NCBI GenBank assembly: GCA_003599855.1
Contig: QZKG01000047.1
Location: 1-64,000 of the forward strand
DNA: 64,000 nucleotides
DNA from: Gaiellales bacterium
GTDB lineage: Bacteria; Actinomycetota; Thermoleophilia; BMS3ABIN01
Reading direction: 5' to 3'
Shown: positions 1 through 64,000 of the stretch, one piece after another
How positions within the stretch are numbered: position 1 is the first letter of the stretch
Layout: the number at the start of each line of letters is the position of its first letter
Translations under genes and position numbers: made by a program
The notes under the pieces: generated by a model
Databases searched by the model: none
Told to the model about the DNA's origin: nothing
Seen by the model: only the letters and a program-made list of their open reading frames with translations

Positions 1-1947
1 CAGGCCGGTGACGGGACAGCTCACCCCGGCGGCCGTCGCCGAGCAGCCGCCCACCGGGCTGCCGTTGAGCGTGACCGCAGCCGTGCCCGCGTTGACGCCC
101 AGGCCGCCATCGGCATAGGAAGCCGACAGGGTCGAGGATGTCGAGGCGATGGTGCCCCCCGGGCTCAGCGATGATATGACCGGCGCCGCCACGTCCGCGG
201 CAGCAAAGATGTCCCAGTTGCCGTTGCGGTTGTCCATCCAGACGATCCTGCCGCCGTCGATCGCCGGCAGCTTCTGGGCGGCGGCGTCGGCCGTCAGCGC
301 CTGCGCGCCGCCGGTGGAGATGCGCCCGAAGTAGATATCCTCCACGCCGGACCGCGTCTCCTTCCAGGTGACCAGGTCGCCCTCCACGTCCACCCAGCTC
401 TGGTCGTAGCTGCTGTTGGTCAGCCGCGTCTCCGAGCCGGTGGCGATGTCATACATGTAGATGTCCCAGTTGCCGTTGCGGTAGTCGCTCCAGAACACCC
501 GGTTGCCCGCCACCACCGGATAGTACTGGTCACCCATGTCCGTGGTCACCGCCTGCTCCACCCCGGTAGTGAGATTCTTCATGTAGATGTCAGGGTTGTG
601 CCACCAGCCGTTGGCGTCCTGGTAGGCGTTGCGCATGTCCTCCCAGACGACGATGTTGCCGTCGATGTCCGGGTTGCGCTTGTCCTTCTTGGTCACCGGT
701 ATCGAGGTGTCGGTGGAGGCCAGGCTCACCGGGGCTTCCGCCGGCTGGCCCAGGTCGCGCATGTAGATGTCCCCGTAGTCGCTGCTGGCGCGGTAGTCGG
801 TCCAGACGATGATGTTGCCACTCACTGCGGGCGTGGTCATCTGCTTGAAATTGTTGGGGTCGCTGGCCTGGGAGGAGGTGTGCTGCTGCACGCCGGTGGA
901 CAGGTTGCGGACCACGATCTTGCCGTTGGCCCAGTTGCGCCAGGCCACCAGGTTGCCGTCCATGTCCGGGTCCATGGCGTTGGGGGTGATGGTGACCGCC
1001 GATACCGCCCCTCCCGAGACCGAAGCGGTGGCCGTCACGCCGCTGCTGCCGCCGCCGGAGAAGATGACTGCCGGTGATGAGGTGTAGTTGGCGCCGCCGC
1101 TAGTGATGTTGACCCCGGTGACGATGCCGTTCGAGACGACCGCTGTGCCCGTGGCTCCCCCATACCAGGAGAAGCTGACCGAGGGAGCTGATGAATAATT
1201 CGAGCCGCCGTTGGTGACAGTCACGCCCGTCACGACTCCCCCCGAGACGATGGCCGTCGCCGCCGCTCCGGCGCCGCCGCCGCTGGAGAAAGTCACAGTA
1301 GGCACTGCGGCGTTGCCGATGCCGCCGCTGGTGATGTTGACCCCGGTGACGATGCCGGAGATGGTGGCCGTGCCGGCTGCGCCGGTGCCGCCGCCGCCGG
1401 AGAAGGTCACCGTGGGCGCCGAGGAATAGCCGCTGCCGCCGCTGGTGATGGTGACCCCGGTGACGACGCCGCCGGTGATGGTGGCCGTACCGGTCGCCCC
1501 GGTGCCGCCGCCGCCTCCGGAGAATGTCACCGTGGGCGCCGAGGTATAGCCGCTGCCCCCCGCCGTCACCGTGACCTTGCTCACCGGACCAGAGATGACC
1601 GCTGTACCGGTGGCCCTGTTGCCGCCGCCGGAGAAATAGACGGTCGGGGCGGAGGTATAGCCGGCCCCTCCCGGAGGCATGCGGCTCTCTGTCCCGCTCA
1701 CCAGGTTCTTGACGTAGACGTCACCCGCAAGGCAGTTCTGGGCCGCCGGGCAGCCCCAGGATTTGTTGCGGTAGTCCTGCCAGGCGATGTTATCGCCGCT
1801 GATGACGGGATTGACCTGATCGAAGGTCGTGGTGATGACCGGCGTCTCGGCGAACTCCGGGTTCGCCAGGGAAGCGCCGGCAGCAGGGACGGCCAGCGCC
1901 AGGCAGCACAAGGCAGCGAATATCCACAAGAGCCTGTTTTGCGTCAA
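1..1947 (-). CDS. Secreted TolB/WD40-like beta-propeller protein with Gly-rich repeats (3' end outside window)
   Basis: Reading the minus strand gives an open frame running off position 1, so the C-terminus is missing. The start is taken as the TTG at 1947, after a GGTAGGTGGG ribosome-binding site and directly before a signal peptide (QNRLLWIFAALCC..AAGASLA); an ATG at 2001 is the alternative. The mature protein has TolB-like blades with recurrent motifs such as RNGNWDIYMYDIATG, NPDIDGNIVVWED and SGNIIVWTDYR. A block of six repeats of about 38 residues (GGSGYxSAPTVTFSGGGG-type) encoded at about 1000-1690 interrupts the propeller. The last visible part looks like an Ig-like domain. It is probably a cell-surface or secreted protein binding or sensing a polymer; no enzymatic residues were recognised. 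The family assignment is good, the function unknown. Confidence 0.8.
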   Translation of the reverse strand, partial: MTQNRLLWIFAALCCLALAVPAAGASLANPEFAETPVITTTFDQVNPVISGDNIAWQDYRNKSWGCPAAQNCLAGDVYVKNLVSGTESRMPPGGAGYTSAPTVYFSGGGNRATGTAVISGPVSKVTVTAGGSGYTSAPTVTFSGGGGGTGATGTATITGGVVTGVTITSGGSGYSSAPTVTFSGGGGTGAAGTATISGIVTGVNITSGGIGNAAVPTVTFSSGGGAGAAATAIVSGGVVTGVTVTNGGSNYSSAPSVSFSWYGGATGTAVVSNGIVTGVNITSGGANYTSSPAVIFSGGGSSGVTATASVSGGAVSAVTITPNAMDPDMDGNLVAWRNWANGKIVVRNLSTGVQQHTSSQASDPNNFKQMTTPAVSGNIIVWTDYRASSDYGDIYMRDLGQPAEAPVSLASTDTSIPVTKKDKRNPDIDGNIVVWEDMRNAYQDANGWWHNPDIYMKNLTTGVEQAVTTDMGDQYYPVVAGNRVFWSDYRNGNWDIYMYDIATGSETRLTNSSYDQSWVDVEGDLVTWKETRSGVEDIYFGRISTGGAQALTADAAAQKLPAIDGGRIVWMDNRNGNWDIFAAADVAAPVISSLSPGGTIASTSSTLSASYADGGLGVNAGTAAVTLNGSPVGGCSATAAGVSCPVTGL

Positions 1948-2021
1948 GATCCCACCTACCCCACGTTCTGTTGCCAGCCGCACCCGGCGCGCCGGTTCCA
2001 TGATCACTTCACGAAATCATT

Positions 2022-2069
2022 AAAAAAGGACCCGGGCAAATCTTCGGCTATTGGATTCGCCCCCGGTCC
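2022..2069 (-). terminator. Rho-independent terminator or attenuator between 2199 gene and 1947 gene
   Basis: On the minus strand GGACC-GGGGGCGAAT and ATTTGCCC-GGGTCC can form an imperfect hairpin (arms at 2055-2069 and 2028-2041), followed at once by six T residues (A run at 2022-2027). It lies after the radical SAM gene ending at 2199 and just before the secreted propeller gene. It probably ends the upstream cluster transcript, but could attenuate the propeller gene. A second AT-rich inverted repeat (AATAACCA / TGGTTATT, 2149-2156 and 2163-2170) lies between it and the stop codon at 2199. Confidence 0.7.
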
Positions 2070-2198
2070 ATGTAATAAGCAAGTATTGCGATTGCCTTAT
2101 TATGCCTTAGCTTATTCTACAGTTAAACCCAAAAAACGCATGATGCATAATAACCAATTTTCTGGTTATTTCCGCCCGGTAGCAGGCTGCGCCGGCCC

Positions 2199-3668
2199 TC
2201 AGGCGCTGCGCATCCCCCTCAGCAGCCACCAGTCCAGGGGCAGACCCCAGTAGTGATAGCGGCAGCGGGCCGAGCTGAGAGCGCTGGCGACGTTCACGTA
2301 GAGCTTCCTGGCCGTGCTGCGCGCCGCCCGCCTCCTGACCCATTCCGAGGGATAGCCGTAGACCAGGTAGAACTCCCGCTGCTTCTGCCGGTTGCGGAAC
2401 CTGTCATCCATCCAGGGCAGGTCGCCGCTCACGGTGGAGAACTGCGCCCATTCCTCCAGGGACCCGGGACTGTTCAGACCGAGCTCCACCGCCCGGTCGA
2501 AGAGCGCGTTGCCCGGGGTCGGAGCGTAGAAATGCAGCTGCGAGTTGTACTCGCCCACCACCTGCGACACCCTCTCCATCACGTCCCACGTCTCCTCGAT
2601 CTCGGAATCGGTCTCGCCGGGGAAGCCGACGATGAAACTGTAGGAGATCTTGATGCCGTGCCTGGTGGCCACCCGCGCCGCCTCGACGATGTCCTCGGGG
2701 GTGATGTCCTTCTGCATCGTCCCCAGCTGGCTCTCCGACCCGCTCTCGGCCCCCACCAGGAAGGCCCAGAGGCCGCTGGCCTTGAGCACGTCGAAGGTGT
2801 CGTCGGCGAACTTGCCCAGCTGCGGCGCGCGCGCGTTGGCGGCCCAGCCGAACTTCATCCCCCGCTCTACCATCTTCTGGGAGATCTCCCGCGCCCGGCG
2901 CTCGTTGACGAAGTAGGTCGAGTCGAAGTACATGATGCCGTTGACCCCCAACAGGCTCTCGAGGAACTCGAGGTCCGAGAGGACCCGGTCCGGCGTGTAG
3001 GCCTTCCAGCGGCGGCGGTAGACCAGCGGCTCGGCGCAGAACTGGCAGCGCGCCGGGCAGCCCTGGCTGGAGACGTAATTGATCACCCGGCTGCCCACGT
3101 GCATGTTGTTGAGGTAGCGCTCCGGGCGCTCGATCCTGTCGTAAGGCAAACGGGGAAAGGTGTTGATATCAGCGACGCGGCGGTCGGGATTCGAAACCGT
3201 CTCGCCATCGCGGGTGAAGGTGATGCCCTCGATGTCGGTGAAGTCCTCGCCCTGGCTCAGCCGGTTGACCAGCTCCAGGAGCGTCAGCTCCCCCTGCCCG
3301 CGGACCACGGCGTCGACGTACTGGTTGCGGCTGGTCTGCTCCGGGAGGATGGAAGGGTGGTAGCCGCCCCAGATTATGGGCAGATCGAGACCGGCCCCGC
3401 GGACCGCGGCGGCGGCTTCCAGGGCGAAGTGGATCTGGGGCCCGGTCATGCAGCTGATGCCCAGAACCAGGGCGTCGCGGCACTCGTCCACCACCCGCCG
3501 TTCCCAGTCCGGCTCGACGTTGGCGTCGATCATGACCACGTCATAGCCCTCAGCGAACAGCGGCGCCGAGACCGCCAGGGTCGGCAGGGGGACCCAGGTC
3601 CAGGGGTGGTAACTCTTCTTGAAATGGTTGCGCGGGTAGAGCAGCACTACCCTGTTCTTTTTATTCAA
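2199..3668 (-). CDS. B12-binding domain radical SAM protein
   Basis: About 489 residues. The N-terminal ~150 residues resemble the cobalamin-binding (B12-binding) Rossmann fold (VVLLYPRN..., GYDVVMIDANVEPDW, DLPIIWGGYHPSILPE). A radical SAM barrel follows, with the 4Fe-4S motif CPARCQFC near residue 202 after the typical YVSSQG. The architecture is that of class B radical SAM enzymes such as BchE-like methyltransferases and cyclases; the substrate cannot be deduced. The start is uncertain: the TTG at 3668 follows GGAACGGGGA and begins MNKKNRVVLLYPRN; a GTG at 3695 is possible. The frame stays open farther upstream, but that part only shadows the neighbouring gene. It lies 61 bp after the GT39 gene in the same direction and is probably in its operon. 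Confidence 0.85.
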   Translation of the reverse strand: MNKKNRVVLLYPRNHFKKSYHPWTWVPLPTLAVSAPLFAEGYDVVMIDANVEPDWERRVVDECRDALVLGISCMTGPQIHFALEAAAAVRGAGLDLPIIWGGYHPSILPEQTSRNQYVDAVVRGQGELTLLELVNRLSQGEDFTDIEGITFTRDGETVSNPDRRVADINTFPRLPYDRIERPERYLNNMHVGSRVINYVSSQGCPARCQFCAEPLVYRRRWKAYTPDRVLSDLEFLESLLGVNGIMYFDSTYFVNERRAREISQKMVERGMKFGWAANARAPQLGKFADDTFDVLKASGLWAFLVGAESGSESQLGTMQKDITPEDIVEAARVATRHGIKISYSFIVGFPGETDSEIEETWDVMERVSQVVGEYNSQLHFYAPTPGNALFDRAVELGLNSPGSLEEWAQFSTVSGDLPWMDDRFRNRQKQREFYLVYGYPSEWVRRRAARSTARKLYVNVASALSSARCRYHYWGLPLDWWLLRGMRSA

Positions 3669-3729
3669 ATTCCCCGTTCCGGATCTTGCTTTCACCGCCG
3701 GGCGGCCTTTGCGCAGGATCCCGCGGTCA

Positions 3730-5430
3730 TCAGCCGGGACCTCGATCCCTGACCAGCTCGAAAACGTGGACCATGCCCTCCTCGCCGCCCTCGAAGGTGC
3801 GGACGTGCCGCCAGCCGGGGTGGTTTTCGGCATCCCCCAGCAGGTCCTTGAGCATCGGCAGCCGCTCCCTGATGTCATCCTCGCCGATGACCAGCAGTTC
3901 CACACCTTTTAGTTTAGCGAATTCGTACGTGGCATCATAGCCGGCGTAGGGCACCGACGTGACATGGCCGTCGGCATAGTAGGTGGCCGCGTACTCACGG
4001 CTCATGATGGAGCGGTCGCGACCGTACTCCTGGTTGATCCACAGACCGGCCTCCTTGTAAACCAGCGGGTAGTAGCGGGAGGCTATCATCGTCAGCGAGA
4101 AGAGCAGCAGGGGCACGATCACCACCACCCCCACCAGTACCTGCAGCCGGCCGCCCCAGCGGGCGGCCGCGTCGACGCCGCGGACCCGCTCCAGGGTCTC
4201 CGCCGCCCAGTCCGCCGTCCGCGCCCAGCCGATGGCGACCATGACGATGGCGAACGGCACGTAGGGCAGGAAGTAACGGGGGACCGAATCGACGTTGAAG
4301 AGCAACAGGCCCGGGGTCATCATCAGCAGCAGGTAGCCGATGCCCGCCGCCCGCTGCCGGTCCAGCGCGGCGCCGAAGAGGCCGACGCCCAGGAAAGGTA
4401 GCAGCCACAGGGGGAAGACCAGCGGCAGCTTGTCGAAGTAGAAGATCTTCATCTGCTGGAAGAACACCCTGAGGCCCGATACGGGGTGATGGACCAGCCT
4501 CGAAACCGGGTCGGGATACTCCTCGAAAGTGTTGATGAACAGCTCCTGGCCGTCATCGGTGATGCGCAGCATGACCCGGTCCCATTCCGGCGAGCCGCTG
4601 CGGATGCCCTGCTCGGCGTTGTACATCAGGGCCGGGTTCTTGCCGGTGTAGGCCCAGCGGTCAAGGTTCTCGTGCAGGAAGACCAGGTAAGGGACGGCGA
4701 AGACAAGGAAGAGCGCGATGAAGACCGCCATGGCGCGGATGACCCGGACCCACCTCTGGCGGCAAAGTGCGACGGCGGTGGCGAGAACAAAGAATAACAT
4801 CAGGTAGAAGAGGGCGACGGGGTTGAGCAGGTAGGCGATGCCAAGGGCTCCCCCGCCCAGGGCGGCGCAGGCCAGCCGTCCGCGCTGGAGCATGTAGCGG
4901 CCGAAGATGACGGCTGCCAGCAGGAAGAACATGTAAGTGCTCTCGCTGTAGAGCCGCGCGGAGAAGTCGAGGAAGAGCGGCTCCGCCGCCATCAGCGCCG
5001 CCGCCATCAGGCCCACCCTCTCCCCGGCCAGATCGCGCGCCAGGACGAAGGTCAACAGCACCACCAGCACCCCGAAGGTGATGGAGACGCAGTAACCCGC
5101 CAGGATGTAGTTGCCGAGCACGGTAGCCAGCGCCGCGATGAAGAAAGGATAGGCCGGCATGAAGTTGACGCTGGTGATGCCGGTGATCTCCATGGGCCCC
5201 AGCCCGCGGTTGAGCGATTCGGCCATGTGGGCGTAGACGGTCTCGTCCAGCTGGATCATCGGCTCGACCATCGCCGCCAGCACGCGCACCGCCAGAGCCG
5301 CAAGCAGCACGGTTACGATCAGGTATCGCGTTCGGGAATGGGGGATCTTCTCCGCGGGTTGCACGCTGGTGTTATGTTCTCCTGGCTTCGGGGGCCTCTG
5401 CCCTGCATTATCCCTGACGCCCCCGACCAA
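3730..5430 (-). CDS. GT39/PMT-type integral membrane glycosyltransferase
   Basis: 566 residues with a cytoplasmic N-terminus, about 11-13 hydrophobic segments, and the early acidic luminal-loop motif MIQLDETVYAHMAESL typical of the ArnT/PMT (GT39, GT-C fold) superfamily, which transfers sugars from polyprenyl-phosphate donors. A soluble C-terminal part of about 110 residues (EYAATYYADGHVTSVPYAGYD..., LLVIGEDDIRERL) follows the last helix. It is clearly paralogous to the gene at 10014-11660, including this tail. Cluster partners (a DPM1-like GT2 and radical SAM enzymes) suggest that a polyprenyl-linked sugar made locally is moved to a lipid, protein or glycan acceptor outside the membrane; the acceptor is unknown. 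Confidence 0.85.
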   Translation of the reverse strand: MVGGVRDNAGQRPPKPGEHNTSVQPAEKIPHSRTRYLIVTVLLAALAVRVLAAMVEPMIQLDETVYAHMAESLNRGLGPMEITGITSVNFMPAYPFFIAALATVLGNYILAGYCVSITFGVLVVLLTFVLARDLAGERVGLMAAALMAAEPLFLDFSARLYSESTYMFFLLAAVIFGRYMLQRGRLACAALGGGALGIAYLLNPVALFYLMLFFVLATAVALCRQRWVRVIRAMAVFIALFLVFAVPYLVFLHENLDRWAYTGKNPALMYNAEQGIRSGSPEWDRVMLRITDDGQELFINTFEEYPDPVSRLVHHPVSGLRVFFQQMKIFYFDKLPLVFPLWLLPFLGVGLFGAALDRQRAAGIGYLLLMMTPGLLLFNVDSVPRYFLPYVPFAIVMVAIGWARTADWAAETLERVRGVDAAARWGGRLQVLVGVVVIVPLLLFSLTMIASRYYPLVYKEAGLWINQEYGRDRSIMSREYAATYYADGHVTSVPYAGYDATYEFAKLKGVELLVIGEDDIRERLPMLKDLLGDAENHPGWRHVRTFEGGEEGMVHVFELVRDRGPG

Positions 5431-5483
5431 TAATATAATACCAACTCAATCAAATAGGAAGGGTTTTGATCGGCCCTGGCCGC

Positions 5484-6602
5484 TCATGAGCCTGCTGGCG
5501 CCTGGCCGCGCAGGAAGGCGGCGATCTGGCCGGCCACGTATTCCTGCTGCGCCGGGGTGATGCCGGGGTACGCCGGCAGCGAGATTATCTCGCCGACGGC
5601 GCGGTCGGTCTCAGGCAGCGCCATGTCGAACGAATCAGCGTAGGCTGGCTGCCGGTGTACCGGCACCGGGTAGTGGACCATCGCGCCCACCCCCGCCCGC
5701 CGCAGGTGCTCCAGCAGACCGTCACGGTCACGCGTCCGTGCCACGAAGAGATGATAGACGTGCCGCGCCCACTCCCGTTCCAGCGGCAGCGCGATGTCCA
5801 GACCCGCCAGCAGCTCGCGGTAGAGGGCGGCGGCGGCCCGACGCCTGCCGGTTGCATCGTCCAGGGCTTCCAGCTTGACCCTGAGTATGGCGGCCTGAAG
5901 CTCGTCGAGCCGGCTCACCTCGCCGCGGTAGACGTTATGGTAGCGCTCTTCCCCCTGGCCGCAATTGGCCAGCGACCTGACCTTCGCGACCAGCCCTTGA
6001 TCAGAGGAGGCGACCGCCCCCGCGTCGCCGGCGGCGCCCAGGTTCTTGGTGGGGTAGAAGCTGAAACAGGCTGCGGCGCCGATGGTGCCGACCATGCGCC
6101 CGCGGTAGAGGGCGCCGTGGGCCTGGGCACAATCCTCGATCACCGGGATGCCACGCTCAGCCGCGGCTTCCAACACCGGGTCCATGTCCACCGGATGGCC
6201 ATAGAGATGCACCGGGATGATGGCGCGGGTCCTGACCGTCAGGGAGCCCGCCAGCAGGCCGGGGTCGAGGCAGAATGTCTCCGGCTCGATATCCACCAGC
6301 ACCGGCGTGGCCCCCACCTTGGAGACCGCCAGCACGGTGTTGACCGCGGTATGGGAAACAGTGACGACTTCATCCCCCGGGCCGATGCCCATGGCCTTCA
6401 GGACCAGGTAGATGGCGTCGGTGCCAGAGTTCACGGCAGCGACGGCGGCGCCCCCCAGCCAGGAGCCGAACTCCTCCTCGAAGGCCGCCACATTCTCACC
6501 GAGCACGTAGTTGCCGCTGGCCAGCACCGCCTTGACGGCGGCGTCGATGCGCTCCTCCTGCTCCCGGTACTCCGCGGCCAGGTCGATGTACGGGACCTTC
6601 AT
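5484..6602 (-). CDS. DegT/DnrJ/EryC1/StrS family PLP-dependent sugar aminotransferase
   Basis: 372 residues, starting at the ATG at 6602 (MKVPYIDLAAEYREQEERID), one base after the stop of the upstream radical SAM gene. Family signatures are present: the SGTDAIYL cofactor-phosphate segment, VVTVSHTAVNTVLA, VIEDCAQAHGA, and the PLP-lysine motif FSFYPTKNLGAAGD with Lys near residue 186. Such enzymes aminate 3- or 4-keto nucleotide sugars, usually from glutamate, and the product is a dedicated amino sugar for glycan decoration. No 4,6-dehydratase is encoded in the window, so its keto-sugar must come from elsewhere. Reading the frame upstream of 6602 only shadows the neighbour. Confidence 0.9.
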   Translation of the reverse strand: MKVPYIDLAAEYREQEERIDAAVKAVLASGNYVLGENVAAFEEEFGSWLGGAAVAAVNSGTDAIYLVLKAMGIGPGDEVVTVSHTAVNTVLAVSKVGATPVLVDIEPETFCLDPGLLAGSLTVRTRAIIPVHLYGHPVDMDPVLEAAAERGIPVIEDCAQAHGALYRGRMVGTIGAAACFSFYPTKNLGAAGDAGAVASSDQGLVAKVRSLANCGQGEERYHNVYRGEVSRLDELQAAILRVKLEALDDATGRRRAAAALYRELLAGLDIALPLEREWARHVYHLFVARTRDRDGLLEHLRRAGVGAMVHYPVPVHRQPAYADSFDMALPETDRAVGEIISLPAYPGITPAQQEYVAGQIAAFLRGQAPAGS

Positions 6603-6603
6603 G

Positions 6604-7683
6604 TCAGATGAACTCGAGGTGCTTGCGGTTGTCCACGATCCATTCCTTAGCCAGGATGGCGGCGTCATGGAAGGGACAGTCGAAAATGGCGCACTGGGCC
6701 GGGTCGGTGGAGCGGAAGGCCTCGAAGTGCCGCTCGCTGTACCAGATCTCCGGGAAGGACTTCTCGTTGATGTTGCCGATGCGGTGCGTTTCCTGGCGAT
6801 GCTGGAAGAAGGCGCAGAGGTAGACGGAGCCGGTGGCGTCGATCAGCGGGTGCAAGGGGTTCAGGAAGCAGCGGCCGATGACCCTGGTCTTGCGCAGGCT
6901 GCCGAAGACCTCGAAACCGTTGCTGCCCAGCCCCTCCGCCCGGGCAGCTTCCTCCCGCGCGTTCTTCAGGTCCTCCCCCTTGGGGGTGAACTTGCTGTTC
7001 CTGAGCGGCTTGTACTGCAGGTAGTCGAACCCCAGTTCTTTCGCCAGGGACGCCGCCTTCGTCAATTCACCGTAATTCCTGCTGGAAACAAGGAACTTGG
7101 CGCCGATGGTCGCCACCTCGGAGGCTGCGCCGCCAGCACGGGCGACGCGCTCCCGCTTCGCCTTCACCAGCAGCCCGATGGCATCCAGCAAACGATCGAA
7201 CTGGTCGACACCGTGGCGCATCTTGTAGGTCTCGCGGGTGGCTGCGTCAAAGGCCAGGCGCAGGAACAGCAGGTTGTCCACCAGGAAGGGGGCCAGTTCC
7301 TCGTCGATCATGGTGCCGTTGGAGAACATGCCCACCTTGAGGCCGCGGCTCCGCATCAGCGCGATGGCCGGCACTATCTCCGGGTACATGAGCGGCTCGC
7401 CGCCGCCGGAGATCTCGATCCCGGCCACCCCCAGCTTGGAGGCGTCGATCACGGTCCGTTTCATGGCGTCGAAATCGAGGAAGCGCTCCTCGCCCTTGTG
7501 GAGCTCGAGCGAGTGGCAGCCCGGACAGAAATGGTTGCAGTCGTTGGAAAGGAAGAACTCCAGCGTCCTGGGCACCGGCATGTTGCCCTGGAGGATCCGC
7601 TGGATCTCCCGGTAGCATGACAGGATCTTCATGGAGCCGATGGGCGTCCGGTCGATGATCCTCTTGTCTTCCTGGTCTTTCAT
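6604..7683 (-). CDS. Radical SAM protein with SPASM/twitch-like C-terminus
   Basis: 359 residues. The radical SAM 4Fe-4S motif is CNHFCPGC (Cys49, Cys53, Cys56), followed by ISGGGEPLMYPEI, the usual GGGEP SAM-binding motif. C-terminal cysteines lie in YLCAFFQ and CAIFDCPFHDA, consistent with a SPASM or twitch auxiliary cluster domain. Proteins of this build act on peptides, sugars or lipids; in carbohydrate clusters they often epimerise, dehydrate or deaminate sugars. The gene overlaps the GT2 gene by 4 bp (ATGA at 7680-7683) and is one base from the aminotransferase, so co-transcription and translational coupling are very likely. The substrate is unknown. Confidence 0.85.
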   Translation of the reverse strand: MKDQEDKRIIDRTPIGSMKILSCYREIQRILQGNMPVPRTLEFFLSNDCNHFCPGCHSLELHKGEERFLDFDAMKRTVIDASKLGVAGIEISGGGEPLMYPEIVPAIALMRSRGLKVGMFSNGTMIDEELAPFLVDNLLFLRLAFDAATRETYKMRHGVDQFDRLLDAIGLLVKAKRERVARAGGAASEVATIGAKFLVSSRNYGELTKAASLAKELGFDYLQYKPLRNSKFTPKGEDLKNAREEAARAEGLGSNGFEVFGSLRKTRVIGRCFLNPLHPLIDATGSVYLCAFFQHRQETHRIGNINEKSFPEIWYSERHFEAFRSTDPAQCAIFDCPFHDAAILAKEWIVDNRKHLEFI

Positions 7684-8450
7684 CGCCCTCCCTGCTTGTT
7701 TTGACTCAGCCTGTTCCTGCGGTACTCGCCCAGTCCGCGCCGCACGCGCAGGGTGCCCGTGAGCATCCTGACGCTCTCTTTCCAGACGTTCGTCTCGCCG
7801 CTCGAGGTGTCGTGCACCCAGGGCAGGTTGACCTCGACTATCCTGAAGCCGGCCTCCCGCGCCTGGGCGAAGAACTCCACCAGTATCTCGAAACCGTCAG
7901 ACCTGAGGTCGAGCTCGTCGAGCACCGTCCGCCTGAAGCCGACGAAGCCTGTCTGGGTATCAGACAGCCCCAGCCTGAACAGCGCCTTTATCAGGCCGAT
8001 ATATCCTCGGCTGAAGACCCTCCTCAGTAAAGGGTATTCGGTCTCCTCGGACCCGTAGCGCGAGCCCACTGCCACATCGGCGCCCTCCAGGGCCGCGAGG
8101 AATGCGGGCACGGCCGCCTCCGCCGGCATCGCCAGGTCGGCGTCCATCTGGATGATGATACCGCCCCGGGCGGCCCCGTACATCTCCCGGTAGGTGTACC
8201 CGGCGCCCCGGTTCGGGTTATGCCCGGTGAGCCGCACGGCCCCGTCGGCGGCGGCGATCTCCTCCAGGATGGCCGGCGTGGCGTCGCTGCTGCCGTCGTT
8301 GCCGAAGATGATCTCGTAGCTCTCACCGGAGAGCTCCAGGGCCTGCCTGATCTTCCCGTAGGAATCCCTGATGACCGCTTCTTCATTGTAACAGGGCACG
8401 ACCACCGACAGCCGCGGCGCCCCGTCGTCCTGTCCTGCGAAACCACTCAC
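7680..8450 (-). CDS. GT2 family glycosyltransferase (dolichyl-phosphate mannosyltransferase-like)
   Basis: 256 residues, a GT-A fold with SVVVPCYNEEAVIRDSY at the N-terminus, FGNDGSSDAT for nucleotide binding, and IIQMDADLAMPAEA carrying the DxD metal site. There is no transmembrane domain and the length fits DPM1-like enzymes, which put a hexose on a polyprenyl phosphate at the cytoplasmic face. That product is what GT39 enzymes such as the two in this cluster use as donor. It overlaps both neighbours by 4 bp. Donor and lipid acceptor are inferred from family and context only. Confidence 0.88.
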   Translation of the reverse strand: MSGFAGQDDGAPRLSVVVPCYNEEAVIRDSYGKIRQALELSGESYEIIFGNDGSSDATPAILEEIAAADGAVRLTGHNPNRGAGYTYREMYGAARGGIIIQMDADLAMPAEAAVPAFLAALEGADVAVGSRYGSEETEYPLLRRVFSRGYIGLIKALFRLGLSDTQTGFVGFRRTVLDELDLRSDGFEILVEFFAQAREAGFRIVEVNLPWVHDTSSGETNVWKESVRMLTGTLRVRRGLGEYRRNRLSQNKQGGR

Positions 8451-9841
8451 AGCAGGTCCTTGCGGTTCGGGTCGCGGCGCGAGGCGATGGCGTAACGGAT
8501 GAACTCCCGCCCCGAGCGGGCCAGCTCCCCCGGGTGCCGCGCCAGCTTGCCCGCCTTGCCGATGATGTAGCCCGGCCGCAGGTAGTAGCGCCGGTAGAAC
8601 TCAGCTTCGCGGTTGCCGTCATCCACATGGGTGAAGCTGCAGCGGTAGGGCAGGAGGCTGAAGTCGATGTTGTCCCGCTCCAGCTCGAACAGTTCGGTCT
8701 CGGGGTAGGGCGCCAGGGTCGAGACGGCGATGAACTCCAGTTTCAGCCGCCGCGCCAGCGCCAGGCTGGCCTCGAAATCCTCGCGGCTCTCCGCCGGCGC
8801 CCCGACGATGAACCAGCCGACCATCTCCAGGCCGCTCCGCCGCACCTCCTCGAGGTTGCCCATGATGTTCTCCAGGTCGTAGCCGCGCTTGAGGTAGTCG
8901 ACCACCTTCTGGGAACCGCTCTCGATGCCGACGTAGACCCGCCGGCAGCCGGCGGCCCTGAGCGCCTCCGCCACCTCGCCGTCGATGGTGTTGGGGCGGG
9001 TGAGGCAGCTCCAGTTGATGTCCCGGCCCAGAGCGGACAGGCCGTCGCAGATCTCGAACACCCGCTTGCGCGATACTGTGAAAGTGTCGTCCATGAAACG
9101 GAAGTAGCGGATGCCGAAACGCTCCACGGCATCGGTCACCTCGCCCACCACGTGCTCCGCCGAGGCCAGCGCCAGCTTGCGGCCGAACGTCCTGACGCAG
9201 TAGACGCAGGGAAAAGGACAGCCGCGGGCGGACTGGAAGGTGGTATAAGGATGGCCGAAGAACGGTTCGCCGTAGAGGCTATGGTCGATGGCCGACTGGT
9301 CCGCGTAGGGGAGCCCGTCCAGCGACTCGATGCGCTGGTACTCGGCTGTGCCGATGCTGCCGTCCTCCCGGCGCCAGGCGATCCCGGCTATATCCGGCCG
9401 CTCCTCCCCTGCCGCCACGCGCCGGACGAGCTCGCCGAGCGCCAGGTCGGGCTCGCCCACCAGGACGAAATCCGACCCGCTGGCCTCGATGGTCTCGGCG
9501 GTGAAGTTGCTGGGAAGGTAGCCGAACGATCCCGCCAGAGCCCCCGGGACCTCGCGCTTGAGCGCTCCCAGGAAACCGACGTCGTTGTCAAAGTACTCGA
9601 TGGCCATGATGGTGACTGCGATGTCCGGCCGGAACTCCCTGGCACGCCTGAGCGCCTCTTCAGCGGTGAGTCCTTCGGCGATGGCGTCCAGCAGCAGCAC
9701 CTCCCCGCCGGCGGCCTTGCCCTGTGCGGACAGGTACATGAGCTCCAGCGGCGGGAACAGGAAGTTGGGCGCGTTGTACGAACAGACGTACCGGCGCACG
9801 ATCTTCGAGCGGTAAGGCGGGTTGATCAGAAGGATTCTCAA
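8447..9841 (-). CDS. B12-binding domain radical SAM protein
   Basis: 464 residues beginning MRILLINPPYRSKIVRRYVC (TTG start at 9841). The N-terminal B12-binding domain is about residues 1-145, followed by the radical SAM core with CPFPCVYC (Cys208, Cys212, Cys215) after TTFQSARG. The FRFMDDTFTVSRKRVFEICD and GIESGSQKVVDYLKRGY segments are typical of this superfamily. The 4-bp overlap with the downstream GT2 gene places it at the head of a coupled group. It is only distantly similar to the 2199-3668 protein, so the two probably act at different steps. The reaction (methylation, cyclisation or rearrangement) cannot be told. Confidence 0.87.
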   Translation of the reverse strand: MRILLINPPYRSKIVRRYVCSYNAPNFLFPPLELMYLSAQGKAAGGEVLLLDAIAEGLTAEEALRRAREFRPDIAVTIMAIEYFDNDVGFLGALKREVPGALAGSFGYLPSNFTAETIEASGSDFVLVGEPDLALGELVRRVAAGEERPDIAGIAWRREDGSIGTAEYQRIESLDGLPYADQSAIDHSLYGEPFFGHPYTTFQSARGCPFPCVYCVRTFGRKLALASAEHVVGEVTDAVERFGIRYFRFMDDTFTVSRKRVFEICDGLSALGRDINWSCLTRPNTIDGEVAEALRAAGCRRVYVGIESGSQKVVDYLKRGYDLENIMGNLEEVRRSGLEMVGWFIVGAPAESREDFEASLALARRLKLEFIAVSTLAPYPETELFELERDNIDFSLLPYRCSFTHVDDGNREAEFYRRYYLRPGYIIGKAGKLARHPGELARSGREFIRYAIASRRDPNRKDLL

Positions 9842-10013
9842 GATATCGGCCGCACCCTTGTCCTGGGGAATCTACTATCAAGATTATAATCTACGGGCGG
9901 CGCATGGAGAAACCTGCATATGCCGGGCGCAGCCCGCCAGTGAGTATTCGGACAGTCGGGGCCCGGCCTTTAAATGCAGGGCTCACAGGCGGGCAGGACA
10001 GCAGCCGTCGCCT

Positions 10014-11660
10014 TCAACCGCTGAACCGGTAGACCCGCCACTCCCCGTCCCCTTCCCCTGCCACATCCGTCAGCTCCCACTCGGGATGGCCGCCGTCCTC
10101 CAGCAGCCTCGCCATCGGCGTCCGCCAGTAACTGATGTCGTTGCCCCCGACCACTAGTAAGTCGACCCCCTGGGCGCGGGCATACTCCGTGACGCGGTCA
10201 TAATCATCATAGGGGAACAGGACCGCCTCGCCGCCGGCGTAGTAAGCCGTTGAGAACTCTCGGCTCATCACGCGCTGACCCGGACCGTAAGCCCGTTCGA
10301 TCCTTTCCCCCACCTCGCGCGCGGCCAGGGGATAGCTGTCGCGCGCGAAACGGAGTGGCGTCGCCAGCAGCAGGGGCAGTGTGACGGCCAGGGCGACCAG
10401 CGCCGGGGCGGCCCCCAGCAGACGCTCCCGCCGCCGCCCTTCGAGATTCAGGCCCAGCGTCTCCCGGCTCCAATCCTCCAGCCGCAGCCACCCCTGGGCA
10501 GCCCAGATCATGAGCAGCGGCGTGTAGGGGATGAAATAGCGGGGCACGGCGTCGATGAAGAACAGCATCAGCGCCGGCGACATCATCAACAGGAGGAAGC
10601 CCGCGCCCGCCGCCTGCCTGCGGCTCCAGCCAGCCGAGAAGAGGCCGAGCGCCACGAGCGGCAGCAGCCAGCGGGGGAAGACCTGCTCGAGCTGTTCATC
10701 GTAGAAGATGTCGGCCTGCTGCAGGAACGTGCGGGCGGACCTCTCCGGGTCCTCCAGCAGATAGAGCGCCGGGCCGGGATAGTCATCCCCCAGGTCGTTC
10801 ACATATACTTCGTCACCGCCGGCGCTCACCGCCATGAAACGCTGGTCCCAGCCGATGGTGCCGCCGCGCACCGACTCGCCGGCGCTGTAGACCAGCACCG
10901 GGTTCTTGCCGCTCACGTTCCAGCCCCCCATCTCACTGTGCAGGTACAGGACCAGCGGCGCCGCATAGACCGAGAAACTGATCAGGAAGACCGCCAGCGC
11001 CCGGACCATGTGCCCCCAGACGCCGCGCCTGAGCGCGGTGAAGAGAGCCACCAGCACGAAGAGGGCCAGGTAGATGAGGGCGGTGGGGTTCACCAGGTAA
11101 GCGAAGCCGAGGGCTGAGCCGGCCAGGATGCTGCAGGGCACCCGGCAGCCGCGCACCATATGCCGGGAGAAGAGGATGGCCAGCAGCACGAAGAACATGA
11201 ACATGCTCTCGCTGTAAAGCTGCGTCGACAGGTCGACGAGATACGGGTCCACGGCCACGAGGGCGGCGGCCATCAGCCCGACCTTCTCCCCCACCAGCTC
11301 CTTGCCCAGCAGGTAGACGGGCACGAGCAGCAGCACGCCGAAGGTAACCGTGACGATATAGCCCGAGAGGACGTAGTCCTGGAACACCGCCGCCAGCCCG
11401 GCGATGAAGAAGGGGAAGGTGGGCAGGAAGTTGGTGCTGGTGACGCCGGTGATGTCCCGCGGCCCGTACCCGCCCGCCAGCGACTCGGCCATGTGGGCAT
11501 AGACCGTCTGGTCGAGCTGGATCATCTCCCGCGCCAGCACCGAGACCACCCTGAGGACGAGCGCCAGGGCCATGAGCAGGTAGAGGACCCGGCGTGGTGT
11601 CAGGGCTGCTGCCCCTTTCCGGAAAACGCTGATCGCCGCACCTCGCTTCCCAAGGGTCAT
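10014..11660 (-). CDS. GT39/PMT-type integral membrane glycosyltransferase, paralogue of the 3730 gene
   Basis: 548 residues, multi-spanning, with MIQLDQTVYAHMAESLAGG and STNFLPTFPFFIAGLAAVF matching the protein encoded at 3730-5430 segment for segment, and the same kind of soluble C-terminal tail (FSTAYYAGGEAVLFPYDDYD, VDLLVVGGNDISYW). The two are ancient duplicates within one cluster, probably with different donors or acceptors. A gap of 172 bp to the next gene (9842-10013) shows no clear gene or hairpin. The start ATG at 11660 has no strong ribosome-binding site. GT-C fold membership is well supported by topology and the Asp in the first periplasmic loop; the substrate is unknown. Confidence 0.85.
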   Translation of the reverse strand: MTLGKRGAAISVFRKGAAALTPRRVLYLLMALALVLRVVSVLAREMIQLDQTVYAHMAESLAGGYGPRDITGVTSTNFLPTFPFFIAGLAAVFQDYVLSGYIVTVTFGVLLLVPVYLLGKELVGEKVGLMAAALVAVDPYLVDLSTQLYSESMFMFFVLLAILFSRHMVRGCRVPCSILAGSALGFAYLVNPTALIYLALFVLVALFTALRRGVWGHMVRALAVFLISFSVYAAPLVLYLHSEMGGWNVSGKNPVLVYSAGESVRGGTIGWDQRFMAVSAGGDEVYVNDLGDDYPGPALYLLEDPERSARTFLQQADIFYDEQLEQVFPRWLLPLVALGLFSAGWSRRQAAGAGFLLLMMSPALMLFFIDAVPRYFIPYTPLLMIWAAQGWLRLEDWSRETLGLNLEGRRRERLLGAAPALVALAVTLPLLLATPLRFARDSYPLAAREVGERIERAYGPGQRVMSREFSTAYYAGGEAVLFPYDDYDRVTEYARAQGVDLLVVGGNDISYWRTPMARLLEDGGHPEWELTDVAGEGDGEWRVYRFSG

Positions 11661-11728
11661 TCACGGGACAGGGACTTTTTCGGCGGCGGCGGGACGTACC
11701 CCTGCACCGGCGCCGACCGAAGCGGCCG

Positions 11729-12463
11729 CTACCGGTAGACAGCGGCAGAATTCACGAAACCAGCTATCCCGGAGACGAACGCCTCCCGCTGCCTGCTGCC
11801 TCGCAGCACGCTGGAGATCTCGCCGCGGACCGGGCTGTCGGTGACCAGCAGCGCCAGCGTCGTCCTGACGCCCAGGAAGTTGCCCAGCGAGAACAGGGCC
11901 GATGCCTCCAGTTCGACGCCGAGGTATCCCTCCACGCCCCAGGCGGCGATGGCCTCATCGGTCTCCCGGAAGGCGGCCCCGGTGGTGACCACCGGGCCCT
12001 GGTGCACCGGCAGCTCCCGCCCGCGCATGAAGGATGCCAGGTTGTCCGTGAGCGCCGCGTCGCCCTGGACCTGCTCGCCGTGCGGGGCGCCGTAATGGGG
12101 CGAGAGGCACTCGCCCGCCAGGGAGGCCCCGGCGACTATGATATCGCCGCACTCGATCTCCGGCTGCAGGGCGCCGCAGGAACCGATGCCGATGACCGTA
12201 TCGATCCTGGTGTAGGCGAGGCTCCGCATCACGGCTTCGAGGATGACGGTTCCCGGCGGGACGCGCATGTAGCCTATCTTGACGCCGTCGATGTAGCCGG
12301 AATACAGCGAGCCGTGGTGCTCGTGGCGGTCAAGCCTGGAACTGATAAAGTCTTCCCCGAGGGCGAGCAGGAGGACGCGGGGCGTGAAATCGTGGGGGTC
12401 CGAGCCCTGGAAGACCCAGCGCTCGGCGACGAAGCGGACGAACTTTTGTTCCCAGGTTGTCAT
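11729..12463 (-). CDS. Nucleoside phosphorylase family protein (PNP/UDP type)
   Basis: 244 residues of the purine/uridine phosphorylase superfamily (PNP_UDP_1). Visible motifs are VIGIGSCGALQPEIECGDIIVA (phosphate/ribose pocket) and GVELEASALFSLGNFLGVRTTLALLVTDSP, the conserved VExEAS-like nucleobase/ribose site. The family cleaves nucleosides, or 5'-methylthioadenosine/S-adenosylhomocysteine, with phosphate or water. Next to three radical SAM genes, whose chemistry releases 5'-deoxyadenosine, salvage of that by-product is a tempting role, but it is inference. It is 68 bp upstream of the GT39 gene in the same direction. Confidence 0.8.
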   Translation of the reverse strand: MTTWEQKFVRFVAERWVFQGSDPHDFTPRVLLLALGEDFISSRLDRHEHHGSLYSGYIDGVKIGYMRVPPGTVILEAVMRSLAYTRIDTVIGIGSCGALQPEIECGDIIVAGASLAGECLSPHYGAPHGEQVQGDAALTDNLASFMRGRELPVHQGPVVTTGAAFRETDEAIAAWGVEGYLGVELEASALFSLGNFLGVRTTLALLVTDSPVRGEISSVLRGSRQREAFVSGIAGFVNSAAVYR

Positions 12464-12549
12464 GCGGCTCTCGGCAGGCTCCCAAAGCTTCCATTCACAC
12501 GGGATGACCGATACTATACCAGAAATGCCGTCCCCCCACCGAGACTAGG

Positions 12550-14019
12550 ATGAAGAGCATCAGCCGCGTGCCGCTGAACGCAATCCTGATGAGCTCATCG
12601 CAGCTGATCAGGGCCGCCATCGGCTTCATCTTTTTCATCTTCCTGGCCCAGCGCCTCGGGCCCACCGACTTCGGCAGGTACATGTTCGCCTTCGCCCTGG
12701 CGGAGATCTTCTCCATATTCGGCGACTTCGGGCTGCACGAGTATTCCATCCGCGAGATCGCCCGCCGGCCGGAGGACCTGCCGCGCCGCCTGCCGGGGCT
12801 CCTGGTCCTCAAGACGCTGCTGTCCTCCTCCTCGGCCGTCATCATGCTGGCCATCCTGCCGCTGATGGGCAAGGACGAGGCCACTTCCCTGGCCGTGGCC
12901 GCCTTCGCCCTGGCCCAGATCGGCTACTCCTGGTTCTATGCCTCGACGGTGGCCTTCGCCGCGCGCCAGGACCTCCACCTGCAGGCGTTCCTCTGGCTCC
13001 TGGAGAAGGCCCTCTTCGCCGCGGCGGGGGCCTCCCTGCTGCTGGCCGGCCGCGGCCTGGTGGCCGTGGCGCTCAGCAACACCGCCGTCCAGTTCGCCGG
13101 CGGCGCCCTGGCGGTCCTGATCGCCTGGCGCCGCTACGGTCCGCTGGCCCGCTCCCTGGCCGCCTCCGACTGGGTACCCTGGCTCAGGGCCGCCCTCCCC
13201 TTCGGCCTCATCGTCGCCTTCTACCTGGTCTACTTCCGCATCGACAGCGTCATGATCTCCTTCATCCGCGGCGACGTCGAAGTGGGGCAGTACAACGCCG
13301 CCTACAACATCATCTCGGCGCTCCTCATCATACCCGCGGGACTGGTGGCCGCCCTCTTCCCCAAGCTGGCGGGGATGTTCGACTCCCCCGGCGACGACAT
13401 AGACGCTCCCTTCCAGAAGGCGGCCCGCTGGCTCATAGCCATCTCACTGCCGCTGGCGGTGGGCGGGTGGCTGCTGGCGCGGCCGCTGATCGAGTTGCTG
13501 CTGGGGCAGGATTACCTGCCCGCGGTGAACGCCCTCGCGGTGCTGTCATGGACCCTGCCGGTCTGGTTCGTCACCTTCCTCCAGGGGAACCTGCTGACCA
13601 TCATCGAGCGCCAGAAGGCGGTCGCCGCCGTGGGCTTCATCAACATGACCGCCAACGTCGTCCTCAACCTGCTGGTCATCCCGCGCTACGGCTTCACCGG
13701 CGCCGCCGTGACCACCCTCGTCACGGAGGCCATCGGCCTCATGCAGATGTTCTACCTGCTGCGCCGCAACATATCTTTCAGGAGCACCGCCGCGACAGCC
13801 CTCAGGGTGGCCCTGGTGAGCGCGGGACTGGGCCTGGCGGTATTCCTGCTGAGGGGCAGCCTGCCGGTGCTGGCGGTCATCGCTGTCACGGCCGCGGGCT
13901 ACGGCGCCGCCGTCGTGGGACTGGGGATCATCCCCGCCAGGGAGATCAGGGGGATCTTCCGCCGGGAGCCCGAAACGCTGGAAGCCTCCGGCATCGGGCC
14001 GCTCGACCCCGGCCCCTGA
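12550..14019 (+). CDS. Polysaccharide flippase (Wzx/MATE-like, MOP superfamily)
   Basis: 489 residues, with about 12-14 predicted membrane helices spread over the whole length. The opening LNAILMSSSQLIRAAIGFIFFIFLAQRLGPTDFGRYMFAFALAEI is characteristic of oligosaccharide flippases. They move polyprenyl-pyrophosphate-linked repeat units across the membrane for Wzy-type polymerisation, matching the sugar-phosphate transferase and ligase genes nearby. The stop codon meets the stop codon of the methyltransferase on the other strand at a TGATCA palindrome (14017-14022), so there is no room for a terminator between the two convergent genes. Confidence 0.88.
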   Translation: MKSISRVPLNAILMSSSQLIRAAIGFIFFIFLAQRLGPTDFGRYMFAFALAEIFSIFGDFGLHEYSIREIARRPEDLPRRLPGLLVLKTLLSSSSAVIMLAILPLMGKDEATSLAVAAFALAQIGYSWFYASTVAFAARQDLHLQAFLWLLEKALFAAAGASLLLAGRGLVAVALSNTAVQFAGGALAVLIAWRRYGPLARSLAASDWVPWLRAALPFGLIVAFYLVYFRIDSVMISFIRGDVEVGQYNAAYNIISALLIIPAGLVAALFPKLAGMFDSPGDDIDAPFQKAARWLIAISLPLAVGGWLLARPLIELLLGQDYLPAVNALAVLSWTLPVWFVTFLQGNLLTIIERQKAVAAVGFINMTANVVLNLLVIPRYGFTGAAVTTLVTEAIGLMQMFYLLRRNISFRSTAATALRVALVSAGLGLAVFLLRGSLPVLAVIAVTAAGYGAAVVGLGIIPAREIRGIFRREPETLEASGIGPLDPGP

Positions 14020-14982
14020 TCAGTTGCCCAGCACCAGGAACACGGTCGAGCCCCACTCCCGGGGCAGGAGCGGGTTGAGGGCCCGCGCCAGCGCCCCCGT
14101 GGCCAGGCTCGCCGCCTGGTAGAGGCGGGCGTGGCGCACGCAGGCGTTCCCGAAGGCAGCGAAGGCTTTCAGCGTCGGCGACGAGCGCGCATATTCGGGG
14201 CCGAGGCGCTTGGCATATTCCTCAGGCGGGAAGATGCCGGCGCGGAAGAACGTCCACGACCTCTCCACCGTGAAACCGGCGGCGCGGAAACGCGCCTCCG
14301 TCTGCGAAGGCAGCTCCAGGCCGTAGTGTCCGTCCAGCTCGATGAAGTAGCGCTGGAACAGCTCGGCGTCCCGGCGCACGAGCCGGTAGAAGGGGGCCGT
14401 GCAGTGGGCCTCGACGATGTGCAGCATGCTGCCGCCGGGCTTGAGCACCCGCTTCCACTCGGCCAGCACCGCCTCCTTGGCGTCGAAAGGGATATGGCCG
14501 AAGAAATCCCAGGAATGGATGACGTCGAAGGTGTCGTCGGCGAAGGGCAACGCCAGAGCGTCAGCTGCGGCCACCGCTTCGTATATCCCGCCGGCGCCCG
14601 CCAGCCCCTCCAGGGACAGGTCGATCCCCACGGTGCGGAAGGGGGCAAGCAGTTCGCTGCCGCCGCCGCAGCCTACATCCAGGACCAGGGTCGCGGCCGG
14701 GTCGAAGCGGTTGAGGAAGTCACGGGTGAACCGGTGCTTGACGGTGTTCGAGGCCAGGCGGTCCCTGAGCGCCTTGAGTGTCCGGGCCAGGCCCTGGCGG
14801 CGGGCGACGCCGTCCTCCACCGGGGCGGCGAAACGGCCCTCATAGAACTCGTCGTGGCCGCTGAAGCAGGGGATGCCCTCCCGGACCTCCCAGGAGCGGC
14901 CGCAGCCGCATCTGAGCGCCCCCTCCCCTGCCGCCAGCCTGCCGCGGCACGCAGGGCAGCGGAATATCTCCCGGGTTTCCAT
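14020..14982 (-). CDS. Class I SAM-dependent methyltransferase with N-terminal zinc ribbon
   Basis: 320 residues. The N-terminus holds a Trm112-like zinc ribbon (CPACRGRL ... CGCGRSWEVREGIPCF). The methyltransferase-11 domain follows with motif I LVLDVGCGGGSELL, motif II acidic VGIDLS, and IHSWDFFGHI. Enzymes of this build are frequent in polysaccharide loci, where they methylate sugars or polyprenyl-linked intermediates. The gene follows the GT4 gene at 14990 on the same strand with a 7-bp gap, so the two are likely co-transcribed. The methyl acceptor is unknown. Confidence 0.82.
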   Translation of the reverse strand: METREIFRCPACRGRLAAGEGALRCGCGRSWEVREGIPCFSGHDEFYEGRFAAPVEDGVARRQGLARTLKALRDRLASNTVKHRFTRDFLNRFDPAATLVLDVGCGGGSELLAPFRTVGIDLSLEGLAGAGGIYEAVAAADALALPFADDTFDVIHSWDFFGHIPFDAKEAVLAEWKRVLKPGGSMLHIVEAHCTAPFYRLVRRDAELFQRYFIELDGHYGLELPSQTEARFRAAGFTVERSWTFFRAGIFPPEEYAKRLGPEYARSSPTLKAFAAFGNACVRHARLYQAASLATGALARALNPLLPREWGSTVFLVLGN

Positions 14983-14989
14983 GCGGAAG

Positions 14990-16117
14990 CTAACGCCCGC
15001 GGGAGCCTTTTTTCCTGCCGGCCCCTTCCATCTTCCCGGCGACGAAGGCGGCTATCTCCTGCTTGAAGCGCTCGCGGGAGAACTTCTCCGCATGCCTGCT
15101 GATCTTCCTCGCATCGAAGCTGCCCATGGAGAAGCGGGACACTGCTTCGATGAGGGACTCGGCGGTGGGCTCTTCGAAGAAGAGGCCGGTGCGCCCTTCA
15201 ACCACGCTCTCGGTCAGGCCGCCGCGGCCGAAGCCGATCACAGGCCGGCCCGCGGCCATGGCCTCCACCGGCACGATGCCGAAATCCTCCTCGCCGGGGA
15301 ACACCAGCGCCAGGCAGCCGGCCAGCAGCTCCTGGATCTGCTCGTCCCCGACATAGCCGAGGAACTCGATGTTCGGACCGGCGGCCTGGCGCAGCCGCTC
15401 CCGCTCCGGTCCGTCGCCGGCGACCTTGAGCGGCAGCCCCAGCCGGGTAAAGGCTTCCACCGCGAGCTCCACGCGCTTGTATGACACCAGCCGCGAGATG
15501 ACCAGGAAGTATGTGCGCGGCGCATCCGCCGGGCTGAACCGGTCGACGTCCACCGGTGGGTGGATCACCGCCGCCTCGCGCCGGTAATACTTGGCGATCT
15601 TGGCGGCGACGTTGCTGGAATTGGCTATGAAATGATCGACCCGGTCGGCCGCCTGGCGGTCCCAAAGCCGCAGGTAGTGCAGCACCAGGTCATTGCCCGC
15701 CTTCACCAGCGGCCGGGAGAAGCGGAAGCGCTGGTCGAGGTATGGCTCCCAGGCGTAGCGCAGGGGCGTATGGCAGTAGCAGACGTGCGTCGTGCCGGGG
15801 CCGGTGAGGATGCCCTTGGCACAGGCGGAGCTGGAGGAGATCACCAGGTCGTAGGAAGAGAAATCAAAGGACTCGAAGGCCAGCGGGAACAGCGGGATGT
15901 ACCGCTGGGCGACCCTGTCCAGGTACGGCAGCTTCTGCACGAACGAGGTCCGCACGTCCCAGGACGCCACCGTCTCCGGCAGGTTCACGCTGGACATGAA
16001 GCTCGTGTAGACGGGGGCGCCGGGGTAGATGTCCAGGAGCGCTTCCACCACGCGCTCGGAACCGCCCAGCGTCGTCAGCCATTCGTGTGAGATCGCTACC
16101 CGCAGTTCCTTTTTCAC
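14990..16117 (-). CDS. Family 4 glycosyltransferase
   Basis: About 375 residues from the GTG at 16117, which has GGTGAGGCGG just upstream and gives MKKELRVAISHEWLTTLGGSERV. The frame is open to 16201, but that extension is a poly-Ala-like stretch without homology. It is a GT-B fold: GGSERVVEALLDIYPGAPVYT at the N-terminus, HVCYCHTPLRYAWEPYLDQ in the middle, and the C-terminal donor site YFLVISRLVSYKRVELAVEAF plus FGIVPVEAMAAGRPVIGFGRGG with the E-x7-E-like signature. It probably transfers mannose or a related hexose from a nucleotide sugar to a lipid-linked intermediate on the cytoplasmic side. Confidence 0.88.
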   Translation of the reverse strand: MKKELRVAISHEWLTTLGGSERVVEALLDIYPGAPVYTSFMSSVNLPETVASWDVRTSFVQKLPYLDRVAQRYIPLFPLAFESFDFSSYDLVISSSSACAKGILTGPGTTHVCYCHTPLRYAWEPYLDQRFRFSRPLVKAGNDLVLHYLRLWDRQAADRVDHFIANSSNVAAKIAKYYRREAAVIHPPVDVDRFSPADAPRTYFLVISRLVSYKRVELAVEAFTRLGLPLKVAGDGPERERLRQAAGPNIEFLGYVGDEQIQELLAGCLALVFPGEEDFGIVPVEAMAAGRPVIGFGRGGLTESVVEGRTGLFFEEPTAESLIEAVSRFSMGSFDARKISRHAEKFSRERFKQEIAAFVAGKMEGAGRKKGSRGR

Positions 16118-16177
16118 GTCCGCCTCACCCGGCACCTCCGGCGCAGCCTGCGTCGCTGCCGCAGCAGCGGCAGCCAA

Positions 16178-16206
16178 TTGAGAATAACCGGCAAAAAGCA
16201 TATACT
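16178..16206 (+). promoter_or_regulatory. Sigma-A-type promoter for the 16230 gene
   Basis: TTGAGA (16178-16183), a 17-bp spacer, then TATACT (16201-16206): five of six matches in each hexamer. The predicted start is about 16213, leaving a leader of only about 17 nt before the ATG at 16230 and no recognisable ribosome-binding site. Confidence 0.6.
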
Positions 16207-16229
16207 TTTTTTAACCTATATTCAGCCAA

Positions 16230-17216
16230 ATGAAGCCCTCCACGGACCCCAAACAGGACATCTCCGGCGCCACTGCCACGGTCGCAGACGACCGCGGCCG
16301 GACAGTCGACGAAGCGATCATCCGGTCGCTCTGCTACTCGGACATCTTCAGCTACCCCCTGCGGGTCGAGGAGATCGTCCGCTACGTCACCGGCGTCAAG
16401 ATGACTATCGACGAGGCGGCCGAGAGGTTAAGGGCGAGCGAGCCGCTCATGGCGCTGGTGAGGACGGACGGCGAGTTCTATTTCCTCGAAGGGCGCGAAG
16501 CGAACTGCCAGCTGCGCAAGGACCGCGAGGCCGAGTCGCGCCAGCAGCTGGCCATCTCCCAGCGGCGCCTCGTCCCCCTGCAGGGCATCCCCTTCCTGAG
16601 GATGGCCGCCGTGACCGGCGCCCTGGCGGCGCTCAACGCCCCCGCCGGCGACGACGTCGACCTGCTCATCGTCAGCTCGCGCAAGCGCACCTGGACGACC
16701 TACTTCTTCCTGCGCCTGTGGCGCCGCTTCGGCCACAACCCGGACTTCTGCTTCAACGTCTTCCTCTCCGAGGGCGACCTGGTGTTCCGCAAGGAGAACT
16801 TCTTCTACGCCCGCGAGATCCTGGGAGCCCTGCCGATCTACAACACCGGCTCGTTCGAGCGCTTCCTGGACGCCAATCCCTGGATCTACGACGTCTTCCC
16901 CTCTTACGACCGCGGCCGCGACCGGCAGATGTACCACATCCCCAGGAGCCCGCGCTGGGTCAGGAGGCAGCGGCTGCTGGAGAAGCTGCTGGCGGGCATC
17001 CCCGGCGACCTCTTCGAGTTCACCATCCGCACCATCCAGACCCGGCGGCTCGACTCCTCATCCCCAGGCGCCGCGATGAGCATGCGCCGCAACCGCATCA
17101 AGCTGCACAAGCGCGACAACCGCTCGCCCATCATGGTCAAGTTCGATGAACGGGTGGAAGAATGGACCCGCCGCTACCGCGAGCTCGCCGTTCCGGCCAT
17201 CAGGCCCGTGGAGTAA
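16230..17216 (+). CDS. Uncharacterised protein with nucleotidyltransferase-like core
   Basis: 328 residues with no membrane segment. I do not recognise a named family with certainty. The N-terminal ~90 residues look like a winged-helix-type segment (IIRSLCYSDIFSYPLRVEEIVRYV). Residues ~130-150 read AAVTGALAALNAPAGDDVDLLIVSS, which fits the nucleotidyltransferase-fold pattern hG(S/A)-x(9-13)-DhDh, with Ala where Ser is usual. The C-terminal half is rich in aromatic and basic residues. It sits among polysaccharide genes, and similar SDIFSYPL/DDxDLLI proteins occur in such loci in my memory, but the role is unknown. The best minimal description is a nucleotidyltransferase-like polysaccharide-locus protein. 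Confidence 0.7.
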   Translation: MKPSTDPKQDISGATATVADDRGRTVDEAIIRSLCYSDIFSYPLRVEEIVRYVTGVKMTIDEAAERLRASEPLMALVRTDGEFYFLEGREANCQLRKDREAESRQQLAISQRRLVPLQGIPFLRMAAVTGALAALNAPAGDDVDLLIVSSRKRTWTTYFFLRLWRRFGHNPDFCFNVFLSEGDLVFRKENFFYAREILGALPIYNTGSFERFLDANPWIYDVFPSYDRGRDRQMYHIPRSPRWVRRQRLLEKLLAGIPGDLFEFTIRTIQTRRLDSSSPGAAMSMRRNRIKLHKRDNRSPIMVKFDERVEEWTRRYRELAVPAIRPVE

Positions 17217-17264
17217 GCGACCGGCTGTCCCGCAACATCGGGCCGCCGCCGCGACAGGGCGGGG

Positions 17265-18683
17265 TCAGGCGTTGCGGTCGAAGAAGGCGAACAGCGTCCT
17301 CAGCAGGATCTTGATGTCGAACCACGGGTTCCAGTTCTCGATGTAGTAGATGTCGTATTCCACGCGCTCACCGATGTCGGTGTCGCCCCTGAGCCCGTTT
17401 ATCTGCGCCCAGCCGGTCAGCCCCGGCCGCACCCGGTGCCTGGCCGCATAGGAGGGAATGCTCTCCTTGAAGGACTCCACATGCGCCGGACGCTCCGGAC
17501 GCGGCCCCACCAGGCTCATGTCACCCCTGATCACGTTCACCAGCTGGGGCAACTCGTCGATGCCCAGGGGCCGGATGATCCGGCCGACCCTGGTGCGGCG
17601 CACGTCCCTGGCCGTCGACCAGCCGGCCTCGCCCCTCTCCGCGTCCCGCCGCATGGAGCGGAACTTGAGCATCCTGAAGGGGCGCTCGTTCTTGCCGAGC
17701 CTGACCTGCTGGTAAAAGATCGGACCCGGTGAATCGATCCGGATGGACACCATGGTCAACAGCATCACCGGCGCGGCCACAACCAGGGTGAAAAGTGAGA
17801 TCGTGATGTCCATGGCCCGCTTGAACAACGCCTGCAGCCCCGTGATGGCGCCGCGCTTGAGGCCGATCACCGGCAGGCCGCGGATGTGCTCCACGCCCAC
17901 GCGGTCGGAGAAGACCTCGTAAAGCCTGGGCACCACGGTGAACTCGACGCCATAGGGCCGGCACCGCTCCATGAGGTTCACCGTCTGGTCGTGGCGGTCA
18001 CGCGAAAAAGCCACGATCATGTGCTGGATCCTGTACGTCTCCAGGACGGATTCGAGCTGGTCGTAATCATCGAACACGCGGTACTCGCCCTCGTGAACGA
18101 CACGCCTGGAAGGTTTCTGGTCGAGGAAGCCGACGAACTTAAGCCCAAGGCTGGTGTCGTTCTGGATCTTGCGCACGCACGAGAGGCCGACGCTGCCGGC
18201 CCCCAGCACCAGCGTCCGCTTCATGTACCAGCCGTGGCGGCGGCCCAGCTTCTGCAGGTGATAGACGATGAAACGCATGAGCGAGACGCAGACGATCATC
18301 AGCAGCCATGACAGTACGATCACGTTACGTGAATAGTGCACCGGGGGGAAGATGACGATGGTGGTGGAAAGCAGTACCATCGAACCGAGCGTCACCGCCG
18401 AGATGATATGTGGCAGGATCTCCAGCAGGCTGAGGTTGAGGCGGAACCGGTAGAGGCCGAAGAGCTTGAACAGCAGCCAGTAGAACGGGAGGATGACGAA
18501 AGCCACCGCCAGGTAGAACTCCGCCGACGGTGAGGGGCTGCCGGTCTCCTCGATCCAGAAACCAAGCTGGAAATAAGCCAGGAACGCCAGCCGGTAAGCC
18601 AGCACGACCCCCAGCAGGTCTCCGATTACGAGTGATGCATGCGCGAAACGGTGGGATGTGAAAAATCTCTTGGCTTTTTTCAC
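17265..18683 (-). CDS. Polyprenyl-phosphate sugar-1-phosphate transferase (initiating enzyme of surface polysaccharide)
   Basis: 472 residues with a GTG start. Four or five N-terminal helices are followed by a CoA-binding-like Rossmann domain (LVLGAGSVGLSCVRKIQND), then the bacterial sugar transferase domain with one more helix (KRAMDITISLFTLVVAAPVMLLTMVSIRIDSPGPIFYQQVRLG) and its signatures FRMLKFRSM, LGIDELPQLVNVIRGDMSLVGPRPE and RPGLTGWAQINGLRG. This is the WcaJ/WbaP/EpsL type, which moves a hexose-1-phosphate onto undecaprenyl phosphate as the first step of polymer synthesis. The full-length build is complete. The identity of the first sugar is not deducible. Confidence 0.93.
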   Translation of the reverse strand: MKKAKRFFTSHRFAHASLVIGDLLGVVLAYRLAFLAYFQLGFWIEETGSPSPSAEFYLAVAFVILPFYWLLFKLFGLYRFRLNLSLLEILPHIISAVTLGSMVLLSTTIVIFPPVHYSRNVIVLSWLLMIVCVSLMRFIVYHLQKLGRRHGWYMKRTLVLGAGSVGLSCVRKIQNDTSLGLKFVGFLDQKPSRRVVHEGEYRVFDDYDQLESVLETYRIQHMIVAFSRDRHDQTVNLMERCRPYGVEFTVVPRLYEVFSDRVGVEHIRGLPVIGLKRGAITGLQALFKRAMDITISLFTLVVAAPVMLLTMVSIRIDSPGPIFYQQVRLGKNERPFRMLKFRSMRRDAERGEAGWSTARDVRRTRVGRIIRPLGIDELPQLVNVIRGDMSLVGPRPERPAHVESFKESIPSYAARHRVRPGLTGWAQINGLRGDTDIGERVEYDIYYIENWNPWFDIKILLRTLFAFFDRNA

Positions 18684-18751
18684 TGTCTCATTACCTTACC
18701 CGTAATATTTTAGAACTTTTGCAGCCGCTTTGCAGGTCAGGGCCTTTTTCT

Positions 18752-18781
18752 TTGTCGGAAGCGCCAGGCCGGTGCTAAAAT
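18752..18781 (+). promoter_or_regulatory. Possible promoter of a leaderless mRNA for the 18789 gene
   Basis: TTGTCG (18752-18757), an 18-bp spacer and TAAAAT (18776-18781) end seven bases before the ATG at 18789. The transcript would start at or next to the start codon. No ribosome-binding site is visible, which fits a leaderless message. Confidence 0.42.
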
Positions 18782-18788
18782 CAGGCCC

Positions 18789-19949
18789 ATGCTCCACATC
18801 GGAATCAACGGAAGGTCGCTCTTCCGCCTCATGACCGGCGTCCAGCGCTATGCCTTCGAGGTCACCCGTGAACTCGCCGGCATGGCCGGCGACGACTTGC
18901 GTGTCAGCGTCTTTGCCGGGCGCGAGGGACGCGGGGACCGGTCGGGCCTGCCCCTCAGGCCGGGGCTGCTGCCGGCTGGCGGCGGGGCCAAAGGACTGCT
19001 GTGGGAACAGGCCGTGCTCAGGCGCATGGCGGCGCGTGCGGGCGTCGACGTGCTGTTCAATCCCGGCAACGTGGCCCCCGTCGCCCTGCGCATCCCGCAG
19101 GTGGTGACCATCCATGACCTCGCTTTCATGGTATACCCGCAGTTCTTCTCCCACAGCTTCGCTTCCTGGTATCGCTTTGTCATTCCCCGGGTAGCCCGGG
19201 AATCCTCGGCGGTCATCGCCGTCTCGGAGAACACCAGGTCGGACCTCGTCGCCATCCTGGACATCGACCCCAGCCGGATCGCTGTGATCCCGCCGGCCGC
19301 TTCGCGCAGCTTCTCGCAGCCTGTCAAGAGGGAGGAGATCGAGCGGGTACGCACGCTCTACAAACTGCCGCAGCGCTTCTTCCTCTCCGTCTCCAGCCTC
19401 GAGCCGCGCAAGAACCTCAGACGCCTGATCCAGGCCTATCGGATCCTGCCTGACCCTGTCACTGAGGAGCACGGTCTGGTGCTGGTGGGCGCCGGCAACC
19501 GCGTCTTCGCTGACCCGGACATCGCGGCGATCCTGCGGCGGGACGGCCGGGGCTCGGTGGTATCCCCGGGTTACATACCCGCAGAGGACCTCCCGGCGAT
19601 CTACCGCATGGCGACGGCGCTGGTCTTCCCCTCTCTCTACGAGGGCTTCGGCCTGCCCGTGGTGGAAGCGATGGCCGCGTCGACGCCGGTGATCACCTCT
19701 AACCGCTCATCCCTGCCCGAGGTCGCCGGCAAGGCGGCGGTGCTGATCGATCCGGAGAGCATCGAGGAACTGGCGGCGGCCATGGAGCTCATGGCCACCA
19801 ATTCGGGCACCAGGAACCTGCTGGTGGAGCGCGGGAAGCTGAGGGCGGCCAGGTTCACCTGGGAGCGCACCGGGCGGGAAGTGCTCGGCGTCCTCAGGGC
19901 CGTTGCCTCGGGCGAGCCACTCCCGGCGCCCGGACCGCCCGGCGCCTGA
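18789..19949 (+). CDS. Family 4 glycosyltransferase (mannosyltransferase-like)
   Basis: 386 residues, GT-B fold. The N-terminus MLHIGINGRSLFRLMTGVQRYAFEV has the TGVQRY acceptor-side motif, the centre has VVTIHDLAFMVYPQFFS, and the donor side has RFFLSVSSLEPRKNLRRLIQAY and [31 protein letters not shown] with the conserved EGFGLPVxEAMA signature. It is related to the gene at 21715 ([24 protein letters not shown]). It is transcribed away from the sugar-1-phosphate transferase gene with 105 bp between them, and converges on the O-antigen-ligase-like gene. Confidence 0.88.
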   Translation: MLHIGINGRSLFRLMTGVQRYAFEVTRELAGMAGDDLRVSVFAGREGRGDRSGLPLRPGLLPAGGGAKGLLWEQAVLRRMAARAGVDVLFNPGNVAPVALRIPQVVTIHDLAFMVYPQFFSHSFASWYRFVIPRVARESSAVIAVSENTRSDLVAILDIDPSRIAVIPPAASRSFSQPVKREEIERVRTLYKLPQRFFLSVSSLEPRKNLRRLIQAYRILPDPVTEEHGLVLVGAGNRVFADPDIAAILRRDGRGSVVSPGYIPAEDLPAIYRMATALVFPSLYEGFGLPVVEAMAASTPVITSNRSSLPEVAGKAAVLIDPESIEELAAAMELMATNSGTRNLLVERGKLRAARFTWERTGREVLGVLRAVASGEPLPAPGPPGA

Positions 19950-19952
19950 AGC

Positions 19953-21731
19953 TCAATCCGCCGCACCGCCCCCCTTCGCTTCGAACGCCAGCCACGAAGT
20001 CAGGCCCAAAAGCGTGAAGAACATGAACAGCACGCCGGTCTGCCAGAGGTAGACATCCAGCAGCCCGTGCAGCACGTAGACGAACGTGCTCATCAAGAGC
20101 GCCAGCCCGAAATAGCGGAAGCCCTCGCCGGAATCGTTCCCCCGCGCCAGCCTGAACTGAGTCCAGGCGGCGGCCCCCAGCAGGTAGACCATGGTCGCCA
20201 GCCCGACGATGCCGTTGTTGGCGAGCGCCTCCAGGAATATGTTGTGTGTCCGCAGGCGCTCGTCATGACGCGTGCCGGGGACGTACTCGCCGTAGCGCAG
20301 GCGGAACTGGTCAGAGCCGGCGCCCAGCACCGGGCTGTCCTTGAACATGAGCCAGGCGGCTTCCCACAGCTTGCTGCGGGAGACCGACTCCAGGATCGGC
20401 TCGGTGATTATGATCCTGCTCAGGGGCGGCTCCTCTGCCAGCTCGAAGGTCCGGCTGCCGGCGGCGTCGATCTCGACGGGGACCACCAGCGGGTAGACCC
20501 CGGCGTCCGAGAACCAGCTGACGTGTGTCTTGAACAGGTCGAAGAGCAGCAGGTAGCGGCCGTGATCCGCCGGCGTGTCGAAGACGACCTCGACGTCGGT
20601 CGTCGCGTCCACCGGTACGTCGTGGGGCAGCAGGGTCGGGCGGCTCACGGCATCGCCGCGCTCAAGCTCCGGATAGCGGACCCAACGGTAGGAGATGAAG
20701 ACCCGCTCCCGCCCGTCCCGGGCCCAGTCGATCCTGCTGGTGTTTGTCACCCGGACCGTGGCGGTATATTCCTGACCCGGCGCCATGCCCGAGGGCATGC
20801 GCGCCATGGAGTAAGTCGCGTTGTACCGCTGCTCCTGCTGGGCCAGGTTGAACCTGACCGCCACGGAGTTGCTGGCCAGGATGAGGACCCCCGTCACCAG
20901 CGGCAGCAGCGCCAGGGCCATGACCAGCATCCAGCGCACGCGCCGGTCCAGCCGCAGGACGAAGGCGAGCGCCAGACCGGCGGCCAGCGCCAGCGGCAAC
21001 GCCACCAGCCCGCTGCGCGTATAGGTATAAACCTGGACCACGAACACCAGGGCCATGAATGTCAGCGACGCCGCATAAAGCAGCCGCTGTCCGGGGGCGG
21101 ATCTGGCGCGGGCCGCCAGCCACAGCGTCAAAGCCAGGATGACCGGCAGGGTGATCTCGAGGTAGAAGGAAAGAACTGTGGGGAAAGGCAGTGTCGAAGT
21201 CGTCCTGAGGTTGTAGAAGCTGCCGAAAGTCGTTACGCCTTCCTGGAAGGCGGACAGGGGGTTCATGTAGTATCTCGCGAAGATGAAGGTCTCCACCAGC
21301 CCCACCAGCACCACCACCAGGACGGTCACGGCCACTGCTGCCGCCACGACCATGTGGGAATGGTACTTCTTCCCGGGGAGCCGGGACATGCCGAAGTAGA
21401 CCAGGGCCGCGAAGGTCATCCTCAGAGAGTACTTGAGGGCGCTGGGACGGTCCTCTGCCAGAACCGAAGACAAGAAGTTCCCGGCAACGAACAGCAGTAC
21501 CGCCAGATCAAGGGCGCGGCGGCCGGATAGCGGCGGCCGGGCAACCACCCACCAGTAGAGGCAGGACGCCAGGAAGACACCGGCAGCCAGCTCGGATGTG
21601 GTGAAGGACACCGGGCCCACCGTGGCAACAGGTTCTATCAGCTCGAAGGCAGTGGAGAAGATGACGATGCACACGCCCGCCAGCACGACCCGCGCCGGGG
21701 CCAGCCTTCCCGCTTCAGACACGGGCCGCAT
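19953..21731 (-). CDS. O-antigen ligase/polymerase-like protein with extracytoplasmic beta-sandwich insert
   Basis: 592 residues, longer than usual for Wzy/WaaL proteins. About 10-12 helices are present, with YTRSGLVALPLALAAGL in the Wzy_C-type core and SPVLGAGSDQFRLRYGEY..RTHNIFLEALANNGIVGLATMVYLLG, the family's conserved large-loop ending with its HN motif. A soluble segment of about 150 residues (about 290-440) lies in the large loop: YTATVRVTNTSRIDWARDG and VPVDATTDVEVVFDTPADHGRYLLLFDLF read like an Ig-like, NBR1-like beta sandwich. It probably polymerises or ligates lipid-linked repeat units. The gene overlaps the GT4 gene at 21715 by 17 bp. Confidence 0.85.
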   Translation of the reverse strand: MRPVSEAGRLAPARVVLAGVCIVIFSTAFELIEPVATVGPVSFTTSELAAGVFLASCLYWWVVARPPLSGRRALDLAVLLFVAGNFLSSVLAEDRPSALKYSLRMTFAALVYFGMSRLPGKKYHSHMVVAAAVAVTVLVVVLVGLVETFIFARYYMNPLSAFQEGVTTFGSFYNLRTTSTLPFPTVLSFYLEITLPVILALTLWLAARARSAPGQRLLYAASLTFMALVFVVQVYTYTRSGLVALPLALAAGLALAFVLRLDRRVRWMLVMALALLPLVTGVLILASNSVAVRFNLAQQEQRYNATYSMARMPSGMAPGQEYTATVRVTNTSRIDWARDGRERVFISYRWVRYPELERGDAVSRPTLLPHDVPVDATTDVEVVFDTPADHGRYLLLFDLFKTHVSWFSDAGVYPLVVPVEIDAAGSRTFELAEEPPLSRIIITEPILESVSRSKLWEAAWLMFKDSPVLGAGSDQFRLRYGEYVPGTRHDERLRTHNIFLEALANNGIVGLATMVYLLGAAAWTQFRLARGNDSGEGFRYFGLALLMSTFVYVLHGLLDVYLWQTGVLFMFFTLLGLTSWLAFEAKGGGAAD

Positions 21732-22830
21732 CGCGCAGTATCTCCAGAGTCTCCCGGGCTGCCCGCTCCCAGCTGAACCGGGCAGCCTGCTCGAGCCCCC
21801 TGGCCCTGAGCCGGGCTGCCAGACCCTCGTCGCTGACGACTTCGGTGATGGCGCGGGCGAGATCGTCCATGTCCAGCGGGTCGACGTAGACGCCGGCTTC
21901 GCCCACCACCTCAGGCAGGGACGAACTACGCGAGACGATCACCGGCGTTCCCGATGCCATGGCCTCCAGCGGCGGCAGGCCGAACCCTTCATACAGGGAC
22001 GGGTAGATGAACGCGCTCGCCTGCCGGTAGAGAGACGGCAGGTAGCGGTCCCGTACATATCCGGTCACATGCACCCGGCCGAGGAGGTCCCTGCGCTCCA
22101 GCTCGTCGAATATCGCCTGAGCCATCCAGCCGCGTTTGCCGGCCAGCACCAGGTGCAGGTCGGGCATCTGGCGCGAGACCCTGTCAAAACCCTTGATGAG
22201 CAGATTGAGGTTCTTGCGCGGCTCCAGCGTGCCCACGAACAGGACGTACGGCCTGGTGATGCCGTAGTGTTTCAGGGCCTCCTCATCATCGGTCTCAGGC
22301 TCCGGGTTGAAGCGGGGGTCCACCCCTTCATGGACGACGCTCACCTTGGAAGCGTTGACATTCATGCCCCGGAGCAGGTCGAGCTTGGTGTTGTGGGACA
22401 CCGCTATCACCCGGCTGGCCCGCCGTGTCGAAACGGGAACGAGGCTGCGCGTCCAGATGACGTTGCGCAGCTTGTGCGTCCTCGGGAAGAGCTTGAAGGA
22501 GAGGTCGTGTATCGTCAGCACCATCGGGCAATGGGCCAGCACCGAAAGAACGAAGTTGGTGAAGAAGCAGACATCGATGTTGTGCCGCCGCAACAGCAGC
22601 GGCAGCAACAGCTGCCGCCACGGCTCCTGGTAACGGAAGTTGCTGTGCACGACCGTGACGTTGTCCCGCGCGGCGGCCTCGGCCTCGAAACCAGTCTCGC
22701 GAGTGCTGAAAAGGAAGAGCCGCTCGTCAGGGCCGAGCAACTCGGCCATGGCGTGGACGAGCTGGTGAGTGTACCACTCCACACCGCTCTTGTTTGTCTG
22801 TATCGCCGACAGATCGACGCCGATGTTCAT
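21715..22830 (-). CDS. Family 4 glycosyltransferase
   Basis: 371 residues beginning [28 protein letters not shown] signatures are [43 protein letters not shown] and [39 protein letters not shown]. The 3' end overlaps the O-antigen-ligase-like gene by 17 bp, indicating coupled expression. It resembles mannosyltransferases of surface-polysaccharide loci and is a closer relative of the 18789 protein than of the 14990 protein. Confidence 0.88.
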
Positions 22831-22953
22831 TGATCAGCCGTCCCCATGCCAAAAAAGTGGATGCCCGCCACACCTCCCGGCCGGCTGGCTGCGCCCGGTA
22901 ACAGGTCAGACGGACCTTTGGACCATGACAGTATATACCAAAATAACAACAGC

Positions 22954-24078
22954 CTAACGGCCCAGGAACTCCTGGATCATAGCCTGGCTCTCCCCCTCAT
23001 CGAGGACGACATAGGAGATCCCGCCGATATCCTGTCCGTAACCCGCCAGAACGAACTTGCGGTTGTTCTCGGGCGGCGTGCGGAACTTGACCCAGGCCAG
23101 GCGCATCAGCTCAGGCGTGGTCATGTCTGTGGTGATGCTGTCGATCATCGTCGGCGCGGTGATGGGCATCCTCGCCAGGTTCGCCGGGCTCGCCATGCTC
23201 TTCTGCAGCGCCTCCATGAACTGCTGCTGTCGCGCCATGCGCTGGAAGTCGTTATCGGAGTAGCGCACCCGCACATATATCAGCGCCGTCTCGCCATCCA
23301 TGTGCTGCGGCCCTGCATCAAAATGCACCTCGGTCCATTCGACGCCCTGGGGGTATTGCGAATCGATGGGCGCCGGGACGTCGATATCGACCCCCCCGAG
23401 GCTGTCGACAATGGCCGGGAACCCGTCGAAATCGATCTCCACGTAATGATGGACCGGCAGCCCGGTCAGATCCTCGACCGCCTCGATCTGCAGGGCGGGA
23501 CCGCCGTAGCTGTAGGCGGAGTTGATCTTGCCTTCGCCGTAGCCGGGGATGTCCGCCAGCGTGTCCCTGGGGATCGAGAGCTGCGAGATCACCTTGTCCC
23601 CCGCATCCACCCTCATCATCAGCAGGGTATCGGCGCGGGCTGACTCCCCGGGCCGCTGGTCGCTGCCTATGAAAAGGATGTTGACGGGCGAGGAAGAGAG
23701 CCCGAAAGAGCTGTCCAGCGCCGCCATGGCGTCGTCCGGCACCCGGTCGTTGCTCTCGCGCACCGCGCGGTCGACACGCCAGTAGGAGATGCCGGCGAGC
23801 GCCAGTATGGCCACCAGCGCGACCACGAGCCCGTAGAGGACGACCCTGCCCCAGCGGACCGGTTTGACGGGACGGCGCTCCTGGCCGCCGCCAGGACGCG
23901 GCGCCGCGGCGTCCGGCGTCCGCTCAGTCTCCGGCCAGGACTGCCAGTCCTCCTCCTGACGGACGGGAACGGTGCCCTCCCCACGCTTCCGCCCGCGTTT
24001 CAGCTCCTTGTCGAGCGTCTTGCGGCTGCGCAACCGCGAGCTCTTGTAGCGCTTGTATGGTTTCTGTTCGTTATCCAA
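22954..24078 (-). CDS. LytR-CpsA-Psr (LCP) family cell-wall glycopolymer ligase
   Basis: 374 residues. A basic cytoplasmic N-terminus (KRYKSSRLRSRKTLDKELKRGRKRG) is followed by one helix (VVLYGLVVALVAILALAGI) and the extracellular LCP domain. LCP motifs are VNILFIGSDQRP, ARADTLLMMRVD, SIPRDTLADIPGYGEGKINSAYSYGG and ALIYVRVRYSDNDFQRMARQQQFM, with the Arg/Asp residues that hold the polyprenyl-pyrophosphate. LCP enzymes attach polysaccharides or teichoic acids from lipid carriers to peptidoglycan, which fits the surrounding polymer locus and a Gram-positive envelope. The TTG start at 24078 has no clear ribosome-binding site. Confidence 0.92.
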   Translation of the reverse strand: MDNEQKPYKRYKSSRLRSRKTLDKELKRGRKRGEGTVPVRQEEDWQSWPETERTPDAAAPRPGGGQERRPVKPVRWGRVVLYGLVVALVAILALAGISYWRVDRAVRESNDRVPDDAMAALDSSFGLSSSPVNILFIGSDQRPGESARADTLLMMRVDAGDKVISQLSIPRDTLADIPGYGEGKINSAYSYGGPALQIEAVEDLTGLPVHHYVEIDFDGFPAIVDSLGGVDIDVPAPIDSQYPQGVEWTEVHFDAGPQHMDGETALIYVRVRYSDNDFQRMARQQQFMEALQKSMASPANLARMPITAPTMIDSITTDMTTPELMRLAWVKFRTPPENNRKFVLAGYGQDIGGISYVVLDEGESQAMIQEFLGR

Positions 24079-24190
24079 GTCTTGTGTTCAGAGGAGTGTT
24101 TCGGCCAGGGCACGGCACCGGGCACGACCTAGAACTATAACATTTTACACGGAAAGAAGGGGAAGTTGCGCCGGCGGGCGCGCCCGGACC

Positions 24191-24703
24191 TCAGAGGGAG
24201 AGCTGGAAGGAGAGGTGATACGCGGCCAGCAGGCCGTAGAGGACGGTCAGGGCCGACAGCCCCCGCGCCGCGAAGGGCAGATGGCGGTTGCGCCAGAGCA
24301 CGTAGGATCCCAGGCCGACGACCAGGGTCTTGATGAACATCGCCAGCGGCAGGTTGACCTCGAGCAGCGAGGCCATCACCGGGTTCCCTTCCGCGTATCC
24401 CAGGGAAAGCGCCCGGGCGGTCATCAGGCAGTCGATGAGATTGAACAGCGCCAGCAGCGCCAGCAGGTGCAAGGCAGCCGGCCTGTCCCTGCCGGATATC
24501 TCTCCGGCGGCAGCGGCCCCCGCGTAGCTGAAAGCAGGCGCGGGCAGGATGGCAGTCAGGGCCCGGCGCTCCGGCAGGGACCATTGCACCCTGCCCTGTT
24601 CCCGGGACCGCCGCTCGCCTATCAGGAACTCGCAGGCGGAGCAGCCTGCGCCGCAATCCGACCTGATCTCACTGTTTGCTGAGCATACGAGAGCTCCCGG
24701 CAT
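24191..24703 (-). CDS. Small integral membrane protein, DUF5658-like
   Basis: 170 residues. The N-terminal ~50 residues are soluble and carry Cys residues (CSANSEIRSDCGAGCSACEF) and an ERRS/ERRAL basic patch. Three or four helices follow, with the DUF5658-like pattern NLIDCLMTARALSLGYAEGNPVMAS and FIKTLVVGLGSYVLWRNR. GGAGGG lies about 10 bases before the ATG at 24703. The function is unknown. The family is seen as small D-x4-T / E-x-NP membrane proteins; the Cys cluster at the front is not typical and could bind a metal. Confidence 0.7.
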   Translation of the reverse strand: MPGALVCSANSEIRSDCGAGCSACEFLIGERRSREQGRVQWSLPERRALTAILPAPAFSYAGAAAAGEISGRDRPAALHLLALLALFNLIDCLMTARALSLGYAEGNPVMASLLEVNLPLAMFIKTLVVGLGSYVLWRNRHLPFAARGLSALTVLYGLLAAYHLSFQLSL

Positions 24704-24920
24704 ACCCTGCGATCCCTCCAGATAATAGTAATCAGGCTTCTTTGTACCATTTGAAGGGGTGCTTAATCAATACCCCGGAAGTATCCCGATGAGCCGCGCG
24801 GGCGCCGCTGACCGGCTGCCGCAACCGGAAAAGCGCCGGAGACGCCGCCTGTTATTGAAATGCCCTGGCCTTTTCTGTAGAGTTTCCCCGCGAATAACTG
24901 AAAGCCGGACCAGGGCGGAT

Positions 24921-25886
24921 ATGGCAGAAAGAATCGTCATCGGAGTCGACATCGGCGGCACAACCACGGCCGCCGGGCTGGTGGACCAGCGGCTCGAGGT
25001 CATCGACTCCGTGGAGCAGGAAACCGTCACTTTGAGCCAGGAGCAGCTCCTGAACTGCCTGGCCGGGATAATCTCCGGCCTCGCCTCCCGCTCGCCGGCG
25101 CCGGTGGCGGCCATCGGCTTCGGCATCCCATCCATGATCGACCGCGCCGCCGGCCGGGCCGTGATGTCGGTGAACATCCCCCTGGCCGACATCGATTTCG
25201 TCACCTACATGACAGGGCGCACCGGACTGCCCGTCTTCATCGACAACGACGCCAACGTCGCGGCGCTCGCCGAGCATCGCGCCGGCGCCGGGACCGGCAC
25301 CCGCCAGATGGTCATGATCACGGTGGGAACCGGCATCGGCGGCGGACTCATCATCGACGGCTCCGTCTACCGGGGGGCCGGCGGCAGCGCCGCCGAACTG
25401 GGGCACATGGTCATCGATGTCAACGGCCCCGAGTGCCCCGGCGCCTGCGGCAACCGCGGCTGCTTCGAGGCGATGGCCTCCGGCACCGCGCTCAGGCGCT
25501 ACGCGCTGGAGGCCGCCGGCGCCGATCCCGGCTCGGCATTGGGCCGGGCTGTCTCCGAGGGCAGTGATGTCGACGGCGCCCTGGTTTCCCGGCTGGCCCG
25601 TGAGGGCGACAGCGCCAGCGCCGCCGTCATGGCAAAGGTCGGTTTCTATCTCGGCGTCGGCATCACCAGCCTGGTCAACATCTTCAACCCTGAGGTCTTC
25701 GTGGTGGGCGGCGGCGTCGCCCAGGCCGGCGAGCTGCTCCTGGAACCGGCCGTCAGCCACTTGCGCCGCACCGGCCTCAGGCCCAATCGCGACACGGTGC
25801 GCGTGGTCACGGCGTCGCTGGGGCCCCGGGCCGGCATGCTGGGGGCAGCCTGCATGGCCCTGGACGAGAGCACGCCAGCAGACTGA
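24921..25886 (+). CDS. ROK family kinase (glucokinase-like)
   Basis: 321 residues from the ATG at 24921 (MAERIVIGVDIGGTTTAAGLVD); the frame is open to 24759 but the extension has no homology. The ATP-binding DIGGTT motif, FIDNDANVAALAE with the catalytic Asp, GTGIGGGLIIDG and ELGHMVID precede the ROK zinc-site region ECPGACGNRGCFEAMASG. It most likely phosphorylates glucose or an N-acetylated hexosamine with ATP in the cytoplasm, possibly feeding nucleotide-sugar synthesis for the polymer loci; the substrate is not certain. It starts a same-direction group with the DUF362, mini-ferredoxin and rsmI genes. Confidence 0.87.
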   Translation: MAERIVIGVDIGGTTTAAGLVDQRLEVIDSVEQETVTLSQEQLLNCLAGIISGLASRSPAPVAAIGFGIPSMIDRAAGRAVMSVNIPLADIDFVTYMTGRTGLPVFIDNDANVAALAEHRAGAGTGTRQMVMITVGTGIGGGLIIDGSVYRGAGGSAAELGHMVIDVNGPECPGACGNRGCFEAMASGTALRRYALEAAGADPGSALGRAVSEGSDVDGALVSRLAREGDSASAAVMAKVGFYLGVGITSLVNIFNPEVFVVGGGVAQAGELLLEPAVSHLRRTGLRPNRDTVRVVTASLGPRAGMLGAACMALDESTPAD

Positions 25887-25898
25887 CGAAAGGAAGCC

Positions 25899-27053
25899 AT
25901 GCCCCACAAGGTCTACTTCATATCAAGCCGCGCCGACAGCAGGGAGCGCAACGTCAAGAAGTACCGCCGCATGCTGCGTGAGCTCGATTTCGGGCGGATC
26001 ATCACCTCCGGCGACCTGGTCGCCATCAAGACCAGTTTCGGGGAACAGGGGAACCTGACCTACCTGCGCCCCCAGTACGCGCGGCTGGTGGTGGACGAGG
26101 TGAAGCGGCTCGGCGGCAAGCCGTTCCTGACCGACAGCAATACCCTTTACGCCGGCGGGCGACAGAACTCGCGGGATCACATCGTGACCGCCGTGGAGAA
26201 CGGGTTCACCTACAGCGTCACCGGCGCGCCGGTGGTCATCGCCGATGGCCTCAAGGGTCGTGATTTCCGCACCGTCCCCATCGAAGGCAGGCATTTCAGT
26301 GAGGCCAAGATCGCGGCGCTGGCCCTCGACAGCAACGCCATCATCTCCCTGGCCCACTTCAAGGGACACATGGTCTGCGGCTTCGGCGGGGCCATCAAGA
26401 ACCTCGGCATGGGCTTCGGCGCCCGCTCCGGCAAGCAGATGATGCACTCCGATGTGCTGCCCGTGGTGAAGCCGGATGAGTGCACCGCCTGCGCCCAGTG
26501 CATCAAGTGGTGCCCCGAGGACGCCATCGCCCTGGTCCCGCACGAGCGCGCGGATGGCAAGGGCGTGAAGGTGGCCCTGATCGACCCCGAAGCCTGCATC
26601 GGCTGCGGCGAGTGCGTCGCCACCTGCTTCGAGGGCGCCATCGACATCAACTGGAAGTCCGACCCGGCGATAGTGCAGGAGAAGATGGCAGAATATGCCA
26701 CAGCCGCGCTTACCGAGACCAGGACGAAGTTCGCCGCCATCAACCATGTCATGGACGTCACCCCCGACTGCGACTGCCTCGGCTGGAGCGACAATCCCAT
26801 CGTCCCCAACATCGGCATCGTCGCGTCGTTCGACCCGGTGGCGGCCGACGCCGCCGCCCTCGACCTGGTCAACCAGGCCGCCGGCATCAGCGACAGCGCC
26901 CTGCCCCGGGAGGGCTCCGGGGAGGACAAGTTCGGCTCCATCCACAAGGGGATCGACTCCACGGCGCAGTTGAGGCACGCCGAGAGCCTCGGCCTGGGCA
27001 GCGCCTCGTATGAGCTGGTCCCGCTCGACAGGGCTGAAACCGAAGAGGATTAA
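25899..27053 (+). CDS. DUF362 domain protein with two 4Fe-4S clusters
   Basis: 384 residues, ATG at 25899 behind AAAGGAAG, 12 bp after the ROK kinase gene. The DUF362 domain spans most of the protein (VAIKTSFGEQGNLTYLRPQYARLVVDEVKRLGGKPFLTDSNTLY; HFKGHMVCGFGGAIKNLGMGFG). A bacterioferredoxin insert with CTACAQCIKWCP and CIGCGECVATCF lies near residues 195-250. DUF362 proteins are widespread in anaerobes as putative iron-sulfur redox proteins, and their reaction is not established. The adjacent mini-ferredoxin could be an electron partner. Confidence 0.88.
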   Translation: MPHKVYFISSRADSRERNVKKYRRMLRELDFGRIITSGDLVAIKTSFGEQGNLTYLRPQYARLVVDEVKRLGGKPFLTDSNTLYAGGRQNSRDHIVTAVENGFTYSVTGAPVVIADGLKGRDFRTVPIEGRHFSEAKIAALALDSNAIISLAHFKGHMVCGFGGAIKNLGMGFGARSGKQMMHSDVLPVVKPDECTACAQCIKWCPEDAIALVPHERADGKGVKVALIDPEACIGCGECVATCFEGAIDINWKSDPAIVQEKMAEYATAALTETRTKFAAINHVMDVTPDCDCLGWSDNPIVPNIGIVASFDPVAADAAALDLVNQAAGISDSALPREGSGEDKFGSIHKGIDSTAQLRHAESLGLGSASYELVPLDRAETEED

Positions 27054-27096
27054 GAATGCGGCGTCATGACCGCGCCCGCAAGGATGAAGGAGAGCG

Positions 27097-27267
27097 ATGC
27101 CCCACAGGATAAGCGACGAATGCCTGGTCTGCGGCGTCTGCGCTGACGAATGCCACAGCCATGCCATCACCGGCAGCGATGACGCCTTCGCCATCGACCC
27201 CGACTCCTGCGACGACTGCGGCGAATGCGCCGAGGTCTGCCCCAACGACGCCATCGATGGCTCCTGA
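27097..27267 (+). CDS. 56-residue 2[4Fe-4S] ferredoxin
   Basis: A 56-residue frame beginning MPHRISDECLVCGVCADECH and ending in DDCGECAEVCPNDAIDGS. It has two complete clostridial-type clusters, C-x2-C-x2-C-x3-C at Cys9/12/15/19 and Cys38/41/44/48; the first has His instead of the usual Pro after the fourth Cys. AAGGAGAG stands at the right distance before the ATG at 27097. It lies 43 bp after the DUF362 gene and just before rsmI. It is a low-potential electron carrier, indicating at least partly anaerobic metabolism. Confidence 0.88.
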   Translation: MPHRISDECLVCGVCADECHSHAITGSDDAFAIDPDSCDDCGECAEVCPNDAIDGS

Positions 27268-27300
27268 CGTACACCCGGACCCTGCCAGCGCGCGCCATTG

Positions 27301-28131
27301 ATGCTTCACGTCTGCCCGACACCCATCGGCAACCTCGGTGACATCACCACCCGCGTACTGGAAACGCTCAGAAAGGTCGACGTCATCGCTTCCGAGGATA
27401 CCCGCCGCACCGGCCGGCTGCTGGCCCACTTCGCCATAGACAAGCCGCAGCTCAGCTTTTTCGAGCACAACGAGGTCCGGCGCGTCCCGGAGATAATCGG
27501 GATGCTGAGGGAAGGCAGGGATGTCGCCCTGGTGTCCGATGCCGGCATGCCGGGCATCTGCGACCCCGGTTACCGCCTGATCGCAGCGGCCCTGGACGCG
27601 GGGCTGCCGGTGCAGGTCCTCCCGGGGCCGTCGGCGCTCGATACCGCGCTGGTCGCCTCCGGCTTCCCCACCGACTCATTCGTCTTCCTGGGATATATCC
27701 CCCGGAAGAGATCAGAGCGGGAACAGATGTTGCGGATGATCGCTGCCGAAAGCCGCACCTGTGTCGCCTACGAGGTCCCCCACCGCCTGGCGGCAACCCT
27801 GGCTGCGGCGCCGGACATCATCGGCGACCGCCGGCTGGCTGTCTGCCGGGAGCTCACCAAGAAGTTCGAGGAGGTCGACCGGGGCACTGCCGCGGAGCTG
27901 GCTGCCCGCCTGCCGGAAAAGGTCAGGGGAGAGCTGGTCATCGTCTTCGCACCGGATGAGAAGGCGGCGCCGTCCGGGAACTGGGATGGCGAAGAGCTCG
28001 CGGAGGCCATCAGGGACCTGCTCGCCGCCGGCATCTCACCGCGGGTCGCCGCTGGCATCGCCTCCCGGCTGAGCGGCATCCCCCGCAACCGCGCATACAG
28101 CCTGGCGCTTGAGCTCAGGAAAGAGGGTTAG
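27301..28131 (+). CDS. rsmI: 16S rRNA (cytidine(1402)-2'-O)-methyltransferase
   Basis: 276 residues from the ATG at 27301 (a TTG directly before it also reads in frame). Family signatures are LHVCPTPIGNLGDITTRVLETL, DVIASEDTRRTGRLL, SFFEHNE, VALVSDAGMPGICDPGYRL and VLPGPSALDTALVASGFPTDSFVFLGYIPRK, the tetrapyrrole methylase fold of RsmI. It uses SAM to 2'-O-methylate C1402 in the ribosomal P site. The last 4 bp overlap the end of the convergent methyltransferase gene (28128-28131). Confidence 0.95.
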   Translation: MLHVCPTPIGNLGDITTRVLETLRKVDVIASEDTRRTGRLLAHFAIDKPQLSFFEHNEVRRVPEIIGMLREGRDVALVSDAGMPGICDPGYRLIAAALDAGLPVQVLPGPSALDTALVASGFPTDSFVFLGYIPRKRSEREQMLRMIAAESRTCVAYEVPHRLAATLAAAPDIIGDRRLAVCRELTKKFEEVDRGTAAELAARLPEKVRGELVIVFAPDEKAAPSGNWDGEELAEAIRDLLAAGISPRVAAGIASRLSGIPRNRAYSLALELRKEG

Positions 28132-28793
28132 GGCTCCCGCCCCGGTCTCTGAGCTGTCACGATCTCGAAGAAGCCGCGCCCTACAACCTCGCTGCCAGCA
28201 ACATCGAACCCGCTTTCCTTCAGCTCCCTGCCTATCCCCCGCTGCCACATGTCCGTCAGGGTGTCCGTCTCGAACAGGCGCAGCAGGCGCATGGCGGCGC
28301 GCGTATACAGGGTGTCGGGAGCGCGCAGGTCGCCGATCACCAGGCGGCCGCCCGGCCTCAGCACGCGCCAGACCTCGCGCAGGGCGTTGGCGCGGCCCTC
28401 GCGGTTCATCTCGTGGTAGGCCAGGGTGGTCATGGCCCGGTCGAAGGTAGCGTCCGGGAACGGCATGTCCTCGGAGTTTGCTACCAGGAACTCCACCGGT
28501 CGGCCGCGCGCCTTCCGCTCGGCCATGGCTATCATCCTGGGCGAGAGGTCGATCCCGGTCACGCTGGCCGTACCCGCCATTTCCGCCACGAGCATCGCCT
28601 GGGTGCCGGTGCCGCAGTTGAAATCGAGGACCCGCTGCCCGGCCCCGATCCCGGCGGCGGCGACCACCGCCCGGCGGAAAGCCCCCTCCCCGCCGGCGAA
28701 GACGAAGGCAAGGCTCAGGCCCCCGTCGTAGAAGCGGGCCAGCCTGCCGAACTCGTCGCGGTAATAGCCGGAAGTCTTCCTTCCCTGTTCCAT
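28128..28793 (-). CDS. Class I SAM-dependent methyltransferase (UbiE-like)
   Basis: 221 residues with motif I VLDFNCGTGTQAML, motif II TGIDLSPRMIAMAERKA, motif III FLVANSEDMPFPDATFDRAMTTLAYHEM and post-III VWRVLRPGGRLVIGDL, as in methyltransferase-11/UbiE enzymes. Asn in the DFNCGTG motif replaces the more usual Gly. It is convergent with and overlaps rsmI by 4 bp, and no partner on its strand suggests a pathway. Quinone, lipid or small-molecule methylation are all possible. Confidence 0.8.
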   Translation of the reverse strand: MEQGRKTSGYYRDEFGRLARFYDGGLSLAFVFAGGEGAFRRAVVAAAGIGAGQRVLDFNCGTGTQAMLVAEMAGTASVTGIDLSPRMIAMAERKARGRPVEFLVANSEDMPFPDATFDRAMTTLAYHEMNREGRANALREVWRVLRPGGRLVIGDLRAPDTLYTRAAMRLLRLFETDTLTDMWQRGIGRELKESGFDVAGSEVVGRGFFEIVTAQRPGREP

Positions 28794-28901
28794 CGCCCCT
28801 CAATCATCGCTGCCTGCGCCCTGCCCTCATTAGACCCGGATCCCGCGGCCTTGAAACCCGCCATCCCAGCCGTTATTTCGGAGGTATCCGGCCACGCCTG
28901 G

Positions 28902-28928
28902 TTGAATAGACATGAAATAGAGTATCAT
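28902..28928 (+). promoter_or_regulatory. Weak candidate promoter for the 28996 gene
   Basis: TTGAAT (28902-28907) and TATCAT (28923-28928) have good hexamer matches, but the 15-bp spacer is short. They lie in the 200-bp gap before the DUF4070 gene, about 70 bp upstream of its start. Confidence 0.3.
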
Positions 28929-28995
28929 TGGATGAACATCAAACGCAGTCCTGAACGCGATTACGGAGGAAACAAGCATCCATGGAGCAGAGATC

Positions 28996-30492
28996 ATGAA
29001 AGTCCTGATGGTGTACCCTGAGTACCCGGATACCTTCTGGAGCTTCAGGAAGGTACTCCCCTACACGGGCAAGAAGGCGGTTTTCCCGCCGCTGGGCCTG
29101 CTGACCGTTGCCAACATGCTCCCGGCGGACTGGGAGAAGAAGGTCGTCGACCTGAACGCTTCGCGGCTCAGGGACGCCCATCTCGAGTGGGCCGACATGG
29201 TCATGGTCTCCGCCATGATCGTGCAGGAGGAATCGGCCGAAGCTGTGATCAGGCGGGCAAAAGCCGCCGGCAAGACCGTCGTCGCCGGAGGGCCGCTCTT
29301 CACCAACCAGAAGGAAGAGACCCAGGGCGTGGACTACTTCGTCCTGGGAGAGGCGGAGGTCACCCTCCCCCGCTTCCTGGAAGACTTCGCCCGGGGCGAG
29401 GCCGGGCACCGCTACGAGCAGGATGGCGCGTGGCCCTCCCTTGAGCAGACGCCGGTTCCCGACTGGTCACTGGTCTCCCTGAAGAACTACACCACCATGG
29501 CGATCCAGAACTCGCGGGGATGCCCCCACAAGTGCGAGTTCTGCGACATCCGCATCATGTTCGGGCAAAAGCCCCGGTTGAAGAGCGGAGAAAAACTGGT
29601 AGCGGAGCTGCAGCACCTGTACGACGCCGGCTGGCGCGGGACGGTCTTCGTCGTCGACGACAACTTCATCGGCAACATCTCCAAGATCAAGGCAGCGCTG
29701 CCTAAGCTCGTCGACTGGCAGAGTGAGCATGGCTATCCCTTCAAGCTGATGGCCGAGGCCGACGTGCGGCTCGCGGAGCACCCGGACCTGATGGCGCTGA
29801 TGTCTTCAGCGAACTTCTACAAGGTCTTCATAGGCATCGAGACACCGTCGCTGGAAAGCCTGAAGGAATGCGCCAAGTTCCAGAACGTGAGGATCGACCC
29901 GCTGAATGCCGTCCGCACCATCATGAGCTACGGTCTGGCGGTGATGATCGGCGTCATCGTCGGCTTCGACGCGGACGCTGAAAGAGAGGATATCTTCGCG
30001 GACCACATCCGCTACATCCGGGAGCTGGGCACACCAGCGGCCATGGTGGGCCTGCTGTCGGTCCTCCCCAAGACCGACCTGGAGAAACGGCTCATCAGCG
30101 AGGGAAGGTTGCTGGAACGCTCGCGGGGCGAGAACGCCGGGCAGCTCACCTTCGTCCCCAGGATGCCCGCGGATAAACTCATCGCCGGCTACCACCAGGT
30201 GCTCAGCAACATCTACTCGCCGAAGGTCTACTATCAGCGGGTCGAGGAATTCCTCAAGCATTACCGGCCCACCGTGCGCAAGAGCGTCGGCCGCCACAAC
30301 CTGCGAGACATAAGGGCGTTCGTCATCAGCATCTTCAGGATAGGGCTTTTCTCCCGCAACGCCTGCCGTTACTGGCGCCTGCTGATAAAGGTGCTGGCAA
30401 CGAAGCCCAAGGCGTTCTCGGAGACCGTGGAACTGATCATCTGGGGCTGCCACTTCCAGGCTGTCACCAAGCGCATCATCCGCAGCGCCTGA
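28996..30492 (+). CDS. B12-binding radical SAM protein with DUF4070 domain
   Basis: 498 residues. The B12-binding N-terminus is MKVLMVYPEYPDTFWSFRKVLPYTGKKAVFPPLGLLTVA with VVAGGPLFTNQ. The radical SAM motif is CPHKCEFC in NSRGCPHKCEFCDIRIMFG, followed by VFVVDDNFIGN and IGIETPSLESLKECAKFQNV. The C-terminal ~120 residues match DUF4070. The family includes the hopanoid C-2 methylase HpnP, which shares this opening and the GIETP segment, but most members are uncharacterised and no hopanoid gene is present here. A GGAGG sits 27 nt upstream; a five-codon frame (28981-28998) overlaps the ATG as ATGA and may couple translation. Confidence 0.88.
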   Translation: MKVLMVYPEYPDTFWSFRKVLPYTGKKAVFPPLGLLTVANMLPADWEKKVVDLNASRLRDAHLEWADMVMVSAMIVQEESAEAVIRRAKAAGKTVVAGGPLFTNQKEETQGVDYFVLGEAEVTLPRFLEDFARGEAGHRYEQDGAWPSLEQTPVPDWSLVSLKNYTTMAIQNSRGCPHKCEFCDIRIMFGQKPRLKSGEKLVAELQHLYDAGWRGTVFVVDDNFIGNISKIKAALPKLVDWQSEHGYPFKLMAEADVRLAEHPDLMALMSSANFYKVFIGIETPSLESLKECAKFQNVRIDPLNAVRTIMSYGLAVMIGVIVGFDADAEREDIFADHIRYIRELGTPAAMVGLLSVLPKTDLEKRLISEGRLLERSRGENAGQLTFVPRMPADKLIAGYHQVLSNIYSPKVYYQRVEEFLKHYRPTVRKSVGRHNLRDIRAFVISIFRIGLFSRNACRYWRLLIKVLATKPKAFSETVELIIWGCHFQAVTKRIIRSA

Positions 30493-30683
30493 GACCCGCA
30501 AGCGAGCCAGCTCCGGCTCTCCCTCAAGGGGCCAGGATAACCATGCGCGCATTCCGGCAGGAGCACCGCCGGCTGCCTAGCAGACCATCGCCGTCGACTT
30601 GTGATATGGTTTGACGAGTCGGACCGATATCGCCTGAAAGGAAATGACGGCCAGCCGCTGGCGGCCGCTCGAACAGGAATCCC

Positions 30684-32012
30684 GTGCTGGAAAGAACTGA
30701 AGTCAAACCATTCCGCGGCCTGCGCTACGACCCGGACAGGATAAGCAGCCTGTCGAACGTGATCACTCCTCCCTACGACGTGATCACCCCCGACGCGCAG
30801 AACCATTTCCACGAGAAAGACCCCTACAGCTCCATCCGCCTCGACTTCGGCCATGGCTCGGATGACCCCCGGGTGGAAGGTAACCGTTACGTTCGCGCAG
30901 CCGCCCGCCTTGACGAGTGGCTGGAGGCCGGGGTGCTGAAACCTGATGCGAAACCTGCTTATTACTGGTGCCGCGAGGAGTTCAGGACGCCGGACGGCAA
31001 CGCCGCTGTGCGCGAGGGTTTTTTCGCCGCCCTGGGACTGGTGGACTTCTCCCATGGCGCCGTGCTGCCGCACGAGTACACCTCGCCGGGGCCCAAAGCC
31101 GACCGCATGGCCCTGATGAGCGCCACGGAGGCCAACCTGAGCCCGATCTTCTGTCTCTATCCGGACCCTGAGCGGGAGCTGGACGGGTTACTGGCAGACC
31201 ACCTGAGCCGGGACCCGGACGCCGAGGCAACCGATGAAGCCGGCACTCGCCACTCCCTGTGGGTGATAGACGACGATGAGACAGTGGACGGCATCAGCAG
31301 TTTCATGGCAGGGCAGAGGCTCATGATCGCCGACGGCCACCACCGTTACGAGACCGCGCTGGCTTACCGCGACGAACGTCGGGGCCGGGACGGCAGCTCA
31401 GAGCCGCAGCCCTATGATTACATGATGACCTACCTCTCCAGCGGCGACGCCGACGACATGACGATCTTACCCCTGCACCGCCTGATATCAGGCCTGACGA
31501 CGGAGACTCTGGCTGCATTGCCGGCGGCGCTGGAAGAGATGTTCGAAGTAGAGCCGGTCAGCATGGAGGAAGGTATCGACACCCTGCTCGGGAAGATGGC
31601 CGGGCGCGGCGCCGAGCGCAACGCCTTCGGCATGCACATAGCTGGCAGTGACAATTTCTATCTTCTGGTCGCCAGGCAGCCGCGGCCGATCATCCCCGAG
31701 ACCGCCGGCCAGCCATCCGCCTCCTGGCGCTCCCTGGACGTGGCCGTGCTCGACCGCATCATCCTGGCCCAGGTCCTGGATATCCAGCCCGGAAGCGCTA
31801 ACGAAGACGCCAGCGTCCGCTTCGTCGAGAGGGCGGAGACGAGCCCGGAGGAGTTCGCCAAAGCCGAGCACCAGGTGATGATACTGCTGAACCCCACGAC
31901 GATGGAAGAAGTGCGGGCAGTCTCGGAAGCAGGCGAGAAGATGCCCAGGAAGTCCACCTACTTCTACCCCAAGCCAGTCACCGGGCTGGTATTCAGGAGC
32001 TTGCGCTACTGA
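30684..32012 (+). CDS. DUF1015 family protein
   Basis: 442 residues with a GTG start. The N-terminus VKPFRGLRYDPDRISSLSNVITPPYDVI and the segments YSSIRLDFG, VLPHEYTSPGPKADRMALMSATEANLSPIFCLYPDP, MIADGHHRYETALAYRDER and KSTYFYPKPVTGLVFRSL are hallmarks of DUF1015. The IADGHHRYETA motif is the most conserved part. The molecular function is not established. It stands alone between the DUF4070 gene and tRNA-Lys, with no operon partner. The 190-bp gap before it (30493-30683) shows no gene. Confidence 0.9.
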   Translation: MLERTEVKPFRGLRYDPDRISSLSNVITPPYDVITPDAQNHFHEKDPYSSIRLDFGHGSDDPRVEGNRYVRAAARLDEWLEAGVLKPDAKPAYYWCREEFRTPDGNAAVREGFFAALGLVDFSHGAVLPHEYTSPGPKADRMALMSATEANLSPIFCLYPDPERELDGLLADHLSRDPDAEATDEAGTRHSLWVIDDDETVDGISSFMAGQRLMIADGHHRYETALAYRDERRGRDGSSEPQPYDYMMTYLSSGDADDMTILPLHRLISGLTTETLAALPAALEEMFEVEPVSMEEGIDTLLGKMAGRGAERNAFGMHIAGSDNFYLLVARQPRPIIPETAGQPSASWRSLDVAVLDRIILAQVLDIQPGSANEDASVRFVERAETSPEEFAKAEHQVMILLNPTTMEEVRAVSEAGEKMPRKSTYFYPKPVTGLVFRSLRY

Positions 32013-32032
32013 AACCAAAGCCGCGGCGCGGT

Positions 32033-32061
32033 TTCAACGTGCCTTGGCGGTATGCTAGACT
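32033..32061 (+). promoter_or_regulatory. Candidate promoter of tRNA-Lys
   Basis: TTCAAC (32033-32038), a 17-bp spacer and TAGACT (32056-32061) lie about 38 bp before the tRNA. Each hexamer matches the sigma-A consensus at four positions, with correct spacing. Confidence 0.4.
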
Positions 32062-32098
32062 ATGTCCCCGGTTCGCAGGCTGCAGCCGCGTGACATAA

Positions 32099-32174
<76 letters not shown>

Positions 32175-32233
32175 AGCTCCAATGAGAAAAGCAGCCACTA
32201 CGGCTGCACCTACATCACACGCGGTCGCTCTCT

Positions 32234-32446
32234 TCACCTGATTATCTCCACCAACAGTCGCACTATGAATACCGTGGCGAGCAGCAGCATCATCACAGCC
32301 GTCAGTCCGTAGATGAAGGAGATGGCTGCTGTTTCCGTCTTGCCGCGGCGTCTGTGGTAATAACGGGCTACACCGGCGGAGCCGCTCACTGCCAGTACCG
32401 TCACCAGCAGCCCCAGGAACCACGATGATGTCGTCCACGCGAACAA
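32234..32446 (-). CDS. Small two-helix membrane protein
   Basis: 70 residues with a TTG start at 32446, preceded by AAGGAGGATCA, a near-perfect ribosome-binding site that supports translation of this short frame. Two hydrophobic helices (FLGLLVTVLAVSGSAGVARYY and AISFIYGLTAVMMLLLATVFIVRLLV) flank a basic loop (HRRRGKTE), so the loop is probably cytoplasmic. It follows the GH26 gene on the same strand, but beyond that gene's strong hairpin. I do not recognise the family. Confidence 0.62.
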   Translation of the reverse strand: MFAWTTSSWFLGLLVTVLAVSGSAGVARYYHRRRGKTETAAISFIYGLTAVMMLLLATVFIVRLLVEIIR

Positions 32447-32558
32447 TGATCCTCCTTGCGTCTATGGCATAAATCTATCGTTTCCTTTCCCGGCCAGTCA
32501 ACAATATGAACCTGCATGGGGATGACACGGATCTGCGGATAGACCTGCAACAGGAATG

Positions 32559-32586
32559 ACGAAGGGCCGCTGGCGCGGCCCTTCGT
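32559..32586 (-). terminator. Strong hairpin at the end of the GH26 gene
   Basis: A perfect 12-bp stem (ACGAAGGGCCGC with GCGGCCCTTCGT) closes a 4-nt loop, 34 bp past the stop codon of the GH26 gene. There is no T-run on either side, so it may stop transcription inefficiently or mainly protect the 3' end of the mRNA. Confidence 0.6.
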
Positions 32587-32619
32587 CTGCGACAATAGTC
32601 TGGGCTGCTATTGCCGTCG

Positions 32620-35082
32620 CTACATAGAGGCCCCAGGCAGTTCGTCGAAGGAGTTGTAGTAGGTCGTCCTCTGGCTAACGACCAGCGGCTGTCCTTCGAC
32701 GCTGCTCTTGACCTGGACCGGGCCGTTCATCTGGCCCGGGAAAGTCGGCGTTACCCGCCCGCCGGCCGGGACGTTATAGCGCCCCACCAGCTGGTTGCCG
32801 ATCTTTATATCTACCACGGCTTCCTCCTGGCTCTGGTTGCCCACCAGAATCCAGGTCTTCATGCCGGTGGAGGCGTTGTCGTACCACGCGAACCACTGGT
32901 CGCAGTTGAGCTCGGCCGGCGTGACCCCGGGGACTTCCTCGAAGGAGCCGCGGAATACCGAGCGCTCGCTCACCATGAGCGGCTGTCCATTGCTGGACAC
33001 GACCCGCACCGGGCCGTTCATCAGATTCGGGAAGTTGGGCGTGACCCTGCCGCCGGCCGGGACGTTATAGAAGCCTGCCAGCTGCCCGCCGATATAGACG
33101 CCTACCTGGGCGGTCTGGGTACCCTGATTGCCGATAACGACCCAGGTCTTCATGCCGGCGCTCTGCTGGTCGTACCATGTGAAGTGATACTCGGTCCCGA
33201 GCTCTGCCGCCGTACGGCTCCTGACCTCATTGAAGGTGCCGTTATAGGTGACCCGCTCGCTGACCGTGAGCGGCTGGCCATTGCTGCTGACCACGCGCAC
33301 CGGACCGTCCATCACGCCATGGTATTGAGGCGCGACGCTGCCGCCGGCAGGCACCGAGTAGTGCCCGACGTTGCGACCGGCGATGAACACATCGACCTCA
33401 GCGGTGCGGCTGCCCTGATTGCCCACCATCAGCCAGGTGTTCATGCCCTGGCTCACCTGGTCATACCAGGACAGGTAATGTTCCGTACCGAGATCGGCCT
33501 GGGGTGTGGCCGGCAGTTCCGAGAACGAACCGTTCATGGTCACCCTTTCACTCACCAGCAGCTCGCGTCCCGCAAGAGAGACCACCTTCACCGGGCCTTT
33601 GGCGACACCGGCATACCTGGGGGTCACCCGCTCGTGAGCGGCTACATGATAGCTTCCCATGAACGACCCGCCGATATAGACTTCCACGTCCTGCCCCGTT
33701 TCGGTCGGATTGCCGATCACGAGCCAGGTCCTCATGCCCGGGGATGCGTTGTCATACCAGCCGAAGAAATAGTTCTTCTCGTGGCTGTTATCCACGGTCA
33801 CTTCCACAGATCGGGTGCTCGTGTTGCCGGTAGCGTCGTAGGCCTTTGCGGTCACAGAGTAAGAACCATCAGCCAGAGAGCGGGTATAGATATGCGAGCC
33901 ATAGGGCGCCGAAGTCTTTGTATCGATCAGCCTGTCGCCGACGTACAGCTCCACCTTGCTGATGCCGCTGCCATCAGAAGCCGAGATCTCGACGGCAACC
34001 GTGCCAGAAAGAGTCGCACCCGGTGACGGTGAATCGACAGATACCACCGGCGGCTCCGAGTCCGGCAGGCTCACAGCCTGCCGGAATGCATCCAGGCTCT
34101 GCTGGGAACTGTTGATACGCCAGTCCGTTTCCTTGTTGATGTGGAACCAGGTCACCATCTCCATCTTCGGGAATCTGGAGGGGATGATGCTGAAAGCGTC
34201 GGTTATCCAGCGGGCCTTGCCGCCGTTCTGGGCATTGCCTCCGATCTCAGTGGAGGCCGTCTCGCTGACTACGATCGGCTTGCCGGTACGCTGTACCGCT
34301 ACGTCGTAGCTGTACTTGAAGACTTCTTCGAAGCTCTGCCACGACGAGGTCCAGGTTGGCGTGTTGTACATGGTCCCCCAGTTGTACCCGTTGATACCTA
34401 CGTAGTCCACGTAGCTGTCGCCCGGGTAGTAGGTATCGAAGATGCTGTTGGCATCGGCGTAGGAACCGGCGCGGTTAGGCGACCAGATGAACTTGACATT
34501 GTCGGCGCCTTCCTGCCGGAAGATGTCGTGGATATGCCGCCACGCCGGTATATAGTCGGCTGGCGAGTTGCCGTTGGCGGTGCCGCCCCAGGCGACCCAG
34601 TCACCGTTCATCTCACACATGGGCCGGAAATAGATCGTATAGCCGAAATCCCTCAATTCACGCGCCCAGCGGCGGATCTGAGTGTCGTGGTTGCCTGCGG
34701 TAATAGTATTAAGCCGGTATTCAGGCTGGTTGTTGGGATCCTTGGCGAAGTTATGCGGTTCCCAGGAAAGCTGGATGATGCGCCCCTCTTCAGCATACGG
34801 CCTGAATGTGTCGGCATAGAATGATTCACTGATCGATTCGTACCAGAGAAACACGTCGATCTGACGGCCGACCGTGGACTCGAACTGGTGGATATCATCG
34901 ATCGTCGGCAACTGCTCGTCGGGAAACTCCGGGTCGGGGAAGAACACGCCGACCTTGAGTTGTGACGGCTCGACTGCGACGGCGTTTCCCGCGGGGATCG
35001 TAACGAAGATCGTCAGAGATATGAGCGCCGCAGCAATCAAGACAACGGCGGAGATGCTGGCTGTGATGCGAGCCCTTGACAT
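32620..35082 (-). CDS. Secreted GH26-like glycoside hydrolase with Ig-like domain and four C-terminal repeats
   Basis: 820 residues. A signal peptide or anchor (residues 1-36) precedes a TIM-barrel of the GH26 beta-mannanase type, with the acid/base motif IYFRPMCEMNGDWVAW (Glu157) and nucleophile region GKPIVVSETAST (Glu274). An Ig-like domain follows at ~345-431 (PPVVSVDSPSPGATLSGTVAVEISASD). Four tandem ~95-residue repeats (438-815) each begin WYDxxSxGMxTW and end near VSERxTxxxSFxELP. It should hydrolyse a beta-linked polysaccharide outside the cell. Its leader carries a c-di-GMP-I riboswitch and a sigma-28-like promoter. It is divergent from the epimerase-GGDEF/synthase operon, which suggests it trims or releases that polymer. 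No LPxTG anchor is seen. Confidence 0.88.
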   Translation of the reverse strand: MSRARITASISAVVLIAAALISLTIFVTIPAGNAVAVEPSQLKVGVFFPDPEFPDEQLPTIDDIHQFESTVGRQIDVFLWYESISESFYADTFRPYAEEGRIIQLSWEPHNFAKDPNNQPEYRLNTITAGNHDTQIRRWARELRDFGYTIYFRPMCEMNGDWVAWGGTANGNSPADYIPAWRHIHDIFRQEGADNVKFIWSPNRAGSYADANSIFDTYYPGDSYVDYVGINGYNWGTMYNTPTWTSSWQSFEEVFKYSYDVAVQRTGKPIVVSETASTEIGGNAQNGGKARWITDAFSIIPSRFPKMEMVTWFHINKETDWRINSSQQSLDAFRQAVSLPDSEPPVVSVDSPSPGATLSGTVAVEISASDGSGISKVELYVGDRLIDTKTSAPYGSHIYTRSLADGSYSVTAKAYDATGNTSTRSVEVTVDNSHEKNYFFGWYDNASPGMRTWLVIGNPTETGQDVEVYIGGSFMGSYHVAAHERVTPRYAGVAKGPVKVVSLAGRELLVSERVTMNGSFSELPATPQADLGTEHYLSWYDQVSQGMNTWLMVGNQGSRTAEVDVFIAGRNVGHYSVPAGGSVAPQYHGVMDGPVRVVSSNGQPLTVSERVTYNGTFNEVRSRTAAELGTEYHFTWYDQQSAGMKTWVVIGNQGTQTAQVGVYIGGQLAGFYNVPAGGRVTPNFPNLMNGPVRVVSSNGQPLMVSERSVFRGSFEEVPGVTPAELNCDQWFAWYDNASTGMKTWILVGNQSQEEAVVDIKIGNQLVGRYNVPAGGRVTPTFPGQMNGPVQVKSSVEGQPLVVSQRTTYYNSFDELPGASM

Positions 35083-35111
35083 GCCCAGAAGTCAAGCCTC
35101 CTCGGCGGCGG

Positions 35112-35190
35112 CCAGGCTGTCCTAGTCAAAAGACCTTAGACCCTTGGCTTTGCGCCACCCTGTTTCCAGAGTTTTGCCCTTGTCACCTGG
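35112..35190 (-). promoter_or_regulatory. Cyclic-di-GMP-I (GEMM) riboswitch in the GH26 leader
   Basis: The minus-strand leader reads CCAGG, then ACAAGGGCAAA, a stem capped by a GAAA tetraloop (CTCTGGAAACAGG), the signature GCGCAAAGCC, GGGTCTAAGG, and closes with CCTGG, which pairs with the first CCAGG as P1. These are the conserved GEMM elements: P1, a GNRA tetraloop arm, the CGCAAAGCC junction, and a second arm with a CTAAGG receptor-like internal loop. The aptamer ends 29 bp before the ATG at 35082, with GAGGAGG lying just after P1. No T-run terminator is present, so translational control is more likely. The rest of the 408-bp intergenic span (35083-35490) holds the promoter below and the epimerase leader. 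Confidence 0.88.
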
Positions 35191-35248
35191 AGTTTGGCTT
35201 CTCCCCCGCAACCATACCGAGGTGCGGTCAGTTCCCTAACCAATCCTT

Positions 35249-35275
35249 GTATCGACCCCCGGGTAGCATGCTTTA
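35249..35275 (-). promoter_or_regulatory. Sigma-28 (FliA/SigD)-like promoter for the GH26 gene
   Basis: Minus strand: TAAA (35275-35272), 15 bases, then GTCGATAC (35256-35249). The flagellar sigma consensus is TAAA-N15-GCCGATAA, so the -10 differs at two positions. The predicted start lies near 35242, about 50 nt before the riboswitch. Confidence 0.6.
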
Positions 35276-35490
35276 ACGAAAAAAGGTTTAATAACGTGTC
35301 GCCCGCGCCGCAGGTTGTTATTTTCCCCGGCCGGCCGATATCAAGTTTAAGCGGACCTCCCATATGGAATATTGAATTACGGCGACTGTTATGCCACTAT
35401 GTTAATGGCAGACCGATACGCAGACGCTTCCGCGAAAGCGGCTTTTAGGGTATTCCATGAGTGGGGAGGCGAAAGCGGAGGTCGGCCAAA

Positions 35491-37044
35491 TTGAAACAAG
35501 TTAAGACACTGACTATTTTCGGGACCAGGCCTGAGGTGATCAAGCTTGCTCCCGTTATTTTTCAGCTCGACGCTTCTCCTCATTTCGATTCCGTCCTCGT
35601 CTCCACTGGCCAGCACCGGGAGATGCTGCAGCAAGCGATGGCCCAGTTCGGCATCGAGCCTGATTTCAACCTGGATATCATGAAGCCAGGCCAGGCGCTG
35701 AGCGATATCACCGTCGAATCCCTGCGGGGCACCGAGCAACTGATAGCTGAAGAGGAGCCGGATCTCGTCATTGTGCAGGGTGATACGACCACCGCCTTCG
35801 CCGGTTGTCTGGCTGCTTTTTACCAGCAGAAGTCCGTAGCCCATGTCGAGGCCGGGCTCCGGACATACGACAAGTACCGTCCGTTCCCCGAGGAGATCAA
35901 CCGTTCGATGATCACCCAGCTGGCGGACCTCAACTTCGTCCCGACGCTCACCGCCTGGGACAGCCTCCGCCGGGAGGGTATATCCGATGACAGGATATTC
36001 ATCACCGGCAACACGGTGATCGACGCGCTGTACTATATGGTGAAGCCGCAGTACTCCTTCATCAACGAAACCCTGCGCACAGTTGACATGGACAAGCGGG
36101 TTGTGGTGGTCACTTCACACCGTCGCGAGAACTTCGGTGAGCCGATCAGGGAGATCTGTGCCGGCGTCGCTGAGCTGGCACAGCGGTTCGAGGATATTGA
36201 GATAGTCTTCACGGTCCACCGCAACCCCAAAGTGCGGATGCCGGTTGAAAGCATGCTGGGCGGTTTTCCGCGAGTCCATCTGGTCGACCCGCTCGACTAC
36301 CCCGACATGGTAAACCTGCTGTCTCGTTGCTACATGGTCCTTACCGACTCTGGGGGGCTTCAGGAGGAGGCCCCGGCGCTCGCCAAGCCAGTCCTGGTGC
36401 TGCGGGACGTCACCGAGCGCCCTGAAGCCGTCCAGGTGGGAATGGCGCGGGTCATCGGCACCTCCAGCAGAGCCGTGGTCGCGTCGGCTTCCGAGCTGCT
36501 GGACGACAGGGCGGCATACGAATCTATGGCGAGGGGCATCAGCCCCTACGGCGACGGCAAGGCGGCCGAGCGCATCATCGGAGCTATCGAGTATTCAAAC
36601 GGCATAAGGGCGGATATGCCCGAGCCGTTCGTGAGCTGGCCGGCGCTGCCGGTAACGGGTGACCCGGCCGTAATCGAGCATCCCGCCAGTGACGAACTGT
36701 TCTACCGACAGCTGGACGAAAGGATCGCCAGGGCCAGGAAACAGAGGCGAAAGGTCTCGGTCGCTACTTTCGATCTGACCAGGACAGACAATCTCCAGTT
36801 CAACCAGGCAGTCAAAGCGATCACGCACAGCCTGCGTGAATCGGACACCGCAGCGGCCCTCGAGGGAAGACGCCTGGTGCTGGTCCTTCCAGGCGCGGGC
36901 GAAGAGCAGGCCCAGCGCGCTGCAGACAGGCTGCTCGAACAGCTGTCCGAGCCGCTCCACGGGCTCGAGGATGCCCTTAGCGTCGACATCAAGACGTACG
37001 AGAACGACGAACGGGAAGTCGACAGCACGGCGGCGATCGGATGA
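35491..37044 (+). CDS. wecB: UDP-N-acetylglucosamine 2-epimerase fused to a degenerate GGDEF domain
   Basis: 517 residues from the TTG at 35491, which follows GCGGAGG; an upstream GTG at 35461 gives a basic, non-homologous extension. Residues 1-~385 are a complete non-hydrolysing epimerase: FGTRPEVIKLAPVIF, TGQHREML, VQGDTTTAFAG, HVEAGLRTYDKYRPFPEEINR, VTSHRRENFGEPI, LTDSGGLQEEAPALAKPVLVLRDVTERPE. It interconverts UDP-GlcNAc and UDP-ManNAc. Residues ~401-510 (DNA from about 36691) align with GGDEF domains: LDERIARARKQRRKVSVATFDL, then RESD (36835-36846), five residues, EGRRL in place of GGDEF, then LVLVLPGAGEEQAQRAADRLLEQL. The cyclase is dead but the inhibitory-site RxxD spacing is kept, as in c-di-GMP receptors of the PelD type. 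It is first in the synthase operon. Confidence 0.9.
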   Translation: MKQVKTLTIFGTRPEVIKLAPVIFQLDASPHFDSVLVSTGQHREMLQQAMAQFGIEPDFNLDIMKPGQALSDITVESLRGTEQLIAEEEPDLVIVQGDTTTAFAGCLAAFYQQKSVAHVEAGLRTYDKYRPFPEEINRSMITQLADLNFVPTLTAWDSLRREGISDDRIFITGNTVIDALYYMVKPQYSFINETLRTVDMDKRVVVVTSHRRENFGEPIREICAGVAELAQRFEDIEIVFTVHRNPKVRMPVESMLGGFPRVHLVDPLDYPDMVNLLSRCYMVLTDSGGLQEEAPALAKPVLVLRDVTERPEAVQVGMARVIGTSSRAVVASASELLDDRAAYESMARGISPYGDGKAAERIIGAIEYSNGIRADMPEPFVSWPALPVTGDPAVIEHPASDELFYRQLDERIARARKQRRKVSVATFDLTRTDNLQFNQAVKAITHSLRESDTAAALEGRRLVLVLPGAGEEQAQRAADRLLEQLSEPLHGLEDALSVDIKTYENDEREVDSTAAIG

Positions 37045-37144
37045 GCGGCAGCGTGTATATAAACTGAAGGGAAGCGGGAATATTAAGTTAAGACGTTGGA
37101 CTGGCCGAAACAATCTGAGTAATGGATACGAGGAGGTGTAAGAG

Positions 37145-37264
37145 ATGTACGGAGCATTACTTCCGGTTACCGGAATCGCGATAGGCCTCTACCTCGTAGT
37201 GGCGATTATAGTAGTGATAGTCGGCTCGCTGATGAAGCTTAGGGGAGGGCGCGAGAAGAGCTGA
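37145..37264 (+). CDS. 39-residue single-helix membrane peptide
   Basis: The frame begins MYGALLPVTGIAIGLYLVVA and ends MKLRGGREKS. It is one long hydrophobic helix with a basic cytoplasmic tail. GAGGAGGTG, six bases before the ATG at 37145, is the best ribosome-binding site in the region, so the peptide is very likely made in quantity. It lies 100 bp after the epimerase gene and 42 bp before the synthase gene. It may be a small subunit or regulator of the membrane synthase, as small membrane subunits accompany other GT2 polymer synthases; that role is inference. I recognise no family. Confidence 0.72.
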   Translation: MYGALLPVTGIAIGLYLVVAIIVVIVGSLMKLRGGREKS

Positions 37265-37306
37265 TCCAGCGCTGTCTGTATCAACGCAAGCCCCATTTTC
37301 GGAATA

Positions 37307-40210
37307 TTGACGGACACACTCAAACAAAAGGATGAAAAGGGACTTGCCAGGCGGAACGCGTTTCTTTTAGCGGCAGGGGACGAGCAGTCGGGCAACGGCA
37401 ACCTGTGGAACAAGGCGGCATTCAGTCTTGTCCTGCTGTCATTTCTCCTCATTTTTCTCACTGGCGGGCTCAGAGCCTCGGCACAGGATATCGACGAAAC
37501 AGGTGTCCTGCAACCGGCGGTTCCGGAATCAGCCAGAGACGAACCGGCTCCCAAAGTCCTGATTGTGCATGATCAGGATTACGATGACGAGTTAGCATCA
37601 CAACTCGCGGCACTCCTGGGGCATTTCACCATTGACACTGCCATCGTCGAGGAAGCCTTCTATCAGAACGGCTGGGTCGAGAGATTCGACGCGACCTTCT
37701 TCATAGGCGGCACCCACAGGGACATCAATCCCGCTTTCCTCGATGATGCTTTCGGCACGGACAGGACGATCGTCTGGCTGGGGCGCGGCATCGATCAGCT
37801 CGATGCCCGGCACCCGCTTTCGTCAAGGTACGGGTTCGCGTACGGACGCGTGGATGCCTCGGGTGAGTTCACTGACGTCAGTTACAAGGATGTCGCGCTA
37901 CAGAAGACGGATCCGGTCACGGCCATCTCTTATGTGACTGACGAGAACAAGGCCCGCGTAATGGCCTGGCTGGAAGGTCCGGACCAGCCTGAGCCATACG
38001 TGATCCGGAGCGGCAACTTCTGGGTTTTCGCGGATATCCCCATGATCCAGGCTGGCGACAGTTCTGCCTACCTGGTGCTGGCGGACCTGCTGCACGACGC
38101 TCTGGAAAGACCTCATGCTGAAGAACACCGGGCGATGGTCCGCATCGAGGACGTCCACCCCAACATAGAGACAGCATACTTCAACCAGCTGGTGAGCTAC
38201 CTCTACAACCATGAGATCCCTTTTGCTGTCGCGCTGATCCCAGTTTACGTGAACCCCGATACCGGTGAGGAAATCCATCTCTCCGACCGGCCTGATTTCG
38301 TCAAGGCAATCAGGGAAGCCGAACGCAAGGGTGGTGTCGTCGTTCTCCACGGTTATACGCACCAGCTTTACGGCATGACCGGGGTGGACCACGAGTTCTG
38401 GGACAACCGCGTGGGGGCTTTCCCGGAAAACGAGACAGTCGAATCCATCAGGGACAAGGTGGAGTCGGGACTGAGGGAGGTCCGGGCGGCCGGCATCGAC
38501 CCCGTCATCTGGGAGACGCCGCACTATAACGCTTCCGGTCTCGTTCACAAGGTGGTGGCCCAGTACTTCTCTGTGGCCTGGGAGAGAAGGGACGCGCCGT
38601 TCTTCCCTTATGTAGTCACCTACCCTGATACCGGCCAGACGCTTCTGCCAGAGACGCTGGGCTACATCCGCGGTGAGGAACACCCAGCAGCGGACCTCCT
38701 GAAAGTCGCCGACAAGCAGCGGGTCGTACGGGACGGATTCGCCTCGTTCTTCTTCCACCTGCACATCAAGGAATCGCAGATGCGCGAGATGATCGACGGC
38801 CTGGAAGACAGAGGCTACGTGTTCGCCCCGCCGGCGGAGGTCGCTGGACTGCCATATACACCTCCGGAACCTCCCTCCTGGCTGAGCAAGTTCGCCAGCG
38901 GAGTTTCGGAGCACGTGGGGGCTTTCATCCCGCAGGGACTGAAGCAGATGAGTTCGGCAACAGTGCTGACACTGCTGGCCATCTTCATCATTTTTTACTA
39001 TTGGGGCATCTTCTTACTCAGCCGCAAGCCGCCCTCTTACAAGGGTGAATATGACCCGGACCTGCTGTTCGTCGTCGTCGTCCCGGCGCTGAACGAAGAG
39101 CTTGTGATCGGGAAGACGCTCGACCACCTGCTCTCGTTGAAGGATGACAACCTCCTGATCCTGGTGGTCAATGACGACTCGGACGACGATACCAGGGACA
39201 TCGTACTGGGCTACCCGCAGGACAGGGTGAAACTGATCGACCATCCCCGGGCTCTGTCGCGCCAGGGGAAAGGGCGCGTCCTGAATTATGCTTTCCGTTA
39301 TCTGATGGCGAGCGACATCGTCAAACAGAAAGGCACCAGCAAGGTCATCTACGGAGTTCTTGATGCGGACGGCCGTGTGGAGAAGAACCTGGTCTCCGAA
39401 ATCAACCCCTATTTCGCCGACCCCCGGTCAGGCGCTGTGCAGGTGGGGGTGCGGATCTCGAACGCCAACACCAACATCCTTACCAAATGGCAGAACTTCG
39501 AATTCCTTGCTTTCGCCCGCCTGGCCCAAAAGGCTCGCGAGCACCTAGGCAGCGTCGGCCTGGGAGGCAACGGGCAGTTCGTGCGCCTTTCGGCCCTTGC
39601 CAGCCTGGGCTCGGAGCCCTGGACTGACTGCCTGACCGAAGACCTTGACCTGGGCATACGGCTGATGCTCAAGGGCTGGCAGAACCATTACTGCTCCAAT
39701 ACCTTTGTCGCCCAGCAGGGTGTCCCGACGATGAAGGCTCTTATCCGCCAGCGTACCCGCTGGTTCCAGGGGCATCTCACCTGCTGGCGGCACATACCTG
39801 CGCTCTCCTACCGGCACAAGGAGCCGTCAGCGCGTATCGATACCATCTATTACCTGCTGGCACCCCTGATGGTATTCGTCTTCCTGCCCAGCTCTTTGCT
39901 GTTCATCATGTGGTCGGTGTACTTCATCGCCACCGGGGCATCCTCACTGACGTTCTCGCCTCTTGACTACATCCCGGCGATACTGATCTGGTATCTGTTC
40001 TCTTTCGGCGCCGTGCCAACGGTGGTCTGGACCTTCTGGCGTGAGGAGAAGGACATGTCGGGCTGGAAGGCTTTCCTCTGGGCCCACATCTTCTCTTTTT
40101 TCTACATATTCTGGTTCCTGGCTGGAATCAAGGCCGTCATCCGGCTGGCGCGCGGCGAAGGTTCCTGGGTCAAGACCGGGAGGGTCCGGGAAGTCCATCA
40201 GCATCCCTGA
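37307..40210 (+). CDS. DUF2334 deacetylase-like domain fused to processive GT2 polysaccharide synthase
   Basis: 967 residues with a TTG start. An N-terminal helix or signal anchor lies at ~35-55. The extracytoplasmic DUF2334 polysaccharide-deacetylase-like domain has VRIEDVHPN near 278 and GVVVLHGYTHQ near 346. A helix at ~550-570 leads to the cytoplasmic GT2 domain: VVVVPALNEE, NDDSDDDT, DADGRV, TEDLDLGIRL and the processive-synthase motif QRTRWFQGH (QxxRW). Three or four C-terminal helices follow. This matches PgaC/BcsA-like synthases that polymerise and extrude a beta-linked chain, here with a putative deacetylase on the outer side of the same chain. The upstream epimerase suggests UDP-GlcNAc or UDP-ManNAc as donor. 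Confidence 0.9.
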   Translation: MTDTLKQKDEKGLARRNAFLLAAGDEQSGNGNLWNKAAFSLVLLSFLLIFLTGGLRASAQDIDETGVLQPAVPESARDEPAPKVLIVHDQDYDDELASQLAALLGHFTIDTAIVEEAFYQNGWVERFDATFFIGGTHRDINPAFLDDAFGTDRTIVWLGRGIDQLDARHPLSSRYGFAYGRVDASGEFTDVSYKDVALQKTDPVTAISYVTDENKARVMAWLEGPDQPEPYVIRSGNFWVFADIPMIQAGDSSAYLVLADLLHDALERPHAEEHRAMVRIEDVHPNIETAYFNQLVSYLYNHEIPFAVALIPVYVNPDTGEEIHLSDRPDFVKAIREAERKGGVVVLHGYTHQLYGMTGVDHEFWDNRVGAFPENETVESIRDKVESGLREVRAAGIDPVIWETPHYNASGLVHKVVAQYFSVAWERRDAPFFPYVVTYPDTGQTLLPETLGYIRGEEHPAADLLKVADKQRVVRDGFASFFFHLHIKESQMREMIDGLEDRGYVFAPPAEVAGLPYTPPEPPSWLSKFASGVSEHVGAFIPQGLKQMSSATVLTLLAIFIIFYYWGIFLLSRKPPSYKGEYDPDLLFVVVVPALNEELVIGKTLDHLLSLKDDNLLILVVNDDSDDDTRDIVLGYPQDRVKLIDHPRALSRQGKGRVLNYAFRYLMASDIVKQKGTSKVIYGVLDADGRVEKNLVSEINPYFADPRSGAVQVGVRISNANTNILTKWQNFEFLAFARLAQKAREHLGSVGLGGNGQFVRLSALASLGSEPWTDCLTEDLDLGIRLMLKGWQNHYCSNTFVAQQGVPTMKALIRQRTRWFQGHLTCWRHIPALSYRHKEPSARIDTIYYLLAPLMVFVFLPSSLLFIMWSVYFIATGASSLTFSPLDYIPAILIWYLFSFGAVPTVVWTFWREEKDMSGWKAFLWAHIFSFFYIFWFLAGIKAVIRLARGEGSWVKTGRVREVHQHP

Positions 40211-40319
40211 TTGCTGGCGGGCCTGTAGCTTCCCTGCCGACCAGAGCGTTTAAAAAACCAAGGTTCGCGGAATACACTCTTTGACGCTGAAAATACGGTT
40301 TTTGCACGACTTTTTTTGC

Positions 40320-40352
40320 AAGGCGCCGATAGAAACAGGCGGGCGCTTTTTT
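40320..40352 (+). terminator. Rho-independent terminator of the exopolysaccharide operon
   Basis: AAG-G-CGCC (40320-40327) pairs with GGCG-CTT (40342-40348) as a seven-pair stem with one bulged G, followed by a run of six T residues ending at 40352. It lies about 110 bp past the synthase stop codon. Confidence 0.7.
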
Positions 40353-40377
40353 ATTGGGAGCAAGTTGGTTTTGTTTG

Positions 40378-40386
40378 TGGTACAAT
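40378..40386 (+). promoter_or_regulatory. Extended -10 promoter element of rpoD
   Basis: TGG-TACAAT (40378-40386) is an extended -10 element with five of six -10 matches. No good -35 hexamer stands 16-18 bp upstream, as is usual for extended -10 promoters. The leader to the rpoD start would be about 60 nt. Confidence 0.5.
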
Positions 40387-40454
40387 GGCCGCTTGGTATT
40401 TGCCGGAAACGGGCAAAAAAGGATTAGTAAACGACAACGAGAAAGATAATACAC

Positions 40455-41528
40455 GTGACATCAATGACAGAACTACCGAATGAATTGACACAGAATCTGA
40501 TCACACAAGGACAGGAAAAGGGCTTCCTGACGCTGAACGATATCGCTGATGCTCTGCAGGAGCAAGAGCTCAACACGGAACAGATCGAAGAGGTCTACTC
40601 CCGCATCACGGATACCGGGATCGAGATCCTTGAGAGCGAGGACGAAGAACCCGCCGTCGAGGAAAGCAGCGCAAGCGAAGAAGGCCCGCTGGAGAGACCA
40701 GCCTCAACCGATGACTCCTTGCGCATGTACCTGCGCGACATCGGTCGAATCCCGTTACTCTCGGCCGCTGAAGAAGTTTCGCTCGCGAAGCGCATGGAGC
40801 GTGGCGACATGGAGGCCAAGAGCAGGCTTGTGGAAGCCAACTTGCGGCTGGTGGTCAGCATCGCCAAGCGCTACCTCGGACGTGGCCTGTCTTTCCTGGA
40901 TTTGATACAGGAAGGCAACCTTGGCCTGATACGGGCGGTGGAGAAGTTCGATTACCGCCGTGGCTACAAGTTCTCCACTTACGCCACCTGGTGGATCAGG
41001 CAGGCCGTGACGCGCGCGATCGCTGACCAGGCGCGTACGATCCGCATCCCAGTGCATATGGTCGAAAAACTCAACCACCTGGTGCGCGCCAAGCGCCAGT
41101 TGCTGCAGGATCTCGGTCGCGAACCCACGCCAGAGGAGATAGCAAAGGCCATGGATACCACGGTTGAGAAGGTACAGCACCTGATAAAGATATCTCAGAG
41201 CCCCGTGAGCCTGGAGAAACCCGTCGGCGACGAGGAAGAGGCTGAGTTGGGCGATTTTCTCGAAGACGAGGGCACGCCGAAACCGCTCGACGCTGCCATG
41301 TCAGAGATCAAGAAAGATGACCTTAACAAGGTGCTCGACTCGCTGCCGCACCGGGAACGCAAGATACTGGAGTTGCGTTACGGGCTTGCTGGTGAACACC
41401 CTCGTACGCTGGAACAGATCGGCCGGCGATTTGGAGTGACCCGGGAACGCATCCGCCAGATCGAGGCCAACACGTTGGCGCGGCTGAAAGAGCTGCAGGA
41501 GACGCAGCACCTGCGCGAAAGCGCCTGA
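40455..41528 (+). CDS. rpoD: Primary RNA polymerase sigma factor RpoD/SigA
   Basis: 357 residues (GTG at 40455; an ATG at 40464 is possible). The N-terminal region 1.1-like domain ([13 protein letters not shown]) and an acidic linker precede region 1.2 [16 protein letters not shown], region 2 [64 protein letters not shown], region 3, and region 4 [31 protein letters not shown]. The primary-sigma hallmarks in 2.4 and 4.2 are intact. It directs housekeeping transcription. It is monocistronic, with its own promoter and terminator, between the exopolysaccharide operon and a convergent thiol-redox operon. Confidence 0.96.
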
Positions 41529-41548
41529 GGTCGATAACCCGTGAAGAA

Positions 41549-41575
41549 AAGGGACGGTCTTACCGTCCCTTTTTT
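41549..41575. terminator. Bidirectional rho-independent terminator between rpoD and the TPR gene
   Basis: A perfect 10-bp stem (AAGGGACGGT / ACCGTCCCTT, 41549-41558 and 41562-41571) with a three-base loop is followed by T residues on the plus strand and preceded by A residues, so it works in both directions. It serves rpoD and overlaps the stop codon of the convergent TPR gene at 41574. Confidence 0.88.
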
Positions 41576-42302
41576 ATTGCTGCGCTTGTGTCAGGTATTC
41601 CTGGGCTGCCTGGGCGTAATCACTGGTCGGGTCGATAGCGATTACCTTCTCCAGAGCGGCATTCGCCTCGCTTGTCTTACCGGCGGAGCGCCGGACGAAT
41701 CCCAGGGAAAGCCAGGCTCTCTGGTTTTCGGGCTCCAGCGTCGTAGCCTTCACCAGCAGGATCTCCGCTTCCGCCGCACGGCTATACTCCTCCTGGTACA
41801 GCAGTCCGGCGTCGATCAGCAACGATGTGTCGTTCGTTCCCAGCGATTCAAGATCGCTGACACTCAGGGACTCGATCTCGCGCAAGGCCACATCACCCAT
41901 GCGCAGGCCGCTGTAGGACAAGGCCAGGCTCAGGCGGATCGCGTCATTCTCCGGCTGCAACTCAAGAGCCTGCCGGTAGTAATCCACGGCTGACTTGAAG
42001 TGCCTGAAGGAATCATTCGTCTGCTGGTACTGTTCTTCGACCTTGGCCAGCTCGTAATAACTGCCGGCCAGGGGCATCAATATGCCTACATCGCCTGGTG
42101 AGGCCTCTAACAGTTTCTCGTAATCCTCGATCTGGGCCAGTATCTCGGCTACCCTGGCTTCTGCCTCAGCGGAGAGGCTTCCCTCACTCACGATGCCGAG
42201 CTCCTCAGTATCGTCGCTGAGGAGTCTTGGTATGAGCAGCCCTAAGCCGATCGCAACCAGCAGCACCGGGATCAACAGCAGCCATTTGTAACTGAAATTC
42301 AT
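41574..42302 (-). CDS. Membrane-anchored TPR protein
   Basis: 242 residues. One N-terminal helix (WLLLIPVLLVAIGLGLLIP) is followed by a coiled stretch and about four TPR units (YYELAKVEEQY, AVDYYRQALELQPENDAIRLSLAL, AGLLYQEEYSRAAEAEILLVKATTLEPENQRAWLSLGF, ANAALEKVIAIDPTSDYAQAA). It overlaps the TlpA-like gene by 4 bp (ATGA, 42299-42302). With CcdA and TlpA it resembles cytochrome c maturation or extracytoplasmic thiol-redox groups, in which TPR proteins (CcmI/CycH-like) hold apocytochrome. That role is inferred; no haem lyase gene is present here. Confidence 0.82.
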   Translation of the reverse strand: MNFSYKWLLLIPVLLVAIGLGLLIPRLLSDDTEELGIVSEGSLSAEAEARVAEILAQIEDYEKLLEASPGDVGILMPLAGSYYELAKVEEQYQQTNDSFRHFKSAVDYYRQALELQPENDAIRLSLALSYSGLRMGDVALREIESLSVSDLESLGTNDTSLLIDAGLLYQEEYSRAAEAEILLVKATTLEPENQRAWLSLGFVRRSAGKTSEANAALEKVIAIDPTSDYAQAAQEYLTQAQQ

Positions 42303-42898
42303 CGCGCCAGCATCTCCTGGACCAGATAAAAATCATGCTCTTCCAGCCGTCCGAGCACTATCCCTGCGACGACACCGTCCCTGTCGATGATGAAGCTCTC
42401 CGGGTATTTCCTGGTCTGATAGATATCACCCACGACGTTCTCCTTGTCGAGCAGCACTGGAAAAGTCAGCGCTCCGGGATCCCGAAAAGCCTGCTCTCCT
42501 ATATCTTCCAGGAACGGCCGGACGACCTCCTCGCCCTTCTTGTCCGTACTGATAGTCAGTAGCTGGAAGTCATCCCCGTTGAGCTCACGATATTTCTGTT
42601 CGATGAAGGGCATCTCCTCCTTACAGGTCTCGCAGCTCGTCGCCCAGATGTTCAAGACCACTACCTTGCCGCGGTAATCAGAAAGAGAAGCCTCCCCCCC
42701 GCCTAGCAAGGGAAAAGTGAAGTCAGGCGCAAGAGAACCTTCGACCACCGCCGGCGGGCGCGTCGACTGGTACCACAGATAGCCCCCGATAGACAGGGCC
42801 ACGATCACGGCAAATGCGGCTACCGCCACCAGGATCTCTCTCAGCGACCAGTTATCTTCGCCGCCCGCGATTAATTCCTTGCTGCTGTCCTCGCTCAT
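42299..42898 (-). CDS. TlpA/ResA-like membrane-anchored thioredoxin
   Basis: 199 residues with one N-terminal helix (ILVAVAAFAVIVALSIGGYLW) and an extracytoplasmic thioredoxin-like domain. The active site is SCETC within VVVLNIWATSCETCKEEMPFI, followed by the AhpC/TSA-type FQLLTISTDKKGEEVV and the cis-Pro region YPESFIIDRDGVVAG. The family reduces disulfides outside the membrane, for example in apocytochrome c, using electrons passed on by CcdA, which is encoded just upstream. The intra-motif ETC is unusual compared with the common CEPC/CPPC. Confidence 0.9.
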   Translation of the reverse strand: MSEDSSKELIAGGEDNWSLREILVAVAAFAVIVALSIGGYLWYQSTRPPAVVEGSLAPDFTFPLLGGGEASLSDYRGKVVVLNIWATSCETCKEEMPFIEQKYRELNGDDFQLLTISTDKKGEEVVRPFLEDIGEQAFRDPGALTFPVLLDKENVVGDIYQTRKYPESFIIDRDGVVAGIVLGRLEEHDFYLVQEMLAR

Positions 42899-43038
42899 AT
42901 AACCCTCTCCGGACTGGACGATCGCACGCTCATGACCGGGTCATCCACATTTGCAGGATTGCACAACGGTTGACACGGATGGAGGAGTGCCTAAGACATA
43001 GTAGCACCGGTAACTCCCCGGCACAAAACCGCGGACGG

Positions 43039-43806
43039 CTACACATCGATGGAAGGAAGGACGTTTTGCAGCCACCGGGATATCTCCGTCAACTCCCCGC
43101 TGGCAAGCAGAAGCCCGAACAGGATCAAAAGGCCGCCTGAGATGATCCTGATGGCACGAAAATGGCGCTTGACCGCCGAAAAAGTACCTATCAGATACGT
43201 GAACAGGAAACCGGAAGCGACAAAGGGCACGCCTATCCCGAGACCATAGGCGAACATCAGGGAAGCGCCGCCGACAGGGTTTCCTTCAGCGATCGCAAGA
43301 GAGATGACCGAGGCGTAGAGGAACGTGGTGCAGGGCCCGAGCCCGATTGCGAAAACGACGCCAGCCAGCAATATGCCCACGAAGCTGGCTGGTTTCTTCA
43401 GCTTGAACCGGCGCTCCCTCATCAACCAGGATATCCTGATTATGTCCAGGGTCAACACGCCGAACACCACCAGGACCACGCCGGCGATGACTCTCATGGC
43501 GTCGCTGGCGAGGAAGTTCTGGATATCGAAGAACTGACCGGCACGGCCTGCGGCAGCTCCCTGGACGACATAGGAAAACACGATGCCCAGAGTGAACGCG
43601 AAGCTGGCGATCCCCACCTTCCTGGAGTGAGAACCAAGATCATCGATGCCGACACCGGAAACGAAGGAGAGGTAGCCCGGCAACAACGGCAGTACGCAAG
43701 GCGTCAGGAAAGACAGAACCCCGGCAGCAAAAGCCACCAAGTGGGAAACGAGCGACGCGTCGCTCACCGTGAAAGCGTCAGCGAGTATATCTACGGCAAC
43801 AGGCAC
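43039..43806 (-). CDS. ccdA: Cytochrome c biogenesis protein CcdA
   Basis: 255 residues, six helices, GTG start. The helix 1 motif SFLTPCVLPLLPGYLSFVSG and helix 4 motif FAIGLGPCTTFLYASVISLA hold the redox pair of cysteines of the DsbD/CcdA family. It carries electrons from cytoplasmic thioredoxin across the membrane to TlpA/ResA-like proteins, the next gene on this strand. A gap of 140 bp separates the two and holds no gene. Confidence 0.93.
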   Translation of the reverse strand: MPVAVDILADAFTVSDASLVSHLVAFAAGVLSFLTPCVLPLLPGYLSFVSGVGIDDLGSHSRKVGIASFAFTLGIVFSYVVQGAAAGRAGQFFDIQNFLASDAMRVIAGVVLVVFGVLTLDIIRISWLMRERRFKLKKPASFVGILLAGVVFAIGLGPCTTFLYASVISLAIAEGNPVGGASLMFAYGLGIGVPFVASGFLFTYLIGTFSAVKRHFRAIRIISGGLLILFGLLLASGELTEISRWLQNVLPSIDV

Positions 43807-43924
43807 TTCAGACCTTCATCTATTGAAGTCACTTTCTTCAGGAGGGAGCCGGTTGGATCCCGGAGGCGGGAATCATTACTGGTTTGCATCTTGAATCCAA
43901 TATAGCACAGCGTTAAAACCACTA

Positions 43925-44680
43925 TCAATGGGATTCGTGGCGCCGCTCGACCCATATGAGCACGGCAGCGGCTACTACAGCCGTTGCTGCGGCGAGCACC
44001 TGCTGCTGGGTCTGCCCGGGACGATTCCAGCGGACGAATTCGACGAGGAACCGCTCCACGCCCGCCAGCACGAGGAACACCAGGAACAGGGACCAGCCCC
44101 GCTTGAACCAACGGCGCAGGTAGAGCAGGAGAAAGAAGATAGCGAACGCTGCGGCAGCTTCGTAAAGCTGCGTGGGCTGAACAGCCACGTGGACGGGGGG
44201 AGAGCCCTCGGGGAAAGCCATCGCCCACGGCAGCGTGGATGGCTGGCCGTAATCATCACCGTTGAGGAAGCAGCCGAGCCGCCCGAAACCATAGCCGATA
44301 GCCATGGCTGGCGCCGCCGCATTGATGGCCTTTCCCAGCGGTATCCGGTATAGCCTTGTGACCAGCAGGCCGGCGGCCAGGCCACCGATGAATCCTCCAT
44401 ACCAGACCAGCCCGGCGCCGCTGAACGCGGTTGCCAGGGGATCGTCGGCCAGGTTGTCCGGGTGCAGCAGCAGGTAATGGATCTTGCTGCCTACGATGCC
44501 GCCCACCGCTGCAGCTATGGTTATCCAGTACACCGTCTCCGGATTGAAGCCAGCCCGCTTGAAACCGAAGTATGTGACCGCTCCGGCGCTGACGAACCCT
44601 AACGCCATCATCAGCCCGAACGAGTGGACAGTGAACGGCCCTATGGAGAAAAGTTCAGGAATCATGGGAATCCACGACAC
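43925..44680 (-). CDS. lgt: Prolipoprotein diacylglyceryl transferase
   Basis: 251 residues with seven helices. The family signature GYGFGRLGCFLNGDDYG is present, as is VHSFGLMMALGFVSAG at the N-terminus and AVQPTQLYEAAAAFAIFFLLLYLRR near the end. Lgt moves a diacylglyceryl group from phosphatidylglycerol to the lipobox Cys of prelipoproteins. The usual His-Gly of the substrate site reads His-Ser here. It is divergent from the sigma-28/riboswitch leader at 44.7 kb and upstream of ccdA by 118 bp. Confidence 0.94.
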   Translation of the reverse strand: MSWIPMIPELFSIGPFTVHSFGLMMALGFVSAGAVTYFGFKRAGFNPETVYWITIAAAVGGIVGSKIHYLLLHPDNLADDPLATAFSGAGLVWYGGFIGGLAAGLLVTRLYRIPLGKAINAAAPAMAIGYGFGRLGCFLNGDDYGQPSTLPWAMAFPEGSPPVHVAVQPTQLYEAAAAFAIFFLLLYLRRWFKRGWSLFLVFLVLAGVERFLVEFVRWNRPGQTQQQVLAAATAVVAAAVLIWVERRHESH

Positions 44681-44713
44681 TCTATCATATCGTGAAATAT
44701 AGTAATAATGCTC

Positions 44714-44741
44714 TAAAGATTATATTTGAATCTGCCGATAA
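44714..44741 (+). promoter_or_regulatory. Sigma-28 (FliA/SigD)-like promoter for the 45023 gene
   Basis: TAAA (44714-44717), 16 bases, then GCCGATAA (44734-44741), an exact match to the -10 consensus of flagellar sigma factors with an allowed SigD spacing. The predicted start near 44748 places the riboswitch at the very 5' end of the transcript. Confidence 0.72.
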
Positions 44742-44753
44742 CGGGTTCAACTA

Positions 44754-44838
44754 GGCATAAGTATGGCGACAAAGGCAAACCCGTCGCGAGGCGGGGACGC
44801 AAAGCCAGGGGTCTCCGGGGGGAGATAGCCCAGCTGCC
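44754..44838 (+). promoter_or_regulatory. Cyclic-di-GMP-I (GEMM) riboswitch
   Basis: GACAAAGGCAAACCC, a stem with GCGA tetraloop (CCCGTCGCGAGGCGGG), the signature GACGCAAAGCC, AGGGGTCTCC and GGAGATAGCC follow the c-di-GMP-I consensus closely. P1 can form from GGCA..TGG (44754-44765) with CCCA..TGCC (44830-44838). The 342-bp gene-free stretch 44681-45022 is made up of the promoter, this aptamer and the terminator at 44912. GCCGAAGC at 44836-44843 overlaps the 3' side of P1 and is identical to the 3' arm of that terminator. It can therefore serve as an antiterminator, predicting that bound ligand leads to termination. Confidence 0.92.
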
Positions 44839-44911
44839 GAAGCTTTTGAACGTAAGGTTTGAGGTTTTGGATAGACTGGGCTCTTTTCATGGGCTCCGGG
44901 CCAGTATTTAC

Positions 44912-44952
44912 GCTCAATTGCTTTCGGCAAAGCCGAAGCAGTTGAGCTTTTT
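44912..44952 (+). terminator. Riboswitch-controlled intrinsic terminator
   Basis: A stem of about 16 pairs (44912-44928 with 44932-44947, one bulged T, AAA loop) is followed by TTTTT. It lies between the c-di-GMP aptamer and the start at 45023, so every transcript of the gene must read through it. Confidence 0.9.
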
Positions 44953-45022
44953 GCTTAGAGGGACGTGGAAACTGTAAAGGCTTCCAGGAGAGAGTGGAAG
45001 CGGGGAGCACGAAAGGGGTGCT

Positions 45023-45571
45023 TTGAAGGTGAAGAGAATTGCAAAGGCAGTGGCGATTATAAGCGGGACGCTGATCATCACACTTCTACTGGCAACAGCG
45101 GTCTACGGTTCATCTGACTCCGAGCCAGTGACTGTCACCGTGGCGGTGACCGACTACATCGGGGTAGATCCTGTGACCAACGTGGCCCTTGCCGACATCA
45201 GCGGCCTCGGCGGGTCCAGCGAAGGCAGCACGGATGTCTACGTTTCCACCAACAACGATCTGGGATACAAGCTTGAGATCACTGCTGCCGGCAGCCCGGC
45301 CATGGCCAAGGGTGGCGACTCCTTCGCCGACTATGCCGGTCCTGGCGCCTGGAGCATCGCTGCCACAGACTCTGCATTCGGCTTCAGCGTGGACAACAAC
45401 ACCAGCTATCAGGGTCTGAACGGGGGCACACCGATCCAGATCAAGACCAATGGCAATGAAGTAGTCAACGAGCTAACGACCCTGTTCTTCAAGGCCGAGG
45501 TAGGGGCCAGCAAGCTGCAGGCCAGCGGGACATACCAGGCTGATCTGACCGTTACGGCGACAACGCTGTAG
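45023..45571 (+). CDS. Secreted beta-sandwich surface protein under c-di-GMP riboswitch control
   Basis: 182 residues, TTG start at 45023 behind AAAGGGG. A signal peptide (KRIAKAVAIISGTLIITLLLATAVYGS) precedes a beta-rich domain with no Cys: VTVTVAVTDYIGVDPVTNV, DVYVSTNNDLGYKLEITAAG, and the end SGTYQADLTVTATTL. The GYxLxI and YQADLTVTxT elements resemble WxL-like or spore-coat-U/DUF4402-like small surface subunits. Such proteins assemble on the cell surface and could be a fibre or coat subunit. The promoter suggests expression in the motile state. The family assignment is tentative; the signal peptide and regulation are well supported. Confidence 0.85.
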   Translation: MKVKRIAKAVAIISGTLIITLLLATAVYGSSDSEPVTVTVAVTDYIGVDPVTNVALADISGLGGSSEGSTDVYVSTNNDLGYKLEITAAGSPAMAKGGDSFADYAGPGAWSIAATDSAFGFSVDNNTSYQGLNGGTPIQIKTNGNEVVNELTTLFFKAEVGASKLQASGTYQADLTVTATTL

Positions 45572-45596
45572 CTTTCGGAAAACCAAATCTACCAAG

Positions 45597-45642
45597 AGAC
45601 AAAGGCCCCTCCAACCCAGGGGCCTTTGTCTTTGTTTGTTTG
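45597..45642 (+). terminator. Rho-independent terminator after the 45023 gene
   Basis: A perfect 14-bp stem (45597-45610 with 45618-45631) closes a seven-base loop and is followed by a T-rich tail (TTGTTTGTTTG). It separates the riboswitch-controlled gene from the DUF916-like gene at 45733. Confidence 0.92.
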
Positions 45643-45732
45643 CCTGTGGCGGCGGGCAGGAAATACTAATGGTTGACTAGAACATGATATGCTGACTGCA
45701 TTATCTGTCGGCGACCAAGAGTATCCCGCATA

Positions 45733-47130
45733 ATGATCCTGCCCAGCCCCGACATAATACGTCCCGACGCGAACCGCTGGCGGCGCCGGTCGGTCGCGGC
45801 CCTGGCCATCATGTTCAGCATGGCGTTGGCGCTTTTCGCCCTGTCGCTGCTGACAGGCTACGCACGACCCTATTCCCTGGAAAAACGTGACGAGCCCGTC
45901 ACCGGGCAGCTCACGATCTCTCCGACAAAGACAGAGGTCATCCTGGAACCCGGGCAGTCCGCTTCCAGGGAAGTCACCCTGGTCAACCGCACCGGTGAGG
46001 ATGTGGACGTCACATTCTCGATAGTGGATTTTGAGGGGTCGCTCGACCCGGCTGATTCCCATGTCCTTGTTGAAGACGGGGACAGTGCCTGGGGCGCCAG
46101 CAACTGGCTTGAGCCTGAACTGGACAACATCGTACTGGAACACGGGGAGACGCTGAAGCTGGACGTCCGGATCATTGTCCCGCCGGGCGCGGAGCCGGGC
46201 GGCCACTACGCCGCGCTGCTGGCGGAGTCAAAACAGGAAGGCGGCGAGGGAGGCGTCCAGATCAGCTACCGGATAACCTCACTGTTCCTGATCACCGTCC
46301 CCGGCGACATCGACTCGCGGGCCACGCTCAACGATCCCGAAACACCGCTTATCGCCAGCTTCGGGCCTGTTAACATCGGCCTGGTCTTCAACAATCTGGG
46401 CAACATCCACCAGAGCCCTTCGGGCGTTGTCAGGGTCACCAACGTACTGGGGCAGGAGGTCGCCCAACTGCCTGTAAAGGAATGGGTGGTCCTGCCGGAG
46501 TCATCACGCAGGACACAGGTGGAATGGCCCGGCAAATGGCACCTCGGACCGTACAAGGTCGATGCCCAGATTTCCTACGGTGAAGACGGTGAGGTCCTTT
46601 ACGCTTCCAGGACTATCTGGTTCATCCCCTGGGAGGTCATCCTGGCAGGGCTGGCGGCTTCGTTCGTCATCCTGTTCATCATCGCCCGCATAACCCGCCG
46701 CAGAAGGAGGATGAAACAGGAGATTATGGACGAGCTCGAGGAGCTGCGGTCGCTCAAAGAGCCGGGAGTCGATGAGGTGCAGGCAGATGATTATGAGGAG
46801 GAGCATGCCGAGCTGACAGAGAGTGCTGGGCAAGATGCTGCTGCCGATGAAGAAGCCGGTAAACACCCTTCGATCTCCGGGGACCTGGTGCCCCTGAACC
46901 AGCTGCTTCCTTCAACCGACGACATCAACCTCGTGGATATCTCCGATCCTGAGACAAGGCATCTTATCCGGGAGCTGATCAACAACGAGATGGACCTGGC
47001 GCGCATGTACATCATCGAGGGCAAGAACGAAGAAGCCCGCCGGGAGCTGATGGAGGCCAGGTCAGCGGCCATGCGCATCAAGCTGTTCACCGAGGTCGCC
47101 GTGATCGACGACCTGCTGAACTACCTCTAG
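45733..47130 (+). CDS. Membrane-anchored DUF916/WxL-interacting-like protein with cytoplasmic tail
   Basis: 465 residues. An N-terminal helix (SVAALAIMFSMALALFALSLL) precedes an extracellular part of two beta-sandwich domains: LTISPTKTEVILEPGQSASREVTLVNRTGEDVDVTFSIVDF, then SYRITSLFLITVPGDI and FNNLGNIHQSPSGVVRVTNVLG. This is the layout of DUF916 (WxL-interacting) proteins and of fimbrial-chaperone-like folds. A second helix (VILAGLAASFVILFIIARI) leads to a basic and acidic cytoplasmic tail ending in a helical hairpin (IRELINNEMDLARMYIIEGKNEEARRELMEAR). It probably holds or displays secreted partners such as the 45023 and 47203 products. The long cytoplasmic tail is unusual for the family. 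Confidence 0.8.
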   Translation: MILPSPDIIRPDANRWRRRSVAALAIMFSMALALFALSLLTGYARPYSLEKRDEPVTGQLTISPTKTEVILEPGQSASREVTLVNRTGEDVDVTFSIVDFEGSLDPADSHVLVEDGDSAWGASNWLEPELDNIVLEHGETLKLDVRIIVPPGAEPGGHYAALLAESKQEGGEGGVQISYRITSLFLITVPGDIDSRATLNDPETPLIASFGPVNIGLVFNNLGNIHQSPSGVVRVTNVLGQEVAQLPVKEWVVLPESSRRTQVEWPGKWHLGPYKVDAQISYGEDGEVLYASRTIWFIPWEVILAGLAASFVILFIIARITRRRRRMKQEIMDELEELRSLKEPGVDEVQADDYEEEHAELTESAGQDAAADEEAGKHPSISGDLVPLNQLLPSTDDINLVDISDPETRHLIRELINNEMDLARMYIIEGKNEEARRELMEARSAAMRIKLFTEVAVIDDLLNYL

Positions 47131-47202
47131 CAGGCCCACGCCATATTTACGGGGTTCTGCCTTCGTGCTACCATTGCTCTACTCACTGGATGGGTGGAGG
47201 CA

Positions 47203-47445
47203 ATGTCTAAAAGGTTGTTCACAAGTATCCTCATCATGCTCGCAGCGCTGCTGTCGATGCCTGCTGCGCTGGCTGACGCTTCTGGGCAGGTGGTCCCCCA
47301 CAGCGCGGCGCAGGTCTCGGTGACGGTGGAAGTAACGTCCTCTCTCTCGGTATCCACGGATGGCGAAGCACAGTCGGGGCAGCCCATTGCCCTCTGGATA
47401 AGCGACGGCGGACGCACCGTCACCTATTCAGTCATCGACGGCTGA
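47203..47445 (+). CDS. Small secreted beta-rich protein
   Basis: 80 residues from the ATG at 47203, which follows GGTGGAGG; the open frame extends to 47194. A signal peptide (KRLFTSILIMLAALLSMPAALA) is followed by about 55 residues rich in Val, Ser and Thr (AQVSVTVEVTSSLSVSTDGEAQSGQPIALW). The VSVTVEVTSSL strand resembles the first strand of the 45023 protein and the C-terminal domain of the 47517 protein. It is 72 bp after the DUF916-like gene in the same direction and probably co-transcribed. No further family is recognised. Confidence 0.7.
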   Translation: MSKRLFTSILIMLAALLSMPAALADASGQVVPHSAAQVSVTVEVTSSLSVSTDGEAQSGQPIALWISDGGRTVTYSVIDG

Positions 47446-47473
47446 TGCAGGAAGTCATCCCTGGGAACTGGCC

Positions 47474-47511
47474 CGCCACTGGCTCCCCACCCTCTTGAGG
47501 GGACGGTGGCG
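47474..47511. terminator. Nested hairpin between convergent surface-protein genes
   Basis: Outer arms CGCCAC and GTGGCG and inner arms CCCTC and GAGGG (loop TT) form a nested inverted repeat in the 71-bp gap between the ends of the 47203 and 47517 genes. There is no T-run. It may act on both converging transcripts. Confidence 0.4.
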
Positions 47512-47516
47512 AGCGG

Positions 47517-50500
47517 CTACTCGGTGTAGGCCGTGTAAGCTATTGAAGTGGCGTAATTGCCAGACACAACCGAGGCCGGCACGACGAACTCGTAATCGTA
47601 CATCAACGACGTCAGCGGGGTGGGAGGCTGGCTGCTGAGGATGACCGTCTCCGACGGCGCCTTTACGAAGGGCGTATAAACCCCTCCCCCGTCGATCTTC
47701 CATCTGAGGTTACCGATGCCGATGATGTTGGCCGGGCTGATGGTGTGCACCAGGTCATCGGTGGCTGACACTTTGATACCCCAGTTGATATTGGACGAGA
47801 CGGAAAGCTTGACGGCGTACTGGGGAGAAGCCGTGTCGCCGACATAATACGTCATCCCCGGGTCGAGGCTGCCGAAGTTCACTGAGCCGCTGCCGGCGGT
47901 GCCGTCGCGATTGAAGGTCTCATCAACGGTCAGGGTGATCGATCCCGGCGGCGGGATATACTCGACGACGAGTTTGGGATAAAGTGTCGGGTCGCTCCAC
48001 TCGGATGAATAGAACAGGCTGCAGTCGAACGAAGCCGCATTCTCAACGCTCTTCTTGATGATGACGCCGTTGTTGGGGATGGCGCCATCGATCCAGCCCT
48101 GGGCCAGGCTTCTGACATCCCAATCTATCCAGGCGCCCGCAACCGGCGGCGCGACTACGCTGGCGCTGGCCGTGGCGTCATAATCACCACCGGAGGTTGT
48201 CCAGAGGCTTGCGCCATCTTTCGTATCCCATGTCGCGCCGTCACCCGAAGCCGTCAGCTCGCCGGTGCCCTCGGTCCAGCCTCCGGTCAGGTAATGCAGG
48301 TCCAGGGTCCTTGGCACCCCGCCGATCTGGCTGTACTGGTAAAAGGAGATCGTGGCGCTGTTGACAGTCGACCCGGCCGGGATGGCAGAGAGGTCAAACT
48401 GGGCCATGGGCCGGAACGACTGCCAGAAAGGTCCCAGGTCGCCAGCCACGTGGATGGTCCACGAGCCGTTGTTGTAGGTCGGCTGGCCCCTGACTATCGT
48501 AGCATCCTTGCCATCAGCCGGGCCCGGCTGGATGATTACCTGCACCGCCGTCTGGAAAGTGTGGTCTCCCGAGATGGTCTCGTTGCCGGCGGGATCGACG
48601 GAACGGACGCGATAATGGTAAAGGGTGTTCTCGGTCAGGCCAGTCAGCGGAACGGCGTGCTGGTTCACCAGCGAGCTGTCGAGGGGCGTCGTGGATCCGT
48701 AGCTGGTAGTGGTGCCGTACTCCACCTGGGTGGTGGCCGCCTCGTCCGTGGACCAACTGATCCCGGCTGTCGTCGTCCTGACGTTCTCGGAGCGGACGTC
48801 GCCGATGGCCGGGCCTGTGACATCATCTCCCAGCCATTCGATGACGAGCTTCGGCCTGAGCGAGGGGTCAGCCGCGTAATTCGAGGAGTAGAAGCCCTTG
48901 GCGTCAGTGACCGCCGGGTTCTCGACAGCCTGCCTGATGAGAAGGCCGTTATTGCTGACACTCCCGTTTACCCACGCCTGGGTCAGGGCCGTCAGGTCCC
49001 AGTCGACCCAGATGTTAGTGGCGTTCGGCGCCAGCGTCGAGGCGCTTGACCCGGCATTGTAATCGCCGCCCGGAAGCGACCAGGGGGCAGCGCCGTCAGA
49101 AGAAGTCCAGGTGGCGCCGTCGGCTGTTGCAGAACCGGCCCCGGTCCCTTCCGCCCAGGATCGGGCAAGATAGTGGGCATCGATCATCTGCGGGCTCGCG
49201 TCACCCTGATACCATTGGTAGAGCGACATTGTGGCGCTGCTGATGGTTGAACCCGCCGGAATGGTGGAGAAATCGAACTGGAGCAGGCCACGGATGGTCC
49301 CCCAGTCCCCTGCGTTTATGTCGCCGGCTCCCAGGTTGACGTCGGCCCCCATATTCCAGTCAGTCCGATTGCTGCGCAGAAAGGTGTCTTTTCCGAGCCC
49401 CGGTGATAGCTGCAGGATGGTGAGGTTGGCGGTCTTGAAACTCTGCTCGGCAGAATAGGTCACGTAGCCGGCAGCGTCGGCTGAGCGCACCCGGTAATAA
49501 TAAGTAGTGCCCTGCTGCAGACCGGTAAGCGCCTGGTTATGGCTCACGACCCTGGTCGGATCGAGCGTGGTTGAACCGATGTACACGCCAGGGCTGGTGC
49601 CGTACTCCACCTGGGAATCGGCCGGCTCGCTGGTCGTCCAGCTGATATTGGCCCCGCTGCTCGTGATTCCGCCTGCCGCTACAGACGATATGGCCGGGGG
49701 ATTGTTGTCGACGTTGACCTGGACCGAGGCGGTGCTGACGTTATACGCGCGGTCAGCAACGGTCAGGCGCAGGGTATAGAGGCCGTCTGCGACACTGGTG
49801 GTCCCCCAGGAACCCAGCGTGCCGGCTGTGACCGGGCTGTAGGCAGTCGCACCTATCTGGGACCACGTGGCTGGCGCTGCTCCAGCGCCGTACTCCAGTC
49901 TATAATTATAAAAACTGAACGCGTCAGAGGCGGTGCCGGCAATCGTCAGATTGCCTGAGACGTAAGCTGTTGGGGCAGGCGACGTGATCGCTGCTACAGG
50001 AGATGACCCATCGATCTGGATCATGCGGGACATCCGCTCGATGTTTCCACCGCCGCTGGGTGCCCGGAGCCTGGTGCCTACCCAGTACCAGTCCCCATCT
50101 GTAAGCCCCCCTGAAGGCAGCGTCAATGAGAAGCTGTAAAGGTTGCCGGTTTGTGTCACCGCGGGGGCGCTCCATGTATAGACATTCCCTCCCGTAAAGT
50201 TGTAGATGCGGTTGGCGTTGCCTGTCCTGCTGGCGCTGTAGGGCCGGCCGTCACCGTAAGCTGTAACGTAAATGTCGCTCCCGGGCCGGAATGTGGTGGA
50301 CAGGTCTGTCCTGGCTGCATCGGCGTAGAAAGCGAAGGGCTGGTTCAAGCCGCTGATCTCGATGAATTCCTCAAAACTCACTGACTGGTTGTATGTGATG
50401 ACGCCGTCGAGCTTGGTGGCGCTCGCAGCGGCAGTTATTGCAGCAGTGTAAACATATGGAGGACCACCTGGCTGCTTCGTCCATGATACTGTCCCGCCGA

Positions 50501-50822
50501 GCTGCGACTCGTCGAAATCCATCTGGCGCAACTGGCTGCCGGAGCCATTATTGGTCACGCGGTTCGTCGTCACACGGACATAAATGGTCTGGCCGGGGTT
50601 GAAGCTCGTTGTCGGGACCGTACAGGCGGCATCCGAGCAGACCTCGATGATATCGCCATTGGACTCGGTGTAGTAACCGGCGGGGCTGACGACGGCGCGG
50701 GACAGGCCCGCTGAGAAAAGAAGCACCACGACCAACAGCAACAGCATTCCGGCTGCGATATAGGTCAGCCGATTCCCCATCAAGGTAAGCGTTTGTGAGC
50801 GACTCCGATTGAGGAGGCCCAT
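47517..50822 (-). CDS. Large surface adhesin-like protein with fibronectin-III and DNRLRE-type modules
   Basis: About 1101 residues from the ATG at 50822 (AGAAGGG upstream; a GTG at 50843 is possible). A signal anchor (YIAAGMLLLLVVVLLFSAGLS) precedes N-terminal beta domains, an Ig-like domain (SSPVAAITSPAPTAYVSGNLTIAGTASDA), then two copies of a fibronectin-III plus DNRLRE-like pair (ISWTTSEPADSQVEYGTSPG .. TYYYRVRSADAAG .. GKDTFLRS, and ISWSTDEAATTQVEYGTTTS .. LYHYRVRSVDPAGN .. GKDATIVRG). A ~140-residue WxL-like beta domain ends the protein (YDYEFVVPASVVSGNYATSIAY). It is likely a secreted carbohydrate-binding or adhesion protein. It follows the 50880 gene on the same strand by 57 bp. Confidence 0.85.
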   Translation of the reverse strand: MGLLNRSRSQTLTLMGNRLTYIAAGMLLLLVVVLLFSAGLSRAVVSPAGYYTESNGDIIEVCSDAACTVPTTSFNPGQTIYVRVTTNRVTNNGSGSQLRQMDFDESQLGGTVSWTKQPGGPPYVYTAAITAAASATKLDGVITYNQSVSFEEFIEISGLNQPFAFYADAARTDLSTTFRPGSDIYVTAYGDGRPYSASRTGNANRIYNFTGGNVYTWSAPAVTQTGNLYSFSLTLPSGGLTDGDWYWVGTRLRAPSGGGNIERMSRMIQIDGSSPVAAITSPAPTAYVSGNLTIAGTASDAFSFYNYRLEYGAGAAPATWSQIGATAYSPVTAGTLGSWGTTSVADGLYTLRLTVADRAYNVSTASVQVNVDNNPPAISSVAAGGITSSGANISWTTSEPADSQVEYGTSPGVYIGSTTLDPTRVVSHNQALTGLQQGTTYYYRVRSADAAGYVTYSAEQSFKTANLTILQLSPGLGKDTFLRSNRTDWNMGADVNLGAGDINAGDWGTIRGLLQFDFSTIPAGSTISSATMSLYQWYQGDASPQMIDAHYLARSWAEGTGAGSATADGATWTSSDGAAPWSLPGGDYNAGSSASTLAPNATNIWVDWDLTALTQAWVNGSVSNNGLLIRQAVENPAVTDAKGFYSSNYAADPSLRPKLVIEWLGDDVTGPAIGDVRSENVRTTTAGISWSTDEAATTQVEYGTTTSYGSTTPLDSSLVNQHAVPLTGLTENTLYHYRVRSVDPAGNETISGDHTFQTAVQVIIQPGPADGKDATIVRGQPTYNNGSWTIHVAGDLGPFWQSFRPMAQFDLSAIPAGSTVNSATISFYQYSQIGGVPRTLDLHYLTGGWTEGTGELTASGDGATWDTKDGASLWTTSGGDYDATASASVVAPPVAGAWIDWDVRSLAQGWIDGAIPNNGVIIKKSVENAASFDCSLFYSSEWSDPTLYPKLVVEYIPPPGSITLTVDETFNRDGTAGSGSVNFGSLDPGMTYYVGDTASPQYAVKLSVSSNINWGIKVSATDDLVHTISPANIIGIGNLRWKIDGGGVYTPFVKAPSETVILSSQPPTPLTSLMYDYEFVVPASVVSGNYATSIAYTAYTE

Positions 50823-50879
50823 GCCATCCCTTCTTCCGGACACGCGAAATCCTTTGCCCTAAAAGGTTTTCAGATAATC

Positions 50880-51740
50880 CTATTGTCGCCATTTGCCCGG
50901 AAAAACATTAGCAATAGCAGGCTTTTTCTTTATCAGTATGGCTGCAGCCGCTACCAGCAGGAACAGCGCAGGGACAAGCTTCCACGAAAAGATCAGAATA
51001 TAGGAAGTCTTCGTCACTGGAGCACCGACCCCTGAACTGAGACTGAGCTTGAGCCGGCGGATGCCGAAAAGTGGCGGATCCTGCCAGACTGCCTGCAATT
51101 CAAAGGATTCGTCATTGCTGACCTGCCTGCTGGAACTGACCAGCTCAACATCTTCACCAAGCAGGCTTTCAAGCACTATCCTGCCATCCATCGCTACGGG
51201 GAATTCACTGGTATTGCGACCCCTCATGGTAAAAGTGACTGGCCCCGAGCCAATGATCAGCGGATATGAGAAGTCAGCTTCACTGACCGGCCTGATGACG
51301 TTCATCTCCACGGCGACCCGTATCTTGCCGATGATGGCGACATTCCCGGCGGAAGCATCCGCGACATTGAAGAAGATGTACGCCTCTCCCCTGCCAACGC
51401 CGGCATCGGACGGCACTGCCACATGCACTTCGACCTCTGCTGACTCCCCGGCAGCAAGCCTGATCCTGGCGGGGGCAACAGAGACCGCGGCGAGGGGCCC
51501 CTCTCCCTGGCCCTGCTCGACCACAGCTTCGACCTCTACCTCTCCAGCCGAAAGGTTGCGCAGGCTAACCTTCTCCCGGGTCTCGTCACCGGCTGCGATG
51601 GTCGCAGGGATGTGGGTCGGGGTGACGTTGATGCCGGTCTGGGCCGCCGCAGCATAAGCCCATGACAGCGCCAGGACTACTGCCGCCAGCGCTCCCCCCA
51701 AGGCAAAGGTTTTTTTTGGATAAGCTGACATCGATTGCAC
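50880..51740 (-). CDS. Membrane-anchored fimbrial-chaperone/DUF916-like protein
   Basis: 286 residues (GTG at 51740, or ATG at 51731). A signal peptide (TFALGGALAAVVLALSWAYAAAA) is followed by two beta-sandwich domains (GINVTPTHIPATIAAGDETREKVSLRNLSAGEVEVEAVVEQG; VAPARIRLAAGESAEVEVHVAVPSDAGVGRGEAYIFFNV) and a C-terminal helix (LVPALFLLVAAAAILI) with a short basic tail. It is built like the 45733 protein without the long cytoplasmic part, and like DUF916 proteins that partner WxL surface proteins. It precedes the big adhesin gene, so it may anchor or chaperone that protein. There is no strong ribosome-binding site. Confidence 0.78.
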   Translation of the reverse strand: MQSMSAYPKKTFALGGALAAVVLALSWAYAAAAQTGINVTPTHIPATIAAGDETREKVSLRNLSAGEVEVEAVVEQGQGEGPLAAVSVAPARIRLAAGESAEVEVHVAVPSDAGVGRGEAYIFFNVADASAGNVAIIGKIRVAVEMNVIRPVSEADFSYPLIIGSGPVTFTMRGRNTSEFPVAMDGRIVLESLLGEDVELVSSSRQVSNDESFELQAVWQDPPLFGIRRLKLSLSSGVGAPVTKTSYILIFSWKLVPALFLLVAAAAILIKKKPAIANVFPGKWRQ

Positions 51741-51809
51741 AAGGGCTGATCTCGCCAGAGATACTCCGTAACTGATTTCGAGGCGGGTTGGAAAAAAACC
51801 TGCAGGACG

Positions 51810-54608
51810 CTACCTGGATGCCAGCAGCGGTTTCAGCGCTTTGCCGGTGTAGGACTTCCTGCTCTTGACTATCTGCTCGGGGGTACCCTCGGCGATCACG
51901 GTCCCGCCCTCGTCACCGCCTTCCGGCCCAAGGTCGATGATGTGGTCGGCGCATTTGACCACATCGAGGTTGTGTTCGATGACGACCACCGTGTTGCCCG
52001 CGTCCACCAGCCGCTGCAACACCTCCAGCAGGCGCTGGATGTCGGCGAAGTGGAGGCCGGTGGTGGGCTCGTCCAGGATGTAGAGCGTGCTGCCGGTAGC
52101 GACCTTGTTCAGCTCCGAAGCCAGCTTGACCCGCTGGGCCTCGCCGCCGGAGAGGGTGGTCGCCGGCTGGCCCAGGCGGATGTAGCCGAGGCCGACATCC
52201 TCCATTGTCTTCAGCCGCCGGGAAATCCGCGGGATGGCCTCGAAGAATCCGTGGGCCTCGCCGATGCTCATCTCGAGCACGTCGGCTATCGTCCTGCCCT
52301 TGTAGCGCACTTCGAGGGTCTCGCGGTTGTACCGCTTCCCCTTGCAGACCTCGCAGGGGACATAGATATCGGGCAGGAAGTGCATCTCGATCTTGATGGT
52401 GCCGTCACCGCTGCATGCCTCGCACCGTCCCCCCTTGACGTTGAAGCTGAAACGTCCGGGCTTGTAGCCTCGCACCCTGGCCTCCGGAGTCATGGCGAAC
52501 AACTGACGGATGTGGTCGAAGACGCCCGTGTAGGTGGCCGGGTTAGACCTCGGCGTCCTGCCGATAGGCGACTGGTCGATGTTGATGACCTTGTCCAGCC
52601 CGCTGGTTCCCTCGATGGAGTCATGCTCGCCGGGGGTCTCCTTCGACCCGTGGCGCAGTTCCCTGGAAAGTGTCCGGAAGAGGACATCATTAACGAGGGT
52701 TGACTTGCCAGAGCCCGAGACGCCGGTGACGCAGACGAACTTCGACAGTGGTATCTCCACGTCGATCGACCTCAGGTTGTGCTCCCGGGCGCCGCGGATG
52801 ACGAGCGAACCGTTCTCGACAGACCGGCGCTGCGGGACCTCGATGAAGCGCGTCCCGTTGAGGAACGCGGCGGTGGCGCTGCCCTTCGAGCTGAGGATGT
52901 CCTCCAGTTCCCCCTGGGCCACGATCGCTCCCCCCTGCTCGCCCGCGCCCGGCCCCATGTCGACGATATAATCGGCCGCCCGCATGGTCTCCTCGTCATG
53001 CTCCACCACGACCAGGGTATTGCCCAGATCCCGCAGGCGATGAAGGGTTTTGATCAGCTTCTTGTTGTCGCGCTGGTGCAGGCCGATGCTGGGCTCGTCG
53101 AGGATGTAAAGGACGCCGACCAGGCTGGATCCGATCTGGGTAGCCAGCCTGATACGCTGCCCCTCACCGCCGGATAGGGTGCCGGCCATGCGGTCCAGGG
53201 TGAGGTAGCCGACGCCGACATCGACGAGGAACCTGAGACGCTCGCGGATCTCCTTGATGATGCGGCCGCCGATGAGCTGCTCGGTCTCTGAGAGATCGAG
53301 CTCATCGAGGAAGCGGTGTGAATCCTTGACCGGCATGAGCGACAGTTCGTGGATGTTCCTGTCACCCACAGTCACCGCCAGACTCTCCGCCTTGAGACGG
53401 CCCCCTTGGCAGACAGGGCAGGGCCGGACAGTCATGAGCCGGCTGATCCATTCGCGGATGGCCTCGGAGTCAGTCTCCAGGTAACGGCGTTCCAGGTTGG
53501 GGATGATGCCCCTGAGCATATAGCTGGCGCGGCGGCCGCGGCGGCGCTTGCCCTTCTTGCCGCCGTCCCCGGGACCGTAGAGGATGAGCCGGACCTGCTC
53601 GCTGGTGAGTTCCTCGAAGGGAGTATCAAGCGGGATGTCGTAATGGCGCGCCATCCAGCGGATGACGTGGCGGAAACCGGTCGTCCAGGGCATGATCCTG
53701 GCCTCGCCCAGGGTCACCGTCTTGTCCGGGAAGAGCTTGTCCGGGTCGATCTCCTCCTGTATCCCCAGTCCGGTGCAGTGCTCGCAGGCGCCGTAGGGGC
53801 TGTTGAAGGAAAAGATGCGCGGGGCCAGTTCGGCCAGGTTGACGTTGCAGTCGGGGCAGGCGAACTGCTCGCTGAAGGTCGTGGTCTCACCTTCGGCGGT
53901 CTCGATCTCGATAAGCCCGCCGGCAAGCGCCGCCGCGGTCTCCACCGAATCAGCCAGCCGGGTGCGTATGTCTTCCTTGAGCACCAGCCGGTCGACCACG
54001 ATGGCGATGTCATGGCGGATGTTCTTGTCCAGCTCGATCTCGTCTTCCAGCAGCCGGACCTCACCGTCGATGCGGGCGCGGGTGAAACCGTCGCGGCGTA
54101 TCTGCTCCAGGAGGTCGCGGTACTCCCCCTTGCGGCCGCGCACCAGCGGCGCGATCACCATGAACTTCGTACGAGCGGGCATCTCGAGGATCTGATCGAC
54201 GATCTGCTCGTGAGACTGGGCGGCGATCGGTTTGCCGCACTCGGGGCAGTGGGGTTTGCCGATACGCGCGTAGAGCAGCCGCAGGTAATCATAGACCTCT
54301 GTCACCGTGCCCACGGTGGAACGGGGGTTCTTGCTGAGCACTCTCTGGTCGATGGAGATGGCTGGAGACAGTCCCTCGATGCTGTCCACGTCCGGCTTCT
54401 GCATCTGACCCAGGAACTGGCGCGCATAAGCGGAGAGCGATTCCACGTAGCGGCGCTGCCCCTCGGCATAGATGGTGTCGAAGGCGAGGGAGCTCTTGCC
54501 CGAGCCGGAAAGGCCCGTGATGACTATCATCCTGTCGCGGGGCAACCTGAGCGAGATGTTCTTCAGGTTATGTTCGCGGGCTCCGCGAATGATTATCTCT
54601 TCTGCCAT
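51810..54608 (-). CDS. uvrA: Excinuclease ABC subunit A
   Basis: 932 residues from the ATG at 54608 ([27 protein letters not shown] upstream). Two ABC modules are present with Walker [10 protein letters not shown] and GVSGSGKST, signatures LSGGEGQRI and LSGGEAQRV, and zinc sites [16 protein letters not shown] and [26 protein letters not shown]. UvrA dimers find bulky DNA lesions and load UvrB, encoded next upstream. All family elements are intact and the length is typical. The intervening 393 bp before uvrB are filled by structured repeats. Confidence 0.98.
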
Positions 54609-54733
54609 GCGTTTCCTTGGGAATAGACTCAGGTAATATTCTACACGGCCAGGAGCCATGTGCGTAAATACAGGGCTGCCTGGCTTTTTTGGGGTACAGG
54701 CAAATCCAGCGGGTCCGGGCTGGGGCGGAACGT

Positions 54734-54772
54734 GGTGCCTTATTCCGAGCGTGTCAGCGAGGAAAAGGCACC
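54734..54772. repeat. Repeat unit A, copy 1
   Basis: A 39-bp imperfect palindrome with outer arms GGTGCCTT and AAGGCACC and inner complementary TTCC/GGAA. It is nearly identical to copies at 57769 and 57910 apart from one C/T change at position 12-13 of the unit. Confidence 0.85.
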
Positions 54773-54837
54773 CGGTCCGGCATTAGCCAGCGTCGGGGAT
54801 AGGTACAGGCAAATCCAGCGGGAGCGCAACCGGGCGG

Positions 54838-54881
54838 GCAGGGTGATTTTCCGGAGCCTGCCGGAGGAAAATGCTCCCTGC
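54838..54881. repeat. Repeat unit B, copy 1
   Basis: A 44-bp imperfect palindrome: GCAGGG..ATTTTCC paired with GGAAAAT..CCCTGC around a CGGAGCCTGCCG centre. The second copy is at 58014-58057, with a G-T wobble in the outer arm. Confidence 0.85.
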
Positions 54882-54915
54882 CCGGCGTTCACGATGTCGG
54901 GGATAGAAAAGCAAA

Positions 54916-54960
54916 AGAGCAGATCCTTCGTCGCTACAGCTCCTCAGGATGACAGTGGGA
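54916..54960. repeat. Repeat unit C, copy 1
   Basis: AGAGCAGATCCTTCGTCGCT followed by CTCCTCAGGATGACAGTGGG. ATCCT and AGGAT are the arms of a hairpin. A truncated second copy (CCTCAGGATGACAGTGGG) follows at 54968. Confidence 0.85.
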
Positions 54961-55001
54961 GGTCGCCCCTCAGGATGACAGTGGGGGCGGCGGGGGTTCC
55001 G

Positions 55002-56987
55002 TCAGGGTTTCTTCTGGTGCCGGGACAGCTCGCGTATCTGGTCGCGCAGTCTGGCGGCGTACTCGAAGCGCAGCTCCTCGGCGGCGGCGAACATCTCCTC
55101 CTCCAGGGCGGCGATGGCCTCATCAACTTCCTTCTCGCTCATCTTTTTCGCCGCTTCGCGGACGCGGGTGGCCTTGTAGGGCACGGTCGCTTCGCCCAGC
55201 ATGGCGCTCATGTCTGAAACGCCCTTGATGATGGAGCGGGGCTCGATTCCGTGATCGCGGTTGTATTCCACCTGGATGCTGCGGCGGCGATCGGTCTCAC
55301 TGATCGCCCGCTCCATGGCGCCGGTCATCCTGTCGGCGTACATGATCACCTTGCCGTTGACGTTGCGGGCGGCGCGGCCGATGGTCTGGATCAGGGCGAT
55401 TTCGCCGCGCAGGAATCCTTCCTTGTCAGCATCGAGGATCGCCACCAGCGAGACTTCTGGAAGGTCGAGCCCCTCGCGCAGGAGGTTCACGCCCACCAGC
55501 ACGTCGAACTCCCCCAACCGCAGGTCGCGCACGATCTGGATGCGCTCGATGGTTCCCACGTCCGAGTGGAGATAGCGCACCCTGAAGCCCATCTCCAACA
55601 GGTAGTCGGTCAGGTCCTCGGCCATCTTCTTGGTCAAGGTTGTGACCAGGACACGCTCGCTGTTCTCGATGCGCCTGCGGATCTCGTTCATCAGGTCGTC
55701 CACCTGAAACTCGGTCTCCCGCACCTCAACCGCCGGGTCCACCAGCCCCGTAGGCCGGATCACCTGCTCCACGACCCTGGCGCTGTGTTCCAGTTCCCAG
55801 GGTCCGGGGGTGGCGCTGACGAAGACGAACTGGGGTACGCGCTCGATGAATTCCTCAAAGCGCAAGGGGCGGTTATCGAGAGCCGAGGGCAGCCGGAAAC
55901 CGTAATCGACGAGGGTCTGCTTGCGCGAGCGGTCGCCATTGAACATGCCGCCGATCTGGGGAACTGTATTGTGTGACTCGTCGATGAAGCAGATGTAATC
56001 ATCGGGAAAAAAGTCGAGCAGCGTGTTAGGCGGCTCCCCGGGAGCGCGCCCGTCGAAGATGCGCGAGTAGTTCTCGATACCCTTGCAGTAGCCGGTCTCC
56101 CGCAGCATCTCCAAATCGAAGCGGGTCCGCATCAGCAGCCTGTGGGCCTCCAGCTCCTTGCCCTCGCCCTTGAGCTCGGCCAGGCGCTGATCGAGCTCCG
56201 ACTGGATGTCTTTCAGGGCGCGCTCGATGGTGCCGGGGCTGGTGACGAAGTGTGTCGCCGGATAGATGGAGACGTATTGCAGCTCTTCGAGCACCTGGCC
56301 GGTCATCTTGTCGACCCGCCGGATGCTCTCCACCTCGTCTCCAAAGAAGGAGATGCGGTAGATGGTCTCCTCGTAGGCAGGCTGTACCTCGAGCAGGTCG
56401 CCGCGGAGCCGGAACTGCCCGCGGGTGAAATCGAAATCACCGCGGGAATACTGGATATCGACCAGTCGGCGCATCACGGACTCGAGGCCGGCTTCCTCCC
56501 CCACCTTGAGCAGCACCATCTTCGCCAGATACTCCTGCGGCGAGCCCAGGCCGTAGATGCAGGAGACACTGGCGACGATCACCACGTCATCCCGGGAGAG
56601 CAGCGCGCTGGTAGCGGCGTGGCGCAGACGGTCGATCTCCTGGTTGATGGCGCTGTCCTTCTCGATGTAGGTATCGCTCCCCGGGAGGTAGGCTTCGGGC
56701 TGATAGTAGTCGTAATAACTGACGAAATACTCGACAGCGTTATCGGGCAGGTACTCCTTGAACTCGTTGCAGAGCTGGGCCGCCAGTGTCTTGTTGTGGG
56801 CCATCACCAGGGCGGGCTTTCCCACCGCGGTGATGATGTTGGCCATGGTGAAAGTCTTGCCTGAGCCGGTCACGCCCAGAAGGGTCTGATAGCGCTCGCC
56901 CGCGATGGCCCCGCTGGCGAGGGCATCGATTGCCTGGGGTTGATCGCCGGTAGGACTGTAGGAAGCGTTGAGCCTGAAGGGTGTCAT
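55002..56987 (-). CDS. uvrB: Excinuclease ABC subunit B
   Basis: 661 residues with a complete UvrB build: Walker [15 protein letters not shown], the beta-hairpin region [42 protein letters not shown]-like [11 protein letters not shown], helicase motifs [69 protein letters not shown], and a C-terminal UVR domain ([27 protein letters not shown]). UvrB verifies damage and recruits UvrC. It lies 12 bp after coaE, so the two are co-transcribed. Confidence 0.98.
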
Positions 56988-56999
56988 CAGCGCGCCCTG

Positions 57000-57620
57000 T
57001 CACTCCGGAAAGGCACTGGCGAGCCGGTCATAGGTCTCGCGTACGAAACGCACCAATCCCTCGGTTCCGCCGCTGTTGTCGTAACTGAACCCGCAGCGGG
57101 CGAGCTTGTCGCTTTCCGGAAGCTGCCGCTCCGTTCGGCGGTCGAAATCGGCCCCCGGCAGGCTCCCGGCAGTCCGCTCACGGCGGATCTCCGGCTCGGC
57201 CGTCACCAGGACAAGCGCGTCGAACATGTCTTCCATGGCGGCTTCGAAGAGCATCTGGATCTCCACCACGGCCAGGGGGGCCTTTGCGACGGCTTCAGTT
57301 TGCCGCCAGGATTCAATCTCACCGCGCACCAGCGGATGCAGGATGCCCTCCAGGCGCCCGAGCATTCCGGCGTCGCTGAAGACCCTGTCTGCAAGCAGCT
57401 TTCGCCCTGGCTCGCCGGCGGTCAGGGCTTCGAGCCCCAGCTCCCTGGATACCTGGCTGCGAACGTTTTCTCGCTCCAGGAGCTCGTGGACGACCTGGTC
57501 ACAGTCGAGCACGGCTGCGCCCAATCTGCCGAATTCCTTCAGCGCAGTGCTCTTGCCGGAGCCAAGGCCGCCGGTCAGAGCGATGAGCGGTGCGTTTTTT
57601 CCGTCATTCATTTCCCTCAT
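57000..57620 (-). CDS. coaE: Dephospho-CoA kinase
   Basis: 206 residues; the start is at 57620 or at the ATG at 57611. P-loop IALTGGLGSGKSTALKEFGRLG, then VLDCDQVVHELLE with the CoA-site DxD-like element, HPLVRGEIESW and VVEIQMLFEAAMEDMFDALVLVTAEPEIRRER are family signatures. The usual Pro-Leu-Leu-Phe segment reads QMLFEA. CoaE uses ATP to phosphorylate the 3'-OH of dephospho-CoA, the last step of CoA synthesis. Its place between rpsA and uvrB is the actinobacterial arrangement. Confidence 0.94.
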   Translation of the reverse strand: MREMNDGKNAPLIALTGGLGSGKSTALKEFGRLGAAVLDCDQVVHELLERENVRSQVSRELGLEALTAGEPGRKLLADRVFSDAGMLGRLEGILHPLVRGEIESWRQTEAVAKAPLAVVEIQMLFEAAMEDMFDALVLVTAEPEIRRERTAGSLPGADFDRRTERQLPESDKLARCGFSYDNSGGTEGLVRFVRETYDRLASAFPE

Positions 57621-57768
57621 TCCCGTTCATCGAGTCTTTCATTGCGCACGGGCGACCGCCTGGTCGCGCCATAAGTCACTCACATGGATAATCTTAGCAA
57701 TTATCATCATATGTTGGACGCGCTCGAGGCTTCAGGCAAATCCAGCGGGTCGAGCCCGGCCGTACGGC

Positions 57769-57807
57769 GGTGCCTTATTCTGAGCGTGTCAGCGAGGAAA
57801 AGGCACC
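57769..57807. repeat. Repeat unit A, copy 2
   Basis: 39 bp, identical to copy 3 (57910-57948). Preceded by TCGAGCCCGGCCGTAC, which also precedes copy 3, so the duplicated block is at least 55 bp. Confidence 0.85.
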
Positions 57808-57845
57808 CGGTGCGGCATTCACGGCGTCAGGGATAGACAGGCGAA

Positions 57846-57889
57846 AGAGCAGATCCTTCGTCGCTTCGCTCCTCAGGATGACAGTGGGA
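57846..57889. repeat. Repeat unit C, copy 2
   Basis: AGAGCAGATCCTTCGTCGCT, then TCGCTCCTCAGGATGACAGT. It differs from copies 1 and 3 only in the loop between the arms. Confidence 0.85.
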
Positions 57890-57909
57890 ATCGAGCCCGG
57901 CCGTACCGC

Positions 57910-57948
57910 GGTGCCTTATTCTGAGCGTGTCAGCGAGGAAAAGGCACC
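57910..57948. repeat. Repeat unit A, copy 3
   Basis: 39 bp, the same sequence as copy 2, again followed by CGGTGCGGCATTCACGGCG. Confidence 0.85.
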
Positions 57949-58013
57949 CGGTGCGGCATTCACGGCGCCGGGGATTAGAATCAGGCAAATCCAGCGGGAC
58001 CGCAACCAGGCGG

Positions 58014-58057
58014 GCAGGGTGATTTTCCGGAGCCTGACGGAGGAAAATGCACCCTGT
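58014..58057. repeat. Repeat unit B, copy 2
   Basis: GCAGGGTGATTTTCCGGAGC..GGAGGAAAATGCACCCTGT. It is preceded by the CAGGCAAATCCAGCGGG box at the same distance as copy 1, so box plus B form one composite element of about 76 bp. Confidence 0.85.
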
Positions 58058-58092
58058 CCGGCATTCACGGCGTCAGGGATAGATAAGCGAAA

Positions 58093-58132
58093 AGACAGAT
58101 CCTTCGTCGCTACGCTCCTCAGGATTACAGGG
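58093..58132. repeat. Repeat unit C, copy 3
   Basis: AGACAGATCCTTCGTCGCTA followed by CGCTCCTCAGGATTACAGGG. Two truncated copies ending in CAGGATGACAGGGG follow at 58139 and 58163. Confidence 0.8.
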
Positions 58133-58196
58133 TGGTTTCGCTCAGGATGACAGGGGGGTCTGCGCAGGATGACAGGGGACGCTGCATGCTGTGCGG

Positions 58197-58226
58197 AAAA
58201 AAAGCGCCCCGCCGGAGGCGGGGCGC
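58197..58226 (-). terminator. Rho-independent terminator of rpsA
   Basis: A perfect 10-bp GC stem (GCGCCCCGCC / GGCGGGGCGC, 58204-58213 and 58217-58226) with a three-base loop is followed on the minus strand by seven T residues. It lies 36 bp past the rpsA stop codon. Confidence 0.95.
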
Positions 58227-58261
58227 GGGATCGCTGTAATCAGACTCGATGCGTTGGACAG

Positions 58262-59737
58262 TCAGTCCTCTTCGCCGACAGCCTCTTCGTCGGCGACTTC
58301 TTCCTCTTCGCCGACAGCCTCTTCGTCGGCGACTTCTTCCTCTGCGCCTGCGGCTTCCTCAACGGCTTCTGCCTCGGCGTCGGCTGGTAGCTCTTCCGCT
58401 TCCCCAGCTTCCTCCTCGACGGCGTCCTCCAGTCCGGCCTCATCGGCCAGCTCCAGCGTCGCTGTCTCTTTAGCGGGCAGACTCTCGACCTCTTCACCTA
58501 ACGGACGGTCGGGAAAGATATCCTCGCTGAGATTAAGGCTGTCGGGCTCGATGGCCGGCGCGGCCTCCTCCTCGACGATCTCCTCCTCGACAACCTCGCC
58601 GGCATCCTCCTCCTGCTGCAGGCGCTTGATGCTCAGGGACAGCCTGCGCCGGTCACTGTCGATCTCGATGACCTTCACCTCGATCTCATCGCCGACGTTG
58701 ACCACCTCTTCCGGTTTCTCGACGTGATGGTTAGCCAGCTCGGAGATATGCACCAGGCCCTCGATGCCCTCGCTGATCTGGACGAAGGCGCCGAAGCTCA
58801 CCAGCTTCGTGACCGTGCCGGTCATTACGTCGCCGACCTGATGCTTGTCCACCAGGCTCTTCCAGGGATCCTCCTGGGTCTGCTTGAGGCCCAGCGAGAC
58901 ACGCTGGCGCTCGCGGTCGATATCGAGGACCTTGACTTCCACTTCCTGTCCTACGGCAAGCACCTCTGAGGGATGGTTCACGTGGCCCCAGGAGAGCTCG
59001 GAGATGTGGATCAGGCCGTCGATGCCCTCGAGGTCGACGAAGGCGCCGAAATCGACGATGTTGGATATCACACCCTTGACGATGTCGCCGGGCTGCAGCC
59101 GGTCGAGGATCTGCTCCCTGACCTCCTTGCGCTCCTCCTCGAGGACGGCGCGGCGGGAAAGCACGACGTTGTTGCGGCTGCGGTTGAGCTCGATGACCTT
59201 GCACGTCAGGGTCTGGCCCAGGTACTCGTCGAGGTTCTGGATCCGGCGGATGTCCACCAGCGAGGCGGGAAGGAACCCGCGCACACCCAGGTCGAGGATC
59301 AGGCCGCCCTTGACGACCTCGATGACCGTGCCGTCGATAGTGCCGCTGCTCTGCTCGACCTCCTCGATCTTCTTCCAGGCCTGCTCGAAGCGGGCGCGCT
59401 TCTTGGAAAGTATCAGGCGCCCTTCCGAATCCTCTTTCTGCATAACAAGCGCGTCGATCCTGTCGCCCACGCTGACTTCGTTCTCGGTGCTGACTGATTT
59501 GCGGATGGACAGCTCGCTCGCAGGGATGACACCTTCCGACTTGTAACCGATATCCACGAGGATCTCGTCCTTGTCTATCCGCACCACCTCTCCGGAGACG
59601 ATCTCGCCTTCCTGGAAGATGGTGATGGTAGCATCGTAGTTCGGTTCTTCCTTGCCGTCGACGAGCTTGATCAGCCCGCCCGTTCCTTCCACCAGCTCAA
59701 TCTGTTCTTCGTCGTTTTGGTTTTCCAGTTCGTTCAT
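58262..59737 (-). CDS. rpsA: 30S ribosomal protein S1
   Basis: 491 residues with four S1 (OB-fold) domains at about 48-112, 134-197, 217-286 and 302-370. The third and fourth have the classic VDFGAFVDLEGIDGLIHISELSWGHV and VSFGAFVQISEGIEGLVHISELANHHV. GGGAGGAAG stands before the ATG. Four domains are typical for actinobacteria and firmicutes rather than the six of enteric S1. The last ~115 residues are strongly acidic and low-complexity and end in two copies of a 12-residue repeat (EEEVADEEAVGE). S1 aids mRNA binding to the ribosome. Promoter and terminator are both visible, so it can be its own unit. Confidence 0.97.
   Translation of the reverse strand: MNELENQNDEEQIELVEGTGGLIKLVDGKEEPNYDATITIFQEGEIVSGEVVRIDKDEILVDIGYKSEGVIPASELSIRKSVSTENEVSVGDRIDALVMQKEDSEGRLILSKKRARFEQAWKKIEEVEQSSGTIDGTVIEVVKGGLILDLGVRGFLPASLVDIRRIQNLDEYLGQTLTCKVIELNRSRNNVVLSRRAVLEEERKEVREQILDRLQPGDIVKGVISNIVDFGAFVDLEGIDGLIHISELSWGHVNHPSEVLAVGQEVEVKVLDIDRERQRVSLGLKQTQEDPWKSLVDKHQVGDVMTGTVTKLVSFGAFVQISEGIEGLVHISELANHHVEKPEEVVNVGDEIEVKVIEIDSDRRRLSLSIKRLQQEEDAGEVVEEEIVEEEAAPAIEPDSLNLSEDIFPDRPLGEEVESLPAKETATLELADEAGLEDAVEEEAGEAEELPADAEAEAVEEAAGAEEEVADEEAVGEEEEVADEEAVGEED
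58266..58337 (-). repeat. 36-bp perfect tandem repeat inside the 3' end of rpsA
   Basis: Two identical 36-bp units (58266-58301 and 58302-58337) plus the start of a third encode 12 residues each of the acidic S1 tail. The frame is kept, so copy number changes would only alter tail length. Confidence 0.9.
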
Positions 59738-59807
59738 TTAGTTGTTGACTTCCTCCCGTTTGCAAAAGTATGCGCAAAGGCCTTGCGGCACTCTGCGCAC
59801 CGGGTTC

Positions 59808-59836
59808 ATTATAACCAGACGCTTTGGTGGATGCAA
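59808..59836 (-). promoter_or_regulatory. Sigma-A promoter of rpsA
   Basis: Minus strand: TTGCAT (59836-59831), a 17-bp spacer, then a perfect TATAAT (59813-59808). Transcription would start near 59801, giving a leader of about 64 nt that contains TGCGCA inverted repeats (about 59771-59799) and the ribosome-binding site. Confidence 0.82.
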
Positions 59837-59852
59837 AGCGCGCGGTCTGATG

Positions 59853-62444
59853 TCATTTCGCGCCCAGCCAGGTGCTGCCGTCGCCCACGTCGACCTCGAG
59901 CGGCGGGTCCAGCTCCCAGGCTGCGGCCATCTCCTCCCTGACAAGTCCTGATACCATGTCAACTTCTTCCTCGGGCGCCTCGAACACCAGTTCGTCATGG
60001 ACCTGCAACACCATGCGGCAGCCACAGCCCGCCGCCGCAAGGGCGTCCCGGCACCTGATCATGGCCACCTTGATGATGTCCGCGGCGCTGCCCTGGATCA
60101 CAGTGTTGACTGCTACCCGCTCGCCAAGCCGCCGCTGCTGCTCGTTGCCCGAGCCCAGCTCCGGGACAGGACGGCGGCGCCCCATCAAAGTAGTGACGTA
60201 GCCGTCGCTCCTGGCCTTGCTGATGATCTCGTCACGGAAAGCGGCTACCCGGGCGTAGCGCTTGAGATAGGTATCTATGTACTCGGCTGCCTCGGCCTGG
60301 CTGATGTCGAGCTGTTCCGCAAGGCCGAAGGCGCTGATGCCGTACATGATGCCGAAATTGACCGCCTTGGCGCGATTCCGCTCCTTAATGGAGACCGCTT
60401 CCGGAGCTACCTTGAAGACCTCGGCGGCGGTGGCCCGGTGCACGTCCTCGCCGGCGCGGAATGCCTCGAGCAGTTTGGGTTCGCCCGACAGGTGTGCCAT
60501 GATGCGCAGCTCTACCTGGGAGTAGTCCGCGATCACCAGGCGACACCTCTCGGCGGCGATGAAACAGTCCCTGATCTTCTCGCCGAGGGGCGTCCTCACC
60601 GGTATGTTCTGCAGGTTGGGACTGCTCGATGAGAGGCGGCCGGTGGCTGTAACCATCTGGTTGAAGGTCGTATGGACCCGCCAGGTGTCCGGGTCCGCCA
60701 GCTCGGGCAAGGCCTGCAGGTAAGTGCTGGAGAGCTTGGCCAGCTCCCGGTATGCCTCGACCTTGCCGATTATCTCGTGCCGGCCGCGGAGAGCCTTGAG
60801 TACGGAGGCGTCGGTGGAGTGCCCGGTCTTGGTCTTCCTGCCCGGGGGCAGCCCCAGTTCCTCGAAGAGGATGACGGACAGCTGCTGGGGGGAGTCGATG
60901 TTGAAATCCCGCCCCGCCAGGGCGTGGATCTCGTCGGCCAGCTGGTCCAGCTGGTCGGAGACCTTGTGCGCCAGCTCCCCCAAACGGGGCAGGTCTACCC
61001 TGATGCCTGTCCGCTCCATGGAAGCCAGTATCGCCACCAGCGGCATCTCCACGGAGGCGAACAGCTCGTCAAGCCCCTGCTCCTGAAGCTGCCTCCGCTG
61101 GACAGCAGACAGCCTCAGGGTCCTGGCAGCGGCTTCCGCCAGGTTCCTCTCCCCCGGGCTTTCGGCTTTCACCTCCAGATATACACCCGCGTCGTCGCAG
61201 AGCTGGTCCAGCTTGTAGGTGCGGGCGGTGGGTTTGAGCAGGTACGCCGCGATGGCTGTATCGAAACCGATGGCAGGCAGTTGGGGCACCGCCCGCAGCA
61301 ACTCCTTTGAATCATGGGCGACCCAGGGGAGGACGACATCGCCTCCCCGCCCCGGGGCCAGGGAGCGCGCCAGGGAGGGCCCATCCAGTTCCGCCAGCAG
61401 GACCGTGTCCCCGCCGTCGAAGCAGGCAAGCCTGAACGAATCACCCTTGCGTTCCCAGGCGAGCGAGAGCTCCCCGACTGACTTTGAGATCGCAGTCAGA
61501 TCCTTCTCGGTGGCAGCCCTTGCCGCCAGCTCCTCGCGGGTGATCGCCGCAGGGGCAAGCATGCCCAGGTCCTCCAGCCGCCGGATGAGCGAGCTGAACT
61601 CGTAGCGAGCCAGCGTCTCCCGCAACCCGGCGCGGTCCGGTTCACCGGGCATGATGGTCGTGGCGTCGATACCCAGCGGTACCTCCGCATGCAGCGTCGC
61701 CAGCTCCTTGGAGAAACGCGCCTGGTCAGCGTACTCCTCCACCAGTTGGCGGCGCTTGCCCTTGAGCTCGCCGGCGCGTTCGATCAGCGCCTCCACCGAA
61801 CCGAACTCGGCGATCAGCGCCGCCGCGGTCTTGTCGCCGATGCCGGGGATGCCGGGTATGTTGTCGGAAGTATCGCCCTTGAGACCGATGAAGTCGGGCA
61901 CCTTCTCCGGCGGGATGCCGTAGCGCTCCTCGACACCGGCGCGATCATAGACCCTGACTTCTGACACCCCTTTGGAGTTCGACATGACGAAGATGTCCTC
62001 GTTGACGAGCTGCAGGGCATCGCGGTCCGCCGTCACGATGACCGCTTTCTGGTGATGCTCCCGCGCCTCGCGCGCCAGGGTGGCAAGGATGTCGTCCGCC
62101 TCATAGCCTTCCAGCCGGAGGCTCTCGATGCCGAAGGCGCCCACCAGCTCGTCGAAGTGGCCGAACTGGAGCGAGAGGTTATCCGGCATCGGCTTGCGGC
62201 CGGCCTTGTACTCCTCGTACTCCTCATGACGGAAGACGCGCTTGCCAGCATCCCAGGCCACCACGACCCCCGCCGGCTGGTAATCCACCAGGATCTTCAC
62301 CAGCATGTTGGCGAAGCCGTACAGGGCATTGGTCGGCAGGCCCTCGCTGGTTGCTATCGACTCGGGAAGGGCGTAGAAAGCGCGGTAAGCCAGGCTGTTC
62401 CCGTCGATGAGGAAGACGGCGCCGGTAAGGTCGGGGCCGGGCAC
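59853..62444 (-). CDS. polA: DNA polymerase I (5'-nuclease, inactive proofreading domain, polymerase)
   Basis: 863 residues, GTG start overlapping the gpsA stop by one base (TAGTG). The 5'-nuclease domain (1-~290) has FLIDGNSLAYRAFYAL, EGYEADDILATLA, VTADRDALQLV and IGLKGDTSDNIPGIPGIGDKTA. The 3'-5' exonuclease-like domain (~300-470) lacks the DxE pair (the segment reads LACFDGGD), so proofreading is probably absent, as in Taq and mycobacterial Pol I. The polymerase domain has motif A VIADYSQVELRIMAHLSGE, motif B RNRAKAVNFGIMYGISAFGL and motif C LQVHDELVFEAP. It acts in Okazaki-fragment processing and excision repair, beside uvrAB. Confidence 0.97.
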   Translation of the reverse strand: MPGPDLTGAVFLIDGNSLAYRAFYALPESIATSEGLPTNALYGFANMLVKILVDYQPAGVVVAWDAGKRVFRHEEYEEYKAGRKPMPDNLSLQFGHFDELVGAFGIESLRLEGYEADDILATLAREAREHHQKAVIVTADRDALQLVNEDIFVMSNSKGVSEVRVYDRAGVEERYGIPPEKVPDFIGLKGDTSDNIPGIPGIGDKTAAALIAEFGSVEALIERAGELKGKRRQLVEEYADQARFSKELATLHAEVPLGIDATTIMPGEPDRAGLRETLARYEFSSLIRRLEDLGMLAPAAITREELAARAATEKDLTAISKSVGELSLAWERKGDSFRLACFDGGDTVLLAELDGPSLARSLAPGRGGDVVLPWVAHDSKELLRAVPQLPAIGFDTAIAAYLLKPTARTYKLDQLCDDAGVYLEVKAESPGERNLAEAAARTLRLSAVQRRQLQEQGLDELFASVEMPLVAILASMERTGIRVDLPRLGELAHKVSDQLDQLADEIHALAGRDFNIDSPQQLSVILFEELGLPPGRKTKTGHSTDASVLKALRGRHEIIGKVEAYRELAKLSSTYLQALPELADPDTWRVHTTFNQMVTATGRLSSSSPNLQNIPVRTPLGEKIRDCFIAAERCRLVIADYSQVELRIMAHLSGEPKLLEAFRAGEDVHRATAAEVFKVAPEAVSIKERNRAKAVNFGIMYGISAFGLAEQLDISQAEAAEYIDTYLKRYARVAAFRDEIISKARSDGYVTTLMGRRRPVPELGSGNEQQRRLGERVAVNTVIQGSAADIIKVAMIRCRDALAAAGCGCRMVLQVHDELVFEAPEEEVDMVSGLVREEMAAAWELDPPLEVDVGDGSTWLGAK

Positions 62445-63469
62445 TACTCCTCCCTCGGTTCCCGGCCCATGAGCTCGGCGACCGCCAGCATGACGTCCTT
62501 CCCCTCGTAGATCACCTCACATACCTGCTCGGTGATGGGCATGTCCAGCTCGTATTGCCATGCCAGCTCCAGCACCGAGCGGGCGCTGGTCAGACCCTCG
62601 GCCACCATGCCCATCTCCGCTTCGGCCTCAGCGGCTGTCATGCCGCCAGCGATCAGCTCACCGGCCCGGCGGTTGCGGCTATGGCGGCTGGTGCAGGTGG
62701 CGATGAGGTCCCCCATGCCCGCCAGCCCGTAGTAGGTCCTGGGGTCAGCCCCCGCCTTCTCCCCCAGGCGCGCCATCTCGGCAAGCCCGCGGGTGATCAG
62801 GCTGGCCTTGGTATTGTCGCCGAAGCCCAGCCCGTCGCTCATGCCCGCCGCCAGCGCGATGACGTTCTTGGTCGCCCCGCAGAGCTCGACTCCGATGACA
62901 TCCTGGTTGACATAAACGCGGAAACTGGGAGAAGAGATGAGTTTCTGGACGCTCCTGGCCAGCTCCATGTCGGCAGCCGCAACCGTCGACGCTGACGGTA
63001 TGTCGAGGGCTACCTCCTCGGCATGGTTGGGGCCGGAAAGGACGGCGACGCGGCCCGCGGCCGGCGCCGGCAACTCGCTGACGAGCACCTGGGACATACG
63101 TTTGTACGTCTCCGGCTCCAGACCCTTGGCCAGGCTGAGGAGCGGCGCCTCCGGCCTGATCTCCCCGGCGAAACGGTGGATGACCTCACGGAAAGCCTTG
63201 CTGGGAACGGCCATCACCACCAGGTCGGCCAGGCGGATGCTGTTCCTCTCGAAACTGGAAGCCACCAGCTCGGCCGGCAGCGCGATGTCGCTCAGGTAAT
63301 CGGGGTTGCGGTGGCTCCCGTTGATCGCCTCCGCCTGCTCCAGCCGGCGGCATACCAGCTCGGTGGCGATGCCGGCATTGACCAGCAGCCGCGAGAATGC
63401 GGTTCCCCAGCTGCCGCCGCCGATGACCGACGCCCGCGCGCCGCTAGCAGGTATGGATATGCCGCCCAT
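62444..63469 (-). CDS. gpsA: Glycerol-3-phosphate dehydrogenase (NAD(P)+)
   Basis: 341 residues. The Rossmann motif ASVIGGGSWGTAFSRLL, LVVMAVPSKAFREVI, LSLAKGLEPETYKRMSQVL, VAVLSGPNHAEEVA, and the catalytic and substrate helix GVELCGATKNVIALAAGMSDGLGFGDNTKASLITRGLAEM with Lys are present, followed by GLAGMGDLIATCTSRHSRNRRAGELIAGG. It makes sn-glycerol-3-phosphate from dihydroxyacetone phosphate for phospholipids. It is 12 bp after plsY, which uses that product. Confidence 0.97.
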   Translation of the reverse strand: MGGISIPASGARASVIGGGSWGTAFSRLLVNAGIATELVCRRLEQAEAINGSHRNPDYLSDIALPAELVASSFERNSIRLADLVVMAVPSKAFREVIHRFAGEIRPEAPLLSLAKGLEPETYKRMSQVLVSELPAPAAGRVAVLSGPNHAEEVALDIPSASTVAAADMELARSVQKLISSPSFRVYVNQDVIGVELCGATKNVIALAAGMSDGLGFGDNTKASLITRGLAEMARLGEKAGADPRTYYGLAGMGDLIATCTSRHSRNRRAGELIAGGMTAAEAEAEMGMVAEGLTSARSVLELAWQYELDMPITEQVCEVIYEGKDVMLAVAELMGREPREE

Positions 63470-63481
63470 GATCTTCTCCGT

Positions 63482-64000
63482 TCATTGTCGCGAGGTCCCG
63501 CCGGCGCTCCGCGCCGGACGGTTCCAGGGAAAGGTGACCCGGCTCTCACTGCCCTGGATGACCCGCCTGATGTTGGTACGATGTGCCAGGGTCACCACCG
63601 CCGCAGCCGCCAGGGTGAATACTGTATACGGGCGTGGCTGTCCGGTGACGAAGACCGCCACGCAGAGAGTGGCCGCCGCCGAGAGAGATGCCACTGACAC
63701 CATCCTCCCCGCCAGCAGCACCAGCCAGAAGACGGTGAAGGCCAGCAGGAACAGGAGCGGCATCAGCGCCGTGACCGCCCCCCCGCCGGTGGCCACTCCC
63801 TTGCCGCCGCGGAAACGCAGGAAGATGGACCAGGTGTGACCGGCGATGGCGGCGCCCGCGGCCAGAACCGCGATCAGCGCCGCATCATCCCCGTCAACCA
63901 GGAGCCGCGCCAGCAGCACCGGCGCGAATCCCTTGGCGAAATCACAGAGGAAGACGATGACGCCGGCTGACTTGCCCAGCACCCGGAAGACGTTCGTGGT
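63482..64000 (-). CDS. plsY: Glycerol-3-phosphate acyltransferase PlsY (5' end outside window)
   Basis: The frame is open to the window edge. The visible 172 residues begin TTNVFRVLGKSAGV, part of the family's GATNVxRxLG motif, so about 30-40 N-terminal residues lie beyond 64000. GHTWSIFLRFRGGKGVATGGG is the second PlsY motif, and RPYTVFTLAAAAVVTLAHRTNIRRVIQGSE the third. It is an integral membrane enzyme that transfers an acyl group from acyl-phosphate to glycerol-3-phosphate, the first step of phospholipid synthesis in most bacteria. It is co-directional with gpsA at 12 bp. Confidence 0.95.
   Translation of the reverse strand, partial: TTNVFRVLGKSAGVIVFLCDFAKGFAPVLLARLLVDGDDAALIAVLAAGAAIAGHTWSIFLRFRGGKGVATGGGAVTALMPLLFLLAFTVFWLVLLAGRMVSVASLSAAATLCVAVFVTGQPRPYTVFTLAAAAVVTLAHRTNIRRVIQGSESRVTFPWNRPARSAGGTSRQ

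Follow-up and report, generated by a model that had tools for sequence, protein, structure and literature searches.

A WecB-family UDP-GlcNAc 2-epimerase fused to a degenerate GGDEF domain with conserved I-site residues, linked to a likely exopolysaccharide synthase in uncultured Actinomycetota

The stretch of DNA analyzed here (64,000 nucleotides of a Gaiellales bacterium; hereafter, the window) encodes, in one open reading frame (ORF), an epimerase of the WecB/MnaA family followed by a shortened GGDEF-like tail. The protein and its parts are as follows.

35491–37044, + strand: WecB/MnaA epimerase–degenerate GGDEF fusion, a single ORF of 517 residues
35491–36594, + strand: non-hydrolysing UDP-GlcNAc 2-epimerase domain of the WecB/MnaA type (residues 1–368)
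36595–36684, + strand: linker (residues 369–398), modeled with low confidence
36685–36999, + strand: degenerate, shortened GGDEF domain (residues 399–503)
36772–36774, + strand: D428, aligned with the first metal-ligand aspartate of canonical GGDEF domains and invariant in the fused homologues
36835–36846, + strand: RESD, the RxxD of the primary I-site (R449, D452), with R and D invariant in all eight fused homologues
36862–36876, + strand: EGRRL (residues 458–462), in place of the GGDEF signature
36928–36930, + strand: R480, counterpart of the third I-site arginine in the alignment, 31 residues after R449 and invariant in 8/8 homologues

The ORF starts with TTG at position 35491, and its homologues start at the identical position with ATG or TTG. 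The first-pass annotation had placed a WecB-family protein here, and both its position and its family proved right: the TIGR00236 profile matched residues 4–368 over its full length with 483 bits, above the curated equivalog threshold (cut-off, 210), and PF02350 scored 391 bits. The top PDB matches of the domain were MnaA/WecB structures, with 42–48% identity to most of them. The motifs QGD, HVEAGLRT, FPEEINR, and TSHRREN, which we take to be the catalytic motifs of WecB/MnaA, are all found in the domain, as are those that presumably contact the allosteric UDP-GlcNAc. Judged by its sequence, the epimerase part is an intact WecB/MnaA, predicted to convert UDP-GlcNAc to UDP-ManNAc. No other WecB was found in the source genome (90.7% complete). 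Within the linker, PAPF-S is conserved across the fused homologues.

The relationship of the tail to GGDEF domains was supported by several comparisons. The Pfam GGDEF profile (PF00990) matched residues 436–503 just above its cut-off (24.3 versus 23.8 bits; E = 2.9e−5), and a whole-genome scan recovered the same match as the weakest among 18 GGDEF domains. In a profile–profile comparison of the eight fused tails with 12 canonical GGDEF domains, of which the source genome contributed eight, hhalign returned a probability of 97.9% (E = 6e−13). The tail was modeled with AlphaFold from an alignment of the eight tails alone, with canonical GGDEF sequences excluded, and the result had moderate confidence (pLDDT 65.7) and the predicted order helix-strand-helix-strand-strand-helix-strand; the full-protein model had the same elements at residues 402–503. 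In a fold search with the tail model, 50 of the 50 best PDB matches were GGDEF domains (TM-scores of about 0.5–0.7), including PelD (26% identity) and the c-di-GMP-bound PleD, DgcR, and GcbC. The profile and structure-prediction checks proposed in the first-pass annotation thus returned a GGDEF fold, supporting the tail as a GGDEF homologue in both sequence and predicted fold. The claim that the likeness extends along the whole length did not hold: the tail lacks the N-terminal D-x-LTGL-x-N segment of canonical domains, has an 11-residue deletion across the DxFKxiNDxxGHxxGD substrate loop, and stops short of the final helix. An active diguanylate cyclase is ruled out because EGRRL replaces the signature, the NDxxGH loop is deleted, and D428 is the sole metal ligand of canonical domains that survives; the loss of catalysis noted earlier is clear in the sequence.

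As described in the first-pass annotation, RESD at residues 449–452 is followed by five residues and then EGRRL, a spacing found in seven of the eight fused homologues (G010 has three extra residues). R480, which had not figured in that annotation, aligns with R390 of PleD and R237 of DgcR. The I-site of PleD consists of R359, D362, R390, and an arginine from the neighboring subunit, and that of DgcR consists of R206, D209, and R237; R449, D452, and R480 match both registers, the interval from the first to the last arginine being 31 in all three proteins. Seven of the 28 charged positions in the tail are invariant, all three I-site residues among them (p of about 0.011), and the tail retains only four of the 22 residues that do not vary among canonical GGDEF domains, two being those of RxxD (p of about 0.026); both values are suggestive only, because they come from small-sample counts that ignore relatedness. 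D409, E410, R419, and D428 are equally invariant among the tails. Furthermore, all 12 canonical GGDEF domains compared, from the source lineage and its relatives, have the R and D of RxxD. RxxD is therefore ancestral in the lineage, and by itself is weaker evidence for a preserved I-site than had been implied, whereas R480 and the conservation in 8/8 homologues strengthen that proposal. With RxxD and a third arginine in register, the tail has the sequence features of an I-site receptor of the PelD/PssE/YdaK type, and it can be regarded as a candidate member of that group.

The genome search suggested in the first-pass annotation showed that the fusion recurs, among the genomes sampled, in the family of the source bacterium only: eight of the 19 family genomes, spread over four genera, carry it, and the other genomes of the same class, about 380, all lack it. 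No sampled WecB of the phylum outside the family has a C-terminal GGDEF domain, and these proteins end near residue 366–395. When 84,980 species were scanned for two peptide patterns, a method that can miss divergent or independent fusions, only five loci were returned, all in metagenome-assembled genomes titled Actinomycetes or Thermoleophilia and all corresponding to genomes of the source lineage. Recurrence in eight genomes of four genera rules out an assembly chimera, and the sampled WecBs outside the family rule out the tail as a general WecB feature. Purifying selection acts on the tail (dN of 0.11–0.37 against near-saturated synonymous change); given this and its recurrence, the fusion is not a product of chance. 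In one genome (G012, locus L016), an unfused epimerase orthologue adjoins the synthase gene, the tail having been lost without a remnant; because epimerase and synthase remain side by side there, the tail is not indispensable. In another (G015, L013), neither the synthase nor the 39-aa ORF described below is present, and the tail is truncated ahead of its last strand; the gene in G017 is interrupted by a contig end. The closest sequence match of the tail is the lineage's own GAF-GGDEF protein (34% identity), but RxxD contains one more residue in that family (RQDVD), which leaves the protein as only a candidate parent of the tail. RQDVD before GGDEF is conserved in the GAF-GGDEF family (L039, L040, L042, L045–L048, L066, L068, L069, L074, and L076), and the product inhibition of these proteins may be altered or lost through the additional I-site residue. 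A search of the open-access literature for a fusion of GGDEF with UDP-GlcNAc 2-epimerase found no description, in agreement with the earlier statement that none was known.

Three genes flank the fusion gene.

32620–35082, − strand: secreted GH26-like glycoside hydrolase carrying an Ig-like domain and, at its C terminus, about four repeats, divergent and upstream of the fusion
37145–37264, + strand: 39-aa ORF with one transmembrane segment (MYGALLPVTGIAIGLYLVVAIIVVIVGSLMKLRGGREKS) and a strong Shine–Dalgarno sequence, directly upstream of the synthase gene
37307–40210, + strand: the next large gene, a membrane protein in which DUF2334 (predicted polysaccharide deacetylase) is fused to a processive-type GT2

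The last protein, the likely exopolysaccharide (EPS) synthase, has hydrophobic segments and, in its GT2 part, the motifs DADG, EDLDLG, and QRTRW; its NCBIfam matches (XrtP-associated glycosyltransferase, PgaC/IcaA) all scored below the cut-offs. The 39-aa ORF, with LPVTG, one transmembrane segment, and a basic end, resembles an isolated LPxTG sorting signal, and the source genome encodes two sortases. This ORF preceded the synthase gene in every synthase locus examined and was present in eight genomes of the family, namely seven with the fusion and G012, in which the epimerase is unfused; G015 is without it. The fusion is thus linked in a conserved cluster to the DUF2334-GT2 synthase and the small membrane ORF. 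The GH26-like gene, conserved in two further loci (L081 and L085), encodes a possible polymer-trimming enzyme, and rpoD follows the cluster. A second DUF2334 protein is encoded elsewhere in the genome (G000:C1:14678–16096, − strand, in a 1007-aa frame), with 39% identity over the DUF2334 half of the synthase. A protein of 1108 aa, probably secreted and carbohydrate-binding, is encoded at positions 47517–50843 (− strand) of the window; it contains Disaggr_repeat, CBM96, a purple-acid-phosphatase N-terminal domain, and fn3. A further 17 GGDEF domains are encoded in the source genome, so that the cell very probably contains c-di-GMP. The genome also encodes glycosyltransferases of the WecG/TagA type, which may use UDP-ManNAc as well.

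Our favored explanation, at a probability of about one half, is a soluble c-di-GMP receptor of the I-site type that is joined to a precursor enzyme and would couple the supply of UDP-ManNAc to the synthase. This reading is based on the similarity of the parts to those of the pssA-E and ydaJ-N operons, with the candidate receptor here lying in one protein with the UDP-ManNAc-producing enzyme. A GGDEF domain that had shrunk and lost its catalytic function would have become fused to WecB; dimeric c-di-GMP, bound at the candidate I-site (R449, D452, and R480), would cross-link one tail either to another or to a partner, and the output of the epimerase would thereby be coupled to the adjacent deacetylase-GT2 synthase. 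Control would presumably take the form of activation, and the polymer would contain the sugar supplied by UDP-ManNAc. The coupling would more likely act by docking the epimerase at the synthase, with local delivery of the precursor, than by switching turnover. Allosteric gating is a possible alternative to docking, but that c-di-GMP on the tail directly switches the epimerase, so that the second messenger controls precursor supply by allostery, seems to us unlikely: the fusion protein is the sole WecB found and enzymes of the WecG/TagA type may need its product, so that strict gating could starve another pathway.

Tethering without c-di-GMP binding is possible, though clearly less likely than the favored explanation. 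The tail would then be a pseudo-GGDEF interaction or dimerization module that binds WecB to the synthase or to itself, with RxxD structural or merely inherited; such a role is consistent with the near-universal RxxD in the GGDEF domains of the lineage, with the missing substrate loop and terminal helix, and with Q-L-D-E, R419, and D428 in the first helix and strand, whose equal invariance would suit an interface. It accounts less well for the invariance of three I-site residues, including R480, although most canonical invariants have been lost. The gene neighborhood is as suggestive of a receptor docking on, or controlling, the adjacent synthase as it is of the direct gating of the epimerase by c-di-GMP raised in the first-pass annotation. 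A tail binding c-di-GMP on behalf of the synthase only, with the epimerase a mere carrier whose activity and supply role are unchanged, would follow the established pattern of synthase-linked degenerate-GGDEF receptors such as PssE, YdaK, and PelD, and the distribution of the tail nearly follows that of the synthase and the 39-aa ORF. However, those three receptors stand alone, unfused to a precursor enzyme, and G012 has the synthase without the tail, and we consider this explanation quite improbable. Least probable, and in our judgment very much so, is a decaying passenger domain that an earlier gene fusion left behind and that no longer has a role. The tail has evolved about 1.1–2.7 times faster than the epimerase part, and its loss in G012 and truncation in G015 would fit decay, but its dN is far below the saturated synonymous divergence and 35 of its columns are invariant over four genera.

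Known c-di-GMP control of exopolysaccharides targets the synthase or accessory subunits, and in the open-access literature we found no description of such control at the supply of nucleotide-sugar precursors; the novelty of the present case is stated with respect to that literature and the genomes sampled. If the proposed receptor role is true, a receptor within a precursor enzyme would place control on, or provide a physical link to, sugar supply. It would also imply a testable c-di-GMP-controlled, possibly ManNAc-containing polymer in uncultured Actinomycetota, and would mean that degenerate GGDEF domains have been recycled as sensors in new enzyme contexts.

The cluster in the window encodes a GT2 synthase, DUF2334, a glycosidase, and a degenerate GGDEF domain together, and it resembles the Pss and Yda loci in parts and arrangement rather than by direct sequence comparison. 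PssE of Listeria, which the Pss EPS requires, has a degenerate GGDEF domain (DKDDA) that keeps RxxD and binds c-di-GMP with a Kd of 0.79 µM, and the Pss polymer, a ManNAc-Gal exopolysaccharide, has an N-acetylmannosamine backbone (PMC4125290, PMC5422440). As in the fusion, RxxD lies five residues before the lost signature and a GT2 synthase gene adjoins, and N-acetylmannosamine is the sugar whose UDP donor WecB makes; in contrast, PssE is a separate protein without an epimerase, and a BcsB-like subunit is additionally encoded in the Listeria operon. Bacillus subtilis has a DUF2334 gene, which we take to be that of YdaL. YdaK of the same species is a degenerate-GGDEF c-di-GMP receptor whose RxxD is needed to drive EPS production by the ydaJ-N operon, which encodes a glycosyl hydrolase and glycosyltransferases (PMC5422440, PMC13274460). 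The degenerate GGDEF domain with RxxD and enzymes of these kinds in the cluster are shared features, but YdaK has four transmembrane segments and works only in the membrane, whereas the receptor proposed here is predicted to be soluble and is part of WecB. The degenerate GGDEF domain of PelD binds dimeric c-di-GMP via R367, D370, and R402 (PMC2170427, PMC8461298). Like the tail, it has RxxD and a further arginine; unlike the fusion, PelD is a membrane protein with a GAF domain and no fused enzyme, and R367 and R402 are 35 residues apart, not 31. BcsE is a soluble c-di-GMP receptor for EPS with a degenerate GGDEF-like domain (PMC8461298) and is similar in these respects, but it regulates cellulose synthase and is not a nucleotide-sugar enzyme. 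Unfused WecB/MnaA proteins share the epimerase domain and end near residue 366–395, where the fusion continues into its GGDEF-like tail.
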